The notes beneath the pieces were generated by a model. It searched no databases. It was not told the origin of the DNA and worked only from the letters and a program-made list of their open reading frames with translations. A stretch of 64,000 nucleotides of DNA from Polynucleobacter sp. MWH-UH19D (lineage in GTDB: Bacteria > Pseudomonadota > Gammaproteobacteria > Burkholderiales > Burkholderiaceae). Below, piece by piece: positions 1-64,000 of the stretch (its first letter is position 1; each line of letters begins with the position of its first letter). The DNA is taken from the NCBI RefSeq assembly GCF_040409795.1, contig NZ_CP099571.1, forward strand, positions 496,001-560,000. The letters run 5' to 3'. Made by a program: the position numbers and the translations under genes.

Positions 1-15
1 CCATAGGAGCTCAAA

Positions 16-183
16 GTGACTGACGATAAGAAATCTGCATCCAAAACCCCCGCAAAACCTGTTGCTGCCAAGCCGCCAGCCCGTCCGCCAGCCCCTAAAG
101 GCCCATCTGGCCCTGCCGGAAGGCCTCAGGCTGGCTTTGGAGGTGGAAAAGGCATGATGCGCAAGGCCGGGCGCGGTCGATAG
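16..183 (+). CDS. small Pro/Ala/Lys-rich protein (55 aa)
   Basis: A 55-residue reading frame opens with GTG, preceded at a good distance by AGGAG (5-9), and closes with TAG at 181-183. The product is almost entirely Ala, Pro, Lys and Gly, with a basic Gly/Arg-rich end (GGGKGMMRKAGRGR). No fold or membrane segment is evident, so it is probably disordered and cationic, and it might bind nucleic acid or another polyanion. I do not recognise a family. It lies 44 bases before another small gene on the same strand. The Shine-Dalgarno match and clean stop support expression, but biased composition makes a chance frame possible. Confidence 0.5.
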   Translation: MTDDKKSASKTPAKPVAAKPPARPPAPKGPSGPAGRPQAGFGGGKGMMRKAGRGR

Positions 184-227
184 TGGATAATTACATTCAT
201 TATTAATCTGTTTACAGAGGATTTAGC

Positions 228-365
228 ATGAACGAATGGCATAACGAATCTAAAGAAGAAGTTAACAAAAAGATCATTACTTTGATTGTGATGTTGGCCG
301 CTGCAACTAGCTTGGCTATTTTGTTTGCGTTGGTGGCTGCTCATACTGGTTACGTATTCGGTTAA
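228..365 (+). CDS. small single-span membrane protein (45 aa)
   Basis: An ATG-to-TAA frame of 46 codons follows an AGAGGA-like ribosome site at 216-222. The product has a charged N-terminus (MNEWHNESKEEVNKK), then one hydrophobic helix of about 25 residues (IITLIVMLAAATSLAILFAL, then VAAHTG), consistent with a one-pass inner-membrane protein with its N-terminus in the cytoplasm. It ends ten bases before the dioxygenase-like gene. I recognise no named family. The amphipathic-then-hydrophobic pattern and the ribosome site make a real gene likely. Function unknown. Confidence 0.6.
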   Translation: MNEWHNESKEEVNKKIITLIVMLAAATSLAILFALVAAHTGYVFG

Positions 366-374
366 TTAGTATTA

Positions 375-1154
375 ATGACTAGCCATCGCCAACCTGCAAT
401 ATTTGCTGGCCATGGCAGTCCGATGTATGCCATTGAGCACAACCGCTATACCGCGGCTTGGACTGCGTTAGGAAAATCGCTGAAGCGTCCTGACGCCATC
501 TTGGTAGTATCTGCGCATTGGGTTACTCGAGGAACTTGGGTTACCGCAATGGCAAACCCCAAAACGATTCATGATTTTGGTGGCTTTCCTCAAGCACTCT
601 TTGAAATTCAATATCCGGCACCAGGATGTCCCGCACTCGCTGATCGTGTCAAAGAGTTATTAAATGTTCCCGTAGTACTTGAAGAAAACGAGTGGGGTAT
701 TGATCATGGGGCCTGGTCGGTACTCAAGTACTTTTATCCCAACGCCGATGTGCCTGTAGTGCAGCTAAGCTTGGATGGGTCCATGTCGGCTCAGGAACAT
801 TATGATTTGGCGCAGCAGTTAAAGCCTTTGCGTGATGAAAATATTCTGATTCTCTCCAGTGGCAATGTGGTGCATAACCTTCGCACAATTCATTGGCAAG
901 ATGATGCACAGCCTTACCCATGGGCTAAAGACTTTAATGAGTTCTTTGCCGCACAACTACATGCTAAGCATCACGAACCCTTAATTGAGTGGGAAAAGTA
1001 TGGTGAGGCAGCCCATCTTTCGATTCCCACGCCGGAACATTATTGGCCCGCTTTATATACCCTAGCTTTACAACATGAAGATGAGGGCGCATCAATTTAT
1101 ACAGATGGAATTGAAATGAGCTCCATCAGTATGTTGGGTTTTTCAATTCAGTAA
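375..1154 (+). CDS. DODA-type extradiol ring-cleavage dioxygenase family protein
   Basis: A 259-residue protein of the LigB-fold class III extradiol dioxygenase superfamily, subgroup of 4,5-DOPA dioxygenase (YgiD-like). Members carry one divalent metal (Fe or Zn) and cleave catechol rings. Conserved histidines are visible at 13 (AGHGSP), 48 (SAHW), 111 (WGIDHG), 167 (NVVHN) and 222 (PEHYWP), matching the metal and acid-base positions of the family. Length is normal and there is no signal peptide, so it is cytosolic. The physiological substrate of bacterial members is mostly unknown; DOPA and other catechols are cleaved in vitro. crcB follows 32 bases later, possibly co-transcribed. Confidence 0.85.
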   Translation: MTSHRQPAIFAGHGSPMYAIEHNRYTAAWTALGKSLKRPDAILVVSAHWVTRGTWVTAMANPKTIHDFGGFPQALFEIQYPAPGCPALADRVKELLNVPVVLEENEWGIDHGAWSVLKYFYPNADVPVVQLSLDGSMSAQEHYDLAQQLKPLRDENILILSSGNVVHNLRTIHWQDDAQPYPWAKDFNEFFAAQLHAKHHEPLIEWEKYGEAAHLSIPTPEHYWPALYTLALQHEDEGASIYTDGIEMSSISMLGFSIQ

Positions 1155-1186
1155 ACGCAAGAAAATATAAAACGAGAAGATAAATT

Positions 1187-1564
1187 ATGTGGCTATCTAT
1201 TCTTGCAATATTTTTCGGTGCCGGTTTCGGTGCTTTGTTAAGAGCAGGGTTTAATGTTCTGACTGTTAGCGCTGCTTCTGTTATTCCTTTGGGCACGTTG
1301 CTCTCGAATATGGTGGGTGGATATTTGGTTGGTTTGGCAGTTGCCTACTTTGGCAACAATCCACAGTTATCACCCGAGTGGAAGTTACTCGTTGTGACTG
1401 GCTTCTTAGGCGGTCTTACAACCTTTTCCAGCTTCTCTGCTGAAGTGGTTGGCTTTATTCAACGTGGCGAATTTACTTGGGCCTTAGGCACAGCGATGTT
1501 ACACCTTGTCGGCTCTTTGATATTGACCTTTTTGGGTATTCTGACTTATCAAGCATTGAAATAA
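1187..1564 (+). CDS. crcB: fluoride ion channel CrcB/Fluc
   Basis: A 125-residue, four-helix inner-membrane protein of the Fluc/CrcB family. These dimerise head-to-tail into a dual-topology fluoride exporter. The diagnostic blocks are present: GALLRA near 15-20, GTLLSNMVGG (36-45, pore Asn41) and TGFLGGLTTFSSFS (71-84, with the Phe residues that line the pore at 80 and 83). Length matches the family. The 32 bases upstream are too short to hold a fluoride riboswitch, and none is seen. It stands convergent with the next minus-strand gene. Confidence 0.95.
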   Translation: MWLSILAIFFGAGFGALLRAGFNVLTVSAASVIPLGTLLSNMVGGYLVGLAVAYFGNNPQLSPEWKLLVVTGFLGGLTTFSSFSAEVVGFIQRGEFTWALGTAMLHLVGSLILTFLGILTYQALK

Positions 1565-1594
1565 AAAAGGGGCATATAAGTCTTATAAGCCCCC
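1563..1594 (-). terminator. rho-independent terminator of the 1615-2601 gene
   Basis: A roughly 12-bp stem with one mismatch (GGGGCATATAAG at 1569-1580 against CTTATAAGCCCC at 1582-1593) is followed, read on the minus strand, by a T run from 1568 down to 1563. The plus strand has no T run after the stem, so this ends transcription arriving from the minus-strand gene. Confidence 0.75.
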
Positions 1595-1614
1595 GATTGA
1601 ATAGATCAAATGAT

Positions 1615-2601
1615 TTATTCTGGTTTGATATTGGCTGTTTTTACAACGCCACTCCACTTCGTAGACTCAGATTTAATGAGTGCCGCAAAATCAGCTGGTG
1701 TACCGCCACCAATTTCATTACCTTGTGACAGCATTAACTCTCTCAATTGAGGATCTTTGAGGGCTTCATTCGCTGCGGCATTGAGTTTATCGATAATGGC
1801 CTTAGGTGTACCTTTGGGTGCGATCAGGCCTTGCCAGTTCAATACCTCTACTTTTGGGTAGCCTGCTTCAGCAAATGTGGGGACATTGGGCAGCAATGGT
1901 GAGCGTTTTTTACTGGTAATGGCAATGGCGCGCAATTTATCACCCTTGATGCTAGGCATTGCGGAATACATCTGATCAAACATCATGGAGACATTGCCTG
2001 CCATAAGGTCGGTTAAGCCAGCTGAACCACTTTTGTAGGGAACGTGAATCATATCGATCCCCGCACTCTGCTTGAATAGTTCGGCAGATAACTGATGGCT
2101 TCCGCCAATTCCGCCTGATGAGTAAGTTAATACTCCAGGCTTTGCTTTTGCTGCCTCTACAATTTCTTTGACGGATTTAAATGGAGAGCTTGGGTTAACA
2201 ACAAGTACGAGCGGACCTTTTTCAATCAAAATAATAGGTATTAAATCAGTTTCTGGGTCATAGCGCAGGTTGCCAAATAAAGTTTTATTGACGGCCATCG
2301 GTGCAAAGTTGCCCATGCCAATGGTGTATCCATCTGGGGTTGCTCTGGCAATAAACTCAGTGCCGATATTACCGCCTGCACCTGGTTTGTTGTCCACAAT
2401 AATGGGTTGCTTGAGAATCACGCTCATCTTCTGGGCAATTTGACGACTCCGTGCATCTGAGCCGCCACCAGCGCCATAAGGCACAATGAAATTGATGGGC
2501 TTGTTTGGATAGCTTGACTGTGCAAAAGCAGTTGGCGCAAAGAGCGTGACTATTCCTAACAGTGCTAGGGTCAATGATTGAATCGGTTTTAGTAGAGTCA
2601 T
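1615..2601 (-). CDS. Bug family tripartite tricarboxylate transporter substrate-binding protein
   Basis: A 328-residue periplasmic binding protein of the Bug/TctC family, which captures carboxylates and similar small ligands. I chose the ATG at 2601 because it gives a clean Sec signal peptide (cleavage near TAFA-QSS) and has AAAGAAAG upstream; a longer in-frame start at 2673 would run into the neighbouring chrA gene. Family blocks are clear: NFIVPYGAGGGSD, VDNKPGAGGNIG and HVPYKSG, and the C-terminal PKGTPKAIIDKLNAA. No TctA/TctB membrane genes are nearby, as is common for this family in Burkholderiales. It directly follows the split chromate transporter genes on the same strand. Confidence 0.9.
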   Translation of the reverse strand: MTLLKPIQSLTLALLGIVTLFAPTAFAQSSYPNKPINFIVPYGAGGGSDARSRQIAQKMSVILKQPIIVDNKPGAGGNIGTEFIARATPDGYTIGMGNFAPMAVNKTLFGNLRYDPETDLIPIILIEKGPLVLVVNPSSPFKSVKEIVEAAKAKPGVLTYSSGGIGGSHQLSAELFKQSAGIDMIHVPYKSGSAGLTDLMAGNVSMMFDQMYSAMPSIKGDKLRAIAITSKKRSPLLPNVPTFAEAGYPKVEVLNWQGLIAPKGTPKAIIDKLNAAANEALKDPQLRELMLSQGNEIGGGTPADFAALIKSESTKWSGVVKTANIKPE

Positions 2602-2612
2602 ATTCGCTTTCT

Positions 2613-3134
2613 TTAAATCAATCCCAGAATGCCCAGAAAGGCGCCAATTGCAATCAGATACAAAGGATGCCACCTTGTGAATAAGGTAGTAGCAATTGTG
2701 CCAAGCGTCAAGATATAAGCAGCAGCGCCTTGATTAATTTGTAAGGCAATTTGTAAGGCAGATGAGAGTACCAAGCCAATTGCTAATGCTGCAGCTGCGT
2801 ATTGAATAGATTTTTTGTGGCGAGCGTTCTGAATACCCAAAATCAAGCGCTGTAAATAGTAAATCAAAATAGATGATGGCCATGCTATGGCTAGAGTAGC
2901 AACCAGTGCGCCAATTACGCCATAAATATGCCAGCCCAATAGGGTGACTGTCATAAAGTTAGGGCCAGGCGCCGCTTGCGCAATTGCGAAGTAATCTGAG
3001 AATGTTTGTAAATCAATCCAATGTTCTTGATTGACAGCCAAGTTTAGGAGAACTGGTAAGAGTGCATTGACGCCACCGAAGGCAATCAAAGAAAATGCCG
3101 AGAGCTTTAAGAAAAGGCTGAATAAAATACTCAT
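2613..3134 (-). CDS. ChrA-family transporter, second (C-terminal-type) CHR domain protein
   Basis: A 173-residue membrane protein made of one CHR domain, the half-module of chromate transporter ChrA. The ATG at 3134 overlaps the stop of the upstream half by ATGA, so the two are translationally coupled and probably form a heterodimer. Visible signatures are GGVNALLPVL near the N-terminus and the AIAQAAPGPNFMTVTLLGW block. About six short helices are predicted by eye. Short-chain paired ChrA proteins export chromate in Bacillus, but the true substrate of many homologues is uncertain; here the neighbours are organic-acid genes. Confidence 0.85.
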   Translation of the reverse strand: MSILFSLFLKLSAFSLIAFGGVNALLPVLLNLAVNQEHWIDLQTFSDYFAIAQAAPGPNFMTVTLLGWHIYGVIGALVATLAIAWPSSILIYYLQRLILGIQNARHKKSIQYAAAALAIGLVLSSALQIALQINQGAAAYILTLGTIATTLFTRWHPLYLIAIGAFLGILGLI

Positions 3135-3670
3135 TCTTGACCGGCCTTTTTCCAGGCAAGAGCAAGAGCCAATGGAGATGAAATCAGCACTACCCATCCC
3201 AAGCCTAAATGAAAATAGCTAGCGGTAATCATGGTTAGCGCAACCACCAATAGCATTGCTGGAAAACGAAACTCATCTTTTAGCATTTTGAATCCAGTTG
3301 ATGCGATCAGCCCAACCCCCACTGCGGAAATCCCTCGCAGCAATCCTTTAACAGTTTCTAGGTAGCTGTAATGTTCATATAAAACAGCTAGTAGCATTAC
3401 GATGGAAATAGGGCCTAGTGTTAAGCCAAGTACGCTAGCGATGGCTCCACGAGCACCCCCAAAGCGAGAGCCAACGCAGACAGCGAGATTCACAATATTA
3501 GGTCCAGGAACGATCTGACAAATACCCAGAATCGCACTGAATTCTTCTGACGTCAGAATTTTGTCTCGCTCTACCAGCGTTCTTCTGGCCCAAGGTAATA
3601 CGCCTCCAAAACCGGACATGCCAATTTTGCTAAAGCTAATAAATAACTCAAGAGGTGTCAGTGTTTTCAA
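3131..3670 (-). CDS. ChrA-family transporter, first (N-terminal-type) CHR domain protein
   Basis: A 179-residue single CHR-domain membrane protein, partner of the following gene, with which it shares four bases. The amino end carries the characteristic SKIGMSGFGGVLPWARR motif, followed by ICQIVPGPNIVNLAV, the paired counterpart of the PGPN block in the second half. A single fused ChrA is usually about 400 residues; here the two halves are separate genes. The two-gene arrangement is known as short-chain ChrA. Substrate could be chromate/sulfate or another oxyanion; nothing in the sequence decides. Confidence 0.85.
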   Translation of the reverse strand: MKTLTPLELFISFSKIGMSGFGGVLPWARRTLVERDKILTSEEFSAILGICQIVPGPNIVNLAVCVGSRFGGARGAIASVLGLTLGPISIVMLLAVLYEHYSYLETVKGLLRGISAVGVGLIASTGFKMLKDEFRFPAMLLVVALTMITASYFHLGLGWVVLISSPLALALAWKKAGQE

Positions 3671-3696
3671 AATAATTGAGCTTCTTGATTAAGGCT

Positions 3697-4674
3697 TTAA
3701 CTTGGCTTATAGGGGTGTGGAACCGGCTTGTTCTCAATCCATGCCTCTAGAGTTTCAGTAATACCTTTAGCGAACGCTTCAAAAATAGGCTCAGCAATAA
3801 AACCAAGATGCGGGGTAACTAAGAGATTTGGTGTATTGCGCAAAGGATCGTTTGCTGGAAGAGGTTCAATATCAAATACATCAATGGCTGCCTGGCCGGG
3901 TCTACCTGCAGCTAATGCTATTTGTAGGTCACTCATATTGATGAGGGCAGAGCGCGAGGTATTTACCAAGATTGAATCTGGACGCATTAGCGATAATTGA
4001 TCTGCGCTGATTAGACCTTTGGTTCCTGGTCCAGCTACTAAGTGCATGGAAACAATTTTCGAGGTAGACAGTAATTCATCTAGGCTGACTGCTTTAGCAT
4101 TTTCAGCGGCAGCACGTTCTGGAGTCATGCGCGGACTCCATGCTACAACCTCCATGCCAAATGCAGCGCCAACGCGAGCAACGCGACTACCAATAGCGCC
4201 TAAGCCCATGATCCCTAGGCGCTCACCTGCAAGCATGGGTAGAACAGATAGTTGATCGCGCCAGCCACCGGATGCCATCAGTTTATTTTCTTCAATCAAA
4301 CGTTTTGATGCGCCAAGAATCAATGCCCAAGTGAGTTCCGCGGTTGTGTCCTTTGAAGGGCCTCCTGGTGAGCAGGCAATTGGAATGTTGCGAGCTACTA
4401 AAGCAGATGCCTCTAGGGTGCCATTGCGCTCGCCAGTAAACATCAAAAATTTCAACTTAGGCAAACGCGCGATTATCGCCTCATTAAATGGAGAGCGATC
4501 CCGTACGATGGCAATGGCATCCGCATCCTTTACTGCTTCGTAAAGTGCTTCATCGCGTAAAGGATCATGATGAAAAATCAGATTTGCTTGCTTCTCTAAT
4601 TTTTCCCAGTTTGAGAAACGTCTTAATGCGCGCTCGTAATCTCCAAGAATGACGATATTAGGCAGTGAGCTCAT
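3697..4674 (-). CDS. D-2-hydroxyacid dehydrogenase (NAD(P)-dependent)
   Basis: A 325-residue cytosolic oxidoreductase of the D-isomer-specific 2-hydroxyacid dehydrogenase family, interconverting a 2-oxo acid and its D-hydroxy acid. The Rossmann motif GLGAIG runs 157-162, and the catalytic triad residues are Arg241 (NTSRS), Glu270 (DVFDIEP) and His289 (TPHLG). Length and motif spacing are normal. It lies between the PrpD-like gene (15 bases upstream in transcription) and the chrA pair, so it probably belongs to one organic-acid operon running from 7105 down to 1615. The exact substrate cannot be named from sequence. Confidence 0.88.
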   Translation of the reverse strand: MSSLPNIVILGDYERALRRFSNWEKLEKQANLIFHHDPLRDEALYEAVKDADAIAIVRDRSPFNEAIIARLPKLKFLMFTGERNGTLEASALVARNIPIACSPGGPSKDTTAELTWALILGASKRLIEENKLMASGGWRDQLSVLPMLAGERLGIMGLGAIGSRVARVGAAFGMEVVAWSPRMTPERAAAENAKAVSLDELLSTSKIVSMHLVAGPGTKGLISADQLSLMRPDSILVNTSRSALINMSDLQIALAAGRPGQAAIDVFDIEPLPANDPLRNTPNLLVTPHLGFIAEPIFEAFAKGITETLEAWIENKPVPHPYKPS

Positions 4675-4688
4675 AAATGCTTTCTAAA

Positions 4689-6062
4689 TTAATCTGGTGT
4701 GCAAAGGCTAATAATCTGCTTGAGATCAGAGGCTTGCCCTAATTTCCATAAAGCGGAGATTAGTTGGCGCGTTTTTTCTTTACCAATGACTGGCTCTGCA
4801 AGGCTAGTAAATTTTTGTTCTAGATTGGCATCGCTCATTGGGTTTTCCAAAGAGCCAATCGCATTCTTCACAAAAATGTGGACTTCTTTGCCATTTTTCA
4901 AGAAGGCTTTGACGTCAACCGATGCTTCGCTAATCGAAGTGTCTGTAGTCGCATTGACCTTAGCGCGTAAAGCGACAACATCAGGGCGGTTCACAATATC
5001 ATCTGCGTACTCACCTTCACCCGCTTGACCAAAGATTAAGCCAACGGCGCAACCATGGTAGACGCTAAATTTACCCTCAAGACCATCTTTCGGAGTCTTT
5101 TTGCCAGTGAGCTCTAAGACAAGAGGGTGAGCGCGCAACTCAATACGTTCAACGTCTTCGGCTTTGACGCCTTGGGCGCGTAACTGTGAGCAGGCATCAA
5201 TTGCAGGGTGAATCACAATGCCACATGCGAATGGCTTGTAAGTATTGAGTGAAATCTCAAACGACTTGCCTAGCTCACGATCAATTTCTGACCAGTCGCA
5301 TTTAGTGGAAACAGTCTGCATATAGCCGCGACCTGCCTCAAGCGCTTTTGGACTCGCAGTAAAACCATGTTTTGCAAGCAAGGCAGAAATTTGCCCTGCA
5401 CGTGCAGCACCACCAGGATGAAAAGGTTTTGTCATGGTGCCAAACTGCTCGCGCACACCGACTGGTTGTGAGGCAGCGATTCCTAATGCCATCATTGTCT
5501 TTTGTAAATCTAGACCCATTAGACGTGCACAGGCTGCCGCAGAGCCGAGCGTGCCAGTGGAGCCTGTGATATGCCAGCCGCGATGGTAGTGATCAGGATA
5601 CATCGCATTGCCAACACGACAAGCCACATCAATACCAAGAACCAGTGAGTCGATGATTTGACGGCCATTCGCGCCAATATGTTCACCTAGCGCCAAGATG
5701 GCAGAAGCAACTGGGCCTGCAGGGTGAATAACTGTTTTCAGGTGGGTATCGTCAAAGTCAAAAGTGTGGGAGCTAATACCATTAATTAATGCTGCACCAC
5801 CCATATCTACTTTGTCTTTCCGGCCTAGGATACTGGCTTGAGAAGCAGGCTGAAATTCGCGAACGGCAGCTAAGGAAGACTCCACGCTTTCATGATTCGC
5901 TGCACCAATAGCGCAACCAAGCCAATTTAAAAATGTGCGATGCGCCTCATGATCCACTTCAAGCGTCCATCCTTGGCTTGGGTGAGAGTGAACAAACTCA
6001 GCAAGCGTTTTGGTAACTGGTGGCGCATTGAGATCTGCGGCTGCGGCAATAGCATGGGACAT
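4689..6062 (-). CDS. MmgE/PrpD family protein
   Basis: A 457-residue enzyme of the MmgE/PrpD superfamily, which includes 2-methylcitrate dehydratase, cis-aconitate decarboxylase and iminodisuccinate epimerase. Recognisable blocks are FDFDDTHLKTVIHPAGPV, DVACRVGNAMYPDHYHRGWH, GTMTKPFHPGGAARAG and YKPFACGIVIHPAIDA. The all-alpha domain comes first and the smaller alpha/beta domain after about residue 270. It is not accompanied by prpB or prpC, so a role in the methylcitrate cycle is unlikely. With a hydroxyacid dehydrogenase and a Bug receptor around it, isomerisation or dehydration of an imported di- or tricarboxylate is a reasonable inference. Confidence 0.88.
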   Translation of the reverse strand: MSHAIAAAADLNAPPVTKTLAEFVHSHPSQGWTLEVDHEAHRTFLNWLGCAIGAANHESVESSLAAVREFQPASQASILGRKDKVDMGGAALINGISSHTFDFDDTHLKTVIHPAGPVASAILALGEHIGANGRQIIDSLVLGIDVACRVGNAMYPDHYHRGWHITGSTGTLGSAAACARLMGLDLQKTMMALGIAASQPVGVREQFGTMTKPFHPGGAARAGQISALLAKHGFTASPKALEAGRGYMQTVSTKCDWSEIDRELGKSFEISLNTYKPFACGIVIHPAIDACSQLRAQGVKAEDVERIELRAHPLVLELTGKKTPKDGLEGKFSVYHGCAVGLIFGQAGEGEYADDIVNRPDVVALRAKVNATTDTSISEASVDVKAFLKNGKEVHIFVKNAIGSLENPMSDANLEQKFTSLAEPVIGKEKTRQLISALWKLGQASDLKQIISLCTPD

Positions 6063-6109
6063 ATGGGTTCCTGTGAAGATGTATTGGAGATTAGTTGTAA
6101 TTTATTGAA

Positions 6110-7105
6110 TTATTCAATTTCGATATTGCGATCTTTGGCAACTTTTGCCCAGCGTGCAATATCTTCTTTAATATAGTTAGCAAATTGAGTTGGACTCAAA
6201 GGCATGAGTGTCATGGCTTCATTCGTCATTTTTTCTGAGAAGTCTGGGCTTGCAAGAACTTTGTTGAGTTCGGTATTGAGTTTTGCAACAACGGCGGGAG
6301 GTAAGTTTGCGGGACCTACGATACCGTACCACTGCTGGCCATCAAAGCCATTAAATCCGAGTTCTTTAAAGGTAGGAATATTTGGGGCAGCAGAACTTCG
6401 TTTAGCACCGGTAACAGCAAGCCCTCGGACACGATTCGTATTGATATAAGGAAGAGCGGCAAACAGTGTGGGAAACATTGCTTGTGTTTGTCCGGCCAAT
6501 AGGTCGGTGTAAGCGGGACCAACACCTCGATAGGGAACGTGAACCATGAAAATGCCAGCTGCAAGTTTTAACTGTTCCATTCCAAGATGGGTTAGGGTGC
6601 CTGGGCCTGCAGACCCATAACTCAATTTGGCAGGATTCTTTTTGGCGTAATCTACAAACTCTTTAAAACTCTTTATTGGCAATTCAGAATTGATGACGAG
6701 CACATTTGGTGTGGCTCCAATCATGCCGATCGGTGTGAAGTCTTTGATGGCATCATAGGGTAGCCGGCGTACCGCTGGATTTGTTCCGTGAGTACCTACA
6801 TAGGCAACCATCAGGGTGTAACCATCTGCCGGTGCTTTAGCGGTAGCTTGTGAAGCGATTGCGCCTCCACCGCCACCCATATTTTCAACAACAACAGGTT
6901 GACCAATTGAGCGGGAGAGTTTTTCGGCAACCGATCGGGCAATATTATCTAGTCCACCGCCAGCGGCAACTGGTGCAATTAGCTTAATTGGTTTGACTGG
7001 GTAAGTAGGGGCTTGCGCATACGCGTTTAGATTTAGGAGCAAGCCTAAAACGACAAACAAAAAGGATAAAAAAATCGGCTGTTGCCGATAAAGGGTTTTA
7101 GACAT
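6110..7105 (-). CDS. Bug family tripartite tricarboxylate transporter substrate-binding protein
   Basis: A 331-residue periplasmic receptor, second of three in this window. The signal peptide spans about residues 1-30 (hydrophobic FLSFLFVVLGLLLNLNAYAQA). Family blocks are IKLIAPVAAGGGLDNIAR, VVVENMGGGGGAIAS, PADGYTLMVAY and HVPYRGVGPAYTDLLAG. It ends 47 bases before the PrpD-like gene on the same strand and is therefore probably the receptor gene heading that operon. The ligand is unknown. No membrane partners are present nearby. Confidence 0.9.
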   Translation of the reverse strand: MSKTLYRQQPIFLSFLFVVLGLLLNLNAYAQAPTYPVKPIKLIAPVAAGGGLDNIARSVAEKLSRSIGQPVVVENMGGGGGAIASQATAKAPADGYTLMVAYVGTHGTNPAVRRLPYDAIKDFTPIGMIGATPNVLVINSELPIKSFKEFVDYAKKNPAKLSYGSAGPGTLTHLGMEQLKLAAGIFMVHVPYRGVGPAYTDLLAGQTQAMFPTLFAALPYINTNRVRGLAVTGAKRSSAAPNIPTFKELGFNGFDGQQWYGIVGPANLPPAVVAKLNTELNKVLASPDFSEKMTNEAMTLMPLSPTQFANYIKEDIARWAKVAKDRNIEIE

Positions 7106-7182
7106 GTCTCAAGCCTAGATTGGTTATTTAATAGTTTTTGTAACGCCTGGCCATTTTACTATTTATGGCTGATTTTGGTGTT

Positions 7183-7953
7183 TTAGCTGGTTTTGATCTT
7201 TTTTCGAGTGGAACGATCCAAGGAGATTGAGTCTAGGTTGGGTTCTAGGGCTTCGCGCGTGTCAAAAACGAAGCAACTACCTTGGTAGTGGGCTGACCCC
7301 ACCTCTTCAAAGTATTTCAAAATTCCACCTTCAAGCTGGTAGCTATGCTCCATGCCAATTTCTCTCATATAGAGACCAGACTTTTCGCAGCGGATGCCGC
7401 CGGTGCAAAAACTCACCAAGGTTTTGTCAGCTAGCTCATCTTTATGTGCAGAAATAGCGGCAGGGAACTCGGTAAATTTTTCGATATTGAAATGTAATGC
7501 GTTTTCAAATGTGCCGTAGTCCACTTCAAATGCATTGCGAGTATCAACCATGACTACTGGTCTACCAAGATCGTCAGTTCCACGATCCAACCATTCTTGT
7601 AATTTTTTTGGTGAAATGAAATTTGCTCGACCTTTCTCTGGCTGAATGCTGGGATGATTCATACGAATGATTTCATTCTTGAGTTTGATCAGCATTTTTT
7701 TGAAAGGTTGCTCATCTGACCAACTTTCTTTTGCCTCAAGCGGTGCAAATCTAGAGTCTGCTCGTAACCAATCTAGAAATCCACGAAGTGCATCAGGCTT
7801 GCCAGCCAAGAACATATTGATACCTTCGCCGGTGAGCAATATAGTCCCCTTGAGTTCGCGACTATTGCATTCATCCAGCATTTTTGTGCGCAACTCAGTC
7901 AGACCATCAAGGCTGACGAATAAATAGGCGGCAATATTCAGTATCGGTTTCAT
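7183..7953 (-). CDS. trhO: tRNA uridine(34) hydroxylase TrhO (rhodanese-like, YceA family)
   Basis: A 256-residue cytosolic protein of the YceA/TrhO family, which hydroxylates U34 of certain tRNAs as the first step towards 5-methoxyuridine or cmo5U. The N-terminal acylphosphatase-like UPF0176 domain covers roughly 1-95 and the rhodanese domain 110-225. The active-site loop reads CTGGIRCEK with Cys183 and Cys189, exactly the family pattern. Start at 7953 follows AAGAGA. It is separated by 77 bases from the Bug receptor gene downstream. Family members in Bacteria run about 250-350 residues; this one has a short C-terminal tail. Confidence 0.9.
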   Translation of the reverse strand: MKPILNIAAYLFVSLDGLTELRTKMLDECNSRELKGTILLTGEGINMFLAGKPDALRGFLDWLRADSRFAPLEAKESWSDEQPFKKMLIKLKNEIIRMNHPSIQPEKGRANFISPKKLQEWLDRGTDDLGRPVVMVDTRNAFEVDYGTFENALHFNIEKFTEFPAAISAHKDELADKTLVSFCTGGIRCEKSGLYMREIGMEHSYQLEGGILKYFEEVGSAHYQGSCFVFDTREALEPNLDSISLDRSTRKKIKTS

Positions 7954-8039
7954 ACATTTCTCTTGGTGACATTGCCATTATCGAGCAAATAGCCTCAATG
8001 GGTGTTAATCTTCCAGCATTCACTATAGGAGACAAATTT

Positions 8040-9044
8040 ATGAATCTGACTGCTAAATTGGGTATGAAAGCCCTTCAGAGCATGCTAACCATTGCGATTG
8101 CTTTCGGTATCAGCAATCTAGCATCAGCACAGTCCTCTGGTGCTTGGCCAACGCAAAAACCGATTAAGCTGGTTGCGGTATTTCCGCCTGGTGGTTCTGT
8201 TGACCAGGTAGCTCGCATATTGGCTCCTGTCTTGCAGGCTGAGTTAAAGCAAAATGTCATCGTTGAAAATGTGGGTGGCGCATCGGGCGTGATTGGTACC
8301 GCTGCTATGACGCGTTCTGATCCTGATGGCTACACTTTTGCGGTGGTGTTTGATACACACGGCGTTAATCCTAGTCTTAAAGACAAGCTCCCCTATGACA
8401 CGATTAAAGATATTGCTCCTGTCATTTTGGTTGGTACCTCACCGATGGTGTTGGTAGCTAGTAAGAATTCCGGTATTACTAGTTTTAAGCAGTTAGTAGA
8501 TCAATCTAAAGCGGGTAAAAAATTCAGCTATGGTTCCATTGGTATTGGAAGTCTTGGGCATCTTGCGATAGCGCGTTTAGCTAAGCAGGCGGGATTTGAT
8601 TGGAATCACATCCCTTATCGTGGCGGCGGCCCATTAATGCAAGACGTATTGGGTGGTCAGGTGGAGTTAGCAGTAGGTTCAGAGTTTTTGGTTAAGCCCC
8701 ATATTGAAAGTGGCGGCGTCATTCCTTTGGTCATTACGACCGCAAAACGTTCTCCTGCTTTGCCTAATGTGCCAACCATTTCTGAGAGTGGCTTCCCTGG
8801 TTTCAATGCTCCTGCTTGGTGGGCGGTTTTAGCGCCAGGTAAAACACCTCCGGCAGTGATTGATGCGATGAATAAAGCGCTCAACAAAGCACTCAAGAGC
8901 CCAGCGGTTGCAGAAAAATTCAAAGCACAAGGAATTGAAGTGGTCGGCGGAAGCCCAGAGACTTTACGCGACTTTATTGGTAAGCAAATCGCGATTTGGG
9001 GTAAGTTTGTTATTGAAAACAATATCAAAGAAACGGCCCAATAA
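8040..9044 (+). CDS. Bug family tripartite tricarboxylate transporter substrate-binding protein
   Basis: The third Bug-type periplasmic receptor, 334 residues. The ATG at 8040 is preferred over an in-frame ATG at 7998 because AGGAGA lies eight bases upstream and the product then begins with a proper signal peptide ending near NLASAQSS. Family blocks are IKLVAVFPPGGSVDQVAR, VIVENVGGASGVIG, DPDGYTFAVVF and HIPYRGGGPLMQDVLGG. It is 23 bases upstream of the carboxymuconolactone-decarboxylase-like gene, suggesting a two-gene or longer transcript. Ligand unknown. Confidence 0.9.
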   Translation: MNLTAKLGMKALQSMLTIAIAFGISNLASAQSSGAWPTQKPIKLVAVFPPGGSVDQVARILAPVLQAELKQNVIVENVGGASGVIGTAAMTRSDPDGYTFAVVFDTHGVNPSLKDKLPYDTIKDIAPVILVGTSPMVLVASKNSGITSFKQLVDQSKAGKKFSYGSIGIGSLGHLAIARLAKQAGFDWNHIPYRGGGPLMQDVLGGQVELAVGSEFLVKPHIESGGVIPLVITTAKRSPALPNVPTISESGFPGFNAPAWWAVLAPGKTPPAVIDAMNKALNKALKSPAVAEKFKAQGIEVVGGSPETLRDFIGKQIAIWGKFVIENNIKETAQ

Positions 9045-9067
9045 AAGTTATCTAAATAAAGGTATTT

Positions 9068-9619
9068 ATGTCAGAACGTTTAATTCCTTATCAGCCCATG
9101 GATTTGGCTGAACCAGCAGAGTTGGTTGCGGCGATTCGTAAGCGTCGTGGCGGTCAATTTATTAACTTAGATCGCATGTTATTGCATAGTGTGCCGATCG
9201 CAGAAGGCTGGAATCACTTCATTGGCGAGATTCGTAATAACTTATCTCTGGATCCAAAGCTACGTGAATTGGCGATGTGTGGTGTAGCTGTTTTAAATGG
9301 TGCCGAGTATGAGTTCTTTCATCATGCGCCCCCTTTTAAAAAGGCTGGGGGTACGGAAGAGCAAGTTCAGGCTTTGCGCTTAATTGGGCAAGCCAACTTT
9401 CCCAAGAATCTATTTACCCAAGTCGAGAATGATGCGGCAGATCTGACATTTCAGATGACACGTAATATCAAGGTTGATCCTGAGTTAATGAAGCGCTTGC
9501 AAAAGGCCTTGGGCAGCACAGACACCGTAGAGTTGGTGACAGTCATTGCCGCTTACAACATGGTTTCTCGTTTCTTAATCGCGTTAGATGTGAATCCAGA
9601 AGATCATCCACCCGCTTAG
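9068..9619 (+). CDS. carboxymuconolactone decarboxylase family protein
   Basis: A 183-residue, mostly helical protein of the CMD/AhpD-like superfamily. The core block is PKLRELAMCGVAVLNGAEYEF followed by a His-His pair. In peroxidase-type AhpD members this position carries a CXXC pair; here there is only one cysteine, so a thiol-redox role like AhpD is unlikely. It may be a lactone decarboxylase-like enzyme or another CMD subfamily. It sits between a Bug receptor gene and pirin with 18-23-base gaps, so these three and possibly the following methyltransferase may be co-transcribed. Confidence 0.8.
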   Translation: MSERLIPYQPMDLAEPAELVAAIRKRRGGQFINLDRMLLHSVPIAEGWNHFIGEIRNNLSLDPKLRELAMCGVAVLNGAEYEFFHHAPPFKKAGGTEEQVQALRLIGQANFPKNLFTQVENDAADLTFQMTRNIKVDPELMKRLQKALGSTDTVELVTVIAAYNMVSRFLIALDVNPEDHPPA

Positions 9620-9637
9620 CCAAGAAAAAGACACACC

Positions 9638-10495
9638 ATGATTCGCAACATTCAAACAGTGATTCCCGGTATTGCCACCTCTGATGGTGCAGGAGTGAAG
9701 TTGCGTCGCAGTCTTGGTGGTCAGCAACAAATTCGACTAGATCCCTTTTTGATGCTTGATGAGTTTTCATCGAATGATCCAAATGATTATGTAGCTGGCT
9801 TTCCGCCACACCCTCATCGTGGGTTTGAAACAGTGACATATATGCTTGAGGGTCACATGCTGCATGAAGATCACTTAGGTAATCAAGGACATCTAAAGAC
9901 TGGTGGCGTGCAGTGGATGACCGCAGGGCGCGGCATTATTCATTCCGAGATGCCTCAGCAAGTGAGTGGTGCAATGCGAGGCTTTCAGTTGTGGATCAAC
10001 TTGCCAGCCAAAGAAAAGATGAAGCCAGCAGGTTATCAAGATATACAAGAAGAAAGTATTCCAAAGGTATCGCTTGATAATAGCGGCTCTGTGAAAGTTA
10101 TTGCCGGCAGTTTTCGGTATGGCAGTCAAACTATTACCGGACCAATACATGGCATTAGTACGGCACCTGTATTTCTGGATGTGCACTTACCTCCAAATGC
10201 CGAATTTGAATATTCTCTACCAAAAGAGCTCAATGCTTTTGTATATGCGTATGAAGGCGGATTGGAAGTTGGCGATCCTTTGAAGGTTGCCCCAAAGCAG
10301 GCTGCAATTGTCTTGGGTGAGGGCAATCAACTGAAGGTGAAGGCGGGCGCTGAAGGCGCGCAGTTTATCGTGCTTGCCGCTTTGCCTTTGCGCGAACCGA
10401 TTGTGCAATATGGCCCCTTTGTCATGAACACCCGTGCCGAGATAGAGCAGGCCATTGACGATTATCAAAACAATCGTTTTGTATTTTTCGAATGA
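9638..10495 (+). CDS. pirin family protein
   Basis: A 285-residue bicupin of the pirin family. The metal site is intact: His58 and His60 in FPPHPHRGFETVTY, then His102 and Glu104 in GIIHSEMP, matching the iron ligands of characterised pirins. The N-cupin covers about 20-130 and the C-cupin about 160-275. Bacterial pirins have been reported as quercetinases or redox-sensing regulators; no specific role can be assigned here. The stop overlaps the start of the methyltransferase by four bases (ATGA), so the two are translationally coupled. Confidence 0.92.
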   Translation: MIRNIQTVIPGIATSDGAGVKLRRSLGGQQQIRLDPFLMLDEFSSNDPNDYVAGFPPHPHRGFETVTYMLEGHMLHEDHLGNQGHLKTGGVQWMTAGRGIIHSEMPQQVSGAMRGFQLWINLPAKEKMKPAGYQDIQEESIPKVSLDNSGSVKVIAGSFRYGSQTITGPIHGISTAPVFLDVHLPPNAEFEYSLPKELNAFVYAYEGGLEVGDPLKVAPKQAAIVLGEGNQLKVKAGAEGAQFIVLAALPLREPIVQYGPFVMNTRAEIEQAIDDYQNNRFVFFE

Positions 10496-11658
10496 TTTAT
10501 TGGAATGAGGGCGGGCAACAACGATCCGCAAAGTGGCATTCTGAAAATGGTATAGCTCCCCATCAAAAAATCCAGATTGGCGACGATACCTTAACTGCAG
10601 ATGCAGCTTATCGTTTGGCTTGTGAGGGGACGGCCATTTTGTATCGCGGTGATTTTCAAAATGCAAGGCAGTTACTCCAGGCTCTCGTGCGAAGGGTGGA
10701 TAAGCCTTCTAAGAAATCAAAAAGGGTTAGTAAGGGCTCTAAAGATGCAGAAGCCAAAGAAAAAAGTCCTCTAGATCTTTTTAATTTACATCGCTTGTCA
10801 CAATCGCAACGGGCGCGCATTTTAGGAATGCTATTGATTCAGTTGGAGGCGAATCACTCTATCCCGCTTAGGCGTGCTCCTGATGTCGCTCAAGCCTGCC
10901 TAGGGGCATACGGGCCTCAAACACAGCCTTACATTATTTCTTTACGGGAGTTATTGGGCGTCATTAGCGCTCATGAATGGCGCAAGAAAGGTGTTCCCGT
11001 TCTCGTAAGGGAAGATGAGGAGATTCGCATTCATCCGCACTATGGCGTGTTTTCTCCTGTACGTGGTGAATACATTGAGCTAGTCTTAAAGGCGCCATTG
11101 CCAAAGGCGCTATTAAAAAGCTCTACTGCATTTGATATCGGGGTAGGTACTGGAGTTTTATCCGTTGTGCTGGCCATACGAGAAATTCAAAACATCATTG
11201 CAACCGATCAAAATGACCGAGCAATTGCTTGTGCTAAAGATAATATCGAGCGTCTTCACCTAAGCAATCAAGTGAAAATTCAAAAAACCGATTTGTTTCC
11301 AGATGGCAAGGCTGCCCTCATTGTTTGCAATCCACCTTGGTTGCCTGCAAGACCCAGTTCTTCTTTAGAACAAGCGGTATATGATCCGGGCAGCCAGATG
11401 CTAAAGGGTTTTCTTATTGGGCTGAAAGATCATCTTTTGCCTGAAGGTGAGGGATGGTTAATTCTTTCGGATTTAGCCGAGCATCTTGGTTTGCGTTCTC
11501 GAGAAGAGTTGCTCAGCTGGATTGATGATGCATGTCTAACTGTGATTGATCGCCTTGATACTAAACCTCATCATCCAAGGGCGTTTGATCAAGATGATGC
11601 TTTATATGCAGCAAGATCAAAAGAGGTTACTAGTCTTTGGCGTCTAGGAATAAAGTGA
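10492..11658 (+). CDS. class I SAM-dependent methyltransferase
   Basis: A 388-residue protein with an unassigned N-terminal half that includes a lysine-rich linker (about 70-92), and a methyltransferase domain in the C-terminal half. Motif I is FDIGVGTGV (214-222), the acidic motif II is IIATDQND (236-242), and the catalytic-type motif is CNPPW (279-283). NPPW/NPPY is typical of enzymes that methylate amide or exocyclic nitrogens, such as PrmB/PrmC and rRNA guanine methyltransferases. The substrate is not identifiable. It overlaps the pirin gene by ATGA. Confidence 0.82.
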   Translation: MIYWNEGGQQRSAKWHSENGIAPHQKIQIGDDTLTADAAYRLACEGTAILYRGDFQNARQLLQALVRRVDKPSKKSKRVSKGSKDAEAKEKSPLDLFNLHRLSQSQRARILGMLLIQLEANHSIPLRRAPDVAQACLGAYGPQTQPYIISLRELLGVISAHEWRKKGVPVLVREDEEIRIHPHYGVFSPVRGEYIELVLKAPLPKALLKSSTAFDIGVGTGVLSVVLAIREIQNIIATDQNDRAIACAKDNIERLHLSNQVKIQKTDLFPDGKAALIVCNPPWLPARPSSSLEQAVYDPGSQMLKGFLIGLKDHLLPEGEGWLILSDLAEHLGLRSREELLSWIDDACLTVIDRLDTKPHHPRAFDQDDALYAARSKEVTSLWRLGIK

Positions 11659-11827
11659 TAAAAATATCCCTATAGCTTCTATCCTCGTTCATCTCATGGT
11701 TGTTAATACTGCAGTTCATTCATAAAATTATCTTAACTGCTGGAATTAAAAGCAGGCCATACTGAGAATTGCGTAGTGTTATTGCATACCTCTTGTAATA
11801 CATGATTGATTTGTTTGAGGTTTAAAT

Positions 11828-12400
11828 TTGTACCGTAGTTCACAACATCAAAATAACTTAGTAGTTCTTCTTGTCATCTTCCTTCATGTTTTGCTTTTAT
11901 TAGGAGCATTCTTGTTGGATATACGAAAGAGGGTGGCATTGGATTTGGGGTCGATGACAGGCCCCATATTTGTAGATTTGCACCAAAGCATCAAGTTAAA
12001 TGCTCAAACTAAGAAATCCGATGTGGGGGCTCTGAACTCTGGGGCACTCAATAATCAAAAATTAACCGATGCTGAAGGCGGCCGTACCCATAGCCCTCGA
12101 GCTCTAAATGGTGGTGGTGTGGAGGATTTACACCCAACAAAAATTGACGGTCCTAAGCCGCATTATCCGATTGCTAGTAGACGCCTAAGAGAAGAGGGGG
12201 ATGTTTTGGTGAGGCTATGCATAAATTCTCGTGGCGAAGTTGAAAAGGCGCAGATTCAAAAAAGTTCTGGGTATCAAAACCTAGATCACTCTGCCTTAAG
12301 TGCATTATCAAAATGGCGTTTTGCGGCTTCATCCCAATTACTCAATAGCAGCTTTGCAGAATGTTTTCGTTTTCCTGTGCGCTTCACCTTGGAGGGGTGA
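11828..12400 (+). CDS. energy transducer TonB
   Basis: A 190-residue TonB-like protein: an N-terminal transmembrane anchor (about residues 8-30, VVLLVIFLHVLLLLGAFLL), a short periplasmic linker with little of the usual Pro-Lys repeat, and a TonB C-terminal domain (about 113-188) containing HYPIASRRLREEGDVLVRL and SALSKWRF. The frame opens with TTG at 11828 behind GAGG at 11817; no ATG exists before the membrane helix, so the TTG start is likely real. It precedes hemP and a TonB-dependent receptor, which makes it their dedicated energiser. ExbB and ExbD are not in the window. Confidence 0.88.
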   Translation: MYRSSQHQNNLVVLLVIFLHVLLLLGAFLLDIRKRVALDLGSMTGPIFVDLHQSIKLNAQTKKSDVGALNSGALNNQKLTDAEGGRTHSPRALNGGGVEDLHPTKIDGPKPHYPIASRRLREEGDVLVRLCINSRGEVEKAQIQKSSGYQNLDHSALSALSKWRFAASSQLLNSSFAECFRFPVRFTLEG

Positions 12401-12413
12401 TGAGGGATGAAAA

Positions 12414-12593
12414 ATGATTGAAATCGCAGAGCCTATTGTTGAGAACAAGGTTAAGCCAGTCACACTGGAATTTCCCAAAACAATTTCTAGTGCTGCGCTG
12501 CTAGGCAAGCAGAATCAAATATTTATTGTCCATGATGGCCAGCGATATCAGCTACGCATCACGAAGTTAAGGAAACTTATTCTGACGAAATAA
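12414..12593 (+). CDS. hemP: hemin uptake protein HemP/HmuP
   Basis: A 59-residue protein starting at the ATG at 12414, 13 bases after tonB. The second half (HDGQRYQLRITKLRKLILTK, residues 40-59) is the hallmark of the HemP/HmuP family, whose consensus ends in LR.T...KLILTK. In Burkholderia and Bradyrhizobium, HmuP acts as a positive regulator of the heme receptor operon. Its position between tonB and the receptor fits that role. Most of the sequence conservation lies in the C-terminal 30 residues, as usual. Confidence 0.9.
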   Translation: MIEIAEPIVENKVKPVTLEFPKTISSAALLGKQNQIFIVHDGQRYQLRITKLRKLILTK

Positions 12594-12677
12594 CTTTTTA
12601 ACAATCTACTAGCCAGCAATAGCATTTTCATATGCATATAGCCAGCGATTTTTTACTAATGTCACTGGAGGTTGTAT

Positions 12678-14765
12678 ATGAAACATCAGTTTATTGGGGG
12701 ATCCCTTGGCGATCACAATAAGATTGCTTGGATATCATCGATCGCACTGCTTTATGGAAGTATTTTTTCAGGTTCTGCAAAAGCGCGTGATGCCGAATTG
12801 CCAAGAATCGATATTGTTGGCAGGGAGGAGAGCGCGGCACATAAAATTCCTGGCACGGTTGATGTTATTTCGGAGAAGCAACTTGAAATACTGCAGGCGC
12901 CCTCACTTCAGGATGCTTTAAGAACTGTTCCAGGTGTGAATGTCAGAGGGGATGAGGGTGGTCTTGGGTCTATCCCGAACATCGGGCTGCGAGGCCTGAA
13001 TCCGAGTCGTAGCTCCAAGGTGCTTCTTTTGGAGGATGGTGCTCCAATTCAGCCTAGTCTATTTATCTCTAACGCCTCTTACTACAGTCCTCCAATCGAT
13101 CGAATTAGTAGGATCGAAGTTTTAAAGGGCGCCTCTGGCCTACAGTATGGCCCCTCTAATATTGGCGGCGTTATTAACTATCTCAGTAAAACGCCCGCAT
13201 CAGGCATTAAATTGACTGGCAAAGTTGGTAATTTTGGATATCGACTTGCAGAGCTCGAGGCTGGAGGAAAGTCTGATTCAAATGGGGCAATTGGTGGCAT
13301 CAATCTCATTCAATCCGAATCTAATGGTTATCAAAATAATGGATTCAAGATGTATGACGTGCTCGTCAAAGGCGGTCTACAGATTGATCAGAATCAGTGG
13401 TTGAGTCTTAAGTACACTCACTACGATAACAATATCAATACTTCTTATGTAGGACTTCGTCCTAATCAGTATGCCGCCAACTCTGGCATAAACCCAGCCC
13501 CCAATGATCGATTTATTACTCAGAGAAACGCAGTAGACATCAATCATTCTCTCGAGATTAATTCAGATACCAGGCTCAATACATTGCTGTACTGGAGCAA
13601 ATTGGACCGAGATTACTGGAGACAATCTATCCTGGATCGCAATCAAGATGCAACGGTGTTTAAGCCTTGCAATACGGGTGCTGACTGTCAGGCAGGGAGA
13701 AATCGAGAGTTTCAAATGTTGGGCTTAGATTCCCGTTTGATCCATGGGTATAAAGCCTTTGGAATCTCAAATGAAATGGAGTTGGGAGTTCGATTGCATA
13801 CTGAGTCTCAGTCAAACCAAGTTGTGGCATCTCAAACTTTAGCTCACTCAGGTCGTTTGACTATGCACGAAGAGAATAAGGCTAACTCTATTGCTTTGTA
13901 TGCTCAAAATCGATTCTTAATCACTCCAGATTTTGCGATTATTCCTGGTGTTCGGGTGGAGAGTTACAACCAAAATCGATCTAATGTGATAACCAACAAA
14001 AGTGGTAGTGCTAAGAATATAGAAACTGTTCCGCAGATTGGTGCTACTTGGCAGCTAGTTCCGCAGGCGCAGATCTATAGCAGTATTTATAAGGGCTTTG
14101 CACCTGCGCAATTGGCTACTGCTATTGATGACAAGGGGGTGGATCAGCAGCTCGCACCAGAGCGCTCTACTAATATCGAAATGGGAGTGAGGGGTCGTTC
14201 TGGTGGTTTTTCATATGACTCCGCCATTTTTAGTATGGATTTTAGTAATCAGATCGTTAATCAAAGTCTTGCATCTGGAATATCTAAAGCGAATGGTGGG
14301 CAGAGCTTGCACCAAGGCGCTGAATTATCTCTTGGATATCAAATTAGCGGGGGTTGGAGTATTAACACGAACGCAACTTACATCCCTGTAGCGCGTTTTG
14401 TTGGAACCAATTCTTTGGGTAAAGATGGAAAACGAATTCCCTATACGCCAGAGTTAACTTCGAATCTTGGAGTGAATTATCAAAAGAATGGGTTTAATAC
14501 TTTACTATCACTCAACTACGTCTCCAAACAGTATGCGGATTCTGCAAATACTATTACGCAAAATACAATTGGAACAATTGGTGAGGTGCCAGCTTTTGCA
14601 ACTGTAAATTGGAGCGTTAACTACGACATTAACAAAGAATGGAAAGTATTTGGCGTAGTGAATAACCTTTTTGATAAAAGATATATTGCCAGTCGAAGTC
14701 CTGATGGAATTTTTCCAGGGGCACCGCTTAACTTTCAAGCTGGTATGAGTTATCAATTTAATTGA
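12678..14765 (+). CDS. TonB-dependent outer-membrane receptor (FecA/heme-siderophore type)
   Basis: A 695-residue outer-membrane receptor. The ATG at 12678 lies six bases after GGAGG (12667-12671); a TTG two codons earlier is also possible. After the signal peptide (ending near GSAKA) comes a TonB box-like segment (LPRIDIVGRE), a plug domain to about residue 180 (NIGLRGLNPSRSSKVLL, IEVLKGASGLQYGPSNIGG) and a 22-strand barrel ending in SYQFN. The plug resembles FecA-like ferric-citrate/siderophore receptors (COG4772). HemP next door points to heme or iron control. It converges on the Fic gene with a 12-base gap. Confidence 0.9.
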   Translation: MKHQFIGGSLGDHNKIAWISSIALLYGSIFSGSAKARDAELPRIDIVGREESAAHKIPGTVDVISEKQLEILQAPSLQDALRTVPGVNVRGDEGGLGSIPNIGLRGLNPSRSSKVLLLEDGAPIQPSLFISNASYYSPPIDRISRIEVLKGASGLQYGPSNIGGVINYLSKTPASGIKLTGKVGNFGYRLAELEAGGKSDSNGAIGGINLIQSESNGYQNNGFKMYDVLVKGGLQIDQNQWLSLKYTHYDNNINTSYVGLRPNQYAANSGINPAPNDRFITQRNAVDINHSLEINSDTRLNTLLYWSKLDRDYWRQSILDRNQDATVFKPCNTGADCQAGRNREFQMLGLDSRLIHGYKAFGISNEMELGVRLHTESQSNQVVASQTLAHSGRLTMHEENKANSIALYAQNRFLITPDFAIIPGVRVESYNQNRSNVITNKSGSAKNIETVPQIGATWQLVPQAQIYSSIYKGFAPAQLATAIDDKGVDQQLAPERSTNIEMGVRGRSGGFSYDSAIFSMDFSNQIVNQSLASGISKANGGQSLHQGAELSLGYQISGGWSINTNATYIPVARFVGTNSLGKDGKRIPYTPELTSNLGVNYQKNGFNTLLSLNYVSKQYADSANTITQNTIGTIGEVPAFATVNWSVNYDINKEWKVFGVVNNLFDKRYIASRSPDGIFPGAPLNFQAGMSYQFN

Positions 14766-14777
14766 ATGAGAACATCC

Positions 14778-15368
14778 TTACTCTCTAGCAAATTGAAGTA
14801 GTGGCGCAATATCGTGATTATCAGCGGCACGAAGGGCTAGCAAGTATCGCTGACGTGTAAGACTTGGGGTGGTATTAGAAGAGTTACTACCCCAAGAAAA
14901 TTTTTCGCCACCGAGATTGATAATTAACGCATCAGCAATCAGACGCGCATGACGACCATTGCCGTTAGGAAATGCATGAATTAAAACTAATTGATGATGA
15001 AAGCGAACTACGATTTCATCAATTGACATCGTTTTATTCTCAATTTGGTATCTTGTGTTATCCAAAAGGTTCTTTAGAGCAACGGCAATCTGAGTCCAGT
15101 CGACACCAATACTCTTGCCGCTCTTTCTAAATGTGCCAGCCCAGCTCCATGTTTGATTAAACATGCGGCGATGTAATTCGCGCACTAAACCTTCATCTAA
15201 TTTCTGAAGGATCTTTTGGCGGAAAATCCAATTGGCACCTTCAATAATATTGAGCTCTTCCCAAGCATTTAAATCCGCTTGAGTGCAAATATGTGTCGGA
15301 ATGAGACCAACTGCCTCATCTGCATCAATTGGAGTAGCGCCTATTGGATACTCAAACTGCATCACCAT
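14778..15368 (-). CDS. mobile mystery protein B (Fic/DOC family)
   Basis: A 196-residue Fic-domain protein of the mobile mystery protein B family (TIGR02613). Fic enzymes transfer AMP or related groups from a nucleotide to target hydroxyls. The active loop reads HAFPNGNGRHAR (131-142) with catalytic His131, Gly-Asn-Gly anion hole and Arg139/Arg142; the acidic metal-binding residue of the canonical HPFx(D/E)GNGR loop is Asn135 here. The flap region lies around WSWAGTFRKSGKSIGVDW. It overlaps the end of the XRE gene by seven bases (or one base if the second ATG is used), so the two form one operon. Probably the effector of an XRE-Fic pair. Confidence 0.88.
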   Translation of the reverse strand: MVMQFEYPIGATPIDADEAVGLIPTHICTQADLNAWEELNIIEGANWIFRQKILQKLDEGLVRELHRRMFNQTWSWAGTFRKSGKSIGVDWTQIAVALKNLLDNTRYQIENKTMSIDEIVVRFHHQLVLIHAFPNGNGRHARLIADALIINLGGEKFSWGSNSSNTTPSLTRQRYLLALRAADNHDIAPLLQFARE

Positions 15369-15820
15369 AGATTCCTTCTAGAGCCATCCAAGATTTCTTT
15401 TGCTAGAAGTTGAAGCTGTTTTTCACTTGCCACCTCCTCCACCGCTTGATTTTCTAGGCTCATTGAATGAGAAATGGGAAGCAGGCGTTCTCGTGCTAGC
15501 GCATGGGCGCGATCTACTAGGATTTCCTGGAGGGGTTTGCGTGGCACTAGGTTGTATTGCAGCTCGCAATCTAATGCGTTGGCTAGTTTACGCAGACTAG
15601 CAAGGGTAATCTTATCTTCGGCCTCAGCTTTCTCGAACTTCGCAATACTGGCTGGGGTAACGCCTAGCTTGCGAGCCAGCGCAGAAGCTGACATCCCCAA
15701 GGACTCGCGGATAGCTTTAGCCCACCCATCTCCCGGGCGGGTTAGGGCGCGAGTATCTCTTAACTTCGCAAGCGCTGAATCCATTTGATGGAGCTGTAAA
15801 TTAGCAAATTTCTTTTTCAT
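15362..15820 (-). CDS. mobile mystery protein A (XRE-type DNA-binding protein)
   Basis: A 152-residue protein of the mobile mystery protein A family (TIGR02612). The helix-turn-helix lies at about residues 37-93: IRESLGMSASALARKLGVT, then ASIAKFEKAE. The C-terminus, roughly from 105 on, is helical. The ATG at 15820 is chosen because AAAGGT lies upstream and one operator covers exactly that region; a longer frame from 15847 would run through the operator. It is the first gene of the pair with the Fic protein and is inferred to repress its own promoter through the three palindromes at 15825-15904. Confidence 0.88.
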   Translation of the reverse strand: MKKKFANLQLHQMDSALAKLRDTRALTRPGDGWAKAIRESLGMSASALARKLGVTPASIAKFEKAEAEDKITLASLRKLANALDCELQYNLVPRKPLQEILVDRAHALARERLLPISHSMSLENQAVEEVASEKQLQLLAKEILDGSRRNLW

Positions 15821-15824
15821 ATTG

Positions 15825-15838
15825 ATACCTTTAAGTAT
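15825..15838 (-). promoter_or_regulatory. palindromic operator 1 (over the ribosome site of the XRE gene)
   Basis: ATACCTTTAAGTAT, an imperfect dyad with perfect ATAC/GTAT ends, centred at 15831.5. It covers the Shine-Dalgarno region of the XRE gene. It matches operator 3 in the outer arms. Confidence 0.55.
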
Positions 15839-15853
15839 TAATAGCATAATTTA

Positions 15854-15859
15854 ATTATA
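15854..15859 (-). promoter_or_regulatory. -10 element of the XRE-Fic operon
   Basis: On the minus strand the bases read TATAAT, a perfect sigma-70 -10 box, about 34 bases before the XRE start codon. The -35 region is T-rich and poor (TATTTT at a 17-base spacing), as in many repressed promoters. It overlaps the downstream edge of operator 2. Confidence 0.5.
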
Positions 15860-15871
15860 ACCTATAGGCAT
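15858..15871 (-). promoter_or_regulatory. palindromic operator 2 (over the -10/spacer)
   Basis: TAACCTATAGGCAT with a perfect 8-bp CCTATAGG core, centred at 15864.5, exactly 33 bp from the centres of the flanking sites. It sits between the putative -35 and -10 boxes. Confidence 0.6.
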
Positions 15872-15890
15872 AAAATAAAATACAAATAAA

Positions 15891-15904
15891 ATACTTATAG
15901 GTAT
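15891..15904 (-). promoter_or_regulatory. palindromic operator 3 (upstream site)
   Basis: ATACTTATAGGTAT, a dyad with one mismatched pair, centred at 15897.5. It is the best full-length copy of the consensus ATACCTATAGGTAT and lies just upstream of the putative -35 region. Confidence 0.6.
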
Positions 15905-15967
15905 AAATTAATTCAATGATATGGGACTATATCGAGGTTGTATAGCCACACAACCCCCGGTATTCAA

Positions 15968-15997
15968 AGAAAAAACGCCACCCTAATGGGCGGCGTT
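15968..15997 (-). terminator. rho-independent terminator of ssrA
   Basis: A 10-bp stem with one mismatch (AACGCCACCC at 15974-15983 against GGGCGGCGTT at 15988-15997, loop TAAT), followed on the minus strand by six or more T residues (from 15975 down). It lies 22 bases beyond the 3' end of ssrA. Confidence 0.85.
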
Positions 15998-16018
15998 AGG
16001 CTATTGCATACTTCAAAT

Positions 16019-16377
16019 TGGTGGAGTCGGCGGGAATCGAACCCGCGTCCGCAAATCCTCCACAACAAGTTCTACATACTTAGTCATATCATTTGATTTA
16101 ATCAGCAAGGCACGGATTGACACGTTTCTGGCTGACGATTCACTAGGTTTTCGTACTATTCTTCGTGACGCAAAATAGTCTTATCTCTTGTATATGACCC
16201 TGATGTAGCTTGCGCTACCTGATCCAAGAGAGAATCAGTTCAGGGGCAACCGCAATTAAGCGGCTAGTGCGTAACGTTCGTCGTTAGCAGTTATTACATT
16301 CCCATTGATTTACGAGATAACGGGTCCTCGGTATGCCCTTGATGCTTTGCAATCCACGTCGAAACCATGTCGACCCC
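16019..16377 (-). ncRNA. ssrA: transfer-messenger RNA (tmRNA)
   Basis: A 359-base tmRNA that rescues stalled ribosomes by trans-translation and tags the nascent chain. Read on the minus strand, the 5' end GGGGTCG pairs with CGACTCC at the 3' end (one G-U pair), followed by A and an encoded CCA at 16021-16019. The T-arm GGTTCGATTCC is clear, and the 5' segment GACATGGTTTCGACG is the conserved tRNA-like D-loop region. The tag frame (16288-16256) begins at a GCT resume codon and reads ANDERYALAA then TAA. Pseudoknot-rich sequence fills the rest. It is an established integration hotspot in bacteria, and a mobile-type gene pair lies just beyond its 3' end. Confidence 0.97.
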
Positions 16378-16441
16378 GGAGTTCACGCATAAGAACCCAC
16401 ATTTTAAAGCTGATAACGTTAATTTGCTAAAGAATGTTGCG

Positions 16442-17131
16442 TTAATCCCTATTAGGGAAAATGATTTTTAGTAACTCTAAGGGGGTATGGATCAGGTAAT
16501 CTGCACCCCAGTCTTGCGGTGCTTCCTTGCAACCACAATAACCATATGCTGCCGCAACAGTTTTCATGCCAGCCGCTTTTCCTGCGATGACATCACGAAT
16601 ATCGTCCCCAACATACAGTGATTTTGTAGGATCGATATTGGCTAATTTGGCAGCATGCAAAATCGGCTCTGGATGCGGCTTGGAGTGGGGGGTAGTATCG
16701 CCAGAGACTGTGGAAATCGATCTTTGGTTTAAGCCCATGAGCTCAACTAATGGGTTGGTAAAGCGCTGACTTTTATTGGTGACTATTCCCCAAGGAAGTT
16801 TTGCTTGATCCATCTGATCAAGTAGGTGATCGATGTCGTCAAATAGCTTGCTATCAACCAAAAGTGCATTTTCATAGTTGGAGAAAAACTCATCTCTTAA
16901 GGTGATGAAATCCGGATGGTCTGTGCCAATACCAAAAGCACCCTCTAGCAATCCTCGTGCACCCGCAGAGGCATAGGGACGAAGAAATTCATAAGGTTTG
17001 GGGTCTAAATTGCGAGCCAAGAGCAGTTTGTTGGTAGCTGCCACGAGGTCTGGGGCGGTGTCCGCTAAGGTTCCATCTAAATCAAAAAATACCCCATGAA
17101 AGGGGCTGCTAAATTGACTCAAGCGACTCAT
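16442..17131 (-). CDS. gph: phosphoglycolate phosphatase (HAD family)
   Basis: A 229-residue HAD hydrolase of the Gph type that removes 2-phosphoglycolate produced by DNA repair and oxygenation reactions. Motif I is DLDGT with Asp17 as nucleophile and Asp19 as acid/base; motif II is VTNK (117-120), Lys151 lies in SKPHP, and the metal-binding motif is GDD (175-177). It overlaps ubiG by four bases, an arrangement common in Betaproteobacteria, so ubiG and gph are co-transcribed. Related HAD phosphatases cannot be strictly excluded. Confidence 0.9.
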
Positions 17132-17817
17132 TTGCGGACTGCAATCATATAGTTCACGTCCACATCGTCGCTTAGGCTGTACACCTGAGTAATTGGGTTG
17201 TAGCTCAAACCTTTCATGCCCAGCAGTTCCAATCCCGCTTGACGAGTAAAGGTAACCAACTCCGAAGGCTTAATGAATTTAGTGTATTCGTGAGTACCTT
17301 TGGGCAGTAATTTCAGGATGTACTCAGCCCCAATAATCGCAAATAAGTAGGATTTTGGATTCCGGTTGAGGGTACTAAAAAATAGAGTGCCACCAGGTTT
17401 GCAAAGTTTGGCGCAGGCACGCACCACAGATGCTGGGTCGGGTACGTGTTCTAGCATTTCCATGCAGGTGACTACGTCATATTGCTCAGCTTGTTCGTCT
17501 GCCAAGTCTTCTGCAGAGATTGAGCGATAAGTGAGGTTTGCGCCAACTTCTAATGCATGAAGTTCTGCAACCTTTAACGCTTTTTCGGATAAATCGATAC
17601 CAGTTGTAGTGGCCCCAGATTGAGAAATGGATTCAGCCAAAATGCCGCCGCCGCAACCTACATCCACTACTTTTTTACCTTCAAGCGAGACAAAGGATTG
17701 AATCCAATTTAATCGCAATGGATTAATTGCATGCAATGGCTTGAATTCACTATTCGGATCCCACCAACGATGGGCTAGGGTGCTAAATTTGGCGATTTCT
17801 GATTGATCGACGTTCAT
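17128..17817 (-). CDS. ubiG: ubiquinone biosynthesis O-methyltransferase UbiG
   Basis: A 229-residue SAM-dependent O-methyltransferase that carries out both O-methylations of the ubiquinone ring. The SAM motif VDVGCGGG spans 51-58 and is followed by GIDLSEKAL; the N-terminal [20 protein letters not shown] segment is diagnostic for UbiG, as is the C-terminal VDVNYM block. Length is normal. It is first in a two-gene unit with gph (ATGA overlap) and is separated from the OmpA-like gene upstream by a bidirectional terminator. Confidence 0.96.
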
Positions 17818-17870
17818 GTTGAGGTTGCTATTAATGCCAAAAAAGATGTTGATGTGATGAATATAGCGGA

Positions 17871-17903
17871 AATAAAAAAGCCCGCTTGAAGCGGGCTTTT
17901 TTA
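17871..17903. terminator. bidirectional rho-independent terminator
   Basis: A perfect stem AGCCCGCTT / AAGCGGGCT (17879-17897, two-base apical GA with closing pairs opened) is flanked by an A run on the left and a T run on the right, so it can act in both directions. Its main client is the minus-strand OmpA-like gene ending at 17917. Confidence 0.9.
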
Positions 17904-17916
17904 CAAGTAAAGTGAA

Positions 17917-18489
17917 TTACTTAGCTGCTGTACCAACAACTTCGATGTCAGTACGGCGGTTCTTAGCACGGCCTTCAGCAGTTGCGTTTGATGCAACTGG
18001 ATTGCTCTTGCCTTTAGATTCTGTGTAGATACGGCTACCATCAACACCCTTGCTTACGAGGTATGTCTTAACAGATTGCGCACGACGCTGACCGAGAGCC
18101 ATGTTGTATGCATCTGTACCAACGCTATCAGTGTTACCAACAGCGATGATCACTTCCAACTTGATTTTCTTCAAGTCAGCAGCGATTTTGTCCAAAGTAG
18201 CTTTACCTTCTGGTTTCAAATCAGATTTGTTGAAGTCATAAAGTGTGTCAGCTTGCAAAGTGATTTTGCTTTGGCTAACACCAGAAGCAGCACCACCACC
18301 AGTCAACGCACCATCACAACCTTTAGCTGCTGTTGCAGGTGTCCAGTTGTTATCGCGCCAGCACAATGTGCCATCACCGTTTTTCCAGTTTAGTGTGCCG
18401 TTGCCGTTTTCCCAGTTATCAGAAGCCATTGCCGCAGAAGCAGAAACGGTAATAACAGAAGCGAGCAACACTTTTAGGGTTTTGTTCAT
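17917..18489 (-). CDS. OmpA family outer-membrane/peptidoglycan-binding protein
   Basis: A 190-residue exported protein: signal peptide 1-22 (cleavage near AMA-SDN), a short N-terminal segment with repeated aromatic-Asn-Gly units (NWENGNGTLNWKNGDGTL, residues 25-42) and two cysteines (43, 58), then an OmpA-like peptidoglycan-binding domain (about 76-186; DFNKSDLKPEG, GNTDSVGTDAYN, NRRTDIEV). It has no eight-stranded OmpA barrel, so it is more like a periplasmic peptidoglycan-associated protein. A strong GAGGAC ribosome site and codon choice suggest high expression. It has its own terminator and is divergent from gyrA. Confidence 0.9.
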   Translation of the reverse strand: MNKTLKVLLASVITVSASAAMASDNWENGNGTLNWKNGDGTLCWRDNNWTPATAAKGCDGALTGGGAASGVSQSKITLQADTLYDFNKSDLKPEGKATLDKIAADLKKIKLEVIIAVGNTDSVGTDAYNMALGQRRAQSVKTYLVSKGVDGSRIYTESKGKSNPVASNATAEGRAKNRRTDIEVVGTAAK

Positions 18490-18647
18490 TTTTAGTCCTC
18501 AAAAATCTCTTTTTAATTAAAGTCAAACTTAAATGTAATTCGCCCTACCTTAAAGCCAAAACTGCAAAGCGACACATCTCAATTTCATACAAACTGACAG
18601 AATCTTAGCATAGCGCCCCTCTGTCATCAAAATGATATTATTTCTAG

Positions 18648-21341
18648 ATGGAACAAGCCGCTAAAGAAACACTACCAATATCCCTTGAAGACGAAATGCG
18701 GCGGTCCTATTTGGACTACGCAATGAGCGTCATCGTCGGCAGAGCCCTGCCAGACGTGCGTGACGGCCTCAAACCGGTTCATCGCCGGGTTTTGTACGCA
18801 ATGTATGAATTAAACAACGATTGGAACCGAGCTTACAAAAAATCTGCCCGTATAGTTGGCGATGTGATCGGTAAATACCACCCACATGGTGATTCTGCGG
18901 TGTATGACACGATTGTTCGTATGGCCCAGGACTTCTCTCTGCGCTATATGTTAGTTGATGGCCAGGGTAACTTTGGCTCTGTGGACGGCGATAACGCTGC
19001 TGCAATGCGGTATACCGAGATCCGCCTGCGCAAGATTGCCCATGAGCTTTTGGCTGATTTAGACAAGGAAACCGTCGATTTTGGGCCAAATTACGACGGT
19101 AGCGAGAAAGAACCCCTGATTTTGCCGGCCAAAGTGCCGAATTTGCTCATCAATGGCAGTTCTGGCATCGCTGTAGGTATGGCTACCAATATCCCTCCCC
19201 ATAACTTGGATGAGGTGATTTCAGCCTGTTTGCACGTGCTGCACAACCCAGAATGCTCAATTGATGAGCTGATTGAGATCATTCCAGCCCCCGATTTCCC
19301 AACTGCCGGCATTATTTATGGCCTTCAAGGGGTCCGTGAGGGTTACCGAACTGGTCGCGGTCGGGTGGTAATGCGTGCCAAGACCCATTTTGAGGATCTC
19401 GATAAGGGTGCCCGTCAGGCGATCATCGTCGATGAGTTGCCTTACCAAGTAAATAAGAAAAACTTGCTCGAGCGAATTGCTGAGCTGGTAAATGAGAAAA
19501 AGATTGAGGGTATTTCTGATTTACGTGATGAATCAGATAAATCTGGCATGCGCGTTGTGATTGAGCTTAAGCGCGGTGAAGTGCCTGAAGTTGTCCTTAA
19601 TAACTTATATAAGAGCACTCAATTACAAGATAACTTCGGCATGAACATGGTGGCCTTGGTAGATAACCAGCCTCGCTTGTTAAATCTGAAGCAGATGCTT
19701 GAGTACTTCTTGCAACACCGCCGTGAAGTAGTAACTCGCCGTACGATTTTTGAATTACGAAAAGCACGTGAGCGCGGCCATGTTCTTGAAGGTTTGGCGG
19801 TTGCGTTAGCAAATATTGATGAGTTCATCGCGATTATTAAAGCAGCTGCAAATCCTGTGATCGCTAAGCAAGAGTTGATGGGTAAAGCTTGGGATTCTTC
19901 TATGGTGCGCGAGATGTTGGCACGTGCTGAGAGTGATACACCAGGCGGCCGCAATGCATATCGCCCAGAAGGTTTGCTGGCTGAGTACGGCATGCAAAGC
20001 ACTGGCCTCTATCGTCTCTCAGATAGTCAAGCGCAAGAAATTTTGCAGATGCGTTTGCAACGCTTGACTGGTCTTGAACAAGACAAGATTGTGAATGAGT
20101 ACAAAGAAGTCATGGCAGAAATTGCTGACTTGTTGGATTTGTTAGCAAAACCAGAGCGTGTGACCCAAGTGATCGAGGATGAGCTGAAAGAAGTTCAATC
20201 TGAATTTGGTGCCGCGGGTACAGATAACGGTCGTCGTTCATTTATTGAGATGAATGCAACTGAACTCTTTACTGAGGATTTGATCACACCACAAGATATG
20301 GTGGTGACGCTTTCTCATACTGGTTACATGAAGAGTCAACCGCTCAGCGAGTACCGTGCACAGAAACGTGGTGGCAGAGGTAAGCAGGCAGCTGCCACAA
20401 AAGACGAGGACTGGATTGACACCTTGTTCGTGGCCAATACACATGACACGATTTTGTGTTTTTCAGATCGTGGACGCATGTACTGGCTCAAGGTATGGGA
20501 AGTTCCACAAGGAAGTCGTACATCACGTGGTAAGCCGATCGTCAATATGTTCCCATTGATTGAAGGCGAGAAGATCACTGTGATTTTGCCGATCAAGGGT
20601 TATCAAGACGATCACTTTGTATTTATGGCTACCAGTTTAGGTACGGTGAAGAAGACTCGTTTGTCTGATTTCTCTAACCCACGTAAAGCCGGCATCATCG
20701 CGGTTGATCTGAATGAGAATGATTTCTTGGTGGGCGCTGCTATTACCGATGGTAAGCATGACGTCATGCTGTTCTCAGATGCCGGTAAAGCAGTTCGCTT
20801 TGATGAAAACGATGTGCGTCCGATGGGTCGTACTGCACGCGGTGTGCGCGGTATGAACTTGGGCGAAGGACATCAAGTGATCGCCATGTTGGTGGCGCCC
20901 GCAGAGGCAGCAGAGGGTGCCCAAACAGCAGTGGTTGATGAGAACGGCGTTGATATTCCAAGCAGTGTATTAACTGCAACTGAAAATGGTTACGGTAAGC
21001 GCACTCCAATCGCTGAATACACACGTCATGGTCGTGGCACAAAAGGCATGATTGCGATTCAAACCACTGAGCGTAATGGCAAGGTAGTTGCTGCAGCTCT
21101 CGTATCACCAGAAGATCAAATTATGTTGATTACTACTGGTGGCGTCTTAGTTCGCACTCGTGTATCAGAGATTCGTGAAATGGGTCGATCCACTCAAGGT
21201 GTGACGTTAATCAACGTCGATGAGGGCACTCGTTTATCTGGCTTGCAGCGTATTGCTGAAAGCGATTCCGATGAAGATGATGCTGAAGATGTTGAAGAGG
21301 GTGATGCATCTGTTGACCCAGTAGCTGATCAAGATCAGTAA
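18648..21341 (+). CDS. gyrA: DNA gyrase subunit A
   Basis: An 897-residue GyrA, the breakage-reunion subunit of gyrase. Catalytic Tyr122 lies in MRYTEIRL and the numbering coincides with E. coli. In the quinolone-resistance region GDSAVYD, Ser83 and Asp87 are the susceptible residues. The C-terminal beta-pinwheel carries the GyrA box QKRGGRG near residue 569. Relative to E. coli there is an Ala/Glu-rich insertion around 745-770 ([11 protein letters not shown]) and an acidic tail. It heads the long plus-strand block, four bases before serC, a conserved order in Burkholderiales. Confidence 0.98.
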
Positions 21342-21345
21342 CGCA

Positions 21346-22443
21346 ATGACTTTTGACCGCCGCATCTTTAATTTCGCTGCGGGGCCAGCTACTCTGCCTG
21401 AAGAGGTGTTGAAGCAGGCGGCCGATGAGATGCTCAATTGGCGTGGGCTTGGCACGAGCGTGATGGAGATTAGCCATCGCAGCAAAGAGTTCATGGAAGT
21501 TTACGAAGAGACTTTGCAAGATCTTCGTACGCTGATGCACATACCGGATACATATGAGATCCTGCTTTTGCAAGGCGGTGGCCTTGGACAAAATGCAGCT
21601 ATACCAATGAACTTAATGCCTTTAGCAAAGAATGGCCCAAAGGCAGATTTCTTGGTAACCGGCATTTGGTCTGAAAAATCTTATAAAGAGGCGCAGAAGT
21701 ACGGCACTGCAAATCTAGCAGCATCATCTGCCGCAGAGAAATTTAATACGATTCCAGCAAGATCAACTTGGCGGCTATCAAGCGATGCAGCGTATGTGCA
21801 TTACTGCGCTAATGAAACCATTGGTGGTGTTGAGTTTCCTGATGTACCCGATGCTGGAAATACCCCATTAGTTGCAGATATCTCGAGCAACATGCTCTCC
21901 AAAGAGGTGGATGTTACTAAGTGTGCTGTCTGGTTTGGTGGAGCGCAAAAGAACATTGGACCTTCTGGTGTCACGATTGTGATTATTCGTAAAGATTTGA
22001 TTGGTCATAGCATGGGTATCACGCCAACCATTTGGGATTGGGCTATCCAAGCTAATACCCAATCGATGATCAATACACCTCCCACTTTTGCGATTTATAT
22101 GGCGGGCTTGGGTTTTAAGTGGCTCTTAAAGCAAGGTGGCGTCAAAGCAATAGAAAAACGCAATCAAGAAAAAGCAGATTTGCTTTATCAGTTTATCGAT
22201 CAAAGCAGTTTGTATGAGAACCGCGTGACTAAAGCATATCGCTCACGTATGAATGTCACCTTCTTCTTAAAAGATGAGAATTTGAATGCGGAGTTTTTGG
22301 CGCAATCCAATGCCGCAGGTTTAGTTGCATTGCGTGGTCACAAAGCTGCCGGTGGTATGCGCGCCAGTATCTATAACGCCATGCCAATTGAGGGTGTAAA
22401 AGCCCTGGTTGAGTTTATGCGCGACTTTGAAAGGCGGGCTTAA
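21346..22443 (+). CDS. serC: phosphoserine aminotransferase
   Basis: A 365-residue class V PLP aminotransferase that makes 3-phosphoserine for serine synthesis and also acts in pyridoxine synthesis. The PLP lysine is Lys202 in GGAQKNIGPSG; the N-terminal FNFAAGPATLP motif and the phosphate-binding SHRSKEF are typical. The TAA stop shares its last base with the pheA start (TAATG), so the two are coupled. Length is normal. Confidence 0.97.
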   Translation: MTFDRRIFNFAAGPATLPEEVLKQAADEMLNWRGLGTSVMEISHRSKEFMEVYEETLQDLRTLMHIPDTYEILLLQGGGLGQNAAIPMNLMPLAKNGPKADFLVTGIWSEKSYKEAQKYGTANLAASSAAEKFNTIPARSTWRLSSDAAYVHYCANETIGGVEFPDVPDAGNTPLVADISSNMLSKEVDVTKCAVWFGGAQKNIGPSGVTIVIIRKDLIGHSMGITPTIWDWAIQANTQSMINTPPTFAIYMAGLGFKWLLKQGGVKAIEKRNQEKADLLYQFIDQSSLYENRVTKAYRSRMNVTFFLKDENLNAEFLAQSNAAGLVALRGHKAAGGMRASIYNAMPIEGVKALVEFMRDFERRA

Positions 22444-23522
22444 TGAGCACTGAAGAACAGCGCCTAGCGCCACTACGTGAAAAGATTGACGCACTCGATG
22501 CGCAGATTTTGGATTTGCTGACTCAGCGCGCAAAGGCAGCGCAAGAAGTGGGTCACGTTAAAGGTGGATTTGCTTCGCCAGTCTTTCGTCCTGAGCGTGA
22601 ACGTCAAGTTGTTGCACGTTTGCAAGAGATTAACCAAGGCCCTTTATTGCCCGATGGTATTGCTGCAATTTGGCGTGAAGTCATGTCTGCTTGCCGTGCC
22701 TTAGAGGCTCGTCAAACGATTGCTTATCTCGGGCCTGTAGGAACCTTCTCCGAGCAAGCGGCGCAAAACTATTTTGGCCACTCGATTGCTGGTTTGCCTT
22801 GCGCTAGTTTGGATGAGGTGTTTAAGTCGGTAGAGAAAGGCGCTGCACAATTTGGTGTGGTGCCTGTAGAAAACTCAAGCGAAGGTGCGATTTCTCGCAC
22901 ACTGGATTTGTTATTAGATTCTTCCATGCGAATCAGTGGCGAAGTTGTTTTGCCTATCCGTCATCACTTATTAACAAAGAGTGGCAACTTAGACGGTGTG
23001 ACCACTGTCTGCGCTCATGCGCAAGCTTTGGCTCAATGTCAGCAATGGTTAAGCGTGCATGCTCCGCAATTAAAGCGCCAAGCAGTTAGCAGTAATGCTG
23101 AAGCAGCGCGCCTAGCTGCTAGTGATCCTACCTTGGCTGCGATTGCTGGCGATCCTGCACAAGAGGCATATGGTCTACAGGCAGTCGCCGCGCAAATTCA
23201 GGATGATCCACACAATCGCACTCGCTTTGTCGTAGTGGGTAACTATGCTTGCCAACCTACTGGTAAAGATCAAACATCATTAGTTTTGTCAGTTGATAAC
23301 CAACCAGGCGCTGTACATCGTTTACTGGCGCCATTAGCAAAACATGGTGTTTCTATGAACCGCTTTGAATCTCGTCCAGCGCGCAAAGGCACTTGGGAAT
23401 ATCACTTCTATATTGACATTGCGGGTCATGCTAATGATGCCAAGGTGGTGGCTGCTTTGAATGAGTTAAAGGAAGTGGCTGCGTTTTATAAGAACCTTGG
23501 ATCTTATCCACATTCAGCATAA
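22443..23522 (+). CDS. pheA: bifunctional chorismate mutase / prephenate dehydratase
   Basis: A 359-residue P-protein that converts chorismate to prephenate and on to phenylpyruvate. The AroQ-type mutase helix bundle covers about 8-95 (LREKIDALDAQILDLLTQRA, FRPERERQVV). The dehydratase domain follows (AYLGPVGTFSEQAA; VPVENSSEGAI). The C-terminal ACT domain contains the phenylalanine-binding ESRP motif (FESRPARKG). Feedback inhibition by phenylalanine is expected from that motif. It is coupled to serC upstream and 57 bases ahead of hisC. Confidence 0.97.
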   Translation: MSTEEQRLAPLREKIDALDAQILDLLTQRAKAAQEVGHVKGGFASPVFRPERERQVVARLQEINQGPLLPDGIAAIWREVMSACRALEARQTIAYLGPVGTFSEQAAQNYFGHSIAGLPCASLDEVFKSVEKGAAQFGVVPVENSSEGAISRTLDLLLDSSMRISGEVVLPIRHHLLTKSGNLDGVTTVCAHAQALAQCQQWLSVHAPQLKRQAVSSNAEAARLAASDPTLAAIAGDPAQEAYGLQAVAAQIQDDPHNRTRFVVVGNYACQPTGKDQTSLVLSVDNQPGAVHRLLAPLAKHGVSMNRFESRPARKGTWEYHFYIDIAGHANDAKVVAALNELKEVAAFYKNLGSYPHSA

Positions 23523-23579
23523 GCAAGCATCTAGTAGGTTTTTAAAAGATTAATCAGTAAACACATTTAGTAGATTCGA

Positions 23580-24704
23580 ATGACTTCTAAGATTGGCTTA
23601 AAACACATTCATGCGATTGCTCCCTATGTTGGTGGCCGTCCCATTAGTGAAGTAGCGCGTGAATATGGTCTTGATGAAAACAAGATTGTGAAGTTGGCAT
23701 CCAATGAAAACCCATTGGGAATGCCAAAGTCCGCTCAAGAAGCCATGCTGAAGGCTGCGAGCGATTTGGGGCGTTACCCCGATTCCAATGGATTTGAATT
23801 AAAGAATGTTTTATCTGCTGCTTTGGGCGTGCCATCTGATTGGATCACACTGGGCAATGGCAGTAACGATATTTTGGAATTAGCTGCGCGTGCAGTTGCG
23901 CAAGCAGGTGATGAAGTGATTTTCTCTAAGCATGCATTTGCTGTTTACCCGCTTGCCACTCAGGCGGTTGGAGCAAAAGCAGTGGAGGTGGCTGCAACTT
24001 CAAGCTACGGACATGATTTACCAGCAATGCTCGCTGCCGTTAAGTCAGCGGGTGATAAAGCGAAATTGGTTTTTGTGGCCAATCCAAACAATCCCACAGG
24101 AAGTTACCTCACTGCCAAAGAGATTGAAGACTTTTTAGTAGCGCTGCCATCACATGTCGTGGTGGTATTAGATGAGGCCTACAACGAATATCTCACGCCA
24201 GAGCAACGTTACGATGCAATCGCCTGGGTGAAACGCTTCCCGAATATGATTTTGTCTCGTAGTTTCTCCAAGGCTTATGGTCTTGCAGGTCTGCGCATTG
24301 GCTATGGAGTTGCTCAGCCGCATTTAACGGATTTATTAAATCGTATTCGTCAGCCGTTCAATGTTAATAGTCTGGCGCAAGCGGCTGCGATTGCTGCCTT
24401 TCAGGACAAAGCGTTTTTACAAAAAGGTTTTGAACTTAATTGTGCTGGTTACGAGCAGTTAACAAACGCATTTGATCAATTGGGTCTTCGCTATTTGCCA
24501 TCGGCTGGTAATTTTGTATTGGTGAAAGTGGGTGATGACGATCAAGCGGGTGCCCGCATGAATTTAGCTTTACTTAAGCGCGGCATCATTGTTCGTCCAG
24601 TTGGTAATTATGGCTTGCCGCAGTGGTTGCGTATCTCGATTGGTTTGCCAGAAGAGAACGCAGCCTTTATTGACGCATTAAAAGCAATTTTGGCAAGCGA
24701 ATGA
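23580..24704 (+). CDS. hisC: histidinol-phosphate / aromatic aminotransferase
   Basis: A 374-residue class I/II PLP aminotransferase of the HisC family. Lys231 in SRSFSKAYGLAGLR forms the Schiff base; ANPNNPTG (167-174) binds the cofactor pyridine region. Its place between pheA and tyrA suggests that it works mainly on phenylpyruvate, 4-hydroxyphenylpyruvate or prephenate, although the family also serves histidine synthesis. In many Betaproteobacteria a second hisC lies in the his operon, which could be checked. Its stop overlaps tyrA by four bases. Confidence 0.93.
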   Translation: MTSKIGLKHIHAIAPYVGGRPISEVAREYGLDENKIVKLASNENPLGMPKSAQEAMLKAASDLGRYPDSNGFELKNVLSAALGVPSDWITLGNGSNDILELAARAVAQAGDEVIFSKHAFAVYPLATQAVGAKAVEVAATSSYGHDLPAMLAAVKSAGDKAKLVFVANPNNPTGSYLTAKEIEDFLVALPSHVVVVLDEAYNEYLTPEQRYDAIAWVKRFPNMILSRSFSKAYGLAGLRIGYGVAQPHLTDLLNRIRQPFNVNSLAQAAAIAAFQDKAFLQKGFELNCAGYEQLTNAFDQLGLRYLPSAGNFVLVKVGDDDQAGARMNLALLKRGIIVRPVGNYGLPQWLRISIGLPEENAAFIDALKAILASE

Positions 24705-25585
24705 CCATTATTAATCCTTCGAGCAATTACGGAACCGTCACCATTGTGGGTGTTGGTCTAATTGGCGCCTCTCTGGGTCTGGCTCTCAAAAAAGCAGGGG
24801 TTGTCACAAAAGTTCTAGGTGTTGGTCGTAGCAAAGAGAATTTAGATCAAGCGCTAAAGATGGGCGCAATCGATGGTGTGGTCGATTTAGTGGAGGCTAC
24901 AAAGCAGTCTGATGTCATCGTGCTTTGTGTACCCGTTGCGCAAATGCGCGCGGCATTCGAGGTAATGGAGCCACATCTTGAGTCGCGCACCATGCTCACG
25001 GATGCTGGCAGTATTAAAGGCGATGTGATTTTGGCCGCCAAAGAAGTCTTGGGTAAAAAGGCTTGCCAATTTGTACCAGCTCATCCTATTGCTGGCGGTG
25101 CGCAACATGGCGCTTGCGCCGCTAAAGCGGATTTGTTTCAAGGCAAGCAAACCATTATTTGCCCGCTACAAGAAAATTCACCAGAAGATACTGCTTTAGT
25201 CGCTGGATTTTGGGAGTCAGCAGGATCTGTAGTGAAGAAAATTGGAGTTGTGCAGCATGATGCGATTTATGCCGCAGTCTCACACTTGCCGCATATTTTG
25301 TCTTATGCCTTAATGGCTAGCGTAGTGAACTCCGAAGACGCGGATCAGAAGCTGGGTCATGTTGGCGCAGGGTTTAAAGATTTCACGCGCATTGCCGCGT
25401 CGAGTCCTGAGATGTGGCGTGATATTTGCTTGGGTAACCGCACTGCAATTCTGAAAGAACTCGATCAGTATTTATTAATCGTCAATCACATGCGTAAGTT
25501 GATTGCAGAAAATGATGGTGCTGGTTTAGAAAAATTATTCAATAAGGCAAGTAAAGCACGCCAAGACTTGGATGCATCTGAATGA
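24701..25585 (+). CDS. tyrA: prephenate/arogenate dehydrogenase
   Basis: A 294-residue TyrA-family dehydrogenase that oxidises prephenate (or arogenate) in tyrosine synthesis. The NAD(P)-binding motif is [11 protein letters not shown] (about 16-26), and conserved PAHPIAGG (about 126-133) and SHLPH (about 188-192) hold the active-site histidines. It has no mutase or ACT domain, consistent with the monofunctional beta-proteobacterial form. Four-base overlaps with both hisC and aroA show tight coupling. Confidence 0.95.
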
Positions 25586-26910
25586 GTGGTTTGCCCGATA
25601 TCAGTATTGGTCCATTCAAACGAGCGCAAGGCTCGATTGTCTTGCCAGGCTCAAAGAGCATTTCCAATCGTGCGCTCTTGTTAGCGGCACTTTCTTCTGG
25701 AACAACAACCCTCAAGAATTTATTGGACGCCGATGACACTCAAGTCATGCGCAATGCCTTGCGTCAGTTGGGTTTGACGGTTACCGATAAAGATAATCAT
25801 CTGTGCGTGGTTGAGGGCTGTGGCGGTAAATTTCCTGTGCAAGATGCAGATCTTTTTATGGGTAATGCGGGCACTGCTATTCGTCCATTAACTGCCGCCC
25901 TAGCAATGCAAGGTGGTAACTATCGCCTGTCAGGTGTTGCACGCATGCACGAAAGACCAATTCGGGATTTAGTTGATGGTTTACGTCAAGTAGGCGCAAA
26001 GATTGAATACGAATTGCAAGACGGCTATCCACCCATCAAGATTTTGGCTTCGCCTATTCAGATTAAAGATGTGGTGAAAGTGCGCGGCGATGTATCTAGC
26101 CAATTCTTAACCGCTTTGCTGATGGCTTTGCCTTTGGTAGCTACTGAACCAGTGCGTATCGAAGTGGTTGGTGAATTAATTTCTAGGCCATACATTGATA
26201 TCACCTTGAAGTTGATGGCGAGGTTTGGAGTAACTGTTGCGTGTCCTGATGCGCAGTCTTTTGTGATCCCAGCTAAAACATCTGATGCGGTCTACAAGAG
26301 CCCCGGTCAGTTTTCAGTTGAGGGCGATGCTTCTTCCGCCTCTTACTTCTTGGCTCTAGGCGCTATTGGTGGTGGCCCAGTTCGGGTATTAGGTGTTGGC
26401 AAGGAGAGTATTCAAGGGGATGTGGCGTTTGCTGATGCACTTGCCTTAATGGGTGCCAAGATTACTGCTGGTGAAGATTGGATAGAAGTCGCTGGCGTAA
26501 AAAATGCTAACGGCAAACTTAATGGCATCACTTTAGATTGCACTGAAATTCCGGATGCAGCGATGACTCTGGCGGTTGCTGCATTATTTGCTGATAGCCC
26601 AACGCGCTTAAACAATATTGCGAGCTGGCGTGTAAAAGAAACCGATCGCATTGCCGCGATGGCAAAAGAATTGAAAAAAGTGGGGGCAGCAGTTGAAGAG
26701 GGGGCTGACTATATTGTGGTAAATGCGCCAGCATCACTCAGTGATTGGAAGTCTCCAAGTGAGGGGATTGATACCTACGATGATCATCGCATGGCAATGT
26801 GCTTTTCATTGGCTGCGTTTGGACCGAATGCACTCAAGATCAATGATCCAAACTGTGTGGCTAAAACGTTTCCAACCTATTTTTCGGAATTTGCGACGGT
26901 AGTTGCGTAA
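25582..26910 (+). CDS. aroA: 3-phosphoshikimate 1-carboxyvinyltransferase (EPSP synthase)
   Basis: A 442-residue EPSP synthase, the sixth step of the shikimate pathway and target of glyphosate. The shikimate-3-phosphate and PEP-binding motifs are [17 protein letters not shown] (21-37, Lys25), [14 protein letters not shown] (92-105) and the C-terminal [12 protein letters not shown]. The GNAGTAIRP loop is that of glyphosate-sensitive class I enzymes. A tyrA-aroA-cmk order is usual here. Confidence 0.97.
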
Positions 26911-26925
26911 TTTCTTAAGCTTTTT

Positions 26926-27588
26926 ATGAGTCAATTCCCAGTCATTGCCATCGATGGACCTACTGCCTCTGGCAAAGGTACGGTTGCATCTCTAGTGGCC
27001 CAAAAGCTGGGCTTTCATTATTTGGATAGTGGTGCCTTGTATCGTTTGGTGGCTCTGGCTAGCGAAAAGCGGGAAATCGACCCCAAAAATGGTCCAGAAT
27101 TAGGTCTTTTAGTGCCTAAGTTATTGATTTCATTTAAAAATAATCAAGTTTTTCTCAATAATGAGGACGTAACAGACACTATTCGTACTGAAAATATTGG
27201 GTTAAGAGCCTCTGCAGTGGCAGTTCACCCAGAGGTACGAACCGCCTTAGTGGGACTGCAGCGCAGTTTTCGGCAATCTCCTGGCCTGGTGGCAGATGGT
27301 CGCGATATGGCTAGCGTGATATTTCCAGATGCGATTTTGAAGGTTTTTCTTACTGCAACGGCTTCTGCAAGGGCTGAGCGTCGCTATAAGCAATTGATAG
27401 CTAAGGGAATTTCTGCTAAACTTGAGAACTTGCTGCAAGATTTGCAGGAGCGTGATGCCAGGGATAGTAGTAGAGGCACTGCCCCCTTGTTAGTTGCAGA
27501 TGGTGCAAAAGTGCTTGAAACATCAGATTTATCGATAGATCAAGCAGTTAAGACGGTTTTGGATTGGTATCAATCTGCAATCGCTTAA
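26926..27588 (+). CDS. cmk: cytidylate kinase
   Basis: A 220-residue (d)CMP kinase. The P-loop is GPTASGKG (11-18), followed by YLDSGALYR, and the nucleotide-recognition and lid segments [12 protein letters not shown] and [14 protein letters not shown] are present. It supplies CDP for nucleotide synthesis and lies ahead of rpsA, an order conserved across Proteobacteria. There are 136 bases before rpsA, enough for a separate promoter and leader. Confidence 0.97.
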
Positions 27589-27689
27589 CCTAGTTTTTGT
27601 AGGTAGTGCGTAGTATTTTTGGCGTCTTAAGAAACTCCACAACGCGATTATTTCATTAGCGTGTTTCTTTAAGGCTTTTTTAACCTAAC

Positions 27690-27708
27690 CCGTCAGGCCT
27701 TCTGGCGG
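27690..27708 (+). promoter_or_regulatory. leader hairpin upstream of rpsA
   Basis: CCGTCAG and CTGGCGG form a seven-pair stem (one G-U) with a five-base loop, ending 16 bases before the rpsA start codon. Structured leaders that S1 itself binds are known for autoregulation of rpsA in E. coli. Similarity of role is an inference. Confidence 0.35.
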
Positions 27709-27724
27709 CACAAAGTGAATATAC

Positions 27725-29398
27725 ATGTCTGAATCATTTGCAGAACTATTTGAAGAATCATTAACCCGATCGAATATGAAGACCGGCCAAGTTATCTCGG
27801 CTGAAGTTCTTCGCATCGACCATAACTTCGTCGTTGTTAACGCTGGCTTAAAGTCTGAAGCGTTTATTCCTGTTGAAGAATTCCATAACGACGCTGGCGA
27901 GATTGAAGTAGCTCCTGGCGATTTCGTTTCTGTTGCTATTGACGCTCTTGAGAACGGCTATGGCGACACCATCCTCTCTCGCGATAAAGCGAAGCGTTTG
28001 GCATCTTGGTTGAATTTGGAAAAAGCTCTAGAGCAAGCAGAAATCGTTACCGGTACTGTTACTGGTAAGGTTAAAGGCGGCTTGACAGTAATGGTGAACG
28101 GTATCCGAGCATTCTTGCCTGGATCACTCGTTGATACTCGTCCAATCAAAGACACCAGCCCTTACGAAGGTAAGACGATGGAGTTTAAGGTGATCAAGCT
28201 TGATCGTAAGCGTAACAACGTTGTGTTGTCACGTCGTGCGGTTGTTGAAGCTAGCCAAGGTGAAGAGCGCGCGAAGTTGATGTCTAACTTGAAAGAAGGC
28301 GCAGTGGTTACTGGCCTTGTTAAGAACATCACTGATTACGGCGCATTCGTTGACCTCGGTGGTATCGATGGCCTCTTGCACATTACCGATTTGGCATGGC
28401 GTCGCGTGCGTCACCCAAGCGAGATGTTGACTGTTGGTCAGGAAGTAACAGCGAAGATCTTGAAGTTTGATCAAGAGAAGAATCGCGTTTCACTCGGCGT
28501 GAAACAACTTGGTGATGATCCATGGGTTGGTATCGCTCGTCGTTACCCACCAAATACCCGTCTATTCGGCAAAGTAACTAACCTGACTGATTACGGTGCA
28601 TTCGTTGAAATCGAAAGCGGTATCGAAGGTTTGGTTCACGTTTCTGAAATGGATTGGACGAACAAGAACGTTGCTCCAAGTAAAGCTACTGCATTAGGTA
28701 CCGAAGTTGAAGTGATGGTTCTGGATATTGATGAAGACAAGCGTCGTATTAGCTTGGGTATCAAGCAGTGCAAAGCAAATCCATGGGAAGAGTTTGCGCG
28801 TTCACAGCAAAAAGGCGACAAGCTTTCTGGCGCAATCAAGTCGATTACCGACTTTGGTGTGTTCATCGGCTTGCCTGGCGGTATCGATGGCTTAGTTCAC
28901 CTCTCAGACCTCTCATGGAATGAGCCAGGCGAAGAAGCCGTTAAGAAATACAAAAAAGGTGATGAAGTTGAAGCCACCGTATTGGCAATCGATGTTGAGA
29001 AAGAGCGAATTTCTCTGGGCATTAAGCAATTGTCTGGTGATCCATTCAACAACTACACCTCTGTGAATGACAAAGGCGCTATGGTTACTGGCACTGTTAA
29101 GAGTGTTGATGCCAAAGGTGCAACGATTCACTTAGCTGATGAAGTTGAAGCTTACTTGCGTGCTTCTGAGATCTCAACAGATCGCGTTGAAGATGCTCGC
29201 AATGTATTGAAAGAAGGCGATAGCGTAACTGCAATGATCATCAACATTGATCGCAAGTCACGTGCAATCAATCTTTCAATTAAAGCAAAAGACAGCTCTG
29301 ATCAACAAGATGCAATGAGCAAGCTCCAAGGTGATGCGCAGTCTGGCACAACCAATTTGGGCGCTTTGTTAAAAGCAAAATTGGATAATCAAGGCTAA
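27725..29398 (+). CDS. rpsA: 30S ribosomal protein S1
   Basis: A 557-residue S1 with six OB-fold S1 repeats at about 20-88, 105-172, 192-260, 277-348, 364-435 and 450-520. The typical block for the repeats is [18 protein letters not shown] and its variants ([36 protein letters not shown]). The first two repeats are more divergent because they contact the ribosome. It binds mRNA leaders for translation initiation. Codon choice is strongly biased, as expected for a high-expression gene. A terminator follows. Confidence 0.98.
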
Positions 29399-29404
29399 AT
29401 CAAT

Positions 29405-29440
29405 ATCGCCGCTTTCCACGAGGAGGGCGGCGATTTTTTA
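29405..29440 (+). terminator. rho-independent terminator after rpsA
   Basis: ATCGCCGC (29405-29412) pairs with GCGGCGAT (29427-29434), followed by six T residues. The 14-base loop contains AGGAGG. It lies between rpsA and ihfB, so ihfB must rely on read-through or its own promoter. Confidence 0.75.
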
Positions 29441-29450
29441 TTGATAGATC

Positions 29451-29795
29451 ATGACAGATCAAGAGCAACAAGCAATCACCCGCTCCGAACTGGTGGAGAG
29501 CTTAGCGGAACAGTTTCCGCAGCTGCTGCCCAGGGATGTGGAGTTGGCGGTAAAAACATTGCTAGACACAATGACTCAAGCTTTGGCAGAAGGTAAGCGT
29601 ATTGAGTTGCGTGGCGTAGGAAGTTTTGTGCTTCACCATCGTCCTGCGCGTACCGGTCGCAATCCAAAGTCTGGTGAGAAAGTATTGATTCCGGAAAAAC
29701 GTGTACCGCACTTTAAGCCCGGCAAAGAGTTGCGTGAGCGAGTAGATTACAAGCCTTTGAAACAGGCGAGCCCTAAAGAGGGTACTGGTGCCTAG
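29451..29795 (+). CDS. ihfB: integration host factor subunit beta
   Basis: A 114-residue HU/IHF-family DNA-bending protein. The beta-arm motif [15 protein letters not shown] (residues 64-78) carries the intercalating proline Pro72, and the N-terminal helices ([17 protein letters not shown]) match IHF-beta. The chain has an extra C-terminal tail of about 15 residues compared with E. coli. The rpsA-ihfB order is conserved in Proteobacteria. The ribosome site before the ATG is weak. Confidence 0.95.
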
Positions 29796-29814
29796 TATTC
29801 AGGCTCAACCTCAG

Positions 29815-29837
29815 TGGTCCATTCGGACCATTTTTTT
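29815..29837 (+). terminator. rho-independent terminator after ihfB
   Basis: TGGTCC and GGACCA form a six-pair stem with a four-base ATTC loop, followed by seven T residues (29831-29837). It ends 19 bases before lapB. Confidence 0.85.
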
Positions 29838-29855
29838 ATTTAAATTCTGTATAGC

Positions 29856-31067
29856 ATGATTCAGATTGCGACATCGTGGTTATTGTTGCTGCCAGTCATG
29901 TTTGGCATCGGCTGGTTGGCGTCTCGTTGGGATCTGCGATTAGAAAATCGCATGGATGAGCGCGAGCGGATGCGGCAACAGCGCTCTACTTTTAAGGGTT
30001 TGAGTCTTTTATTAAATGAGCAACCAGACCAAGCGATTGAAACCTTGGTCAAGATTGCGCAGTTGGATCCTGAAACAGTTGAGCTGCATTTCTCATTGGG
30101 CAATTTATTTCGTCGTCGCGGCGAAACCGAGCGTGCAATTCGGGTTCATCAACACTTGGCCAATCGAGATGACTTAAAACCTCGTGATCGCGATCACGCC
30201 GCCTATGAATTAGGTCGGGATTTTTTGCGTGCGGGATTGCTTGATCGTGCAGAAGCCTCACTCAATCGTGTGGGTGATGGCAAGTATGCAGTACCAGCAA
30301 AAGAGAGTTTGCTGGAGATGTATCAAGTAGAGCGCGATTGGAGTAAGGCCATCATTGCCGCCTCTGAGCTTGAGAGTCTTCAAGGAAAATCCCATCGTAC
30401 TGAAATCGCACAATTTCATTGTGAGCTTGCCCAAGATGCACTACGTCGTAAAGATTTGTCTGGGGCTGAGCAATCGATTCAGAGAGCCTTGCAAGCAGTT
30501 CCAAATCATGCTCGTGGACTTATTCTGCAAGGCGATTATTTAATGGCGATGGAGCGTCCAGCCCAGGCAATCCAAGCTTGGAGTGTGGTGGCTGATTCGC
30601 ATCCAGCTTATATGCATTTATTGGCAGATCGTTGGATGCAAGCGCATTCTGATTTAGGAAAAGAGTTGGAAGGATTGGAGCGGCTTTGTGCACTGTTGAA
30701 GACACAAGCAACAGGTGAGTTGCTCGATATCGTACATAAGCAAGTGATGAAAATTCGAGGGCCAGAGGCAGCTAATGTCATGCTGTCTGAGGTGATGCAG
30801 CATTCACCAAGTTTGGGTGCTCTATCAAAGCTTGCCGAAACACGCCTTGCATTAGAGGAAAGTAGCGCGAATCCAGAAAGACTCTCCGAGTTGCAGTCAA
30901 TCCTAAAGCTTTTACGCCAGCGCACCACTAGTTTGGCTCGTTACACTTGTGGCAATTGCGGTTTCCGTGCACGTCGATTCTATTGGCAGTGCCCTGGTTG
31001 TAATAATTGGGAGGCATACTCACCGAGACGTTCAGAGGGGGTCGCACCAAGCGGCCCTTCAATGTAA
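29856..31067 (+). CDS. lapB: lipopolysaccharide assembly protein B (LapB/YciM)
   Basis: A 403-residue LapB: one N-terminal membrane helix (about 6-22), cytoplasmic TPR repeats (about 45-340) and a C-terminal rubredoxin-type zinc site with Cys365, Cys368, Cys379 and Cys382 (CGNC and CPGC). In Enterobacteria LapB promotes FtsH-mediated turnover of LpxC and so tunes LPS synthesis. Its neighbours here are heptose and UDP-glucuronate enzymes of the envelope. The usual preceding lapA gene is missing: only 60 bases, mostly a terminator, separate it from ihfB. Confidence 0.94.
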
Positions 31068-31096
31068 GAATTGACTTAAAGAAGATAAGAGATCAA

Positions 31097-32461
31097 ATGA
31101 AAGTAACGATCGTTGGAAGTGGTTATGTGGGCTTGGTTACCGGAGCCTGTCTTGCAGAGCAGGGTAACAATGTCTTTTGTTTGGATTTAGATCCAAAGAA
31201 GATTGAGATTCTCAATTCTGGTGGCGTACCTATTTATGAGCCTGGTCTAAAAGAAATGATCGAGCGCAATCGTGCTGCTGGCAGATTGCAGTTCTCTACC
31301 GATATTGCTGCATCAGTGGCACATGGTGATATTCAATTTATCGCAGTAGGAACTCCACCCGATGAAGATGGCTCTGCGGATTTGCAGTATGTCGTTGCAG
31401 CTGCCCGCAATATTGGTCGCCATATGACTACGCCAAAAGTGATCGTTGATAAATCGACTGTGCCAGTTGGAACAGCTGACAAAGTATCAGCAGCAATTAC
31501 CGAGGAGCTAGGAAAGCGCAATTTATCTGCTGATCTTTGCTCAGTGGTTTCAAATCCAGAGTTCTTGAAAGAAGGTGCTGCGGTAGAGGATTTCATGCGT
31601 CCAGATCGTATCGTGATCGGTACGGAGAATACGCCAGCTGGCCTACGTGCTAAAGAGCAAATGCGTAAACTGTATGCGCCATTTAATCGACATCATGAGC
31701 GCACTTATTACATGGATGTGAAGAGTGCGGAGTTAACCAAGTATGCGGCTAATGCTATGTTGGCGACCCGCATTTCCTTTATGAATGAGTTGGCTAACTT
31801 GGCAGACTTAGTGGGTGCAGATATCGAAGCAGTCCGCCAAGGGATTGGGTCGGATTCACGGATTGGTTTCGGTTTCCTGTATCCAGGTACGGGTTATGGT
31901 GGCTCTTGCTTCCCAAAAGATGTATCAGCGCTATCGAAGACTGCTAAAGAGCACGGTAGAGAATTAAAGATTCTTGGTGCTGTGGATGCAGTAAACGAAA
32001 TTCAAAAATATGTCTTAGTGGAAAAGATCGAAAAGCGCTTTGGTAAAGATCTTTCTAATATGAAATTTGCCTTATGGGGTTTAGCTTTTAAACCAAATAC
32101 GGATGATATGCGTGAAGCTCCAAGTCGCGTGATTATTTCTGAATTGGTAAAGCGTGGTGCCACGATTGTTGCGCATGACCCTGTATCAATGCCAGAGGCA
32201 AAACACGCTTTAGAGCTCGATTTTCAGAGCAACCCTCAGGGGCTCAAAAACATTTCTATGGTGGATAACCCCATGAATGCGCTTGATGGTGCTGACGCAT
32301 TAATTATTGTTACCGAGTGGAAAGCATTCCGTAGCCCTGATTTTGATGTCGTTTTGCAAAAATTGACTCGCCCCATCATTTTTGATGGACGCAATTTGTA
32401 TGAGCCACAAGCCATGCAAGAGTTGGGTATTGAATACCACGGCATTGGGCGACATAATTAA
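31097..32461 (+). CDS. ugd: UDP-glucose 6-dehydrogenase
   Basis: A 454-residue UDP-glucose dehydrogenase giving UDP-glucuronate for envelope polysaccharide and lipid A modification. The ATG at 31097 begins [16 protein letters not shown], with the Rossmann motif right at the start; an earlier in-frame ATG at 31007 would overlap lapB and add an unrelated segment. The catalytic cysteine is Cys271 in [13 protein letters not shown]. Length is normal for the family. Confidence 0.96.
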
Positions 32462-32488
32462 AACAGGTTATTAGTAAAAAGTATTGAT

Positions 32489-33418
32489 ATGGAAAAAGCC
32501 AATCGCGAACAATTTTCTAAGGCACGTCTGCTAGTAGTCGGCGATGTCATGCTGGATCGCTATTGGTTTGGCGATACCAATCGTATTTCTCCTGAGGCGC
32601 CAGTGCCAGTGGTTCAGGTTGGTAAGATCGATGAACGCTTGGGTGGTGCTGCGAACGTAGCGCGCAATGTGGCGGCTCTTGGTGCGCAAACAACGATTCT
32701 CGGAATTGTTGGTCAAGATGAACCTGGTGAACGGGTGATGAATTTACTCAAGTCTGGCGGTGTTGATAGCCAGCTCGAGATTGATTCGCAAGTTCCAACG
32801 ATTGTGAAGTTGCGTGTCATTGCACGCCAGCAACAATTAATCCGTTTGGATTTTGAAGAGACCCCTAGTGAGAAAGCCTTAGCGCATAAGTTAGAGCGTT
32901 TTGAAAAGCTGGTTGGCTCTGCTGATGTTGTCATTCTGTCGGATTATGGTAAAGGCGCTTTGGGTCAGGTAGCTCATATGATTGAGCAGGCGAGAGCGCA
33001 AAACAAAATGATCCTGGTTGACCCCAAAGGCGAAGATTACGAAAAATATCGTGGTGCTACCGTTTTAACGCCTAATCGCAGTGAACTGCGTCAGGTGGTC
33101 GGGCAGTGGAGTAGTGAGGAAGATCTCACTAAGAGAGCTCAAGACCTCAGAAAATCTCTTAACCTTCAAGCGCTATTGTTAACACGCTCAGAAGAGGGTA
33201 TGAGTCTGTATACCGAAGCTGGCGTGAGTCATGTCAAAGCGCAGGCTAGAGAGGTATTCGATGTATCTGGTGCTGGTGATACGGTAATTGCTACTTTGGC
33301 GGTTGGCTTGGCAGCTGGTTGGCCATTAGAGCGAGCAATGGCTTTAGCAAATCGCGCTGGTGGAATTGTGGTTGGTAAGCTTGGAACAGCTACCGTTACT
33401 TCAGAGGAATTACAGTGA
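32489..33418 (+). CDS. rfaE1: D-glycero-beta-D-manno-heptose-7-phosphate kinase (HldE kinase domain only)
   Basis: A 309-residue PfkB-family kinase of ADP-heptose synthesis. The signatures are [14 protein letters not shown] (about 52-65) and the C-terminal [16 protein letters not shown] block with the catalytic aspartate. In E. coli kinase and adenylyltransferase are fused (HldE, about 477 residues); here only the kinase is present, the split-gene layout usual for Burkholderiales. The cytidylyltransferase-like partner (rfaE2) is elsewhere. It overlaps hldD by four bases. Confidence 0.94.
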
Positions 33419-34434
33419 CTATTATCGTAACTGGCGCTGCAGGATTTATTGGTGCGAATATCGTTCAGGCTTTAAATGCGCGTGGCGAGAAAAATATTAT
33501 TGCTGTTGATGACTTACAGCCAGCGGATAAATATCGCAATCTAGCTGATCTCGACATTATTGATTACCTTGATAAAGCGGAATTTCTAGAAGCGTTTAGA
33601 AGTGGTCGCTTTGGCAAGGTTAAGGCAGTGTTTCATGAGGGTGCCTGCTCCGATACCATGGAGACCGATGGTATTTTCATGATGGCGAATAACTATCGAT
33701 ATACCATGGATCTACTGGATGTCTGTACCGATCAAAAGGTTCAGCTCTTGTATGCCTCTTCCGCCGCTACTTATGGCGGTTCTGATGTGTTTGTAGAGAG
33801 TCGTGAGCATGAGAAGCCTTTGAATATCTATGGCTACTCTAAATTCTTGTTTGATCAGGTGATGCGTAAGCGTTTTGCTGAGAATGCTAATACTGCTCAG
33901 GTTGTTGGCTTTCGTTATTTCAATGTATATGGCCCTCGTGAATCGCATAAAGGTCGTATGGCATCGGTAGCTTTTCATCAATATCATCAATACAAGGCAA
34001 ACGGCCATGTGAAGCTGTTTGGTGAATATGGTGGTTATGGGCCTGGTGAGCAAAGTCGCGACTTTGTTTCGGTTGAAGATGTTGTCAAAGTGAACCTCTT
34101 TTTCCTAGATCATCCTGAGATCAGCGGTATCTTTAATTTGGGTAGCGGTCGTGCACAACCTTTTAATGATGTTGCTTATGCGGTCGCTAATGCGATGCGT
34201 AAACTTGACGGTGCTAAGCCAGCGAGCCTAAAAGAGCTAGTAAAAGAAAAAGCCATTGAGTACATACCATTTCCGGATGCGCTTAAAGGAAAATATCAAT
34301 GCTTCACGCAAGCTGATTTAACAAAATTGCGCGCAGCTGGATATTCTGAGCCTTTCTTAAATGTTGAGCAGGGTGTCAGCCGTTATATAGAGTGGCTAGA
34401 GGCCAATGCTGATTTCTTGGCTAACCCACTGTAA
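33415..34434 (+). CDS. hldD: ADP-glyceromanno-heptose 6-epimerase
   Basis: A 339-residue extended SDR epimerase, last step to ADP-L-glycero-D-manno-heptose for the LPS inner core. The NADP motif [12 protein letters not shown] covers 6-17 and the catalytic residues are Ser116 (ASSAATYG) and Tyr139/Lys143 (YGYSK). Coupled to the kinase gene by ATGA overlap. Followed by a clear terminator. Confidence 0.96.
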
Positions 34435-34471
34435 GCCAGTCAACTGGTTCTCTACATCTTCGTTGTAAATG

Positions 34472-34504
34472 ATCCACGTGCACTCTGTGTCCGTGGATTT
34501 TTTA
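34472..34504 (+). terminator. rho-independent terminator after hldD
   Basis: ATCCACG (34472-34478) pairs with CGTGGAT (34492-34498) around a 13-base loop, then a run of T residues. It closes the gyrA-to-hldD direction block and excludes a start for the next gene before 34500. Confidence 0.8.
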
Positions 34505-34522
34505 TTTATCTCTGGAGAATGT

Positions 34523-34954
34523 ATGACAAATGTAAATTTTGGAAGTGCTAAAAATATGATGAGAGCCGCTGTGGTCTCGGCATTGCTCTCAATTTCTGGA
34601 TTTGGCTTAGGCTTGGCAAATGCCTCACCTATTAACGTCAATACCGCCACTCAATCTGAATTAGAAAGCATTAAAGGTATCGGCCCATCTAAAGCAAAAA
34701 CAATTATTGCGGAGCGTCAAGACGGTGGTCATTTTCAAGATGCCAATGATCTTCAAAAGCGGGTTCGTGGCATTGGTATGAGATCTGTTGAAAAAATGGT
34801 GGATAACGGTTTAACCATAGAGGCACCAAGTTCATTTCGGGAGCCAAACGGTCGCACGCAAAAAGAAGGGGGAGCCTCTAGCCGTCGTCATTCGCGTAAT
34901 CAAGCTCATGGGCGCAATACATCGGAGCGTGCAGCGCCACAGCGCAGAAATTAG
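34523..34954 (+). CDS. ComEA-like helix-hairpin-helix protein
   Basis: A 143-residue exported DNA-binding protein. The ATG at 34523 follows GGAG and gives a signal/anchor sequence (about 10-34). The ComEA-type double helix-hairpin-helix region covers about 37-98 (INVNTATQSELESIKGIGPSKAK). The C-terminus from about 100 is basic and polar, rich in Arg, Gly and Asn. ComEA proteins bind incoming DNA in the periplasm during natural transformation; no other com gene is in the window. Confidence 0.85.
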   Translation: MTNVNFGSAKNMMRAAVVSALLSISGFGLGLANASPINVNTATQSELESIKGIGPSKAKTIIAERQDGGHFQDANDLQKRVRGIGMRSVEKMVDNGLTIEAPSSFREPNGRTQKEGGASSRRHSRNQAHGRNTSERAAPQRRN

Positions 34955-34995
34955 ACCCTTTCGCGTTTAGGTGTGCTTACGGCTAAAATCAGCTT

Positions 34996-35907
34996 ATGAG
35001 CAGACCTTCTTACCTAACCATTTCACAAACCGTTGGAAATACGCCTTTAGTGCGATTGCAGCGTATTCCAGGCTTGGAAAACGACACTCGCAACAATGTC
35101 ATTTTAGGTAAGTTAGAGGGTAATAATCCAGCCGGGTCGGTTAAAGACCGACCTGCGCTGTCGATGATTATGCGGGCACAAGAGCGCGGCGAAATTAAAC
35201 CTGGCGATACCTTAATTGAAGCAACCAGCGGAAATACTGGCATTGCTCTCGCAATGACTGCTGCAATGTTGGGTTACAAGATGATTTTGGTGATGCCGGA
35301 AAATCAAAGTATTGAGCGTCGACAAAGTATGGCTGCCTATGGTGCAGAATTAATTTTGACTGCGGCATCTGGTGGAATGGAGTTTGCGCGAGATTATGCA
35401 TTGCAATTACAGCGCGAGGGTCGCGGCAGATTGCTTGATCAATTTGCCAATCCTGATAATCCTAGAGCTCATATCGAAACTACCGGACCTGAGATCTGGC
35501 GTGATACTGATGGTCAGATTACGCACTTTGTTTCGGCAATGGGCACCACTGGCACCATTACCGGCGTATCGACTTATTTAAAGTCCATGAATCCCGATAT
35601 TCAGATTATTGGCGCACAACCTGAAGAGGGCTCTCAGATTCCGGGTATTCGTAAGTGGGCACCAGAATATCTACCAAAAATATATCAAGGTGAACGCGTT
35701 GATCGTATCGAGTATGTAACCCAAGCTGATGCGGAAGATATGGCGCGTCGTTTGGCAGTGGAAGAGGGTATCTTTTGCGGCATCTCGGCGGGCGGCGCAC
35801 TAGTGGTTGCCTTGCGTATTGCTCGTCAAGTTGAAAATGCCACGATCGTGTTTATTGTGTGTGATCGTGGCGATCGTTACTTATCTACAGGCGTTTTCCC
35901 AGCTTAA
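34996..35907 (+). CDS. cysM: cysteine synthase B (O-acetylserine sulfhydrylase)
   Basis: A 303-residue PLP enzyme of the fold-type II family that makes cysteine from O-acetylserine and sulfide or thiosulfate. Lys50 in NPAGSVKDRPALSM binds PLP; SGNTGIA is the substrate loop, and GTTGTITG anchors the PLP phosphate. CysM-like rather than CysK-like, from the NNPAGSVKDR block and the EEGIFCGISAGG motif. Next to comEA and convergent with mltB. Confidence 0.95.
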   Translation: MSRPSYLTISQTVGNTPLVRLQRIPGLENDTRNNVILGKLEGNNPAGSVKDRPALSMIMRAQERGEIKPGDTLIEATSGNTGIALAMTAAMLGYKMILVMPENQSIERRQSMAAYGAELILTAASGGMEFARDYALQLQREGRGRLLDQFANPDNPRAHIETTGPEIWRDTDGQITHFVSAMGTTGTITGVSTYLKSMNPDIQIIGAQPEEGSQIPGIRKWAPEYLPKIYQGERVDRIEYVTQADAEDMARRLAVEEGIFCGISAGGALVVALRIARQVENATIVFIVCDRGDRYLSTGVFPA

Positions 35908-35919
35908 GTTGTAGACGCA

Positions 35920-37200
35920 TTAATTTGCTTTCGTTTTTTTCTTAGCAGCAGATTTTTTGCCTTTGCTTTTGGCTTTTTCTGAAGCGCCTTTGGGGCTAGT
36001 AATTTTCTGTGATGATTCCACAGGCACGACACTTTGATTTTTATAACCTAGAGCTTCTGCAAACTCCGCTACGCTTTGAGCGTAAAAATAACTGCGGTTA
36101 TATTGCACGATTGTCAAAAAGTTATTCAAACCTACAAAGTATTGGGCTTGATCTGCTCCATCTTGATCAGGGTAAGGTAGATCAATAATTAGCCCTTTGC
36201 TTTGCGGTTCAACACCACCAAGTTGCAGATCACCTTGTTGCGGACTCAGAATTCCTTTTTCAATGAATTCGGCAATAGTATGTTTTAGTTGTGGTTCGCC
36301 ATCAGCCAATTCTTTAGCGGCACTCAAACCACTTTCTTGAACTGGGAATGAAATAGGCATACCAGTTTGCCAGCCATGTTTTTTTAAGAAGTTTGCAACA
36401 CTGGCAATGGCATCTTTTGGACTGCGTTTCAGGTCGATGCGACCATCACCATCTCCATCCACTGCAAAGTTACGAATGCTACTGGGCATGAACTGTGGCA
36501 AACCAATGGCGCCTGCATAAGAGCTATTTTGATTGAGGCATGATTTAAAGCTAGTCACATTGAGGCCTTGTGCAGAATTCTTGGCTGGTAGTTGGCCGCC
36601 TGATTCCTTCCAGCAGAGCAAAATAAGCTCTTGAAGCTGATCTCTAAATAGTTGCTCTCTAGCTGGTTTGTTTGGGGTGTCTGGATAACTAAAGGCTAGG
36701 GTTGATAAAACGTCTTTCACCCGAAAATTGCCAGTTTGACGACCATAGATTGTCTCTATGCCAATAATGGCTGCAATCACTTCAGTTGGCACCCCGTAAT
36801 TTTGCTCAACTTGAGCCAAAAAGGCTTGGTTTTCTTCTAAAAAGACCCTTCCTGCTTTGAGTCTGACAGGCTCAATGAAGCGCTTGCGGTAGGCCAGCCA
36901 GTTCTTTTTAAAGGTTCCCGATGGGGGTAATACCAATTTGCGTATGGACGGAATCGTTTTAGCATCTAAAAAGCCCATTTCTAGGGTCTGAATGGGGATT
37001 TCTTGGGTTTGGGATACCTGATTTAGTAGAGCGTTCAGGCTTTGGTTATAGCGTGCTTCAGTTACTGCATCATCGGCCTGGTTTACGATAGTTTGTTGGG
37101 CATTGTTTTGCTGTGTGGGGGTGCTTGAGCAGGCTCCAAGGGCAAGTATCGCTAGCAAAGGTAGCAAGGGGTAGATGCGCAAGCGGAAATTTGGGGACAT
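35920..37200 (-). CDS. mltB: membrane-bound lytic murein transglycosylase B (MltB)
   Basis: A 426-residue lipoprotein that cleaves peptidoglycan glycan strands to 1,6-anhydro products. The ATG at 37200 gives a typical lipoprotein signal with the lipobox LGAC near residue 24; a TTG start at 37233 is less likely. The catalytic glutamate lies in IIGIETIYGR, followed by GAIGLPQFMPSS and the DGDGDGRIDL block, which bound the SLT_2 domain. The C-terminal tail is lysine-rich (about the last 30 residues), unusual for MltB and probably disordered. Length is longer than the E. coli protein (361). Confidence 0.93.
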   Translation of the reverse strand: MSPNFRLRIYPLLPLLAILALGACSSTPTQQNNAQQTIVNQADDAVTEARYNQSLNALLNQVSQTQEIPIQTLEMGFLDAKTIPSIRKLVLPPSGTFKKNWLAYRKRFIEPVRLKAGRVFLEENQAFLAQVEQNYGVPTEVIAAIIGIETIYGRQTGNFRVKDVLSTLAFSYPDTPNKPAREQLFRDQLQELILLCWKESGGQLPAKNSAQGLNVTSFKSCLNQNSSYAGAIGLPQFMPSSIRNFAVDGDGDGRIDLKRSPKDAIASVANFLKKHGWQTGMPISFPVQESGLSAAKELADGEPQLKHTIAEFIEKGILSPQQGDLQLGGVEPQSKGLIIDLPYPDQDGADQAQYFVGLNNFLTIVQYNRSYFYAQSVAEFAEALGYKNQSVVPVESSQKITSPKGASEKAKSKGKKSAAKKKTKAN

Positions 37201-37283
37201 AGGATTTAGGTAATGAAGCGACGAATTAAGCAATATTGATTAGATTATAAAAATTACAGTTTTGCTATGAAGGATTTAGGTAA

Positions 37284-38204
37284 ATGACAACAGGATACAT
37301 AACCCACCCCGATTTTCTGAAACACGAGATGGGCAGTCATCATCCCGAATGTCCAGAGCGTATTCAGGCAATTAATGATCAGATGATCCGTAGTGGCATT
37401 GATCGCTTTTTGCATCACCTAGATGCGCCATTAGCAAGTGAAGATCAACTTGAGCTAGTTCATAGCCCAGACCATATTGCCTTTGTGAAGGAGCAAGCTC
37501 CGCAAAGTGGGTATGCCATGCTCGATGGCGACACCATTATGAATCCTCATACCTGGCAGGCTTCATTGCGTGCAGCAGGAGCTGCAATCGCAGGAGTAGA
37601 TGCGGTAATGAAGGGTGAAGTTGAAAATGTATTTTGTGCAGTGAGACCTCCAGGTCATCATGCAGAGCCAACCCGCTCTATGGGTTTTTGTCTCTTTGAT
37701 AACGTCGCAATTGCTGCGCGCTATGCAATGGAAACCTACGGAATTGAGCGTGTAGCGATTATCGATTTTGATGTGCATCACGGCAATGGAACAGAGGCAG
37801 CGTTCTTTAATGATCCCAATGTGTTGATGTGCAGTTTCTTCCAGCATCCGTTTTATCCCTACAGCGGCCTTGATCCTGCTAGTAATATGGTCAATGTGCC
37901 TTTGCCTGCGGCGACCCGCGGGGATGTGGTGCGTTCAATTGTTGAGGAAAAGTGGTTGCCAGCACTGCGTAATTTTGAGCCGCAACTTATTATTATTTCA
38001 GCGGGATTTGATGCTCATCGCGAAGATGACTTAGGCCAAATGGGATTGGTGGAAGATGACTATGTATGGATTACCAAGCGCTTAAAAGAAATTGCGCATG
38101 AGTTCGCCAATAATCGCATCGTGAGTTGCTTAGAGGGTGGCTACAATTTATCTGCCTTGGGCCGCAGTGTTGTGGCTCATGTGAAAGCCTTGGCTGATAT
38201 TTAA
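37284..38204 (+). CDS. histone deacetylase family protein (AcuC/HdaH-like)
   Basis: A 306-residue zinc-dependent deacetylase-fold protein. The family blocks are intact: RPPGHHAEPTRSMGFC with His125/His126, and DFDVHHGNGT with Asp161, Asp163 and His165 as zinc-site residues, then ISAGFDAH for the third metal ligand. Bacterial homologues act on acetyl-lysine, acetylpolyamines or other small amides. Here the next gene is an acyl-CoA ligase, recalling the acuC-acsA pairing in Bacillus, but the link is an inference. There is no signal peptide. Confidence 0.9.
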   Translation: MTTGYITHPDFLKHEMGSHHPECPERIQAINDQMIRSGIDRFLHHLDAPLASEDQLELVHSPDHIAFVKEQAPQSGYAMLDGDTIMNPHTWQASLRAAGAAIAGVDAVMKGEVENVFCAVRPPGHHAEPTRSMGFCLFDNVAIAARYAMETYGIERVAIIDFDVHHGNGTEAAFFNDPNVLMCSFFQHPFYPYSGLDPASNMVNVPLPAATRGDVVRSIVEEKWLPALRNFEPQLIIISAGFDAHREDDLGQMGLVEDDYVWITKRLKEIAHEFANNRIVSCLEGGYNLSALGRSVVAHVKALADI

Positions 38205-38205
38205 A

Positions 38206-38271
38206 GAGCAAAAGCAAAAGCAAAAATAAAAGTAAAAACAAAAATAAAAAGCAAATAGAACAAATACAACT
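38206..38271 (+). repeat. A-rich low-complexity tract with repeated GCAAAA units
   Basis: Between the deacetylase-fold gene and the acyl-CoA ligase gene lies a purine tract made of GCAAAA, ATAAAA and ACAAAA units with almost no C or T. It may be intrinsically curved DNA or a replication-slippage tract. It leaves room for a promoter only downstream of about 38250. Confidence 0.7.
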
Positions 38272-38288
38272 GTTATTGAAAGCAAAAG

Positions 38289-39941
38289 ATGGCAAATATT
38301 TATGAACAGGGTTTAGAGCGTAATTCAGCGAATTACACCCCGATTACTCCACTTCTATTTTTAGAGCGTTCGGCTGAGATCTATCCCAAAAAAGTGGCTA
38401 TCGTCCATGGCAAGTTAAGACAAACTTGGTCACAGACCTATGATCGTTGCCGTCGCTTAGCAAGCGCTTTGCAAAAGCATGGTGTTGGCCTTGGTGATAC
38501 TGTTGCTGTCATGCTTCCTAATACACCCCCGATGGTGGAAGCTCACTTTGGTATTCCGATGGCTGGCGCGGTATTGAATGCCTTAAATACCCGTTTGGAT
38601 CCAGAATCGGTCGCTTTCATGCTTAATCACGGTGAGGCCAAAGTGGTGATCGTGGACCCAGAGTTTTCTGGGGTTATGAAAAAAGCCCTTGAGATTGCCA
38701 AAAAAGATAGTGGCCGTGAGTTCTTGGTCGTTGATGTAGAAGAAAAAGAATTTGATGTGCCTGGTGAGAAGCTGGGCAAGTTAACTTATGAGCAATTACT
38801 AGCCGAAGGCGATCCTCAGTTTGCATGGCAAGTTCCAGCAGATGAGTGGCAAGCGATTTGTTTAAATTACACCTCTGGCACTACAGGCAATCCAAAGGGT
38901 GTTGTATATCATCATCGTGGCGCAGCAATTAATGCGGTTTCCAATGTCCTAGACTGGGATATCAATAAGCATCCAGTGTATCTGTGGACTTTACCGATGT
39001 TCCATTGCAATGGTTGGTGTTTCCCATGGACGATTGCTGCACGTGCAGGTATTAACGTCTGTCTGCGTCGTGTTGATGCTCAGCATATTTTTGCTGCGAT
39101 TAAAGAACACGGCGTAACCCATTACTGTGCAGCACCGATTGTGCATAACTTGCTTGTGAATGCTCCAGATGAGCTCAAGGCTGGCGTGCCTGCTGGCGTG
39201 AAGGGCTTGATTGCTGGTGCAGCACCCCCAGCATCCATTATTGAAGGTATGGAAAAGTTAGGCTTCGATTTAACCCACGTTTACGGTTTAACTGAAGTCT
39301 ATGGACCTGCTGCAGTTTGTGTAAAACAAGATGAGTGGAATGACATGGATATCGGAGAGCGTGCTCGCTTAAATGCGCGTCAAGGCGTCCGTTATCACAT
39401 GCAACAAGCGATTGATGTTTTGGATCCAGAAACGATGAAGCCTGTTCCTGCCGATGGTGAAACCATGGGCGAGATTATGTTCAAGGGCAACATTGCCATG
39501 AAGGGCTATCTCAAGAATGAAAAAGCCACCAAAGAAGCATTTGAGGGTGGCTGGTTCCATTCAGGGGATTTAGCAGTCAAGAATCCAGATGGTTATGTCA
39601 AGATTAAAGATCGCAGTAAAGACATCATTATTTCTGGTGGAGAAAACATCTCATCTATTGAGGTGGAAGATGTGCTTTATCGTCATCCAGCAGTGATTGC
39701 TGCCGCAGTGGTTGCCAAGCCAGATCCAAAATGGGGTGAGACTCCCTGCGCATTTTTAGAAATTAAGCCTGGTATGGAAGTAACGCCCGCTGACATCATT
39801 GCCCACTGTAAGCAGCATTTGGCGGGCTTTAAGGTTCCTAAGGCAATTGTGTTTGGGGAGCTACCCAAGACATCTACAGGGAAAATTCAGAAGTTTGAAT
39901 TGCGTAAGCAAGCTGGGTCTGCCACGGCAATTGATGTCTAG
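38289..39941 (+). CDS. acyl-CoA synthetase (AMP-forming)
   Basis: A 550-residue member of the ANL superfamily. The AMP-binding P-loop is YTSGTTGNPKGV (about 198-209), followed by VYGLTEVYGP, the hinge motif YVKIKDRSKDIIISGGE and the catalytic lysine region PKTSTGKIQK near the C-terminus. It activates a carboxylic acid, likely medium- or short-chain or branched/aromatic, because the protein resembles the DMSP/methylmercaptopropionate- and fatty-acid-type ligases rather than a true long-chain one. It ends in front of a terminator, then etfBA and an acyl-CoA dehydrogenase. Confidence 0.9.
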   Translation: MANIYEQGLERNSANYTPITPLLFLERSAEIYPKKVAIVHGKLRQTWSQTYDRCRRLASALQKHGVGLGDTVAVMLPNTPPMVEAHFGIPMAGAVLNALNTRLDPESVAFMLNHGEAKVVIVDPEFSGVMKKALEIAKKDSGREFLVVDVEEKEFDVPGEKLGKLTYEQLLAEGDPQFAWQVPADEWQAICLNYTSGTTGNPKGVVYHHRGAAINAVSNVLDWDINKHPVYLWTLPMFHCNGWCFPWTIAARAGINVCLRRVDAQHIFAAIKEHGVTHYCAAPIVHNLLVNAPDELKAGVPAGVKGLIAGAAPPASIIEGMEKLGFDLTHVYGLTEVYGPAAVCVKQDEWNDMDIGERARLNARQGVRYHMQQAIDVLDPETMKPVPADGETMGEIMFKGNIAMKGYLKNEKATKEAFEGGWFHSGDLAVKNPDGYVKIKDRSKDIIISGGENISSIEVEDVLYRHPAVIAAAVVAKPDPKWGETPCAFLEIKPGMEVTPADIIAHCKQHLAGFKVPKAIVFGELPKTSTGKIQKFELRKQAGSATAIDV

Positions 39942-39951
39942 TGCTCGATGG

Positions 39952-39985
39952 TGAGGGCGTTAAAATATGAGATGCCCTCATTTTT
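39952..39985 (+). terminator. rho-independent terminator after the acyl-CoA ligase gene
   Basis: TGAGGGC (39952-39958) pairs with GCCCTCA (39974-39980) around a 15-base loop, followed by five T residues. Confidence 0.75.
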
Positions 39986-40028
39986 AAGCAAATATTCTGT
40001 TTGTTGTTATTAAGGATTGTGAATTCAG

Positions 40029-40778
40029 ATGAAAATCTTAGTAGCTGTAAAGCGTGTAGTCGATTACAACGTCAAAGTACGTGTGAAGTCCGATAATTCC
40101 GGTGTGGACATTGCTAACGTCAAAATGAGCATGAACCCCTTTGATGAGATTGCTGTAGAAGAAGCGGTTAGACTCAAAGAAGCTGGCGTAGCAACCGAAG
40201 TGGTAGTAGTGACGGCAGGTGTTACTCAGTGCCAAGAAACTTTACGTACTGCTTTAGCAATTGGTGCTGACCGCGCTATTTTGGTTGAGACTGATGCGGA
40301 GTTACAGCCTTTAGCAGTAGCCAAGATTCTGAAAGCCCTCTCGGAAAAAGAGCAGGCCCAAATCATTATTTTGGGTAAGCAAGCGATTGATGACGATAGC
40401 AATCAAACTGGCCAGATGCTTGCTAGCTTGATGGATATTCCGCAAGCGACATTTGCTTCTAAAGTAGTTGTCGCTGATGGTAAAGCGACTGTGACACGTG
40501 AGGTTGATGGTGGTTTAGAAACGATTGCATTGTCATTACCAGCAGTCATTACTACTGACTTGCGCCTCAATGAGCCACGTTACGTGACTTTGCCTAACAT
40601 CATGAAAGCCAAGAAAAAGACGATCGACACGATTACTCCAGATAGCTTAGGGGTGGATATCGCTCCGCGTCTTAAAACGATCAAAGTAGAAGAGCCACCT
40701 AAGCGCAGTGCAGGTGTCATGGTTGCTGATGTAGCCGCTCTAGTAGAAAAACTCAAAAATGAAGCGAAGGTGATTTAA
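40029..40778 (+). CDS. etfB: electron transfer flavoprotein subunit beta
   Basis: A 249-residue ETF beta, binding AMP in the heterodimer that takes electrons from acyl-CoA dehydrogenases. The N-terminal [16 protein letters not shown] and the internal [17 protein letters not shown] blocks are diagnostic. It directly abuts etfA with no gap. Upstream there is a small promoter region after the terminator at 39985. Confidence 0.97.
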
Positions 40779-41714
40779 ATGGCTGCACTTGTTATTGCTG
40801 AACACGATAATCAATCCTTAAAAGCTGCAACTTTGAATGCGGTTGCAGCTGCTTTGCAGTGCTCCCCAGAGGTAGACGTGCTGGTGGCGGGTGGCGGCGC
40901 TGATGCGGCTGCGAGCTCTGCGGCGCAAATTGCTGGTGTGCGTAAAGTGATTCAGATTGATGGGGCTAACTTAGCCGATCAATTAGCTGAGCCGTTGGCA
41001 GCGCAAATTCTTTCTGTCGCAAAAAACTACAGTCATGTACTAGCCCCTGCAACTGCTAATGGTAAGAATGTATTGCCACGCGTTGCCGCTAAGCTCGATG
41101 TAGCGCAGTTATCCGACATTACTAAAGTGGTCTCACCAGATACATTCGAGCGTCCAATCTATGCAGGTAATGCAATTGCGACAGTGCAAAGTGCTGACCC
41201 GATCAAGGTGATAACTGTGCGTACAACTGGATTTGATCCTGTTGCTGCTACGGGTGGATCTGCCGCAGTTGAAAAAGCATCCGCTGCCGACTCTGCAAAT
41301 AAGTCATCCTTTGTGGGTCGTGAGTTGACTAAATCCGATCGCCCTGAATTGACTGCAGCCAAAGTGATTGTGTCTGGTGGACGCGGCTTAGGTTCTGGCG
41401 AGAAGTATGAAGAATTGATCGTGCCTTTGGCTGACAAGCTTGGCGCAGCATTGGGCGCTTCACGTGCTGCGGTTGATGCTGGTTATGTTCCAAATGATTA
41501 TCAAGTTGGTCAGACTGGCAAGATTGTTGCGCCACAGTTGTATGTGGCTGTTGGCATCTCTGGCGCTATTCAGCACTTGGCTGGTATGAAAGACTCTAAA
41601 GTGATCGTGGCAATCAATAAAGATCCAGAGGCACCAATCTTTGGCGTTGCTGATTATGGTTTGGTAGCCGATCTCTTTGCCGCTGTGCCTGAACTTACAA
41701 AGGCGCTCTCGTAA
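40779..41714 (+). CDS. etfA: electron transfer flavoprotein subunit alpha
   Basis: A 311-residue ETF alpha. The C-terminal FAD domain shows [29 protein letters not shown] and [10 protein letters not shown], the ETF alpha signature that starts near residue 205. It follows etfB directly and precedes the acyl-CoA dehydrogenase gene by 33 bases; electrons pass to ETF-ubiquinone oxidoreductase, which is not in this window. Confidence 0.97.
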
Positions 41715-41747
41715 TAACGTACCTGATTTAAATCGATAGGAGTTGTA

Positions 41748-43535
41748 ATGCCATATGTAGCCCCCGTAAAAGACATGTTATTTGTGATGAACGAATTGGC
41801 GGGGCTATCTGAGGTTGTGGCTTACCCATCTTATGCAGAAGCAGGTGCTGATGTTGATTTAGCACCAGCAATTTTGGAAGAGTCTGCAAAGTTCAATCAA
41901 GATGTTGTGGCTCCACTCAATTGGCCAGGCGATCAAAATCCCAGCTCTTTGAAGGATGGCGTTGTCACTACAACACCTGGCTTTAAGGATGCATTTGAGC
42001 AATTCGCTGCAGCAGGTTGGCAGGGCGTAGTTCATCCCGCTGAGTTTGGTGGCCAAGGTCTACCAAAACTCATTGCAACAGCCTGCTTTGAAATGGTTCA
42101 CTCTGCAAGCTTATCGTTTGCTTTGTGCCCGATGTTGACTGATGGCGCGATTGAAGCCTTGTTGACTGCTGCTAGTCCTGAGCTTCAAGAACGTTATGTT
42201 CCCAACATGATTTCAGGAGAGTGGACTGGTTCAATGTGTTTGACTGAGCCACAGGCGGGCTCTGATCTATCAATGGTGCGAGCGCGCGCTGTTCCAGAAG
42301 CTAATGGCACTTATAAAATCTTTGGCACCAAAATCTTCATCACTTATGGTGAGCACGATATGGCCAAAAATATTATTCACTTGGTCTTAGCAAGAACACC
42401 AGATGCACCAGAGGGTGTAAAAGGAATTTCACTATTTGTCGTCCCTAAGTTTTTAGTGAATGCTGATGGCTCCTTAGGTGAGCGTAATGATGTGCATTGC
42501 GTTTCGATTGAACACAAGCTAGGTATTAAAGCGAGCCCGACAGCCGTATTGCAATTTGGTGATCATGGTGGTGCTGTAGGCTACTTAGTTGGCGAAGAGA
42601 ATCGCGGCCTTGAATACATGTTTGTCATGATGAATGCTGCTCGCTTCGCAGTTGGCATGCAGGGTATTGCAGTAGCCGAGCGTGCTTATCAAAAGGCTGT
42701 GCAATATGCTAAAGATCGCGTACAGAGTCGAGATTTAGCCGGATCGGCTGGTCCAGTGGCAATCATTCACCAGCCTGACGTCAAACGTATGTTGATGACG
42801 ATGCGTGCTTATACAGAGGCTGCTCGTGCATTAGCTTATTACGCTGCAGCCGCTTACGATGCGCAACATGCTGCGCCTGATGAGGCAGTTCGCAAATCAA
42901 ATCAAGCTTTATATGAGTTTTTAGTGCCGATTGTCAAAGGCTTCTCAACTGAGATGTCGATTGAAGTAGCGAGCCTAGGTGTTCAGGTGCATGGTGGTAT
43001 GGGCTTTATTGAAGAAACTGGTGCTGCACAACACTATCGGGATGCGCGTATCTTGACGATTTATGAAGGTACGACTGCTATACAGGCAAATGATTTAATT
43101 GGTCGCAAAACAGTGCGCGATGGTGGCGCTACTGCCAAAGCCTTCTCGGCAAAAATTGCGGAAACTGAAAAGGAATTAGCTGCTAGTGGCAGCGCTGATG
43201 CAAAAGCAGTTCTCAAACAATTATCAATTGGCCGTGCTGCATTTGATGAGGCAGTTGCTTATATTTTGGCTAATGCAAAAACCAATACTAAAGCAGTATA
43301 TGCTGGAAGCTGCGCTTATTTACGTTTAGCTGGTTTGGTTTTAGGTGGTTGGCAAATGGCTCGCGGCTTACTTGCTGCTGAACGTTTGCGCGATAGCGAT
43401 CCTGCTTTTTACAACACCAAGATTGCTACTGCTCGATTCTTTATCGAGAACTTATTACCTCAAGCCCAGGGCCTAGCAACATCGATTGTGGAAGGCGGCT
43501 ATTCTGCTAACGCTTTAGAAGTAGAGCAGTTCTAA
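41748..43535 (+). CDS. acyl-CoA dehydrogenase, long form with C-terminal extension
   Basis: A 595-residue FAD enzyme. The N-terminal and central dehydrogenase domains include MCLTEPQAGSDLS and KIFITYGEHD, and a catalytic-base-type segment with YRDARILTIYEGTTAIQANDLIGR. About 120 extra residues at the C-terminus form the extension found in the ~600-residue beta-proteobacterial acyl-CoA dehydrogenases often next to etfBA. A GGAG ribosome site precedes the ATG. Substrate likely a short or medium chain or arylacyl-CoA; not determinable. Confidence 0.92.
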   Translation: MPYVAPVKDMLFVMNELAGLSEVVAYPSYAEAGADVDLAPAILEESAKFNQDVVAPLNWPGDQNPSSLKDGVVTTTPGFKDAFEQFAAAGWQGVVHPAEFGGQGLPKLIATACFEMVHSASLSFALCPMLTDGAIEALLTAASPELQERYVPNMISGEWTGSMCLTEPQAGSDLSMVRARAVPEANGTYKIFGTKIFITYGEHDMAKNIIHLVLARTPDAPEGVKGISLFVVPKFLVNADGSLGERNDVHCVSIEHKLGIKASPTAVLQFGDHGGAVGYLVGEENRGLEYMFVMMNAARFAVGMQGIAVAERAYQKAVQYAKDRVQSRDLAGSAGPVAIIHQPDVKRMLMTMRAYTEAARALAYYAAAAYDAQHAAPDEAVRKSNQALYEFLVPIVKGFSTEMSIEVASLGVQVHGGMGFIEETGAAQHYRDARILTIYEGTTAIQANDLIGRKTVRDGGATAKAFSAKIAETEKELAASGSADAKAVLKQLSIGRAAFDEAVAYILANAKTNTKAVYAGSCAYLRLAGLVLGGWQMARGLLAAERLRDSDPAFYNTKIATARFFIENLLPQAQGLATSIVEGGYSANALEVEQF

Positions 43536-43562
43536 TCTGAAAATTTAGCAAGCAATTCAAAG

Positions 43563-43592
43563 GCTATCCGCAATTATTGGGATAGCTTTTTT
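43563..43592 (+). terminator. rho-independent terminator after the acyl-CoA dehydrogenase gene
   Basis: GCTATCC (43563-43569) pairs with GGATAGC (43580-43586), loop of ten bases, followed by six T residues. It overlaps the last codons of the convergent minus-strand gene. Confidence 0.85.
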
Positions 43593-44026
43593 GCTTCATA
43601 GATTTGAGAAATAAAGAATTGCTCAAATGCGATGGCTAAAAATGTCATCATGATGCCAGCGCCAAACACTAGCGAAAAAATGACCGTCAAGACAACCAGC
43701 CAGCCAGATTGGCTGCGTTCTTCCTCGGCAATGCCGGGATTAAATTGGGCATCCCACTTGTCATCAGGACGCAAGCCAAATGTGATGGTGGTGAGCCAAC
43801 TTGCTTCAAGGGCAATAAATCCAAACGTGAGCAATATCCAACCTGGAGCAGAATGAAAGTGCGCATCCTTGAGTAAGCTCCAGCCGATGATCCCACCAAT
43901 TGTTGCGAGTAATTGTGACCAAGCCCAAAAGGATTTAAGACCAAGTAAATAGAAAAAGTTAAAGCCGCTACCTGGAAAAAATAATCCGAGTGCGCAAAAA
44001 AGAAGTTTGGATTTTTTCATGGTCAT
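43574..44026 (-). CDS. uncharacterised small membrane protein, four helices
   Basis: A 150-residue hydrophobic protein with helices at about 7-25, 31-50, 60-81 and 108-133. The first contains the short aromatic motif FPGSGFNFFYLLGL reminiscent of TM2-domain proteins (glycine-rich hairpin), but the rest is not recognised. Two ATG codons, at 44026 and 44020, are possible starts. It follows the META-domain lipoprotein on the same strand by 19 bases, suggesting a two-gene envelope unit. Function unknown. Confidence 0.7.
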   Translation of the reverse strand: MTMKKSKLLFCALGLFFPGSGFNFFYLLGLKSFWAWSQLLATIGGIIGWSLLKDAHFHSAPGWILLTFGFIALEASWLTTITFGLRPDDKWDAQFNPGIAEEERSQSGWLVVLTVIFSLVFGAGIMMTFLAIAFEQFFISQIYEAKKLSQ

Positions 44027-44045
44027 GAATATTGAATCGTCTGCA

Positions 44046-44576
44046 TTATTTGTTGGTAGGTTGGCGCTGTGTAAAGCTTAATACTTCTCGATCATTGCCT
44101 ACCATGAGTAATTGATCGCCATTACGTATGATGCTGCGATAGTCATTGAGTTGATATAAAAAATCATTCTCTAATTCCATACGTTGCGGCGTGCAAGCCA
44201 TCTTGGTACTGGCGATTTTGCTAAAGCTAAATCCGCGAGAGTCTTCATCTAACTCGGCCGTAAAGCGATTGCAGCCTGTTGAGCCGCTGACGCGTTGCCC
44301 ATTCACATCAAAAACTATTTGGATCGGATTGCTTGCCTCTCCTTGGGGTATCTGACGGGCGCGTACCTCTCCTTTGTTATTGGGAGGTAGGTTCCAGCGA
44401 GTGAGCTCCCAGCGAGTATTGCGTAGCTCACTGCTGGGCGGGCTAATTTTGGCGCCACAGGGCGGAATGACGTTAGCGCAGCCACCCAAAAAACCCAGAC
44501 ATAGGAGGAAAAAAGCCAGAAAAGGCCTTTTTAAGACCTGATTGGTGGGGTGTAAATGCGGCATTTTCCGTGGCAT
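44046..44576 (-). CDS. META-domain (HslJ-like) lipoprotein
   Basis: A 176-residue secreted lipoprotein. The signal ends in the lipobox LGGC, at about residue 33. The META domain follows, with the core NTRWELTRWN, STGCNRFTAEL and STKMACTPQRMELENDF, as in HslJ and related heat-shock or novobiocin-resistance proteins. A second ATG at 44564 is possible. It lies divergent from rpsP, with 223 bases between them. Confidence 0.85.
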   Translation of the reverse strand: MPRKMPHLHPTNQVLKRPFLAFFLLCLGFLGGCANVIPPCGAKISPPSSELRNTRWELTRWNLPPNNKGEVRARQIPQGEASNPIQIVFDVNGQRVSGSTGCNRFTAELDEDSRGFSFSKIASTKMACTPQRMELENDFLYQLNDYRSIIRNGDQLLMVGNDREVLSFTQRQPTNK

Positions 44577-44655
44577 ATTAATATAAGTTATTGTTTTATA
44601 TAGGAATATTATTTAAATTTTGATTCTATTCTAATCTTGAAGGTGCTTAAATAGG

Positions 44656-44684
44656 TGGAAGAAGTAGGGGTTTTCGTCTAGAAT
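44656..44684 (+). promoter_or_regulatory. candidate sigma-70 promoter for the rpsP operon
   Basis: TGGAAG (44656-44661) and TAGAAT (44679-44684) are spaced by 17 bases. The -10 matches five of six consensus positions; the -35 is weaker. It lies about 115 bases before rpsP, leaving a leader that contains a short GGGC/GCCC hairpin at 44719-44730. Confidence 0.35.
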
Positions 44685-44799
44685 ATGAGGTTTTCCGCAT
44701 CACCGTACATTTGTTGGTGGGCTGAAGCCCAAGATTTTTGAATAAATTTCATTGGGTTGTAATCAACCATTTTTCATTATTAGATTTTAAGGAATAAGT

Positions 44800-45045
44800 A
44801 TGGTCGTCATTCGACTAGCTCGTGGTGGCTCTAAGAAGCGCCCTTTTTACAGCATCGTTGCTACTGATAAGCGCAACCGTCGTGACTCGAACTTTATCGA
44901 GCGCATTGGTTATTTCAATCCAAAGGCTGCTGAATCTGAGCAAGCAATGCGCATTGCTCAAGATCGTTTGACTTATTGGACTAGCGTTGGCGCACAAGTT
45001 TCTCCAACAGTAGTTCGTTTAATCAAAAACAATCCTGCTGCTTAA
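44800..45045 (+). CDS. rpsP: 30S ribosomal protein S16
   Basis: An 81-residue S16, with the invariant N-terminal [16 protein letters not shown] and [10 protein letters not shown] blocks. It binds 16S rRNA during early 30S assembly. First gene of the conserved rpsP-rimM-trmD-rplS operon. AAGGAATAAGT ribosome site precedes it. Confidence 0.98.
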
Positions 45046-45058
45046 TATTTCTTTGCTG

Positions 45059-45085
45059 ATAACTTCATCGTCTTGGTGAAGTTAT
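45059..45085 (+). promoter_or_regulatory. intercistronic hairpin between rpsP and rimM
   Basis: A perfect nine-pair stem, ATAACTTCA (45059-45067) with TGAAGTTAT (45077-45085), with a nine-base loop and no T run. Not a terminator. It may stabilise the rpsP message end or set the lower expression of rimM and trmD. Confidence 0.5.
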
Positions 45086-45137
45086 TGGTGATGCATTGGA
45101 TTAGTAGTTTTATTTTGGGAACTCAGGTGGCTTACAA

Positions 45138-45704
45138 ATGAGTACACCTTCCCTAAGTGATTTAATAGAGCTTGGCGTCGTCTCTGAGGCGCAAGGTATA
45201 CGAGGGCAAGTGAAGGTTAGGCCTCACTCATCAGATCCCGTAGCACTCCTTTCTTCCAAAACAATATGGCTTTCTTTGATTGCCCGTAGGGATCAACATG
45301 CCTCAACTTCTAGTGCTCCAGCTTCTTTAACTGAATATAAGGTGAAGGGCGCAAAAATGCACAGCGGTAATGTGGTGATGAGCTTAGAAGGAGTGGCTGA
45401 TCGCGATCAAGCACTGGCACTAAAAGGCGCACGCATTCTGGTTGCGCGCGATGCATTTCCAAATACTGATAAAGATGATTACTACTGGGTTGATCTGATT
45501 GGCTGTCAAGCGATCAATGTACAAGGGCAACCATTGGGTGAAGTGCTTGATGTCACGGAAAATGGTGCTCACGGCGTGATTGCGATTGGCAGCGCTGAAA
45601 AGAAAGTCATTCAATATCTTGTCCCATTTGTAAAAGAGGTCGTGCAAAGCGTGGACTTGGCCAGTAAGTTAATTACAGTTGATTGGCAATTAGATTGGCA
45701 ATAA
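45138..45704 (+). CDS. rimM: 16S rRNA processing protein RimM
   Basis: A 188-residue 30S maturation factor that contacts S19. The N-terminal RimM domain (about 10-100, ELGVVSEAQGIRGQVKV) is followed by a PRC-barrel (about 112-185, DDYYWVDLIGCQ). It sits between rpsP and trmD as expected. Length is normal for Betaproteobacteria. Confidence 0.96.
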   Translation: MSTPSLSDLIELGVVSEAQGIRGQVKVRPHSSDPVALLSSKTIWLSLIARRDQHASTSSAPASLTEYKVKGAKMHSGNVVMSLEGVADRDQALALKGARILVARDAFPNTDKDDYYWVDLIGCQAINVQGQPLGEVLDVTENGAHGVIAIGSAEKKVIQYLVPFVKEVVQSVDLASKLITVDWQLDWQ

Positions 45705-45719
45705 CTCATTAAATAGAAT

Positions 45720-46466
45720 ATGCGCTTTGATGTAGTGACTCTCTTTCCAGAAATGTTCTCCGCACTGACTAAGTGGGGGGTTACTGGGCGCGCATGCGAG
45801 CAAGCTTTAGCCAGCGTGCATTTATGGAATCCCAGAGACTTTTGTAGCGACTCTCGTAAGACTGTTGATGATCGCGCCTATGGTGGTGGCCCAGGAATGG
45901 TCATGATGGTAAAGCCACTAGAAGATACGATTCATGGAATTCGGGCTGCCCATGCTACAGCAGGGGTAAAAAGTGGTCCAATTTGTCTCTTGGCACCCCA
46001 GGGTGAGCGCTTTTCTCAGAAGATATCGACAGATATACTCAATTACGGTAATTTAAGCTTCATTTGTGGTCGGTATGAGGCCGTCGATCAGCGCTTTATT
46101 GACCGAAATGTGGATTTACAGCTCTCAATCGGCGATTTTGTGCTCTCTGGGGGCGAAATTCCGGCAATGGCGATGATGGATGCTGTGATCCGATTGATCC
46201 CAGGGGCTCTTGGGGATGGCGAATCTGCGGCTCAGGATAGCTTTATGAATGGTCTTTTGGACTATCCGCATTACACCAGGCCTGAGATTTATGAAAATTT
46301 ATCAGTCCCAGACGTGCTTTTGGGCGGACATCACGCTAAAATAGCAGATTGGCGTCGGCAAAAGTCTTTAGAGCTGACGCTAAGGCTCAGGCCAGATTTA
46401 ATTGAATCTGCCAGAGCTAATGGGTTGCTAACCCGAGAAGATGAACAATTTCTTCGCTCGCTGTGA
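45720..46466 (+). CDS. trmD: tRNA (guanine-N1-)-methyltransferase TrmD
   Basis: A 248-residue SPOUT methyltransferase that makes m1G37 and prevents frameshifting. The trefoil-knot SAM site includes ICGRYEAVDQRF and LSIGDFVLSGGEIPA, and the N-terminal MRFDVVTLFPEMF is diagnostic. The C-terminal helical domain holds the DYPHYTRPEIYE substrate segment. It is 15 bases after rimM. Confidence 0.97.
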   Translation: MRFDVVTLFPEMFSALTKWGVTGRACEQALASVHLWNPRDFCSDSRKTVDDRAYGGGPGMVMMVKPLEDTIHGIRAAHATAGVKSGPICLLAPQGERFSQKISTDILNYGNLSFICGRYEAVDQRFIDRNVDLQLSIGDFVLSGGEIPAMAMMDAVIRLIPGALGDGESAAQDSFMNGLLDYPHYTRPEIYENLSVPDVLLGGHHAKIADWRRQKSLELTLRLRPDLIESARANGLLTREDEQFLRSL

Positions 46467-46602
46467 ATGCCTTTGGTTTACTCAGTAGCGAATAGGTAGT
46501 TTGGTTTTTGGTTTAGTGAAATAGTTTTAACTGCATCCTCTGTTAGGTCCGTCAATTTATTGTTGCGGGATAAAACGCTAACAAGATGTTTAAGGATTAA
46601 AA

Positions 46603-46998
46603 ATGAATTTGATCGCAAAAATTGAGCAAGAAGAAATTGCTCGCTTAAGTGCTAACAAAACATTGCCAAGCTTTGCACCTGGCGACACAGTAGTTGTTAG
46701 CGTAAACGTAGTTGAAGGTACTCGTAAGCGTACCCAGGCCTTTGAAGGTGTTGTGATTGCAAAACGCAATCGCGGACTGAATTCAAGCTTTATCGTTCGT
46801 AAGATTTCTTCTGGTGAAGGCGTTGAGCGTACATTCCAAACTTATTCACCATTAATTGCTAGCGTTGAAGTAAAACGTCGCGGTGATGTGCGTCGTGCGA
46901 AGTTGTACTACTTGCGCGATCGCTCTGGTAAGTCTGCACGTATTAAAGAAAAGCTTCAAGCTCGCAACAAGGTTGAGGCTACTGCAGCTGCTGAGTAA
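46603..46998 (+). CDS. rplS: 50S ribosomal protein L19
   Basis: A 131-residue L19 at the 30S-50S interface. The invariant [20 protein letters not shown] and [16 protein letters not shown] blocks are present. It has the usual position at the end of the S16 operon. 136 bases lie between trmD and rplS without a clear terminator. Confidence 0.98.
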
Positions 46999-47020
46999 TT
47001 GCCGCTTCGATGCAAATGAA

Positions 47021-47047
47021 AAGGCGGCCTCGGTCGCCTTTTTTATT
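47021..47047 (+). terminator. rho-independent terminator after rplS
   Basis: AAGGCG (47021-47026) pairs with CGCCTT (47035-47040), followed by T residues to 47045. It closes the S16 operon. Confidence 0.85.
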
Positions 47048-47063
47048 CCCTTAAAATAGATCC

Positions 47064-47801
47064 ATGTCTAAAACGTCCATTCCTGAAGAAGGTGCAATTA
47101 ACCTTGCAGCACCTCCGGGTTTTGATGCTCAGGCTATTCCGATTCATCAAGTTTGCGCAGATCAAAAGAGGGTGCTCCCTGAGTTATTGGAGCCAGAGGC
47201 ATTAAGGGCGCGATTGCAGTCACCCCCACAATGGCAACCAGAAATCACCGATGAGAACCGCCATGTCATTGCCACTGATATCATCGCACGTCGACAAGCA
47301 GCTGGAAAGGTTACTCGTGCGGCGGTGCTAATTCCCTTGCTGTTGAAAGAGAGTGGCTTGTCAGTTTTGCTGACGCAAAGAACAAATCATTTGCGTGACC
47401 ATGCTGGTCAGATTAGTTTTCCTGGCGGGCGCATGGATCCCGAGGATCAGAGCCCAAACGACACTGCTTTAAGGGAGAGTCATGAGGAGATTGGTTTAGA
47501 TCCCAAGCGTGTTGAGATTATTGGACATTTACCTGAGTATTTGACCGTATCCGGTTATAGCGTCACGCCTGTAGTTGGTTTGGTACAACCTCAGGCAGAA
47601 TATGTCTTGGATGCTTTTGAAGTGGCGGATGTATTTGAGGTTCCGCTAGAGTTTTTGTTGGATCCTGCCAACCATCAAGTTAGACTATGGGAAAGCGAGC
47701 AGGGTGGACGTCGTTTTTATTCAATGCCTTATGAGAACCGCTTTATTTGGGGTGCTACTGCAGGAATGTTGCGTAACCTATATCATTTATTAAAAGTATG
47801 A
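47064..47801 (+). CDS. Nudix hydrolase, CoA pyrophosphatase-like
   Basis: A 245-residue Nudix protein of the NudL/CoA-ase type, splitting CoA or its derivatives to 3',5'-ADP and phosphopantetheine. The Nudix box reads FPGGRMDPED and ALRESHEEIGL, with the two extra residues typical of this subgroup, and LLLTQRT-type NuCoA-like sequence (SVLLTQRTNHLRDHAGQISF) precedes it. Four bases overlap with the next gene, so they are coupled. Confidence 0.9.
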   Translation: MSKTSIPEEGAINLAAPPGFDAQAIPIHQVCADQKRVLPELLEPEALRARLQSPPQWQPEITDENRHVIATDIIARRQAAGKVTRAAVLIPLLLKESGLSVLLTQRTNHLRDHAGQISFPGGRMDPEDQSPNDTALRESHEEIGLDPKRVEIIGHLPEYLTVSGYSVTPVVGLVQPQAEYVLDAFEVADVFEVPLEFLLDPANHQVRLWESEQGGRRFYSMPYENRFIWGATAGMLRNLYHLLKV

Positions 47802-48757
47802 CTTTCTTTTCTATTCTTTTCGCCCTCATTGCCGAGCAATATCGCCCAGTGACTTCTGCACACTGGATTGTGCGCATGAGCACACGCTGGTTAGATTGGG
47901 TTGCTGCAGAGTTTGGGGGCAAGACTGAAGAGGGAGCAAGTGCAGTTGGCGCACGCATGGCATGCCTGGTCGCTTTTATATTGCCAACATTTTTAGTATT
48001 CATCGTATATGTCATTTGTATGGTGACATATCCGATTCTTGGGTTTTTGTGGAACGTTGCAATTGCCTATTTATTTTTTGGCTTTCGTCAATTTAGCCAT
48101 TCATTTACCTTGGTGCATGAAGCAATCGAAGCGCATGATTTACCAGCTGCTCGTGCTGCATTAGGTGAGTGGTATGGTCCTGAGCTTGATACATCGAATC
48201 TTACCGAAACCGAAGTGATCTCATTAGCGCTTGAGCGTGCCATCATTGGTTCGCATCACCATGTGTTTGGTGTGTTGTTCTGGTTCATGATGCCCATGGG
48301 TCCAGCAGGGGTTGTGCTCTACCGCTTGGCAGACATTGCTGCCCAACGTTGGTCTGAGCGTGGTGATTACAACCTCAGTGAATCTGCTCGTCACTTCTTC
48401 TACGTTATTGATTGGATTCCAGCCCGCATTACCGCAATGGGTTTTGCGATTGTGGGTAATTTCGAGGGGGCGGTCTACGCGTGGCGCTATCTCACCTCGA
48501 AGTGGTCTGATTCTTTGTCAGCGGTTATCTTGGCTTCAGGTAGTGGAGCGCTCGGAGTGCGTTTGGGTGAACCATTGAGTGAGCCTGATAGTGATGAAGC
48601 TCTGCGTATGGCTGAGGCAGGTGAGCCTTTGGTATATGAGGTGGGTCTGGAGCCTACAGAACGCACGATGCGCTCAGCGGTTGGATTAGTGTGGCGCTTG
48701 GTTATCGCTTGGATGGCTTTGTTGTTAATGCTGACCATCGCTCTTTGGCTTGGCTAA
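47798..48757 (+). CDS. CobD/CbiB family membrane protein
   Basis: A 319-residue integral membrane protein of the CobD/CbiB-like family with about four helices. Recognisable segments are FSILFALIAEQYRP at the N-terminus and the DWIPARITAMGFAIVGNFEGA block. No other cobalamin genes are adjacent, and homologues in beta-proteobacteria are often annotated this way (or as AmpE-like) without evidence for B12 synthesis; a regulatory or other role is possible. Its 3' end overlaps rsgA by 56 bases on the opposite strand. Confidence 0.82.
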   Translation: MTFFSILFALIAEQYRPVTSAHWIVRMSTRWLDWVAAEFGGKTEEGASAVGARMACLVAFILPTFLVFIVYVICMVTYPILGFLWNVAIAYLFFGFRQFSHSFTLVHEAIEAHDLPAARAALGEWYGPELDTSNLTETEVISLALERAIIGSHHHVFGVLFWFMMPMGPAGVVLYRLADIAAQRWSERGDYNLSESARHFFYVIDWIPARITAMGFAIVGNFEGAVYAWRYLTSKWSDSLSAVILASGSGALGVRLGEPLSEPDSDEALRMAEAGEPLVYEVGLEPTERTMRSAVGLVWRLVIAWMALLLMLTIALWLG

Positions 48758-49715
48758 TTCCCTGAATTTGAATATCGGCAGTCTTTGAATCCGATCGCAG
48801 TTGTCTAAATAGCGCTAGTCTCTCTGGCGCTATTTCATTTCGATCTACCGCAGCGCGAATTGCACAGTCTGGTTCAGATTGATGCGCACAATTATGAAAG
48901 CGGCATTTACCCAGCAAGTCTTTAAATTCTCTAAAAGCGTGCTGTAGTTCACTCACTGACATGTGAGCTAAACCAAACTCCTGAAAGCCTGGTGAATCTA
49001 TCAGCGCACCTAATTTACCATCGGCACCTCTTCCCCAAGATTGGGGTAGTTCAAAGTAGCGACAGGCAGTAGTGGTGTGCTTTCCGGTATCTAGACGAAC
49101 CGAATATTCTTGCGTAAGCGCTGCTGCGTTGGGCACCCAAGCATTGAGAAGGCTCGATTTGCCCATACCAGATTGCCCAACAAACACAGAAACTTTGCCT
49201 TGCAGTATTGGGCGCAGGGCATCAATGGAAGCAGGGTTGAACTTGGCTGATACTTCACTCACTGGGTAGCCCATTCGTGCATATGGTGCAATGATTTTGC
49301 GAGCACTCTCTAGTTGATCTTTAAGGTCGCACTTATTCAGCAGAATATGCAAATCAATTTGATTTGCTTCAGCCGCGACAACTGCTCTACCCAACAGATC
49401 TGGTGAGAAGGCGGGTTGTGTGGCAAGTACCACCAATATTTGATCAACATTCGATGCGATGATCTTGCTTTTGAATGCGTCAGAGCGGTACAAAATATTT
49501 TGCCGTGGCTCAATTTCAATAATGCGTGCTTGATCGGCAGAAGTCATCTCTAATAACATCCGATCACCCACTGCGCCAATATGTTGTTTTGCAGGTGTAC
49601 TCACCTGAATCAAGGGGCCGCTAGGTGATTCATTGCCTTTTGCATCGCTTACTAAGCGCTGCGCTAAATAATGCCTTCCATAAGAGGCGGTAAGTAGCGC
49701 GTGGAACTGATCCAT
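48702..49715 (-). CDS. rsgA: ribosome small-subunit GTPase A
   Basis: A 337-residue circularly permuted GTPase for late 30S assembly. G4 (NKCD, 127-130) comes before G1 (GQSGMGKS, 180-187) and G3 (DSPGF, 240-244), the permuted order that defines the family. An OB-fold precedes the G domain. The C-terminal zinc knuckle has Cys271, Cys276, His278 and Cys284. Convergent with and overlapping the CobD-like gene. Confidence 0.96.
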   Translation of the reverse strand: MDQFHALLTASYGRHYLAQRLVSDAKGNESPSGPLIQVSTPAKQHIGAVGDRMLLEMTSADQARIIEIEPRQNILYRSDAFKSKIIASNVDQILVVLATQPAFSPDLLGRAVVAAEANQIDLHILLNKCDLKDQLESARKIIAPYARMGYPVSEVSAKFNPASIDALRPILQGKVSVFVGQSGMGKSSLLNAWVPNAAALTQEYSVRLDTGKHTTTACRYFELPQSWGRGADGKLGALIDSPGFQEFGLAHMSVSELQHAFREFKDLLGKCRFHNCAHQSEPDCAIRAAVDRNEIAPERLALFRQLRSDSKTADIQIQGISQAKERWSALTTKPSKR

Positions 49716-49736
49716 GGATGAGTAAATTAAGGCTTG

Positions 49737-50993
49737 CTAAGATTTGCCAAAGCGCTGCAAATTGGCGATGCGCAAGGGTGCTGGCGGGTGAGAGCTGTAA
49801 AAAGCGGTATAGATTGGATCTGGAGTCAGAGTTGAAGCGTTATCTTGGTATAGCTTGACTAGTGCAGAGATAAGATCGTTCGCAGATGATTTTTCCGCTG
49901 CAAAGTCATCTGCTTCATATTCATGTTTGCGCGAGGCCAGGCTGCCAAGGGGTGTAAAGAAAAAGCTAAATACAGGTGATACCAGCATAAACAGCGCCAA
50001 AGCCAGTCCACCGTTATAACCATTGAGGTTGGGCATGACGCCAAGATCGGTATAGAACCAAACTTGCGTACTGATCCAGCCCAACAGTGCAAACATGCCA
50101 AAGCTCAGTACGAAAGACACAAGTAAGCGTTTGCGGATGTGATTACGTTTGAAGTGTCCAAGTTCGTGAGCCAGAACCGCTTCGACTTCTCCAGGATTGA
50201 GTTTTTCAATGAGAGTGTCAAAGAACACAATCCGCTTAGCTTTGCCCATACCCGCAAAAAATGCATTGCCATGAGCACTACGCTTACTGCCATCCATGAC
50301 AAACAATCCTTGGCTGGCAAAGTCACAGCGTGTCAGCAGTGCTTCAATTTGTGATTTCAATGGACCTTCTTCCAAAGCTTGAAACTTATTAAAGAGAGGT
50401 GCGATAAAGGTTGGGAAAATCCATTGCATGAGGAGGCTAAACGCAGTCAGTACAGCCCAAGCCCAAAGCCACCATAAATCTCCTGCCTTAGCCATTAAGG
50501 TCAAAATCACCCATAGTAGGGGAATGCCAATTGCGCCGCCTACAGCCATGCCCTTGAACATATCCGAAAAGAATAGTTTCTTACTCATGCGATTAAAGCC
50601 AAACCGCTCTTCTATATAAAACTGTTTGTACCAAGAGAAGGGGATGTCAAGAATGCCAGAGATAATCACGATTGAGACCAGCAAGGCAATTTGCTGAGCA
50701 ATGCCTACACCCAGTAATTGGAGCAAAGCGAGATTGAGAATCTGTAAGCCTCCCAATAAGGTGAAGCCAATTAAAATGATTGCGCTAAAGCCGTTTTCTA
50801 AAATGCCGAGACGTAATTTAGCAATCGTGTAGTCAGCAGCTTTTTGATGATCGGCCAAGCTAATTTTTTCAGCGAAATCGGCTGGCACCGCGTCTCGATG
50901 CTGTGCCACATGGCGAATTTGGCGTTGAGATAGCCAGTGGCGTAAACCAAAACTGGCAATAAAAGCAATTAAGAAAACAATAGTGAATGTCAT
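49737..50993 (-). CDS. M48 family metallopeptidase (Ste24/CAAX-protease-like)
   Basis: A 418-residue membrane zinc protease. The ATG at 50993 starts a hydrophobic segment; the longer in-frame start at 51071 would overlap orn and is rejected. Zinc ligands are in HELGH (276-280), with the third, a glutamate, in [13 protein letters not shown]. About six or seven helices surround the active site. It resembles Ste24-type proteases, which cleave membrane-protein termini; bacterial substrates are mostly unknown. It is divergent from orn with only 15 bases between start codons. Confidence 0.93.
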
Positions 50994-51008
50994 GAGATCA
51001 TTATAGAT

Positions 51009-51608
51009 ATGAGCGAACAAATCAACACAGCAAGCAAGGACACGCCCAAATCCGCACCGGCTAGCGAACATCTGATCTGGGTGGACATGGAGATGTCGGG
51101 TTTAAATCCGGAAACTGAACGTATTTTGGAAATTGCCATCATCGTGACAGATGCACACCTGAATACCATTGCCACTGCGCCAGTTTGGGTGGTGCATCAA
51201 GATGATGCTCTTTTGGATGCGATGGATGCATGGAATAAAGGGACTCATGGTCGCTCAGGATTAATTGATAAGGTAAAGGCCTCGACGCTAAATGAAGCTG
51301 CAGTTGAAGCAGAGTGCATCGCTTTTTTAAAGAAATACGTCAAAGCTGGAATTGCGCCAATGTGTGGCAACACGATTGGTCAAGATCGGCGCTTTATGGC
51401 TAAGTACATGCCTAAGCTAGAGGCGTATTTTCATTATCGAAATGTTGATGTGTCGACATTGAAAGAGTTATGTAAACGTTGGCACCCAGAGTTAGTTAAG
51501 GGCTTTACCAAAAAACAAGCTCATACTGCCTTAGCGGATATTGAAGAATCTATCGAAGAGCTCAAATACTATCGCGATAAATTTATCGTGCCCTTGCCAC
51601 CACAATAA
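51009..51608 (+). CDS. orn: oligoribonuclease
   Basis: A 199-residue DEDDh 3'-5' exonuclease that degrades di- to pentaribonucleotides and finishes cyclic-di-GMP breakdown (pGpG). Asp26 and Glu28 lie in WVDMEMSGL; the remaining acidic residues and histidine lie in [11 protein letters not shown] and [10 protein letters not shown]. Compared with other Orn proteins it has an extra N-terminal stretch of about 20 polar residues. The gene starts 15 bases from the divergent M48 protease gene. Confidence 0.96.
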
Positions 51609-51630
51609 GTGGGACAAGCTTTAAAGCGGC

Positions 51631-52254
51631 TTATTTCTTAATTGCGCTTTTTGGTCTAAAGGCTTTGATGACTGTTTCATCAGTTTCAATATAGGGGCCG
51701 CCAATTAGATCAATACAGTAGGGAACAGCAGCAAAGATGCCTGGCACGATAGATTTGCCGTTTTCATCTTTGAGGCCTTCCAACGTTTCTGCAATCGCCT
51801 TGGGTTGACCGGGCAAGTTGATCACGAGGGCGGCATGTCCTTCGATCTCACGTAGTACTGCAGTTTGCCTTGAAAGAATGGCTGTTGGGACAAATTTGAG
51901 GCTAATTTGGCGCATTTGCTCGCCAAAACCTGGCATTTCTCGGGTGCCTGCTTCAATGGTCGCCTCAGGGGTTACGTCGCGTCTTGAGGGGCCCGTACCA
52001 CCCGTGGTTAAAACTAAATCACAACCCAGGTCGTCAACGAGCTCAACAATCGATTCTGTAATGATTTCAGATTCGTCTGCGATGAGGCGTTCGTGGAAGG
52101 TGCAGGGGTTGCTAATCGCCTTCATAAGCCATGTTTGTAGGGCAGGAATTCCCTCGTCCTGGTAAACACCTTTGCTAGCCCTATCCGAGATGGAGATGAG
52201 GCCGATTTTGACCTCATTTGGCGATTTGCGTTGCAGAGCTTCGGTATGCTTCAT
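51631..52254 (-). CDS. mog: molybdopterin adenylyltransferase
   Basis: A 207-residue MogA-type enzyme that adenylates molybdopterin before molybdate insertion. The MoCF fold shows GLISISDRASKGVYQDEG, VLTTGGTGPSRRDVTPEAT and LPGQPKAI. Its length is normal for Mog, and the PSRRDVT block is the MPT-binding site. It is divergent from pmbA and is followed by orn on the other strand. No other moa or moe genes are in view. Confidence 0.93.
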   Translation of the reverse strand: MKHTEALQRKSPNEVKIGLISISDRASKGVYQDEGIPALQTWLMKAISNPCTFHERLIADESEIITESIVELVDDLGCDLVLTTGGTGPSRRDVTPEATIEAGTREMPGFGEQMRQISLKFVPTAILSRQTAVLREIEGHAALVINLPGQPKAIAETLEGLKDENGKSIVPGIFAAVPYCIDLIGGPYIETDETVIKAFRPKSAIKK

Positions 52255-52280
52255 GTTTCTATTCTAGCTATTATTGAGGC

Positions 52281-53627
52281 ATGTTTACATATTCATCCCA
52301 CCAGTTTCAGGAAATCGTTGATTTCATGCTCAAAGAGGCCAAAAGTAAGGGTGCCTCAGATGCCGTTGCAGAAGTTTCAGAGGGTCAAGGACTCTCAGTA
52401 ACCGTGCGTAAGGGTGAGGTTGAAACCATTGAGCAAAGTTTAGATAAGCAAGTAGGGGTAACAGTTTTTTTAGGACATCGCCGAGGGAATGCTAGTACCA
52501 GTGATTTTTCCAAAACATCATTAAAGGCAACAGTAGACGCTGCCTATCACATTGCTCAACATACAGCTGAAGATGATTGTGCTGGCCCGGCTGAATCAAC
52601 ATTGCTTGAGAAAAAGCCATTAGATTTAGATTTATTTCATCCTTGGGATATTGATGCTGCGCATGCAGTAGAAATTGCGCGAGCTGCAGAAGGTGCAGCC
52701 TTTGCGGTGAGCAAGCAAATTCAAAATAGTGATGGTGCTTCTGTTTCAGCACATCATGCACACTTTATGATGGCAACCTCTCAAGGGTTTATGGGCGGTT
52801 ATCCATTCTCGCGCCACTATATTTCTTGTGCGCCAATTGCGAGTCTTGGTGGAAAAAAGTCGCAGATGCAAAGGGATGATTGGTACTCTAGCTCCCGAAT
52901 TCCAAGTGAGTTGGCGGATCCTGCGTCTATTGGGAGATATGCTGCACAAAGAGCCTTATCGCGTTTGCAAGCGAGATCATTAACTACGCGTCGTTGCCCA
53001 GTGATTTTTGAAGCACCTCTTGCAGCAGGCTTAGTTGGTGGTTTAGTTCAGGCGGTATCTGGTGGCGCCTTGTATCGTCGCTCTAGTTTTTTATTGGATA
53101 GTTTAGGTAAACAAGTATTACCAAAACATATCAGTATTTTTGAAAACCCCCATTTAAAGTCCATGACAGGTAGCGCCCCTTTTGATGAGGAGGGTGTGAA
53201 AACCACCGCACGCACAGTGGTAGATAAAGGAATCTTGCAGGGCTATTTTTTATCCACCTATTCAGCGCGCAAGCTAGGAATGCAAACTACGGGTAATGCT
53301 GGTGGCTCTCATCATCTGCGTATACAGAGTAAGAAAACGCCTAAAGGTGGATTACCTGCGCTGTTAAGAGAGATGGGTACAGGTTTATTGGTAACCGAGT
53401 TAATGGGTCAAGGCGTGAACTACGTTACTGGAGATTATTCGCGCGGTGCGTTTGGATATTGGGTTGAAAATGGCCAAATTCAGTATCCCGTTGAAGAGGT
53501 AACGATTGCTGGAAATTTACGCGATATGCTCTTAGACATTGTCTCGATTGGTAGCGACTCTCTGATTCGAGGTACCAAGGAGACGGGATCGATTCTGATT
53601 GGTTCTATGACGGTTGGCGGCAAATAA
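52281..53627 (+). CDS. pmbA: metalloprotease subunit PmbA (TldE)
   Basis: A 448-residue TldD/PmbA-family protein. With TldD it forms a heterodimeric zinc protease that matures small peptides such as microcin B17 and degrades CcdA. TldE carries no zinc-ligand HExxxH motif; none is seen here, consistent with the PmbA half. Typical blocks are EGQGLSVTVRKGEVETIEQ near the N-terminus, DKQVGVTVFLGHRRGN and the C-terminal GNLRDMLLDIVSIGSD. tldD is elsewhere. Confidence 0.93.
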   Translation: MFTYSSHQFQEIVDFMLKEAKSKGASDAVAEVSEGQGLSVTVRKGEVETIEQSLDKQVGVTVFLGHRRGNASTSDFSKTSLKATVDAAYHIAQHTAEDDCAGPAESTLLEKKPLDLDLFHPWDIDAAHAVEIARAAEGAAFAVSKQIQNSDGASVSAHHAHFMMATSQGFMGGYPFSRHYISCAPIASLGGKKSQMQRDDWYSSSRIPSELADPASIGRYAAQRALSRLQARSLTTRRCPVIFEAPLAAGLVGGLVQAVSGGALYRRSSFLLDSLGKQVLPKHISIFENPHLKSMTGSAPFDEEGVKTTARTVVDKGILQGYFLSTYSARKLGMQTTGNAGGSHHLRIQSKKTPKGGLPALLREMGTGLLVTELMGQGVNYVTGDYSRGAFGYWVENGQIQYPVEEVTIAGNLRDMLLDIVSIGSDSLIRGTKETGSILIGSMTVGGK

Positions 53628-53685
53628 GCTAAGCGATAGAATTCTACAAACAACAATTACTCCAAAATATAGAAGGGAGATGAAG

Positions 53686-54768
53686 ATGCAAAGACGTTCA
53701 TTTTTAAAGAAGGCAACAGTGGGTGCTGGTGTTGCAGCGCTTGGCGCTCCAGCAATTGCGCAAAGCTTACCAACTCTGAACTGGCGTTTGGTATCGAGCT
53801 TTCCTAAATCACTCGATACTTTGTATGGAACCCCTGAAGTATTTGCCAATGCCTTGCGCAAAGCTACTGATGGAAAATTTAATGTGAAAGTGTTTGCTGC
53901 GGGGGAGGTAGTTCCGGCGTTACAAGTGCTGGATGCAGTTCAAAATGGCACAGTTGAGTGTGGGCACACAGCGAGCTACTACTACCTTGGAAAAAATAGC
54001 GCATTTATTTTTGATACTGCGGCACCATTCGGTTTAACAGCGCGCCAACAATCTGCTTGGATGTTGCATGGCAATGGTATGAAGCTGATGCGCGAACTAT
54101 ATGCAAGTTACAACATCGTAAACTTTCTAGGCGGTCAAACCGGCACACAGATGGGTGGTTGGTTTCGTAAAGAAATTAAATCTCCCGAAGATTTAAAAGG
54201 CCTTAAATTCCGTATCGCTGGTTTTGCTGGTCAAGTTTTGGCGAAGCTGGGTGTTGTACCGCAACAGCTGCCTGCAGGTGAAATTTACTCTGCTCTTGAG
54301 AAGGGCACGATCGATGCTGCTGAATTTGTAGGCCCATACGATGATGAAAAATTGGGCTTGGCAAAAGTTGCTAAAAATTACTACTACCCAGCATTTTGGG
54401 AAGGTGCTGCTGGCCTTTCATTTTTAGTGAATAAAAAGCAGTGGGATGCCTTGCCACCGTCTTATCAAGCAGCGTGGGAGGCAGCATGCTATGAAGCACA
54501 TACTGATATGTGCGCTAAGTACGATGCGCTCAATCCACCTGCATTGCAACGTCTTTTGCAAAATGGCGCTGTGTTACGCAAATTCAACACATCCATCATG
54601 GAGGCATGTTTTAAGGCAAGCCAAGAAACATATGCCGAAGAGTCTGCAAAAAATCCACAATTTAAGAAAATTTTTGACGACTATCGCGCATTTAGAAACA
54701 TGGAAGCGCAGTGGTTCAATGTTGCAGAGCAGGCTTTTGCACAATTTAGTTTTAATAAAAAACTATAA
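53686..54768 (+). CDS. TRAP transporter solute receptor DctP family, Tat-exported
   Basis: A 360-residue periplasmic receptor of the DctP family, commonly for organic acids or keto acids. The ATG at 53686 follows AGAAGGGA and begins MQRRSFLKKATVGAG, a Tat twin-arginine signal (RRSFLK), ending near AIAQS. The receptor body contains the LKGLKFRIAGFAGQVLAKLG and PAGEIYSALEKGTIDAAEF motifs, the second being the DctP ligand-site signature. No DctQ or DctM gene is adjacent, so it is an orphan. A terminator follows. Confidence 0.9.
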   Translation: MQRRSFLKKATVGAGVAALGAPAIAQSLPTLNWRLVSSFPKSLDTLYGTPEVFANALRKATDGKFNVKVFAAGEVVPALQVLDAVQNGTVECGHTASYYYLGKNSAFIFDTAAPFGLTARQQSAWMLHGNGMKLMRELYASYNIVNFLGGQTGTQMGGWFRKEIKSPEDLKGLKFRIAGFAGQVLAKLGVVPQQLPAGEIYSALEKGTIDAAEFVGPYDDEKLGLAKVAKNYYYPAFWEGAAGLSFLVNKKQWDALPPSYQAAWEAACYEAHTDMCAKYDALNPPALQRLLQNGAVLRKFNTSIMEACFKASQETYAEESAKNPQFKKIFDDYRAFRNMEAQWFNVAEQAFAQFSFNKKL

Positions 54769-54809
54769 GCAATTTCTAACTGCATGAATGGGGTTTAGGC
54801 CTCATCTAA

Positions 54810-54847
54810 AAAGGGCTCAAAGATCGAATCTTAGAGCCCTTTATTTT
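54810..54847. terminator. rho-independent terminator, bidirectional
   Basis: AAAGGGCTC pairs with GAGCCCTTT and the inner AAGAT with ATCTT, with one A-A mismatch between the two arms. T residues follow on the plus strand (54841-54847), and an A run precedes. It closes the DctP gene and serves the convergent esterase gene. Confidence 0.9.
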
Positions 54848-54853
54848 TGCTAT

Positions 54854-55525
54854 TTAGCTAGATGACTTTATCAGCACTCTCTGCAAGAAGCGAGAGATGT
54901 CCATGAGCTCTTCGTGATTGACGGAATGTTCCATGGGGTACTCATTCCAATCTACTTCATAGCCTAATCTCTCCAATACTGCACAAGAGGCTTGGGCGCG
55001 TTCAAGAACGACTACTTGATCGTAGGTACCATGCGCCATAAAAATTGGTGTAGTTGAGTTGGCAGAATGTTTTTCAAGTTGCAAACTCATTGCCAGCGGT
55101 AAATAGCCTGATAAGGCGATGATTCCAGCAAGTTTGTGTGGGAAGCGTAAGCCAATATGAAGTGCCATTGCGCAACCCTGAGAGAATCCAGCTAAAACCA
55201 TATTCTCATAAGCGATACCTCTGTTGAACTCGTGCTCTATGAGTTCTGTAATAGCAGTTGCTGATTGCTTAATGCCATTAGCATCCTCTGGGTCCATTGG
55301 ATTTCTGCCAATGATGTCGTACCAGGCTGGCATCACATAACCACCATTGACGGTAACAGGCATGCTAGGCGCACTTGGAAAAATAAATCGAATTCCTGGG
55401 CAGCCTGCTAGCCGTAGTTCTGGAATGATGGGCACAAAATCATTGCCATCAGCTCCAAGGCCATGTAACCAAATGACAGCAGCACTGGGGTTAGGAGCGG
55501 TTTCAATTTCAATACAAGGAAGCAT
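54854..55525 (-). CDS. carboxylesterase / phospholipase (alpha/beta hydrolase)
   Basis: A 223-residue alpha/beta hydrolase of the acyl-protein-thioesterase/carboxylesterase family. The oxyanion motif HGLGADGNDF is at 21-30, the nucleophile Ser115 in GFSQG, the acid Asp169 and His200 complete the triad. No signal peptide, so cytosolic. Family members hydrolyse short esters. A membrane gene lies 13 bases upstream on the same strand. Confidence 0.93.
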   Translation of the reverse strand: MLPCIEIETAPNPSAAVIWLHGLGADGNDFVPIIPELRLAGCPGIRFIFPSAPSMPVTVNGGYVMPAWYDIIGRNPMDPEDANGIKQSATAITELIEHEFNRGIAYENMVLAGFSQGCAMALHIGLRFPHKLAGIIALSGYLPLAMSLQLEKHSANSTTPIFMAHGTYDQVVVLERAQASCAVLERLGYEVDWNEYPMEHSVNHEELMDISRFLQRVLIKSSS

Positions 55526-55538
55526 AGTTTGGCGACGA

Positions 55539-56183
55539 TTAATGACTCATATAAGCAGACTCATTGTAGGTTGATACCCAGTTTGGTCGATAGATTAAGA
55601 AAATTGCTAGGAGCATGCCGGATAAAGATCCTTCCATGAAGGCAATAATAATGAGCCCCAGTAACCAGCCTTCAAGATCAATGTGTGCCCCTGAGTCGCC
55701 AAATAGCATTTTGGCAATTAGCAATACGATTCCCGAGAGGATGACGCTCATAAAAGCAGCGACGTACCCATTACCCAAAATCAGTACAAATAAATGCTTT
55801 GGTATATATCTCTGAATTAGCTGAATAGTTAGGTATGCAAAGAATGTGGGCAGTACACAAATGATTAAATAATGCTGGGCAGCCTCAATGAGGTTACCCT
55901 GAAATATAGTGATGCCCAAGAATGCAACAGGAAATAGAATGGCTAGCGCAATGGCAGGGCCAAACATGGCCGTCAGTAATGATGCCCCATAAAAGTGGAA
56001 GATAAGCCCATAGAACTTACCAGGAGCTTGACCTGGTAAGGTTGGCGAAATATGCCAAGCAACAATCAAAAAGAGAATGGTTGTTGGTACTAGCAGCGAG
56101 AGTGGCGACTTAGAGAAAATCATTGGTGGGCTCTTAAAAAGCGCCCCAAGAAAAATAATGCCGGCTAGGGTTACCCAGATCAT
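55539..56183 (-). CDS. CbiM-like energy-coupling factor transporter permease
   Basis: A 214-residue hydrophobic protein with about six helices, resembling the CbiM substrate-specific permease of cobalt/nickel ECF transporters. The blocks are YGASLLTAMFGPAIAL, GNGYVAAFMSVILS and the C-terminal MLLAIFLIYRPNWVSTY. No cbiQ, cbiO or cbiN homologue is nearby and the N-terminal MHI metal-binding motif is not seen, so metal transport is uncertain. Confidence 0.75.
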   Translation of the reverse strand: MIWVTLAGIIFLGALFKSPPMIFSKSPLSLLVPTTILFLIVAWHISPTLPGQAPGKFYGLIFHFYGASLLTAMFGPAIALAILFPVAFLGITIFQGNLIEAAQHYLIICVLPTFFAYLTIQLIQRYIPKHLFVLILGNGYVAAFMSVILSGIVLLIAKMLFGDSGAHIDLEGWLLGLIIIAFMEGSLSGMLLAIFLIYRPNWVSTYNESAYMSH

Positions 56184-56329
56184 ATTTGGTCTTATCTATA
56201 GAAATATCAAGCCAGTCTAATCAAATGGGGGATAAATCCCATCAGCACTTTCACTAGGAAAGGGATTGTTTATAGATCCAATGGGGGTGTAATATGACCT
56301 GAAGCGATTCTTTATGTTGGAGCTTTTAA

Positions 56330-56557
56330 ATGAAGCCTTTTTATATTGATTACCCGCAAGAAAAAATTGAAGAGCATCAGCATACTTATCGCTGTAAGTA
56401 TTGCAAGATTCCGACCACGGTGATTTTTGGATTATTAGAAAACCATGCTGAAGATTGTGCTTATCGTATGCAGCAGGGCAAGTGGACGCAGTTAGCAGCT
56501 AAATTAAAGCCTCATAAAGACCATTTTGATGAGCCCCATGCTGATGAGGTCGACTAA
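56330..56557 (+). CDS. small protein with a Cys/His zinc-site-like pattern
   Basis: A 75-residue protein. Cysteines occur in CKYCK and, downstream, in NHAEDCAY, giving a possible CXXC...HX4C zinc site, and histidines are many at both ends (EEHQHTY; HKDHFDEPH). I do not recognise a named family. Ends with TAA immediately adjoining the ATG of the next gene, so the two are coupled. Ribosome site TTGGAG precedes. Confidence 0.7.
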   Translation: MKPFYIDYPQEKIEEHQHTYRCKYCKIPTTVIFGLLENHAEDCAYRMQQGKWTQLAAKLKPHKDHFDEPHADEVD

Positions 56558-56938
56558 ATGAAAACATACCCAATTGCTATTGAATTAACCGTTTGGTTTG
56601 ATCTGGGATTAAATCAATATGAGATCACAATCGATGGGGTCTCAAAGTTATCCGTGAAGCGCACGGATGATGTGTTGCACACCAGAGAATTAACTGAAGC
56701 TGAGACAAAACATCTGCTAGAAGCAATTGAAGCGATTGCAGTGCCAATCAGCGAGGAGATGCCTGCCAATCCCAGTAGCAAAGCATCATCAAGCTATGAG
56801 TTGATTATCGAATCTGCCCACTTTTCTCTGGAATTTAATTGGGAGAATCTTGATGTGGAAAGCAGTCGCACAGATGCATTTGAGCCGCTAGTAAAACTTG
56901 CGAGCTTGATTCAAGGTCTGGATTTAGATCATTCGTGA
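56558..56938 (+). CDS. uncharacterised protein (126 aa), paired with the preceding gene
   Basis: A 126-residue acidic protein of beta-rich appearance with an N-terminal LTVWFDLGLNQYEI. No signal or membrane segment. It begins directly after the preceding stop and overlaps the CoA-ester lyase gene on the other strand by ten bases at its end. Function unknown; the tight pairing suggests a shared role. Confidence 0.65.
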   Translation: MKTYPIAIELTVWFDLGLNQYEITIDGVSKLSVKRTDDVLHTRELTEAETKHLLEAIEAIAVPISEEMPANPSSKASSSYELIIESAHFSLEFNWENLDVESSRTDAFEPLVKLASLIQGLDLDHS

Positions 56939-57807
56939 GAGGCAAATGACTCTATGGCTTTAGCTAAAGCCAAAATGCGTTTTGCATCCTGAATATGAAG
57001 CTCTTCAATTAATTTTCCATTGAGTACGGCTATTCCGGCGCCTGCCTTAATTGCTGCATCATAAGCAGCAATTCGTTCTTGTGCCTCTGCAATCTCGTCA
57101 GATGAGGGGCCAAAAATTTCATTGGCAAGTTCGATTTGCTTGGGATGAATTAGCGTTTTGCCATCAAAACCCATATCCCTGCCTTGTATACAAGAGAGTC
57201 GCAAACCTTCTTCGTCATCTAATGAGAGGTGAACTCCATCGAGCACGCAAAGACCATGTGCTCTAGCTGCCAATACGGAGAGGGAGAGTGCGGTAAGCGT
57301 CTCCACTCGAGATGGCGTATGTCTTGCATGCAAATCTTTCACAAGATCTGAAGTGCCCAAAACCAAGGCTTCTAATTTGGGGTGCGCACTCGCGATTTCT
57401 TCTAACTTAAAAATGGCCATTGGCGTTTCTATCATGGCCCAAATTGTGAGATCGGGTCTTGCTCCTGATTGATCAAGTAATGCAGCCACTTCCTGAATTT
57501 GACCTGCAGACTCTATCTTGGGCAGCACAATAGCATCTGCTTTTGAGTTAGCGAATGCCTTTAAATCCTCCATACCCCATTGTGAATTCAAGCTATTGAT
57601 TCGCACTACAGCTTCACGATATCCAAATCCTGTTTCAAGCGCAGCAAGAATATTGCCCCTTGCTCCAACCTTTGCATCAGGTGCAACAGCATCTTCCAAG
57701 TCCAGAATCAGCGAATCTGCAGCTAATGTTTTTGCTTTTTCTAATGCTCGGGTATTTGCGCCGGGCATATAGAGTACTGAGCGACGAGGTTTATGAACGT
57801 TAATCAT
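56929..57807 (-). CDS. HpcH/HpaI-CitE family CoA-ester lyase
   Basis: A 292-residue lyase of the CitE-like group. The N-terminal block RRSVLYMPGANTRALEKA and LILDLEDAVAPDAK is characteristic; other CitE members cleave malyl-, citramalyl- or citryl-CoA. The C-terminal GKTLIHPKQI motif is also present. It is divergent from the tartrate dehydratase genes, separated by a 203-base region with no convincing gene. A malyl- or citramalyl-CoA type role would fit an organic-acid locus, but is inferred. Confidence 0.9.
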   Translation of the reverse strand: MINVHKPRRSVLYMPGANTRALEKAKTLAADSLILDLEDAVAPDAKVGARGNILAALETGFGYREAVVRINSLNSQWGMEDLKAFANSKADAIVLPKIESAGQIQEVAALLDQSGARPDLTIWAMIETPMAIFKLEEIASAHPKLEALVLGTSDLVKDLHARHTPSRVETLTALSLSVLAARAHGLCVLDGVHLSLDDEEGLRLSCIQGRDMGFDGKTLIHPKQIELANEIFGPSSDEIAEAQERIAAYDAAIKAGAGIAVLNGKLIEELHIQDAKRILALAKAIESFASHE

Positions 57808-58010
57808 GCTAAAAAAGGGGTCACTAATTGGTAAGGAATCAAAATATCATATCCGAATCAATGGAAATATATTGCTATGCAAAAGAAATAGGGGTAACCC
57901 AACAATTTTTTGGACTTACTGCTAATCTTCGTCATGGGATGTTCAAAGCTAGTAAAAGATTGTCAATAACAAGCCAAATCATGAGGTATGTTTGCATAAA
58001 GGGGTGTTGA

Positions 58011-58931
58011 GTGAATAAACAAACTGCAGCAATTGATAAAGACGCAGCGGTGGCCGATATTACTCAGGTGCTATCTAAGTTCACATCCTTTATTGGCAAA
58101 CGACTGCCAACTGATGTAACAACCAAATTAGGTGAGTTGCGTAGCAAGGAAGTGAACTTTTTGGCAAAAGAAGTTTTTGACTCCATGCGTGAAAACCAAG
58201 AGCTAGCCGATAAGTTGGATCGTCCTAGCTGCCAAGATACTGGGGTCATTCAATATTTCTTGCAAGCAGGCTCAAACTTCCCGCTCTTAGGTGAGCTGGA
58301 AGATATTTTGCTCAATGCCACCAAGGGCGCCACTAAAGATGGTCCATTGCGCCATAACGCAGTAGAAACCTTTGAGGAAAAAAATACGGGGACGAATACG
58401 GGTTCCAAGATTCCATGGCTAGATTGGGAAATTATTCCTGGTGCTGATTATTGCATCGTGGATGTGTATATGGCAGGTGGCGGTTGCACTTTGCCTGGTG
58501 CGGCAAAAGTATTAATGCCAGGTCAGGGCTATGAGGGAGTTGCAGAGTTTGTTTTTGATGTAATTACTTCACGAGGTGTGAATGCCTGTCCTCCATTATT
58601 AGTGGGTGTGGGGGTCTCCACTTCAGCTGAAACTGCCGCGCGTTTATCTAAGAAAGCTATTTTGCGTCCAGTCACTTCCAGTCATCCCAATGAAAATGCG
58701 GCAATGATGGAAGAGTTATTGACTGAAGGTCTAAATGAATTAGGGCTTGGACCGCAGGGCTTAACTGGCGCCAATAGTGTGATGGGGGTCAATATTGAAT
58801 CATCTGCTCGTCACCCATCAACTATTGGTGTGGCTGTGTCTACTGGCTGCTGGGCACATCGTCGTGGCAAGATCAAGATTAATGCTGATATGTCTTATGA
58901 AGTCATTTCCCACGAAGGATTTAAGTTGTGA
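58011..58931 (+). CDS. ttdA: L(+)-tartrate dehydratase alpha subunit-like (class I fumarase family)
   Basis: A 306-residue [4Fe-4S] hydro-lyase subunit. It starts at GTG behind AAGGGG. Cysteines that likely hold the cluster are Cys74 (RPSCQDTG), Cys159 ([13 protein letters not shown]) and Cys193 ([11 protein letters not shown]), with [16 protein letters not shown] nearby. Reaction: dehydration of L-tartrate to oxaloacetate; class I fumarases share the fold. It overlaps ttdB by GTGA. The alpha subunit being separate from beta is the TtdAB layout, rather than fused FumA. Confidence 0.9.
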
Positions 58932-59536
58932 AAAAAATTCTGCATACGCCTATTAAAGATGAAGATTTAGAGGCTCTTAACATTGGTGATGTGGTTTATC
59001 TCACAGGAACTTTAGTTACTTGTCGTGATGTTGCACATCGTCGCTTAATTGAATTGGGTCGCGAGTTACCAGTCAACCTCAAGGGTGGGGCGATCTTTCA
59101 TGCTGGCCCGATTGTTCGTCAAAAAGAGGATGGCGAATACGAGATGGTTTCTATTGGACCAACCACTTCTATGCGAATGGAAAAGTTTGAAAAAGAATTT
59201 ATTAAGCAAACTGGTGTGAAGTTAATTGTAGGCAAGGGCGGCATGGGTATTGAAACCCAAGAGGGTTGTCTGGAGAATAAGGCGGTACATGCGATCTTTC
59301 CTGGCGGGTGCGCCGTATTGGCTGCAACCAAAGTTGAAAAGATTGAAGATGCTCAGTGGAAAGACTTAGGGATGCCCGAGACCTTATGGGTCAACCGCGT
59401 AAAAGAGTTTGGACCATTGATTATTTCAATTGATACTAAAGGCAAGAACTTAATTGAAGAAAATAAAAAAATCTTCAATGCCAAAAAGGGCCCAATTCTG
59501 AGCAAGATTAATGAAAAGATTCGATTCATTAAATAG
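58928..59536 (+). CDS. ttdB: L(+)-tartrate dehydratase beta subunit-like
   Basis: A 202-residue beta subunit, close in length and sequence to E. coli TtdB (201): conserved runs include [36 protein letters not shown] and [10 protein letters not shown]. It starts with GTG inside the end of the alpha gene. Together the pair yields oxaloacetate from L-tartrate (or fumarate to malate). A bidirectional terminator follows. Confidence 0.92.
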
Positions 59537-59569
59537 GCTAGCGAGACGGAAATGCTGAACTAAAAAACA

Positions 59570-59597
59570 AAAAGCCAACCCTTACAGGTTGGCTTTT
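59570..59597. terminator. rho-independent terminator, bidirectional
   Basis: AAAAGCCAACC (59570-59580) pairs perfectly with GGTTGGCTTTT (59587-59597) around a six-base loop. A and T runs on both sides let it act for ttdB and for the minus-strand glycine-zipper gene. Confidence 0.9.
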
Positions 59598-59627
59598 GTG
59601 TTGCCTAAGATGGCAACAAGATAGTGC

Positions 59628-59906
59628 TTAGTTGCCGCTCGAGGATGTCTTGCCAGCTTTATAGCCAGCATTGTATTCAGCTGCTTGATTCTTTTTGTAC
59701 GCATCATATGCATACCCTGAAGCTGCACCTACTGCTGCGCCACCAACGGCACCCCAAATAGGGTTGCCATGGAAAATTGCAGCGCCAACGCCACCAGCAA
59801 CTGCGCCGATGGAAGCGCCTGATAAGGTGCGTTGTTCTGTATTACTCATATTGGAGCAGCCAGCAATAGCGAGTGATGCCGCGGTGATTGCAATAATTTT
59901 TTTCAT
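59628..59906 (-). CDS. glycine-zipper lipoprotein
   Basis: A 92-residue lipoprotein with lipobox IAGC (about residue 17). The body has glycine-zipper segments (GASIGAVAGGVGAAIFHGNP, then GAVGGAAVGAASGYAYDAY) typical of small outer-membrane-associated lipoproteins. It is followed by a terminator. The exact role is unknown; related proteins influence envelope integrity. It lies 40 bases before the Rap1a-like gene on the same strand. Confidence 0.85.
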   Translation of the reverse strand: MKKIIAITAASLAIAGCSNMSNTEQRTLSGASIGAVAGGVGAAIFHGNPIWGAVGGAAVGAASGYAYDAYKKNQAAEYNAGYKAGKTSSSGN

Positions 59907-59946
59907 GATCTTAGTCCGTAACAGTATTTAGAGTTTTTATTGAGAA

Positions 59947-60327
59947 TTACTTCTTAGCGCAAGGGAAGCGCATAGACAAGAAGCTCAGGAATGTGCCAGC
60001 GGCTGGATCGTTAGCCAGCGTTGGGGCGGTTTGTGTAATGAACTGAACGTAATCGGCAATCACTTCATCGCGCTTAGGTGCTGGTTGCTTTACGCAAATA
60101 CTAGACTTCGCACGTTGTGGGTGACGAGTGGCCAAGTAAGTGTCATAAATCGCAGTTGTATAGCCGATGCAATAACTGCGTGATTCTGGGCTAGCCGGTA
60201 ACTTACAGTGGTTAACTAATTCTTGGGCGCTCAACACAGGGATCTTTTGATCCGCATTCGCATGGACAGTAAAAAAAGCGGCAAAAACAACTGTGAATGA
60301 CGCTAGGGTAAGGGAGAGTTTTTTCAT
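59947..60327 (-). CDS. Rap1a/Tai-like secreted protein
   Basis: A 126-residue exported protein. The ATG at 60327 follows AGAGGA and gives a Sec signal (MKKLSLTLASF, cleavage near ANA-DQK). The mature domain contains Cys residues in NHCKLP, YCIGYTTAIYD, SICVKQ and RFPCAKK, a pattern like the Rap1a/Tai immunity family (four cysteines, helical). In Serratia such proteins neutralise T6SS amidase effectors; no effector or T6SS gene is here, and the family often occurs without one. Confidence 0.75.
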   Translation of the reverse strand: MKKLSLTLASFTVVFAAFFTVHANADQKIPVLSAQELVNHCKLPASPESRSYCIGYTTAIYDTYLATRHPQRAKSSICVKQPAPKRDEVIADYVQFITQTAPTLANDPAAGTFLSFLSMRFPCAKK

Positions 60328-60426
60328 GGGTTTTCCTCTGTAAAGTGTGGTTAAAATCTTATCACGAGTAGGGTTGAGCACTGCAGCAAACTCGCTTAAT
60401 CATTCATTACATCTATCAGAGGTAGT

Positions 60427-61584
60427 ATGAAATCATCTACAAAACAATTAGCCCCGCGCTTGTTAGCTTCATTGCTTTCTATGGCGGTAATGGCGCCAAT
60501 GTCGCCTAGTTATGTATTTGCGCAACCAGCTAGTAGTCAAAGTAATGCGCCGCTCTCGCAACAACAATTAAGTGCCTTAGTAGCGCCAATTGCTTTATAT
60601 CCAGATCCTTTGGTGTCGCAAATACTGATGGCATCGACTTATCCATTAGAGGTGGGTGAAGCGGCGACTTGGCAAAAACAAAATTCTCGTTTGACAGGAT
60701 CTGCGTTAGACAATGCATTGCAATCACAATCTTGGGATCCTAGTGTTAAATCGTTGGTGAGCTTCCCGCAAGCTTTGCAGATGATGGGTTCAGATTTAAG
60801 TTGGACACAAAAGTTGGGCGATGCTGTTCTAGCACAACAGTCTGATGTTATGGCTGCTATTCAAGCGATGCGTGCTAAGGCTAAGCAAGCTGGTAATCTC
60901 AGTTCTACATCGCAACAAACGGTTAGCACTTCTGGTCAAACAATCATTATTCAGCCAGCTAATCCACAAGTGGTTTATGTGCCGACTTATAACCCATCCG
61001 TAGTTTATGGTCCTTGGCCATATCCTGCTTATCCACCACCACCTCCATACTATCCGCCTGGATATGTTGCAGGTACGGCTTTACTTTCCTTTGGTGTAGG
61101 TATGGCAGTTGGTGCGGCACTCTTTGGTGGTATGCACTGGGGCGGAGGCTGGGGCGGCGGCGGTTCCATTACTGTTAACAACAACACCTTTAATAATTTC
61201 AACAAAACGACTGCAAATGCAAATTTCCGTTCAGGATCATTTGCTTCTGGCGATAAATGGCAATTCAATCCTCAGCATCGTGGCAATGTGCCTTACTCAA
61301 ACTCTGCTTTGCAAAACAAGTATGGCAAGTTAAGTGGTCAAGGATCTGATCAAATGCGCGACCAAGAGCGTCAACAGTTGCGCCAGAATCTTGATAAAAA
61401 TGGCTTAAGTGGAGAACGCAGTGGTGCAGGGGGTCGTGAGCCAAATCGCGAATCTACAAGATCTAGCGGTAGTCGCAACGAGAGAGAAGCTCCGCGTGAA
61501 AATACCCGCGAGCCAGAGCGTGAGCCTGAAAGAATGGGTGGCGAACGCATGGGTGGTGAGCGTATGGGCGGCTTTAGAAGATAA
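60427..61584 (+). CDS. DUF3300 domain-containing exported protein
   Basis: A 385-residue envelope protein. Signal peptide to about residue 33. The DUF3300 region (about 45-250) contains LSALVAPIALYPDPLVSQIL, WDPSVKSLVSFPQAL, a Pro/Tyr-rich segment and a glycine-tryptophan stretch. The C-terminus is Arg/Glu-rich and ends with three near-identical ERMGG units. The molecular function of the family is not known. Confidence 0.9.
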   Translation: MKSSTKQLAPRLLASLLSMAVMAPMSPSYVFAQPASSQSNAPLSQQQLSALVAPIALYPDPLVSQILMASTYPLEVGEAATWQKQNSRLTGSALDNALQSQSWDPSVKSLVSFPQALQMMGSDLSWTQKLGDAVLAQQSDVMAAIQAMRAKAKQAGNLSSTSQQTVSTSGQTIIIQPANPQVVYVPTYNPSVVYGPWPYPAYPPPPPYYPPGYVAGTALLSFGVGMAVGAALFGGMHWGGGWGGGGSITVNNNTFNNFNKTTANANFRSGSFASGDKWQFNPQHRGNVPYSNSALQNKYGKLSGQGSDQMRDQERQQLRQNLDKNGLSGERSGAGGREPNRESTRSSGSRNEREAPRENTREPEREPERMGGERMGGERMGGFRR

Positions 61585-61614
61585 AGCTCGATAAGAGGCT
61601 GCAGCCTTCAGTTA

Positions 61615-61638
61615 AAACCTTCACCAGAAATGGTGGAG
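61615..61638 (+). terminator. rho-independent terminator after the DUF3300 gene
   Basis: AAACCTTCACC (61615-61625) pairs with GGTGGAGGTTT (61632-61642 region) with one G-T pair, followed by T residues. Confidence 0.75.
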
Positions 61639-61650
61639 GTTTTTTATTGC

Positions 61651-62079
61651 TTAGTGAGTTTGAGTCCCAATAGATCTGCTGATTGCATGAAAGATAAACG
61701 TCCCAAAAAAGATTAAGCCTAGTGCCCAGTGAGTGAGCTCACTAAGTTCATGAACTTCTTCTGGACCATAGTAGAGAAGCATCGCTGTGATCGTCAGAAT
61801 GAGCAAAATGGCTAATTGCAAAATTCCGCTGATCAGATTTTTCTTGGATTTAAGACCAGCTTTGATATGAAAGGGCAGTATCGTCCCAAAAGCGATCAAA
61901 GCAATTGCTGCGGAAACACCATGGATGATCAGAACTGTGTGATCACCAAGTAAAGTGCGGGAGATATGAAACTCATGCCCTAGTAGGAAAGCGATACCTG
62001 ATAGAGAGCAAATGCCCAGTGCAGAGATCGTAAACCATCGTTGCCAGTTTGGCATCTTACCTAAGCCGTGTTTTTTCAT
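61651..62079 (-). CDS. histidine-rich four-helix membrane protein (putative heme b carrier)
   Basis: A 142-residue membrane protein with helices at about 16-34, 48-70, 82-104 and 117-134. Histidines sit at both ends of helix 2 (His53, His71) and helix 4 (His117, His131, thirteen residues between), with more at 35, 38, 47 and 110. Spaced helix-end histidines are the pattern of b-type di-heme membrane proteins such as cytochrome b561 and DUF4405 proteins. The start at 62079 gives an ATGA overlap with the apbE gene. Heme binding is an inference. Last gene of the flavin cluster. Confidence 0.75.
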   Translation of the reverse strand: MKKHGLGKMPNWQRWFTISALGICSLSGIAFLLGHEFHISRTLLGDHTVLIIHGVSAAIALIAFGTILPFHIKAGLKSKKNLISGILQLAILLILTITAMLLYYGPEEVHELSELTHWALGLIFFGTFIFHAISRSIGTQTH

Positions 62080-62879
62080 TGGGCGAGACAAATAGCGTGA
62101 GCTGCATACTTTTTAAAAACAGGGTAAGTGCTATCTTTGCTAATAGCCAAGACTTTTGTCAGTGCATCTGCATAAATGCACTCGGGCGCAATAACCGAAT
62201 ACGATTCGGTAAATTCAATTTGATTCATTGTTTTGGGATTAACAATGTGTCCTTGCTTAGGCTTGGACTGATCACAATAGCCAAGAGAGCTAGTCGCAAT
62301 CGCACCATTTTCAAGAGAGCCTAATGACATTAGCTCGCTTGAATTTCCGGGGTTTCGAATTTGAATGCTCTGGGAAACATCTCCAAAAACCCGCAAATCA
62401 CCACCTGCGTTTACAGAACCGGAAGTAGCGCCACATTGTTTAAGGGCCTCAACCGCTTTATCGACAGCAAATCCTTTTGCAATACCTCCTAGATCCAGGG
62501 TAAGCGGAACTTTAGAGTAGACGGTATTCGGTTTAGTGAGCATTAGATTCATGATGCTGCTCAGGGATGTATGAAGATCATTGGAGTGTCTTGGCAACAA
62601 ACCTGAATCCACTAATTTCCCGCCAACAGCACAATCAAATAATCCATTTGTGATTTCGCAGAGCTCTTTAGCGATCTCAAGCACTTGAAAAGTCCATGCA
62701 TGAATTTGGATGAGTTCTATGTGGGCGTGTGCATTCACTCGAGATAGCTCGCTATTAGGGTTGTGAAATCCCATCAAGTCTTGAACAAGTTCAATGGTCG
62801 CAAATGCATGGTCGATAGCGATCTCCTGATTTGCGGAGATCTCAACATAAGTTCCCAGAAGTGGTTTGCACCGAATCAT
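62076..62879 (-). CDS. apbE: FAD:protein FMN transferase (ApbE family)
   Basis: A 267-residue flavin transferase that attaches FMN from FAD to a Thr or Ser of a target protein. The ATG at 62879 overlaps the stop of the FMN-binding gene by ATGA. Signatures are GGIAKGFAVD (131-140) and NAGGD (157-161); family residues for FAD and Mg binding are in place. Unlike most ApbE proteins no Sec signal or lipobox is visible at either possible start, so either it works in the cytosol or export is cryptic. It sits directly after its presumed substrate gene. Confidence 0.92.
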   Translation of the reverse strand: MIRCKPLLGTYVEISANQEIAIDHAFATIELVQDLMGFHNPNSELSRVNAHAHIELIQIHAWTFQVLEIAKELCEITNGLFDCAVGGKLVDSGLLPRHSNDLHTSLSSIMNLMLTKPNTVYSKVPLTLDLGGIAKGFAVDKAVEALKQCGATSGSVNAGGDLRVFGDVSQSIQIRNPGNSSELMSLGSLENGAIATSSLGYCDQSKPKQGHIVNPKTMNQIEFTESYSVIAPECIYADALTKVLAISKDSTYPVFKKYAAHAICLAQ

Positions 62880-63421
62880 TTGGATTTGGGTTTTAAGGCT
62901 AAGTCGTACATCACCATGAGTCTCTTCACTCCATCTGTGAGATGTTTGCACGAGAGGGTTGCACCAGATATATTCTGGATATCCTTTTTAAGCTTTAGCG
63001 GATCCTCTGCAGTTTTGCCAACAAACTGCTTACGCCAACTCTCTTCAGCTACTTCATAACCGTAAGACTCCACGTATTCCATGATTTCAATGCCTTGCAC
63101 TGTTCCGTTTGGTGCAATACCAATGGCATAGGTAATCATTTCATGCTTGCCAACCACTTCATCCACAATAAAAAAACTACCATCGGCCGCTTTCCAGGTC
63201 TTATCCCCTTTAAATGGATGGCTAACGCTAGATGCCGACTGCATTTTGTCTTGAATATCCTCGGTCAATACCACGGGATATTTAGTAAATTGCTTATTCG
63301 CAAAGATGAGCTTCTGTGCTTGTTCTGCTGAAACATAAATTTTTGCTTGGGCATAGATCGGTGCACCCATTAAGGTAATGCCAGCAATTGCTATCAGTGG
63401 ATTAGGGTTCCATTTCATCAT
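62876..63421 (-). CDS. FMN-binding domain protein (covalent flavoprotein, RnfG/NqrC-like domain)
   Basis: A 181-residue exported protein with a signal peptide (to about residue 25, APIYAQA). The FMN_bind domain occupies the C-terminal half, with the flavinylation motif SGATLS; the accepting residue is probably Thr155. The upstream segment with ITYAIGIAPNGTVQGIEIMEY is typical. The start at 63421 is the first of two ATGs; an earlier TTG at 63427 is possible. The following apbE gene is coupled by ATGA, which strongly supports covalent FMN. A likely periplasmic or membrane-anchored electron carrier. Confidence 0.92.
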   Translation of the reverse strand: MMKWNPNPLIAIAGITLMGAPIYAQAKIYVSAEQAQKLIFANKQFTKYPVVLTEDIQDKMQSASSVSHPFKGDKTWKAADGSFFIVDEVVGKHEMITYAIGIAPNGTVQGIEIMEYVESYGYEVAEESWRKQFVGKTAEDPLKLKKDIQNISGATLSCKHLTDGVKRLMVMYDLALKPKSK

Positions 63422-63436
63422 AATCAATCTGTTTAT

Positions 63437-63616
63437 TTAGTTTGCCAACAACTCAGTTGCTTCATGGCATAGAGTTTGAATTTCGGTATTACTATTCTTT
63501 GAGTTGGCCAGCGTCTCAAACATCATCAATGCTCTTTCTCTTGCTTTTGGGCATTTTGTGTTTTGGAATTGAATCAAGTGAGTTACTGCACCAACCAGTA
63601 AATTTTGTATTTCCAT
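63437..63616 (-). CDS. small conserved-looking protein (59 aa) in the flavin cluster
   Basis: A 59-residue frame from the ATG at 63616 to TAA at 63439. The product is predicted helical, with one cysteine and nearby Lys/Pro in NTKCPKARERAL and another Cys-His pair in TLCHEA. No signal or membrane span. It fills the gap between the outer-membrane protein gene and the FMN-binding gene on the same strand, 15 and 24 bases from each, so it reads as a real operon member. No family is recognised. Confidence 0.6.
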   Translation of the reverse strand: MEIQNLLVGAVTHLIQFQNTKCPKARERALMMFETLANSKNSNTEIQTLCHEATELLAN

Positions 63617-63640
63617 CTTTATTACCCCAGTAGTGAATTC

Positions 63641-64000
63641 TTAGAATTTGGCCAATGGAAAGCCAACTTTCACGATGAATTCATTTAATCCATGTGAGTC
63701 CCACACGCGGGCGTTTGAACATTCTGCCGTTCCTGTCCCCATGCATGTTCCGCCTTTGAGTTGATAGCGCCAAGCAGCGGTGAACCACCAATCTTTTGAT
63801 GCATAGTGCATATTTGGCCCTACAAAAGTCGCTTTCTGAGTTTGGTTTTGCAAGTTGTAACTTGAATAGTCATTATGAAAACGCGCTTCTACACCTCCAA
63901 ACCACTTTGGTGCGAATCGATAACTAGCACCCACCAAGAAATCCAGCATCGATTCAGGAACATTGCCATTACCAACAAACTTCAATTGTTCATTCGCCAC
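63641..64000 (-). CDS. outer-membrane beta-barrel protein, C-terminal part (partial)
   Basis: The last 119 codons of a gene whose start lies beyond the window end. Alternating hydrophobic and polar residues with aromatic girdles (SMLDFLVGASYRFAPKWFGG, WWFTAAWRYQL) and the final ...KVGFPLAKF ending in Phe indicate a beta-barrel of the outer membrane. Two Cys lie in a loop (GGTCMGTGTAEC). It is the first gene seen of the flavin cluster on the minus strand. Confidence 0.7.
   Translation of the reverse strand: MANEQLKFVGNGNVPESMLDFLVGASYRFAPKWFGGVEARFHNDYSSYNLQNQTQKATFVGPNMHYASKDWWFTAAWRYQLKGGTCMGTGTAECSNARVWDSHGLNEFIVKVGFPLAKF

What the first reader, a model, noticed from the sequence alone, without database searches (positions are those of the whole stretch)
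61651..64000. Candidate extracytoplasmic flavin/heme electron-transfer module
Five minus-strand genes lie in a row with overlaps or gaps of 24 bases or less: outer-membrane barrel, a 59-residue protein, an FMN-binding protein with an intact SGAT site, ApbE, and a four-helix protein with histidines at both ends of two helices. Together they could carry electrons from the inner-membrane quinone pool through heme and covalent FMN towards the outer membrane or a substrate in the periplasm. The pairing of a short b-type-like membrane protein with this flavoprotein is not one I can match to Rnf, Nqr, Nos or FLEET systems.
Basis: partly seen in the sequence, partly recalled or inferred. Interest (0 to 1): 0.7.

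Follow-up and report, generated by a model that had tools for sequence, protein, structure and literature searches.

The report
Iron-regulated flavin and heme reductase operon
Five neighbouring genes in a freshwater Polynucleobacter bacterium look like a small electron wire (membrane heme protein, covalently bound flavin, outer-membrane barrel) that probably turns ferric iron into the ferrous form the cell can import, which would explain how such bacteria obtain iron.

Summary
The operon is real: barrel, 59-aa protein, FMN_bind, ApbE, four-helix protein, with two ATGA overlaps and gaps of 15 and 24 bases. Linkage holds: 61 of 64 genus loci carry barrel-FMN-ApbE-membrane gene in order, the other 3 being cut by contig ends; 47 of 51 further Burkholderiales places have FMN_bind within 6 kb. 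Heme is likely but unmeasured: four histidines are kept in 129, 129, 129 and 128 of 129 homologues, the model resembles diheme b cytochromes, and divergent members match cytochrome b561 and DUF4405 models. Two Fur-type boxes lie just beyond the window, before the operon; all 59 testable genus loci have at least one, and the motif also precedes feoAB. FeoB is in 25 of 29 genus genomes with the module and 0 of 7 without. Best reading: a Fur-controlled assimilatory ferric reductase, quinol to diheme b to covalent FMN to Fe(III), feeding FeoB. It is a new variant of ApbE-flavinylated electron transfer; the window cytochrome matches no published membrane partner by Pfam, and its ApbE is leaderless. 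Biochemistry is untested.

The parts
61651..62079 (-). Four-helix membrane protein (142 aa), predicted diheme b-type cytochrome; H53+H117 (periplasmic side) and H71+H131 (cytoplasmic side) as likely heme ligand pairs
   Evidence: pairing and sidedness inferred from helix order and the positive-inside rule
62076..62879 (-). ApbE-family FAD:protein FMN transferase (267 aa), no signal peptide; ATGA overlaps with both neighbours
   Evidence: PF02424 5.9e-42 (on the longer ORF); N-termini; residue survey
62876..63421 (-). FMN_bind protein (181 aa) with Sec-type leader (..GAPIYAQA) and SGAT flavinylation site
   Evidence: PF04205 3e-11
63437..63616 (-). 59-aa leaderless protein with two conserved cysteines; in 25 of 64 genus loci; function unknown, optional part
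63641..64000 (-). C-terminal 119 aa of the DUF6662 outer-membrane barrel (whole gene 307 aa, reaching window-equivalent 64564). Two Fur-type boxes lie 32 and 62 bases before its ATG at window-equivalent 64596-64610 and 64626-64640, outside the window
   Evidence: PF20367 4.4e-13; barrel nature inferred from family, leader and a beta-rich but low-confidence model
61614..61643 (.). Hairpin after the membrane gene, terminator-like on the + strand (for the convergent DUF3300 gene); on the - strand it is followed by only four T
   Evidence: -14 kcal/mol, z -3.1

Best explanation
A Fur-repressed assimilatory ferric reductase. When iron is short, Fur lets go and the operon is made. The four-helix protein takes electrons from the quinol pool (inferred) and passes them through two stacked b hemes to the periplasmic side (inferred from two conserved histidine pairs). 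They go on to the FMN that ApbE attaches to the FMN_bind protein (inferred from SGAT and the adjacent apbE), which reduces Fe(III) or small ferric chelates that entered through the barrel (inferred). The Fe(II) is taken up by FeoAB, which carries the same Fur-type box. Shown by sequence: gene order, conservation, histidines, motif, leader, Fur-type boxes, FeoB co-occurrence. Inferred: cofactors, direction of flow, substrate.
For: Linkage: 61 of 64 genus loci have all four core genes in order, 3 are cut by contig ends. At 51 non-genus Burkholderiales places, within 6 kb: FMN_bind 47, FMN_bind plus ApbE 40, a DUF6662 or Porin_O_P type barrel (home-made profiles) 32; at 9 wider-class places FMN_bind 8, ApbE 7, barrel 6. 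Co-occurrence: of 37 genus genomes 29 have both membrane gene and FMN_bind, 7 have neither, 1 (G028) ends at a contig edge inside FMN_bind. Cytochrome: histidines H53, H71, H117, H131 in 129, 129, 129, 128 of 129; model pLDDT 86.6; 10 of the 13 VIA rows with Z 9.6 or more are b-type cytochromes or designed diheme proteins; 8 of 18 aligned members match DUF4405 and 5 of 18 cytochrome b561 at E 0.01 or better, L041 and L227 over the b561 cut-off. Partner exchange: a PepSY_TM protein takes its place after porin and FMN_bind in L154; a DUF1924 cytochrome c stands in for FMN_bind at 2 of 51 places, both in one genus. Iron: boxes with 12 or more of 14 matches before the barrel in 59 of 59 testable genus loci (of 64), 4.07 per kb against 0.023 per kb elsewhere; outside the genus in 21 of 59 loci examined (61 given) against 3.1% of random 450-base windows; same motif 65 bases before feoA; one Fur-family protein; FeoB in 25 of 29 genus genomes with and 0 of 7 without the module (Fisher 4e-5, not corrected for relatedness). 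PMC6629928 (passages) says only ferrous uptake is known in P. asymbioticus.
Against: No heme, flavin, reductase activity or iron phenotype has been measured. The window's membrane protein itself matches no Pfam model at E 0.01, Foldseek gave no match at E 0.001, and Z near 10 can be common for helical bundles (note). 4 of 29 genus genomes with the module lack FeoB, and two of the 25 with both (G011, G017) have broken module copies. 38 of 59 non-genus loci show no Fur-type box at this threshold. FTR1 is near the block in only 1 of 51 places, the one that supplied the profile. A CCP_MauG diheme protein precedes the block in 7 of 51 places, which hints at another acceptor there. ApbE has no leader while its substrate does. 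Two genus genomes (G003, G025) carry the membrane gene away from barrel-FMN-ApbE. PMC6629928 also states that P. asymbioticus cannot use the Fe3+ of the medium; whether that strain has this module was not checked.
Confidence: 0.64

Rival explanations
1. A general periplasmic electron supply: the same quinol to diheme b to FMN wire, but delivering electrons to a protein (a CCP_MauG-type peroxidase, a cytochrome c or another repair enzyme), with iron control because it contains heme.
For: CCP_MauG precedes porin-FMN-ApbE-membrane gene in 7 of 51 order-level places, from five families; DUF1924 cytochrome c stands in for FMN_bind in 2 of 51; a HiPIP and a cytochrome b561 gene also carry Fur-type sites in the own genome.
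Against: I recognised no such partner among the window genes or the recurrent neighbours in 64 genus loci (ORFs of 90 aa or more, clusters in 8 or more loci); FeoB co-occurrence is not predicted.
Confidence: 0.17
2. Extracellular or outer-membrane electron transfer: the barrel forms a conduit and electrons leave the cell to humics or minerals.
For: A barrel of DUF6662 or Porin_O_P type lies within 6 kb in 32 of 51 order-level places and precedes the block in 61 of 64 genus loci.
Against: I recognised no multiheme cytochrome in the window block; a 307-aa barrel without a CXXCH motif could hardly carry electrons itself; the barrel type changes between DUF6662 and Porin_O_P, as expected for pores; Fur-type boxes.
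Confidence: 0.07
3. Superoxide oxidation or redox defence: the membrane protein works like E. coli superoxide oxidase (cytochrome b561, 5oc0), sending electrons from periplasmic radicals into the quinone pool, with FMN as entry point.
For: 5oc0 is among the nearest folds (Z 9.7, rmsd 3.5, 131 aligned); PF01292 matches in 5 of 18 members.
Against: Superoxide oxidase is not known to need a flavoprotein or barrel (recall); FeoB and Fur-box links.
Confidence: 0.06

Closest known systems
DUF4405 / FezC flavinylation- and ferrosome-associated cytochromes (PMC10979944)
   Same: Short membrane b-type cytochrome beside apbE and a flavoprotein; conserved histidine pairs; proposed iron link; 8 of 18 aligned members match PF14358 at E 0.01 or better
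   Different: Four helices here against six in DUF4405; best of the 18 scanned is below the PF14358 cut-off; FMN_bind plus outer-membrane barrel instead of flavodoxin-type partners
PepSY-like assimilatory iron reductase clusters (PMC8238504; FoxB)
   Same: Membrane protein proposed to carry heme plus ApbE-flavinylated periplasmic protein, Fur control reported for some members; in L154 a PepSY_TM protein follows porin and an FMN_bind protein
   Different: Here FMN_bind rather than DUF2271, a membrane protein without PepSY match, DUF6662 or Porin_O_P barrel, leaderless ApbE
Prokaryotic cytochrome b561 (PF01292), incl. superoxide oxidase CybB
   Same: Two histidine pairs in a helix bundle; model similarity; some divergent members match, two seen over the cut-off
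   Different: Window protein has no match; linked to a flavoprotein operon
RnfG/NqrC
   Same: FMN_bind domain with SGAT (RnfG model 1.9e-7, below cut-off)
   Different: Own genome has one FMN_bind protein, this one; no Rnf or Nqr genes recognised in the block
P19/FTR1 iron uptake clusters with FMN_bind (PMC8238504)
   Same: FMN_bind with iron uptake; FTR1 near one relative (L041)
   Different: No P19 seen in the block; FTR1 in 1 of 51 places only; the transporter here would be FeoB, unlinked

Membership tests
ApbE-flavinylated extracytosolic electron-transfer systems | FMN_bind (or other) substrate with [S/T]GA[S/T] and an export signal | tested here: met
   Window protein: SGAT and Sec-type leader. 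Survey: 129 places given, 124 with a hit; SGAT 56, TGAT 4, GGAT 58, AGAT 4, TDAT 1, unreadable 1; the target Thr is kept in all 123 readable
ApbE-flavinylated extracytosolic electron-transfer systems | ApbE adjacent | tested here: met
   64 of 64 genus loci; 40 of 51 order-level places
ApbE-flavinylated extracytosolic electron-transfer systems | ApbE itself exported (signal or lipobox), as in the characterised secreted cases (PMC12052999, passages) | tested here: not met
   No strongly hydrophobic N-terminal stretch in 53 of 53 loci measured (12-residue mean at most 1.32; FMN leaders median 2.18); 25 more of the 78 examined gave no value (motif spelled otherwise or too few residues) but are printed without a leader; 2 of 80 lacked FMN_bind; one place (L043/L089) is counted twice
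ApbE-flavinylated extracytosolic electron-transfer systems | Covalent FMN on the substrate | not testable with these tools
   needs in-gel fluorescence or mass spectrometry
DUF4405 cytochromes | Match to PF14358 over its cut-off | tested here: not met
   Window protein no match; best of 18 members 25.0 bits against 26.7
DUF4405 cytochromes | Six transmembrane helices with four central histidines | tested here: not met
   Four helices in the model, though four conserved histidines
Prokaryotic cytochrome b561 (PF01292) | Match over the curated cut-off | tested here: inconclusive
   Window protein none; relatives L041 (42.3 bits) and L227 (35.9) over 30.1
Prokaryotic cytochrome b561 (PF01292) | Heme b bound by two histidine pairs | not testable with these tools
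   Ligand pattern present; heme needs a spectrum
PepSY-like iron reductase systems | PepSY_TM membrane protein (PF03929/PF16357) | tested here: not met
   No such match for the window membrane protein
NapH-like, MsrQ-like and DsbD systems (PMC8238504 definitions) | Their key Pfam membrane component (PF12801, PF01794, PF02683) in the cluster | tested here: not met
   No such match among the eight window proteins scanned; PF12801 only near relative L041
Rnf / Nqr complexes | RnfG or NqrC model over cut-off with the other subunits | tested here: not met
   RnfG 31.3 bits against 102, NqrC 19 against 144; no other subunit among the proteins scanned
Fur regulon | Fur box before the operon and a Fur protein in the genome | tested here: met
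   binding itself not testable here

The most novel reading that the evidence does not exclude
A distinct, self-contained kind of assimilatory ferric reductase: a four-helix diheme b cytochrome paired with a flavoprotein and a pore, in which flavin is attached by a leaderless ApbE clade with an invariant Lys in ADALTK and often no histidine at the presumed catalytic position, so that FMN is loaded on the precursor inside the cell before export. It would be the missing ferric step of Feo-only freshwater bacteria.
Probability: 0.25. Interest if true: 0.8.

Novelty: new variant of a known kind. Interest (0 to 1): 0.62.

Why it matters
Polynucleobacter is common in fresh water (recall), and a paper on P. 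asymbioticus says only ferrous uptake is known there although iron in the environment is mostly ferric (PMC6629928, passages). A Fur-controlled reductase that travels with FeoB would close that gap for the species that have it, and gives a direct knockout test. It would also add a four-helix cytochrome type to the flavinylation-associated electron carriers, and it raises the question of how a leaderless ApbE flavinylates an exported protein.

Tried and rejected
Barrel structure: the model was poor (pLDDT 45.6), so it was not searched. Pfam and NCBIfam scans of the window membrane protein gave nothing over cut-off; weak hits such as DUF4149 were discounted. A strict 16-base Fur pattern found nothing in the genome; the 15-base form with one mismatch found 24 sites against 3 for the reversed control. 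Of those 24 I judge six to lie before iron- or heme-related or DUF6662 genes (HiPIP, canonical barrel, this operon twice, feoA, a cytochrome b561); the other 18 lie inside ORFs, at ORF edges or before genes without an iron link that I recognise. Linkage to an ArsR-type regulator, an MBL-fold protein and a TauE-like gene downstream of the usual genus locus (names by eye) was set aside: they are on the other strand or further away and not at the window locus. FTR1 and RND-efflux neighbours are not recurrent. VIA shows no PepSY (FoxB) row among the 50 listed, which shows nothing either way. Two weak class-level hits in ORFs of 905 and 1025 aa were not followed. A first neighbour table lost the membrane gene in 7 of 45 loci through my ORF filter and was redone. 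A first Fur count mixed five divergent genus loci with the rest (25 of 64); one search separates them (genus 4 of 5, non-genus 21 of 59). A first motif count missed some SGAT sites and was redone. Papers: PMC10979944 parts 1-3 of 5 and passages; PMC8238504, PMC12052999 and PMC6629928 passages; PMC3308952 searched for iron terms, no hit. DUF6662 is in no paper of the library; the listings (some listed only in part) showed no title that describes this combination.
Full report
Observation. The five genes exist as described, on the minus strand from 61651 into the window's end. Two ATGA overlaps and gaps of 15 and 24 bases make one transcription unit likely. The barrel continues 564 bases past the window; its product matches DUF6662 (PF20367, 4.4e-13). 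A strong hairpin follows the last gene. The genome is 1.95 Mb. I place it in Polynucleobacter (Burkholderiales) because same-genus genome G008 has contigs of the lengths and match places of Polynucleobacter sp. MG-27-Goln-C1.

Linkage. A scan of the named genome collection gave 64 loci, titled Polynucleobacter or, for metagenome bins, Burkholderiaceae or beta proteobacterium; I call them genus loci. 61 have barrel, FMN_bind, apbE and membrane gene recognisable in that order, though not all unbroken (L108 barrel and L151 FMN_bind in two ORFs, L136 shortened); 3 are cut by contig ends; the 59-aa gene is in 25. Among 37 genus genomes the membrane gene and FMN_bind are both present in 29, both absent in 7, and one (G028) is cut off. 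Where FMN_bind is present (30 genomes) it is the only one, except in G008, which has two copies of the block; apbE goes with it except in the cut genome G028, and G006 has an apbE without FMN_bind. Two genomes, G003 and G025, keep the membrane gene apart from barrel-FMN-apbE. A profile of 18 members found the membrane gene in 55 of 349 genomes of the order and 11 of 369 of the class, two of these weakly. At the 51 non-genus order-level places, within 6 kb: FMN_bind 47, FMN_bind and apbE 40, a barrel of DUF6662 or Porin_O_P type 32, a CCP_MauG diheme protein 7, a DUF1924 cytochrome c with no FMN_bind 2. At 9 class-level places: FMN_bind 8, apbE 7, barrel 6. Neighbours were called with home-made profiles from a few seeds, some of them among these loci. 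The search used the membrane protein alone, so the neighbours were not selected for.

Membrane protein. Model: four helices, pLDDT 86.6, pTM 0.76. H53, H71 and H117 are in 129 of 129 sequences and H131 in 128 of 129, the exception being the early-ending copy in L136. Helix order and the positive loop after H71 put H53 and H117 on the periplasmic side and H71 and H131 on the cytoplasmic side (inference), as in transmembrane diheme cytochromes. Of the 13 VIA rows with Z 9.6-11, ten are hydrogenase cytochrome b, superoxide oxidase, cytochrome b6, formate dehydrogenase gamma or designed diheme proteins; the other three are two designed bundles and a channel chain. Foldseek had formate dehydrogenase gamma first at E 0.04 and nothing at E 0.001. 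Such Z values can be common for bundles, so this is support, not proof. By sequence, 8 of 18 members match DUF4405 and 5 of 18 cytochrome b561 at E 0.01 or better; L041 and L227 pass the b561 cut-off; the window protein matches neither. In L154 a PepSY_TM protein sits where this protein would be, after a porin and a distant FMN_bind protein; PepSY-like proteins are established neighbours of flavinylated proteins (PMC8238504, PMC10979944). This exchange, and the DUF1924 one, are what an electron-donating cytochrome would show.

Flavin parts. SGAT is intact in the window protein. Of 129 places given, 124 had an FMN_bind hit: SGAT 56, TGAT 4, GGAT 58, AGAT 4, TDAT 1, unreadable 1; the Thr is kept in all 123 readable. 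In the genus 56 of 68 have G at the first motif position, a departure from the published D-x-x-[S/T]-G-A-[S/T] (PMC12052999, passages). FMN_bind has a Sec-type leader (median hydropathy 2.18; three low values are truncated or mis-picked sequences), while ApbE has none in 53 of 53 loci measured, with 25 further loci not measured. In 113 aligned ApbEs (117 rows, 4 gapped) the Lys of ADALTK is invariant, and the position I take for the catalytic His (by its SHIIDP-like motif, recalled) is His in 40 and otherwise mostly Pro, Tyr, Ala or Phe. The window ApbE keeps the His. That canonical ApbE has Thr where this clade has Lys is recalled, not tested. A leaderless ApbE with an exported substrate is unexplained; the review describes cytosolic ApbE only for intracellular targets in the passages I saw.

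Iron. Two 13-of-14 Fur-type boxes lie 32 and 62 bases before the barrel's ATG. In 59 testable genus loci of 64, 51 have two boxes, 5 three and 3 one within 500 bases upstream of the mature barrel start: 4.07 per kb against 0.023 per kb in the rest of the same loci. Outside the genus, 21 of 59 loci examined (61 given, 2 without room) have a box within 450 bases of the first block gene against 3.1% of random windows, in DUF6662-first, porin-first, CCP-first and FMN-first layouts. Genome-wide the motif also precedes feoA by 65 bases, which supports its being the Fur motif. One Fur-family protein was found. FeoB is in 25 of 29 genus genomes with the module and 0 of 7 without; outside the genus, in 5 of 5 with the module and 6 of 19 without. 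Two of the 25 (G011, G017) have broken module copies. These counts are not corrected for common descent, and a few genomes are incomplete.

History. The own genome keeps a second DUF6662 gene at the usual genus position (402869-403783) with flanks intact, but fmn, apbE and the membrane gene are not found there. The window copy belongs to a divergent version (73-78% identity of the membrane protein) also found in MG-27-Goln-C1, AP-Reno-20A-A9 and G026; the first two carry both versions. The module has probably been lost and regained or replaced (inference), and is degenerate in G017 (stop codons), G011 (frame break) and P. necessarius PPGSP2, L136.

Mechanism and judgement. That this is a membrane-to-periplasm electron wire ending in a covalent flavin I hold at about 0.85; that its main duty is reduction of ferric iron for FeoB at 0.64. 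Steps shown: genes, order, conserved ligands and motif, Fur-type boxes, co-occurrence. Steps inferred: cofactors, quinol as donor, direction, the barrel as entry pore. The kind (ApbE-flavinylated carrier with a membrane cytochrome, some assigned to iron) is known; I saw no description of this four-helix type, the DUF6662 barrel or the leaderless ApbE of an exported protein in the listings and passages seen.

Noticed in passing
own genome 402869-403783 (L063:4864-5778): A second DUF6662 barrel (75% identical) with its own Fur-type box stands alone where other Polynucleobacter carry the whole block; the flavin and cytochrome genes are not found there.
   Followed up: yes
ApbE clade of this operon, window 62076-62879 and 117 aligned rows: Presumed catalytic His replaced in 73 of 113 members, invariant Lys in ADALTK, no leader peptide; mode of flavinylation unclear.
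   Followed up: partly
window 63437-63616: 59-aa leaderless protein with two cysteines kept in all full-length copies aligned, present in 25 of 64 genus loci; no family match over cut-off.
   Followed up: partly
L282:2470-2484 and L278:1574-1588 (own genome): Fur-type sites before a HiPIP gene and before a cytochrome b561 gene.
   Followed up: partly
L213, L238, L243, L251, L253, L039, L153: A CCP_MauG diheme peroxidase-like gene precedes porin-FMN-ApbE-cytochrome in five families, a possible alternative acceptor.
   Followed up: no
L035:5361-6395 and L223: A DUF1924 diheme cytochrome c directly before the same four-helix protein, without FMN_bind or ApbE; both loci are of one genus, and one of these genomes has a full block elsewhere (L153).
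   Followed up: partly
L136 (P. necessarius PPGSP2): Shortened barrel, FMN_bind and membrane ORFs, the last without the fourth histidine: apparently decaying copy.
   Followed up: no
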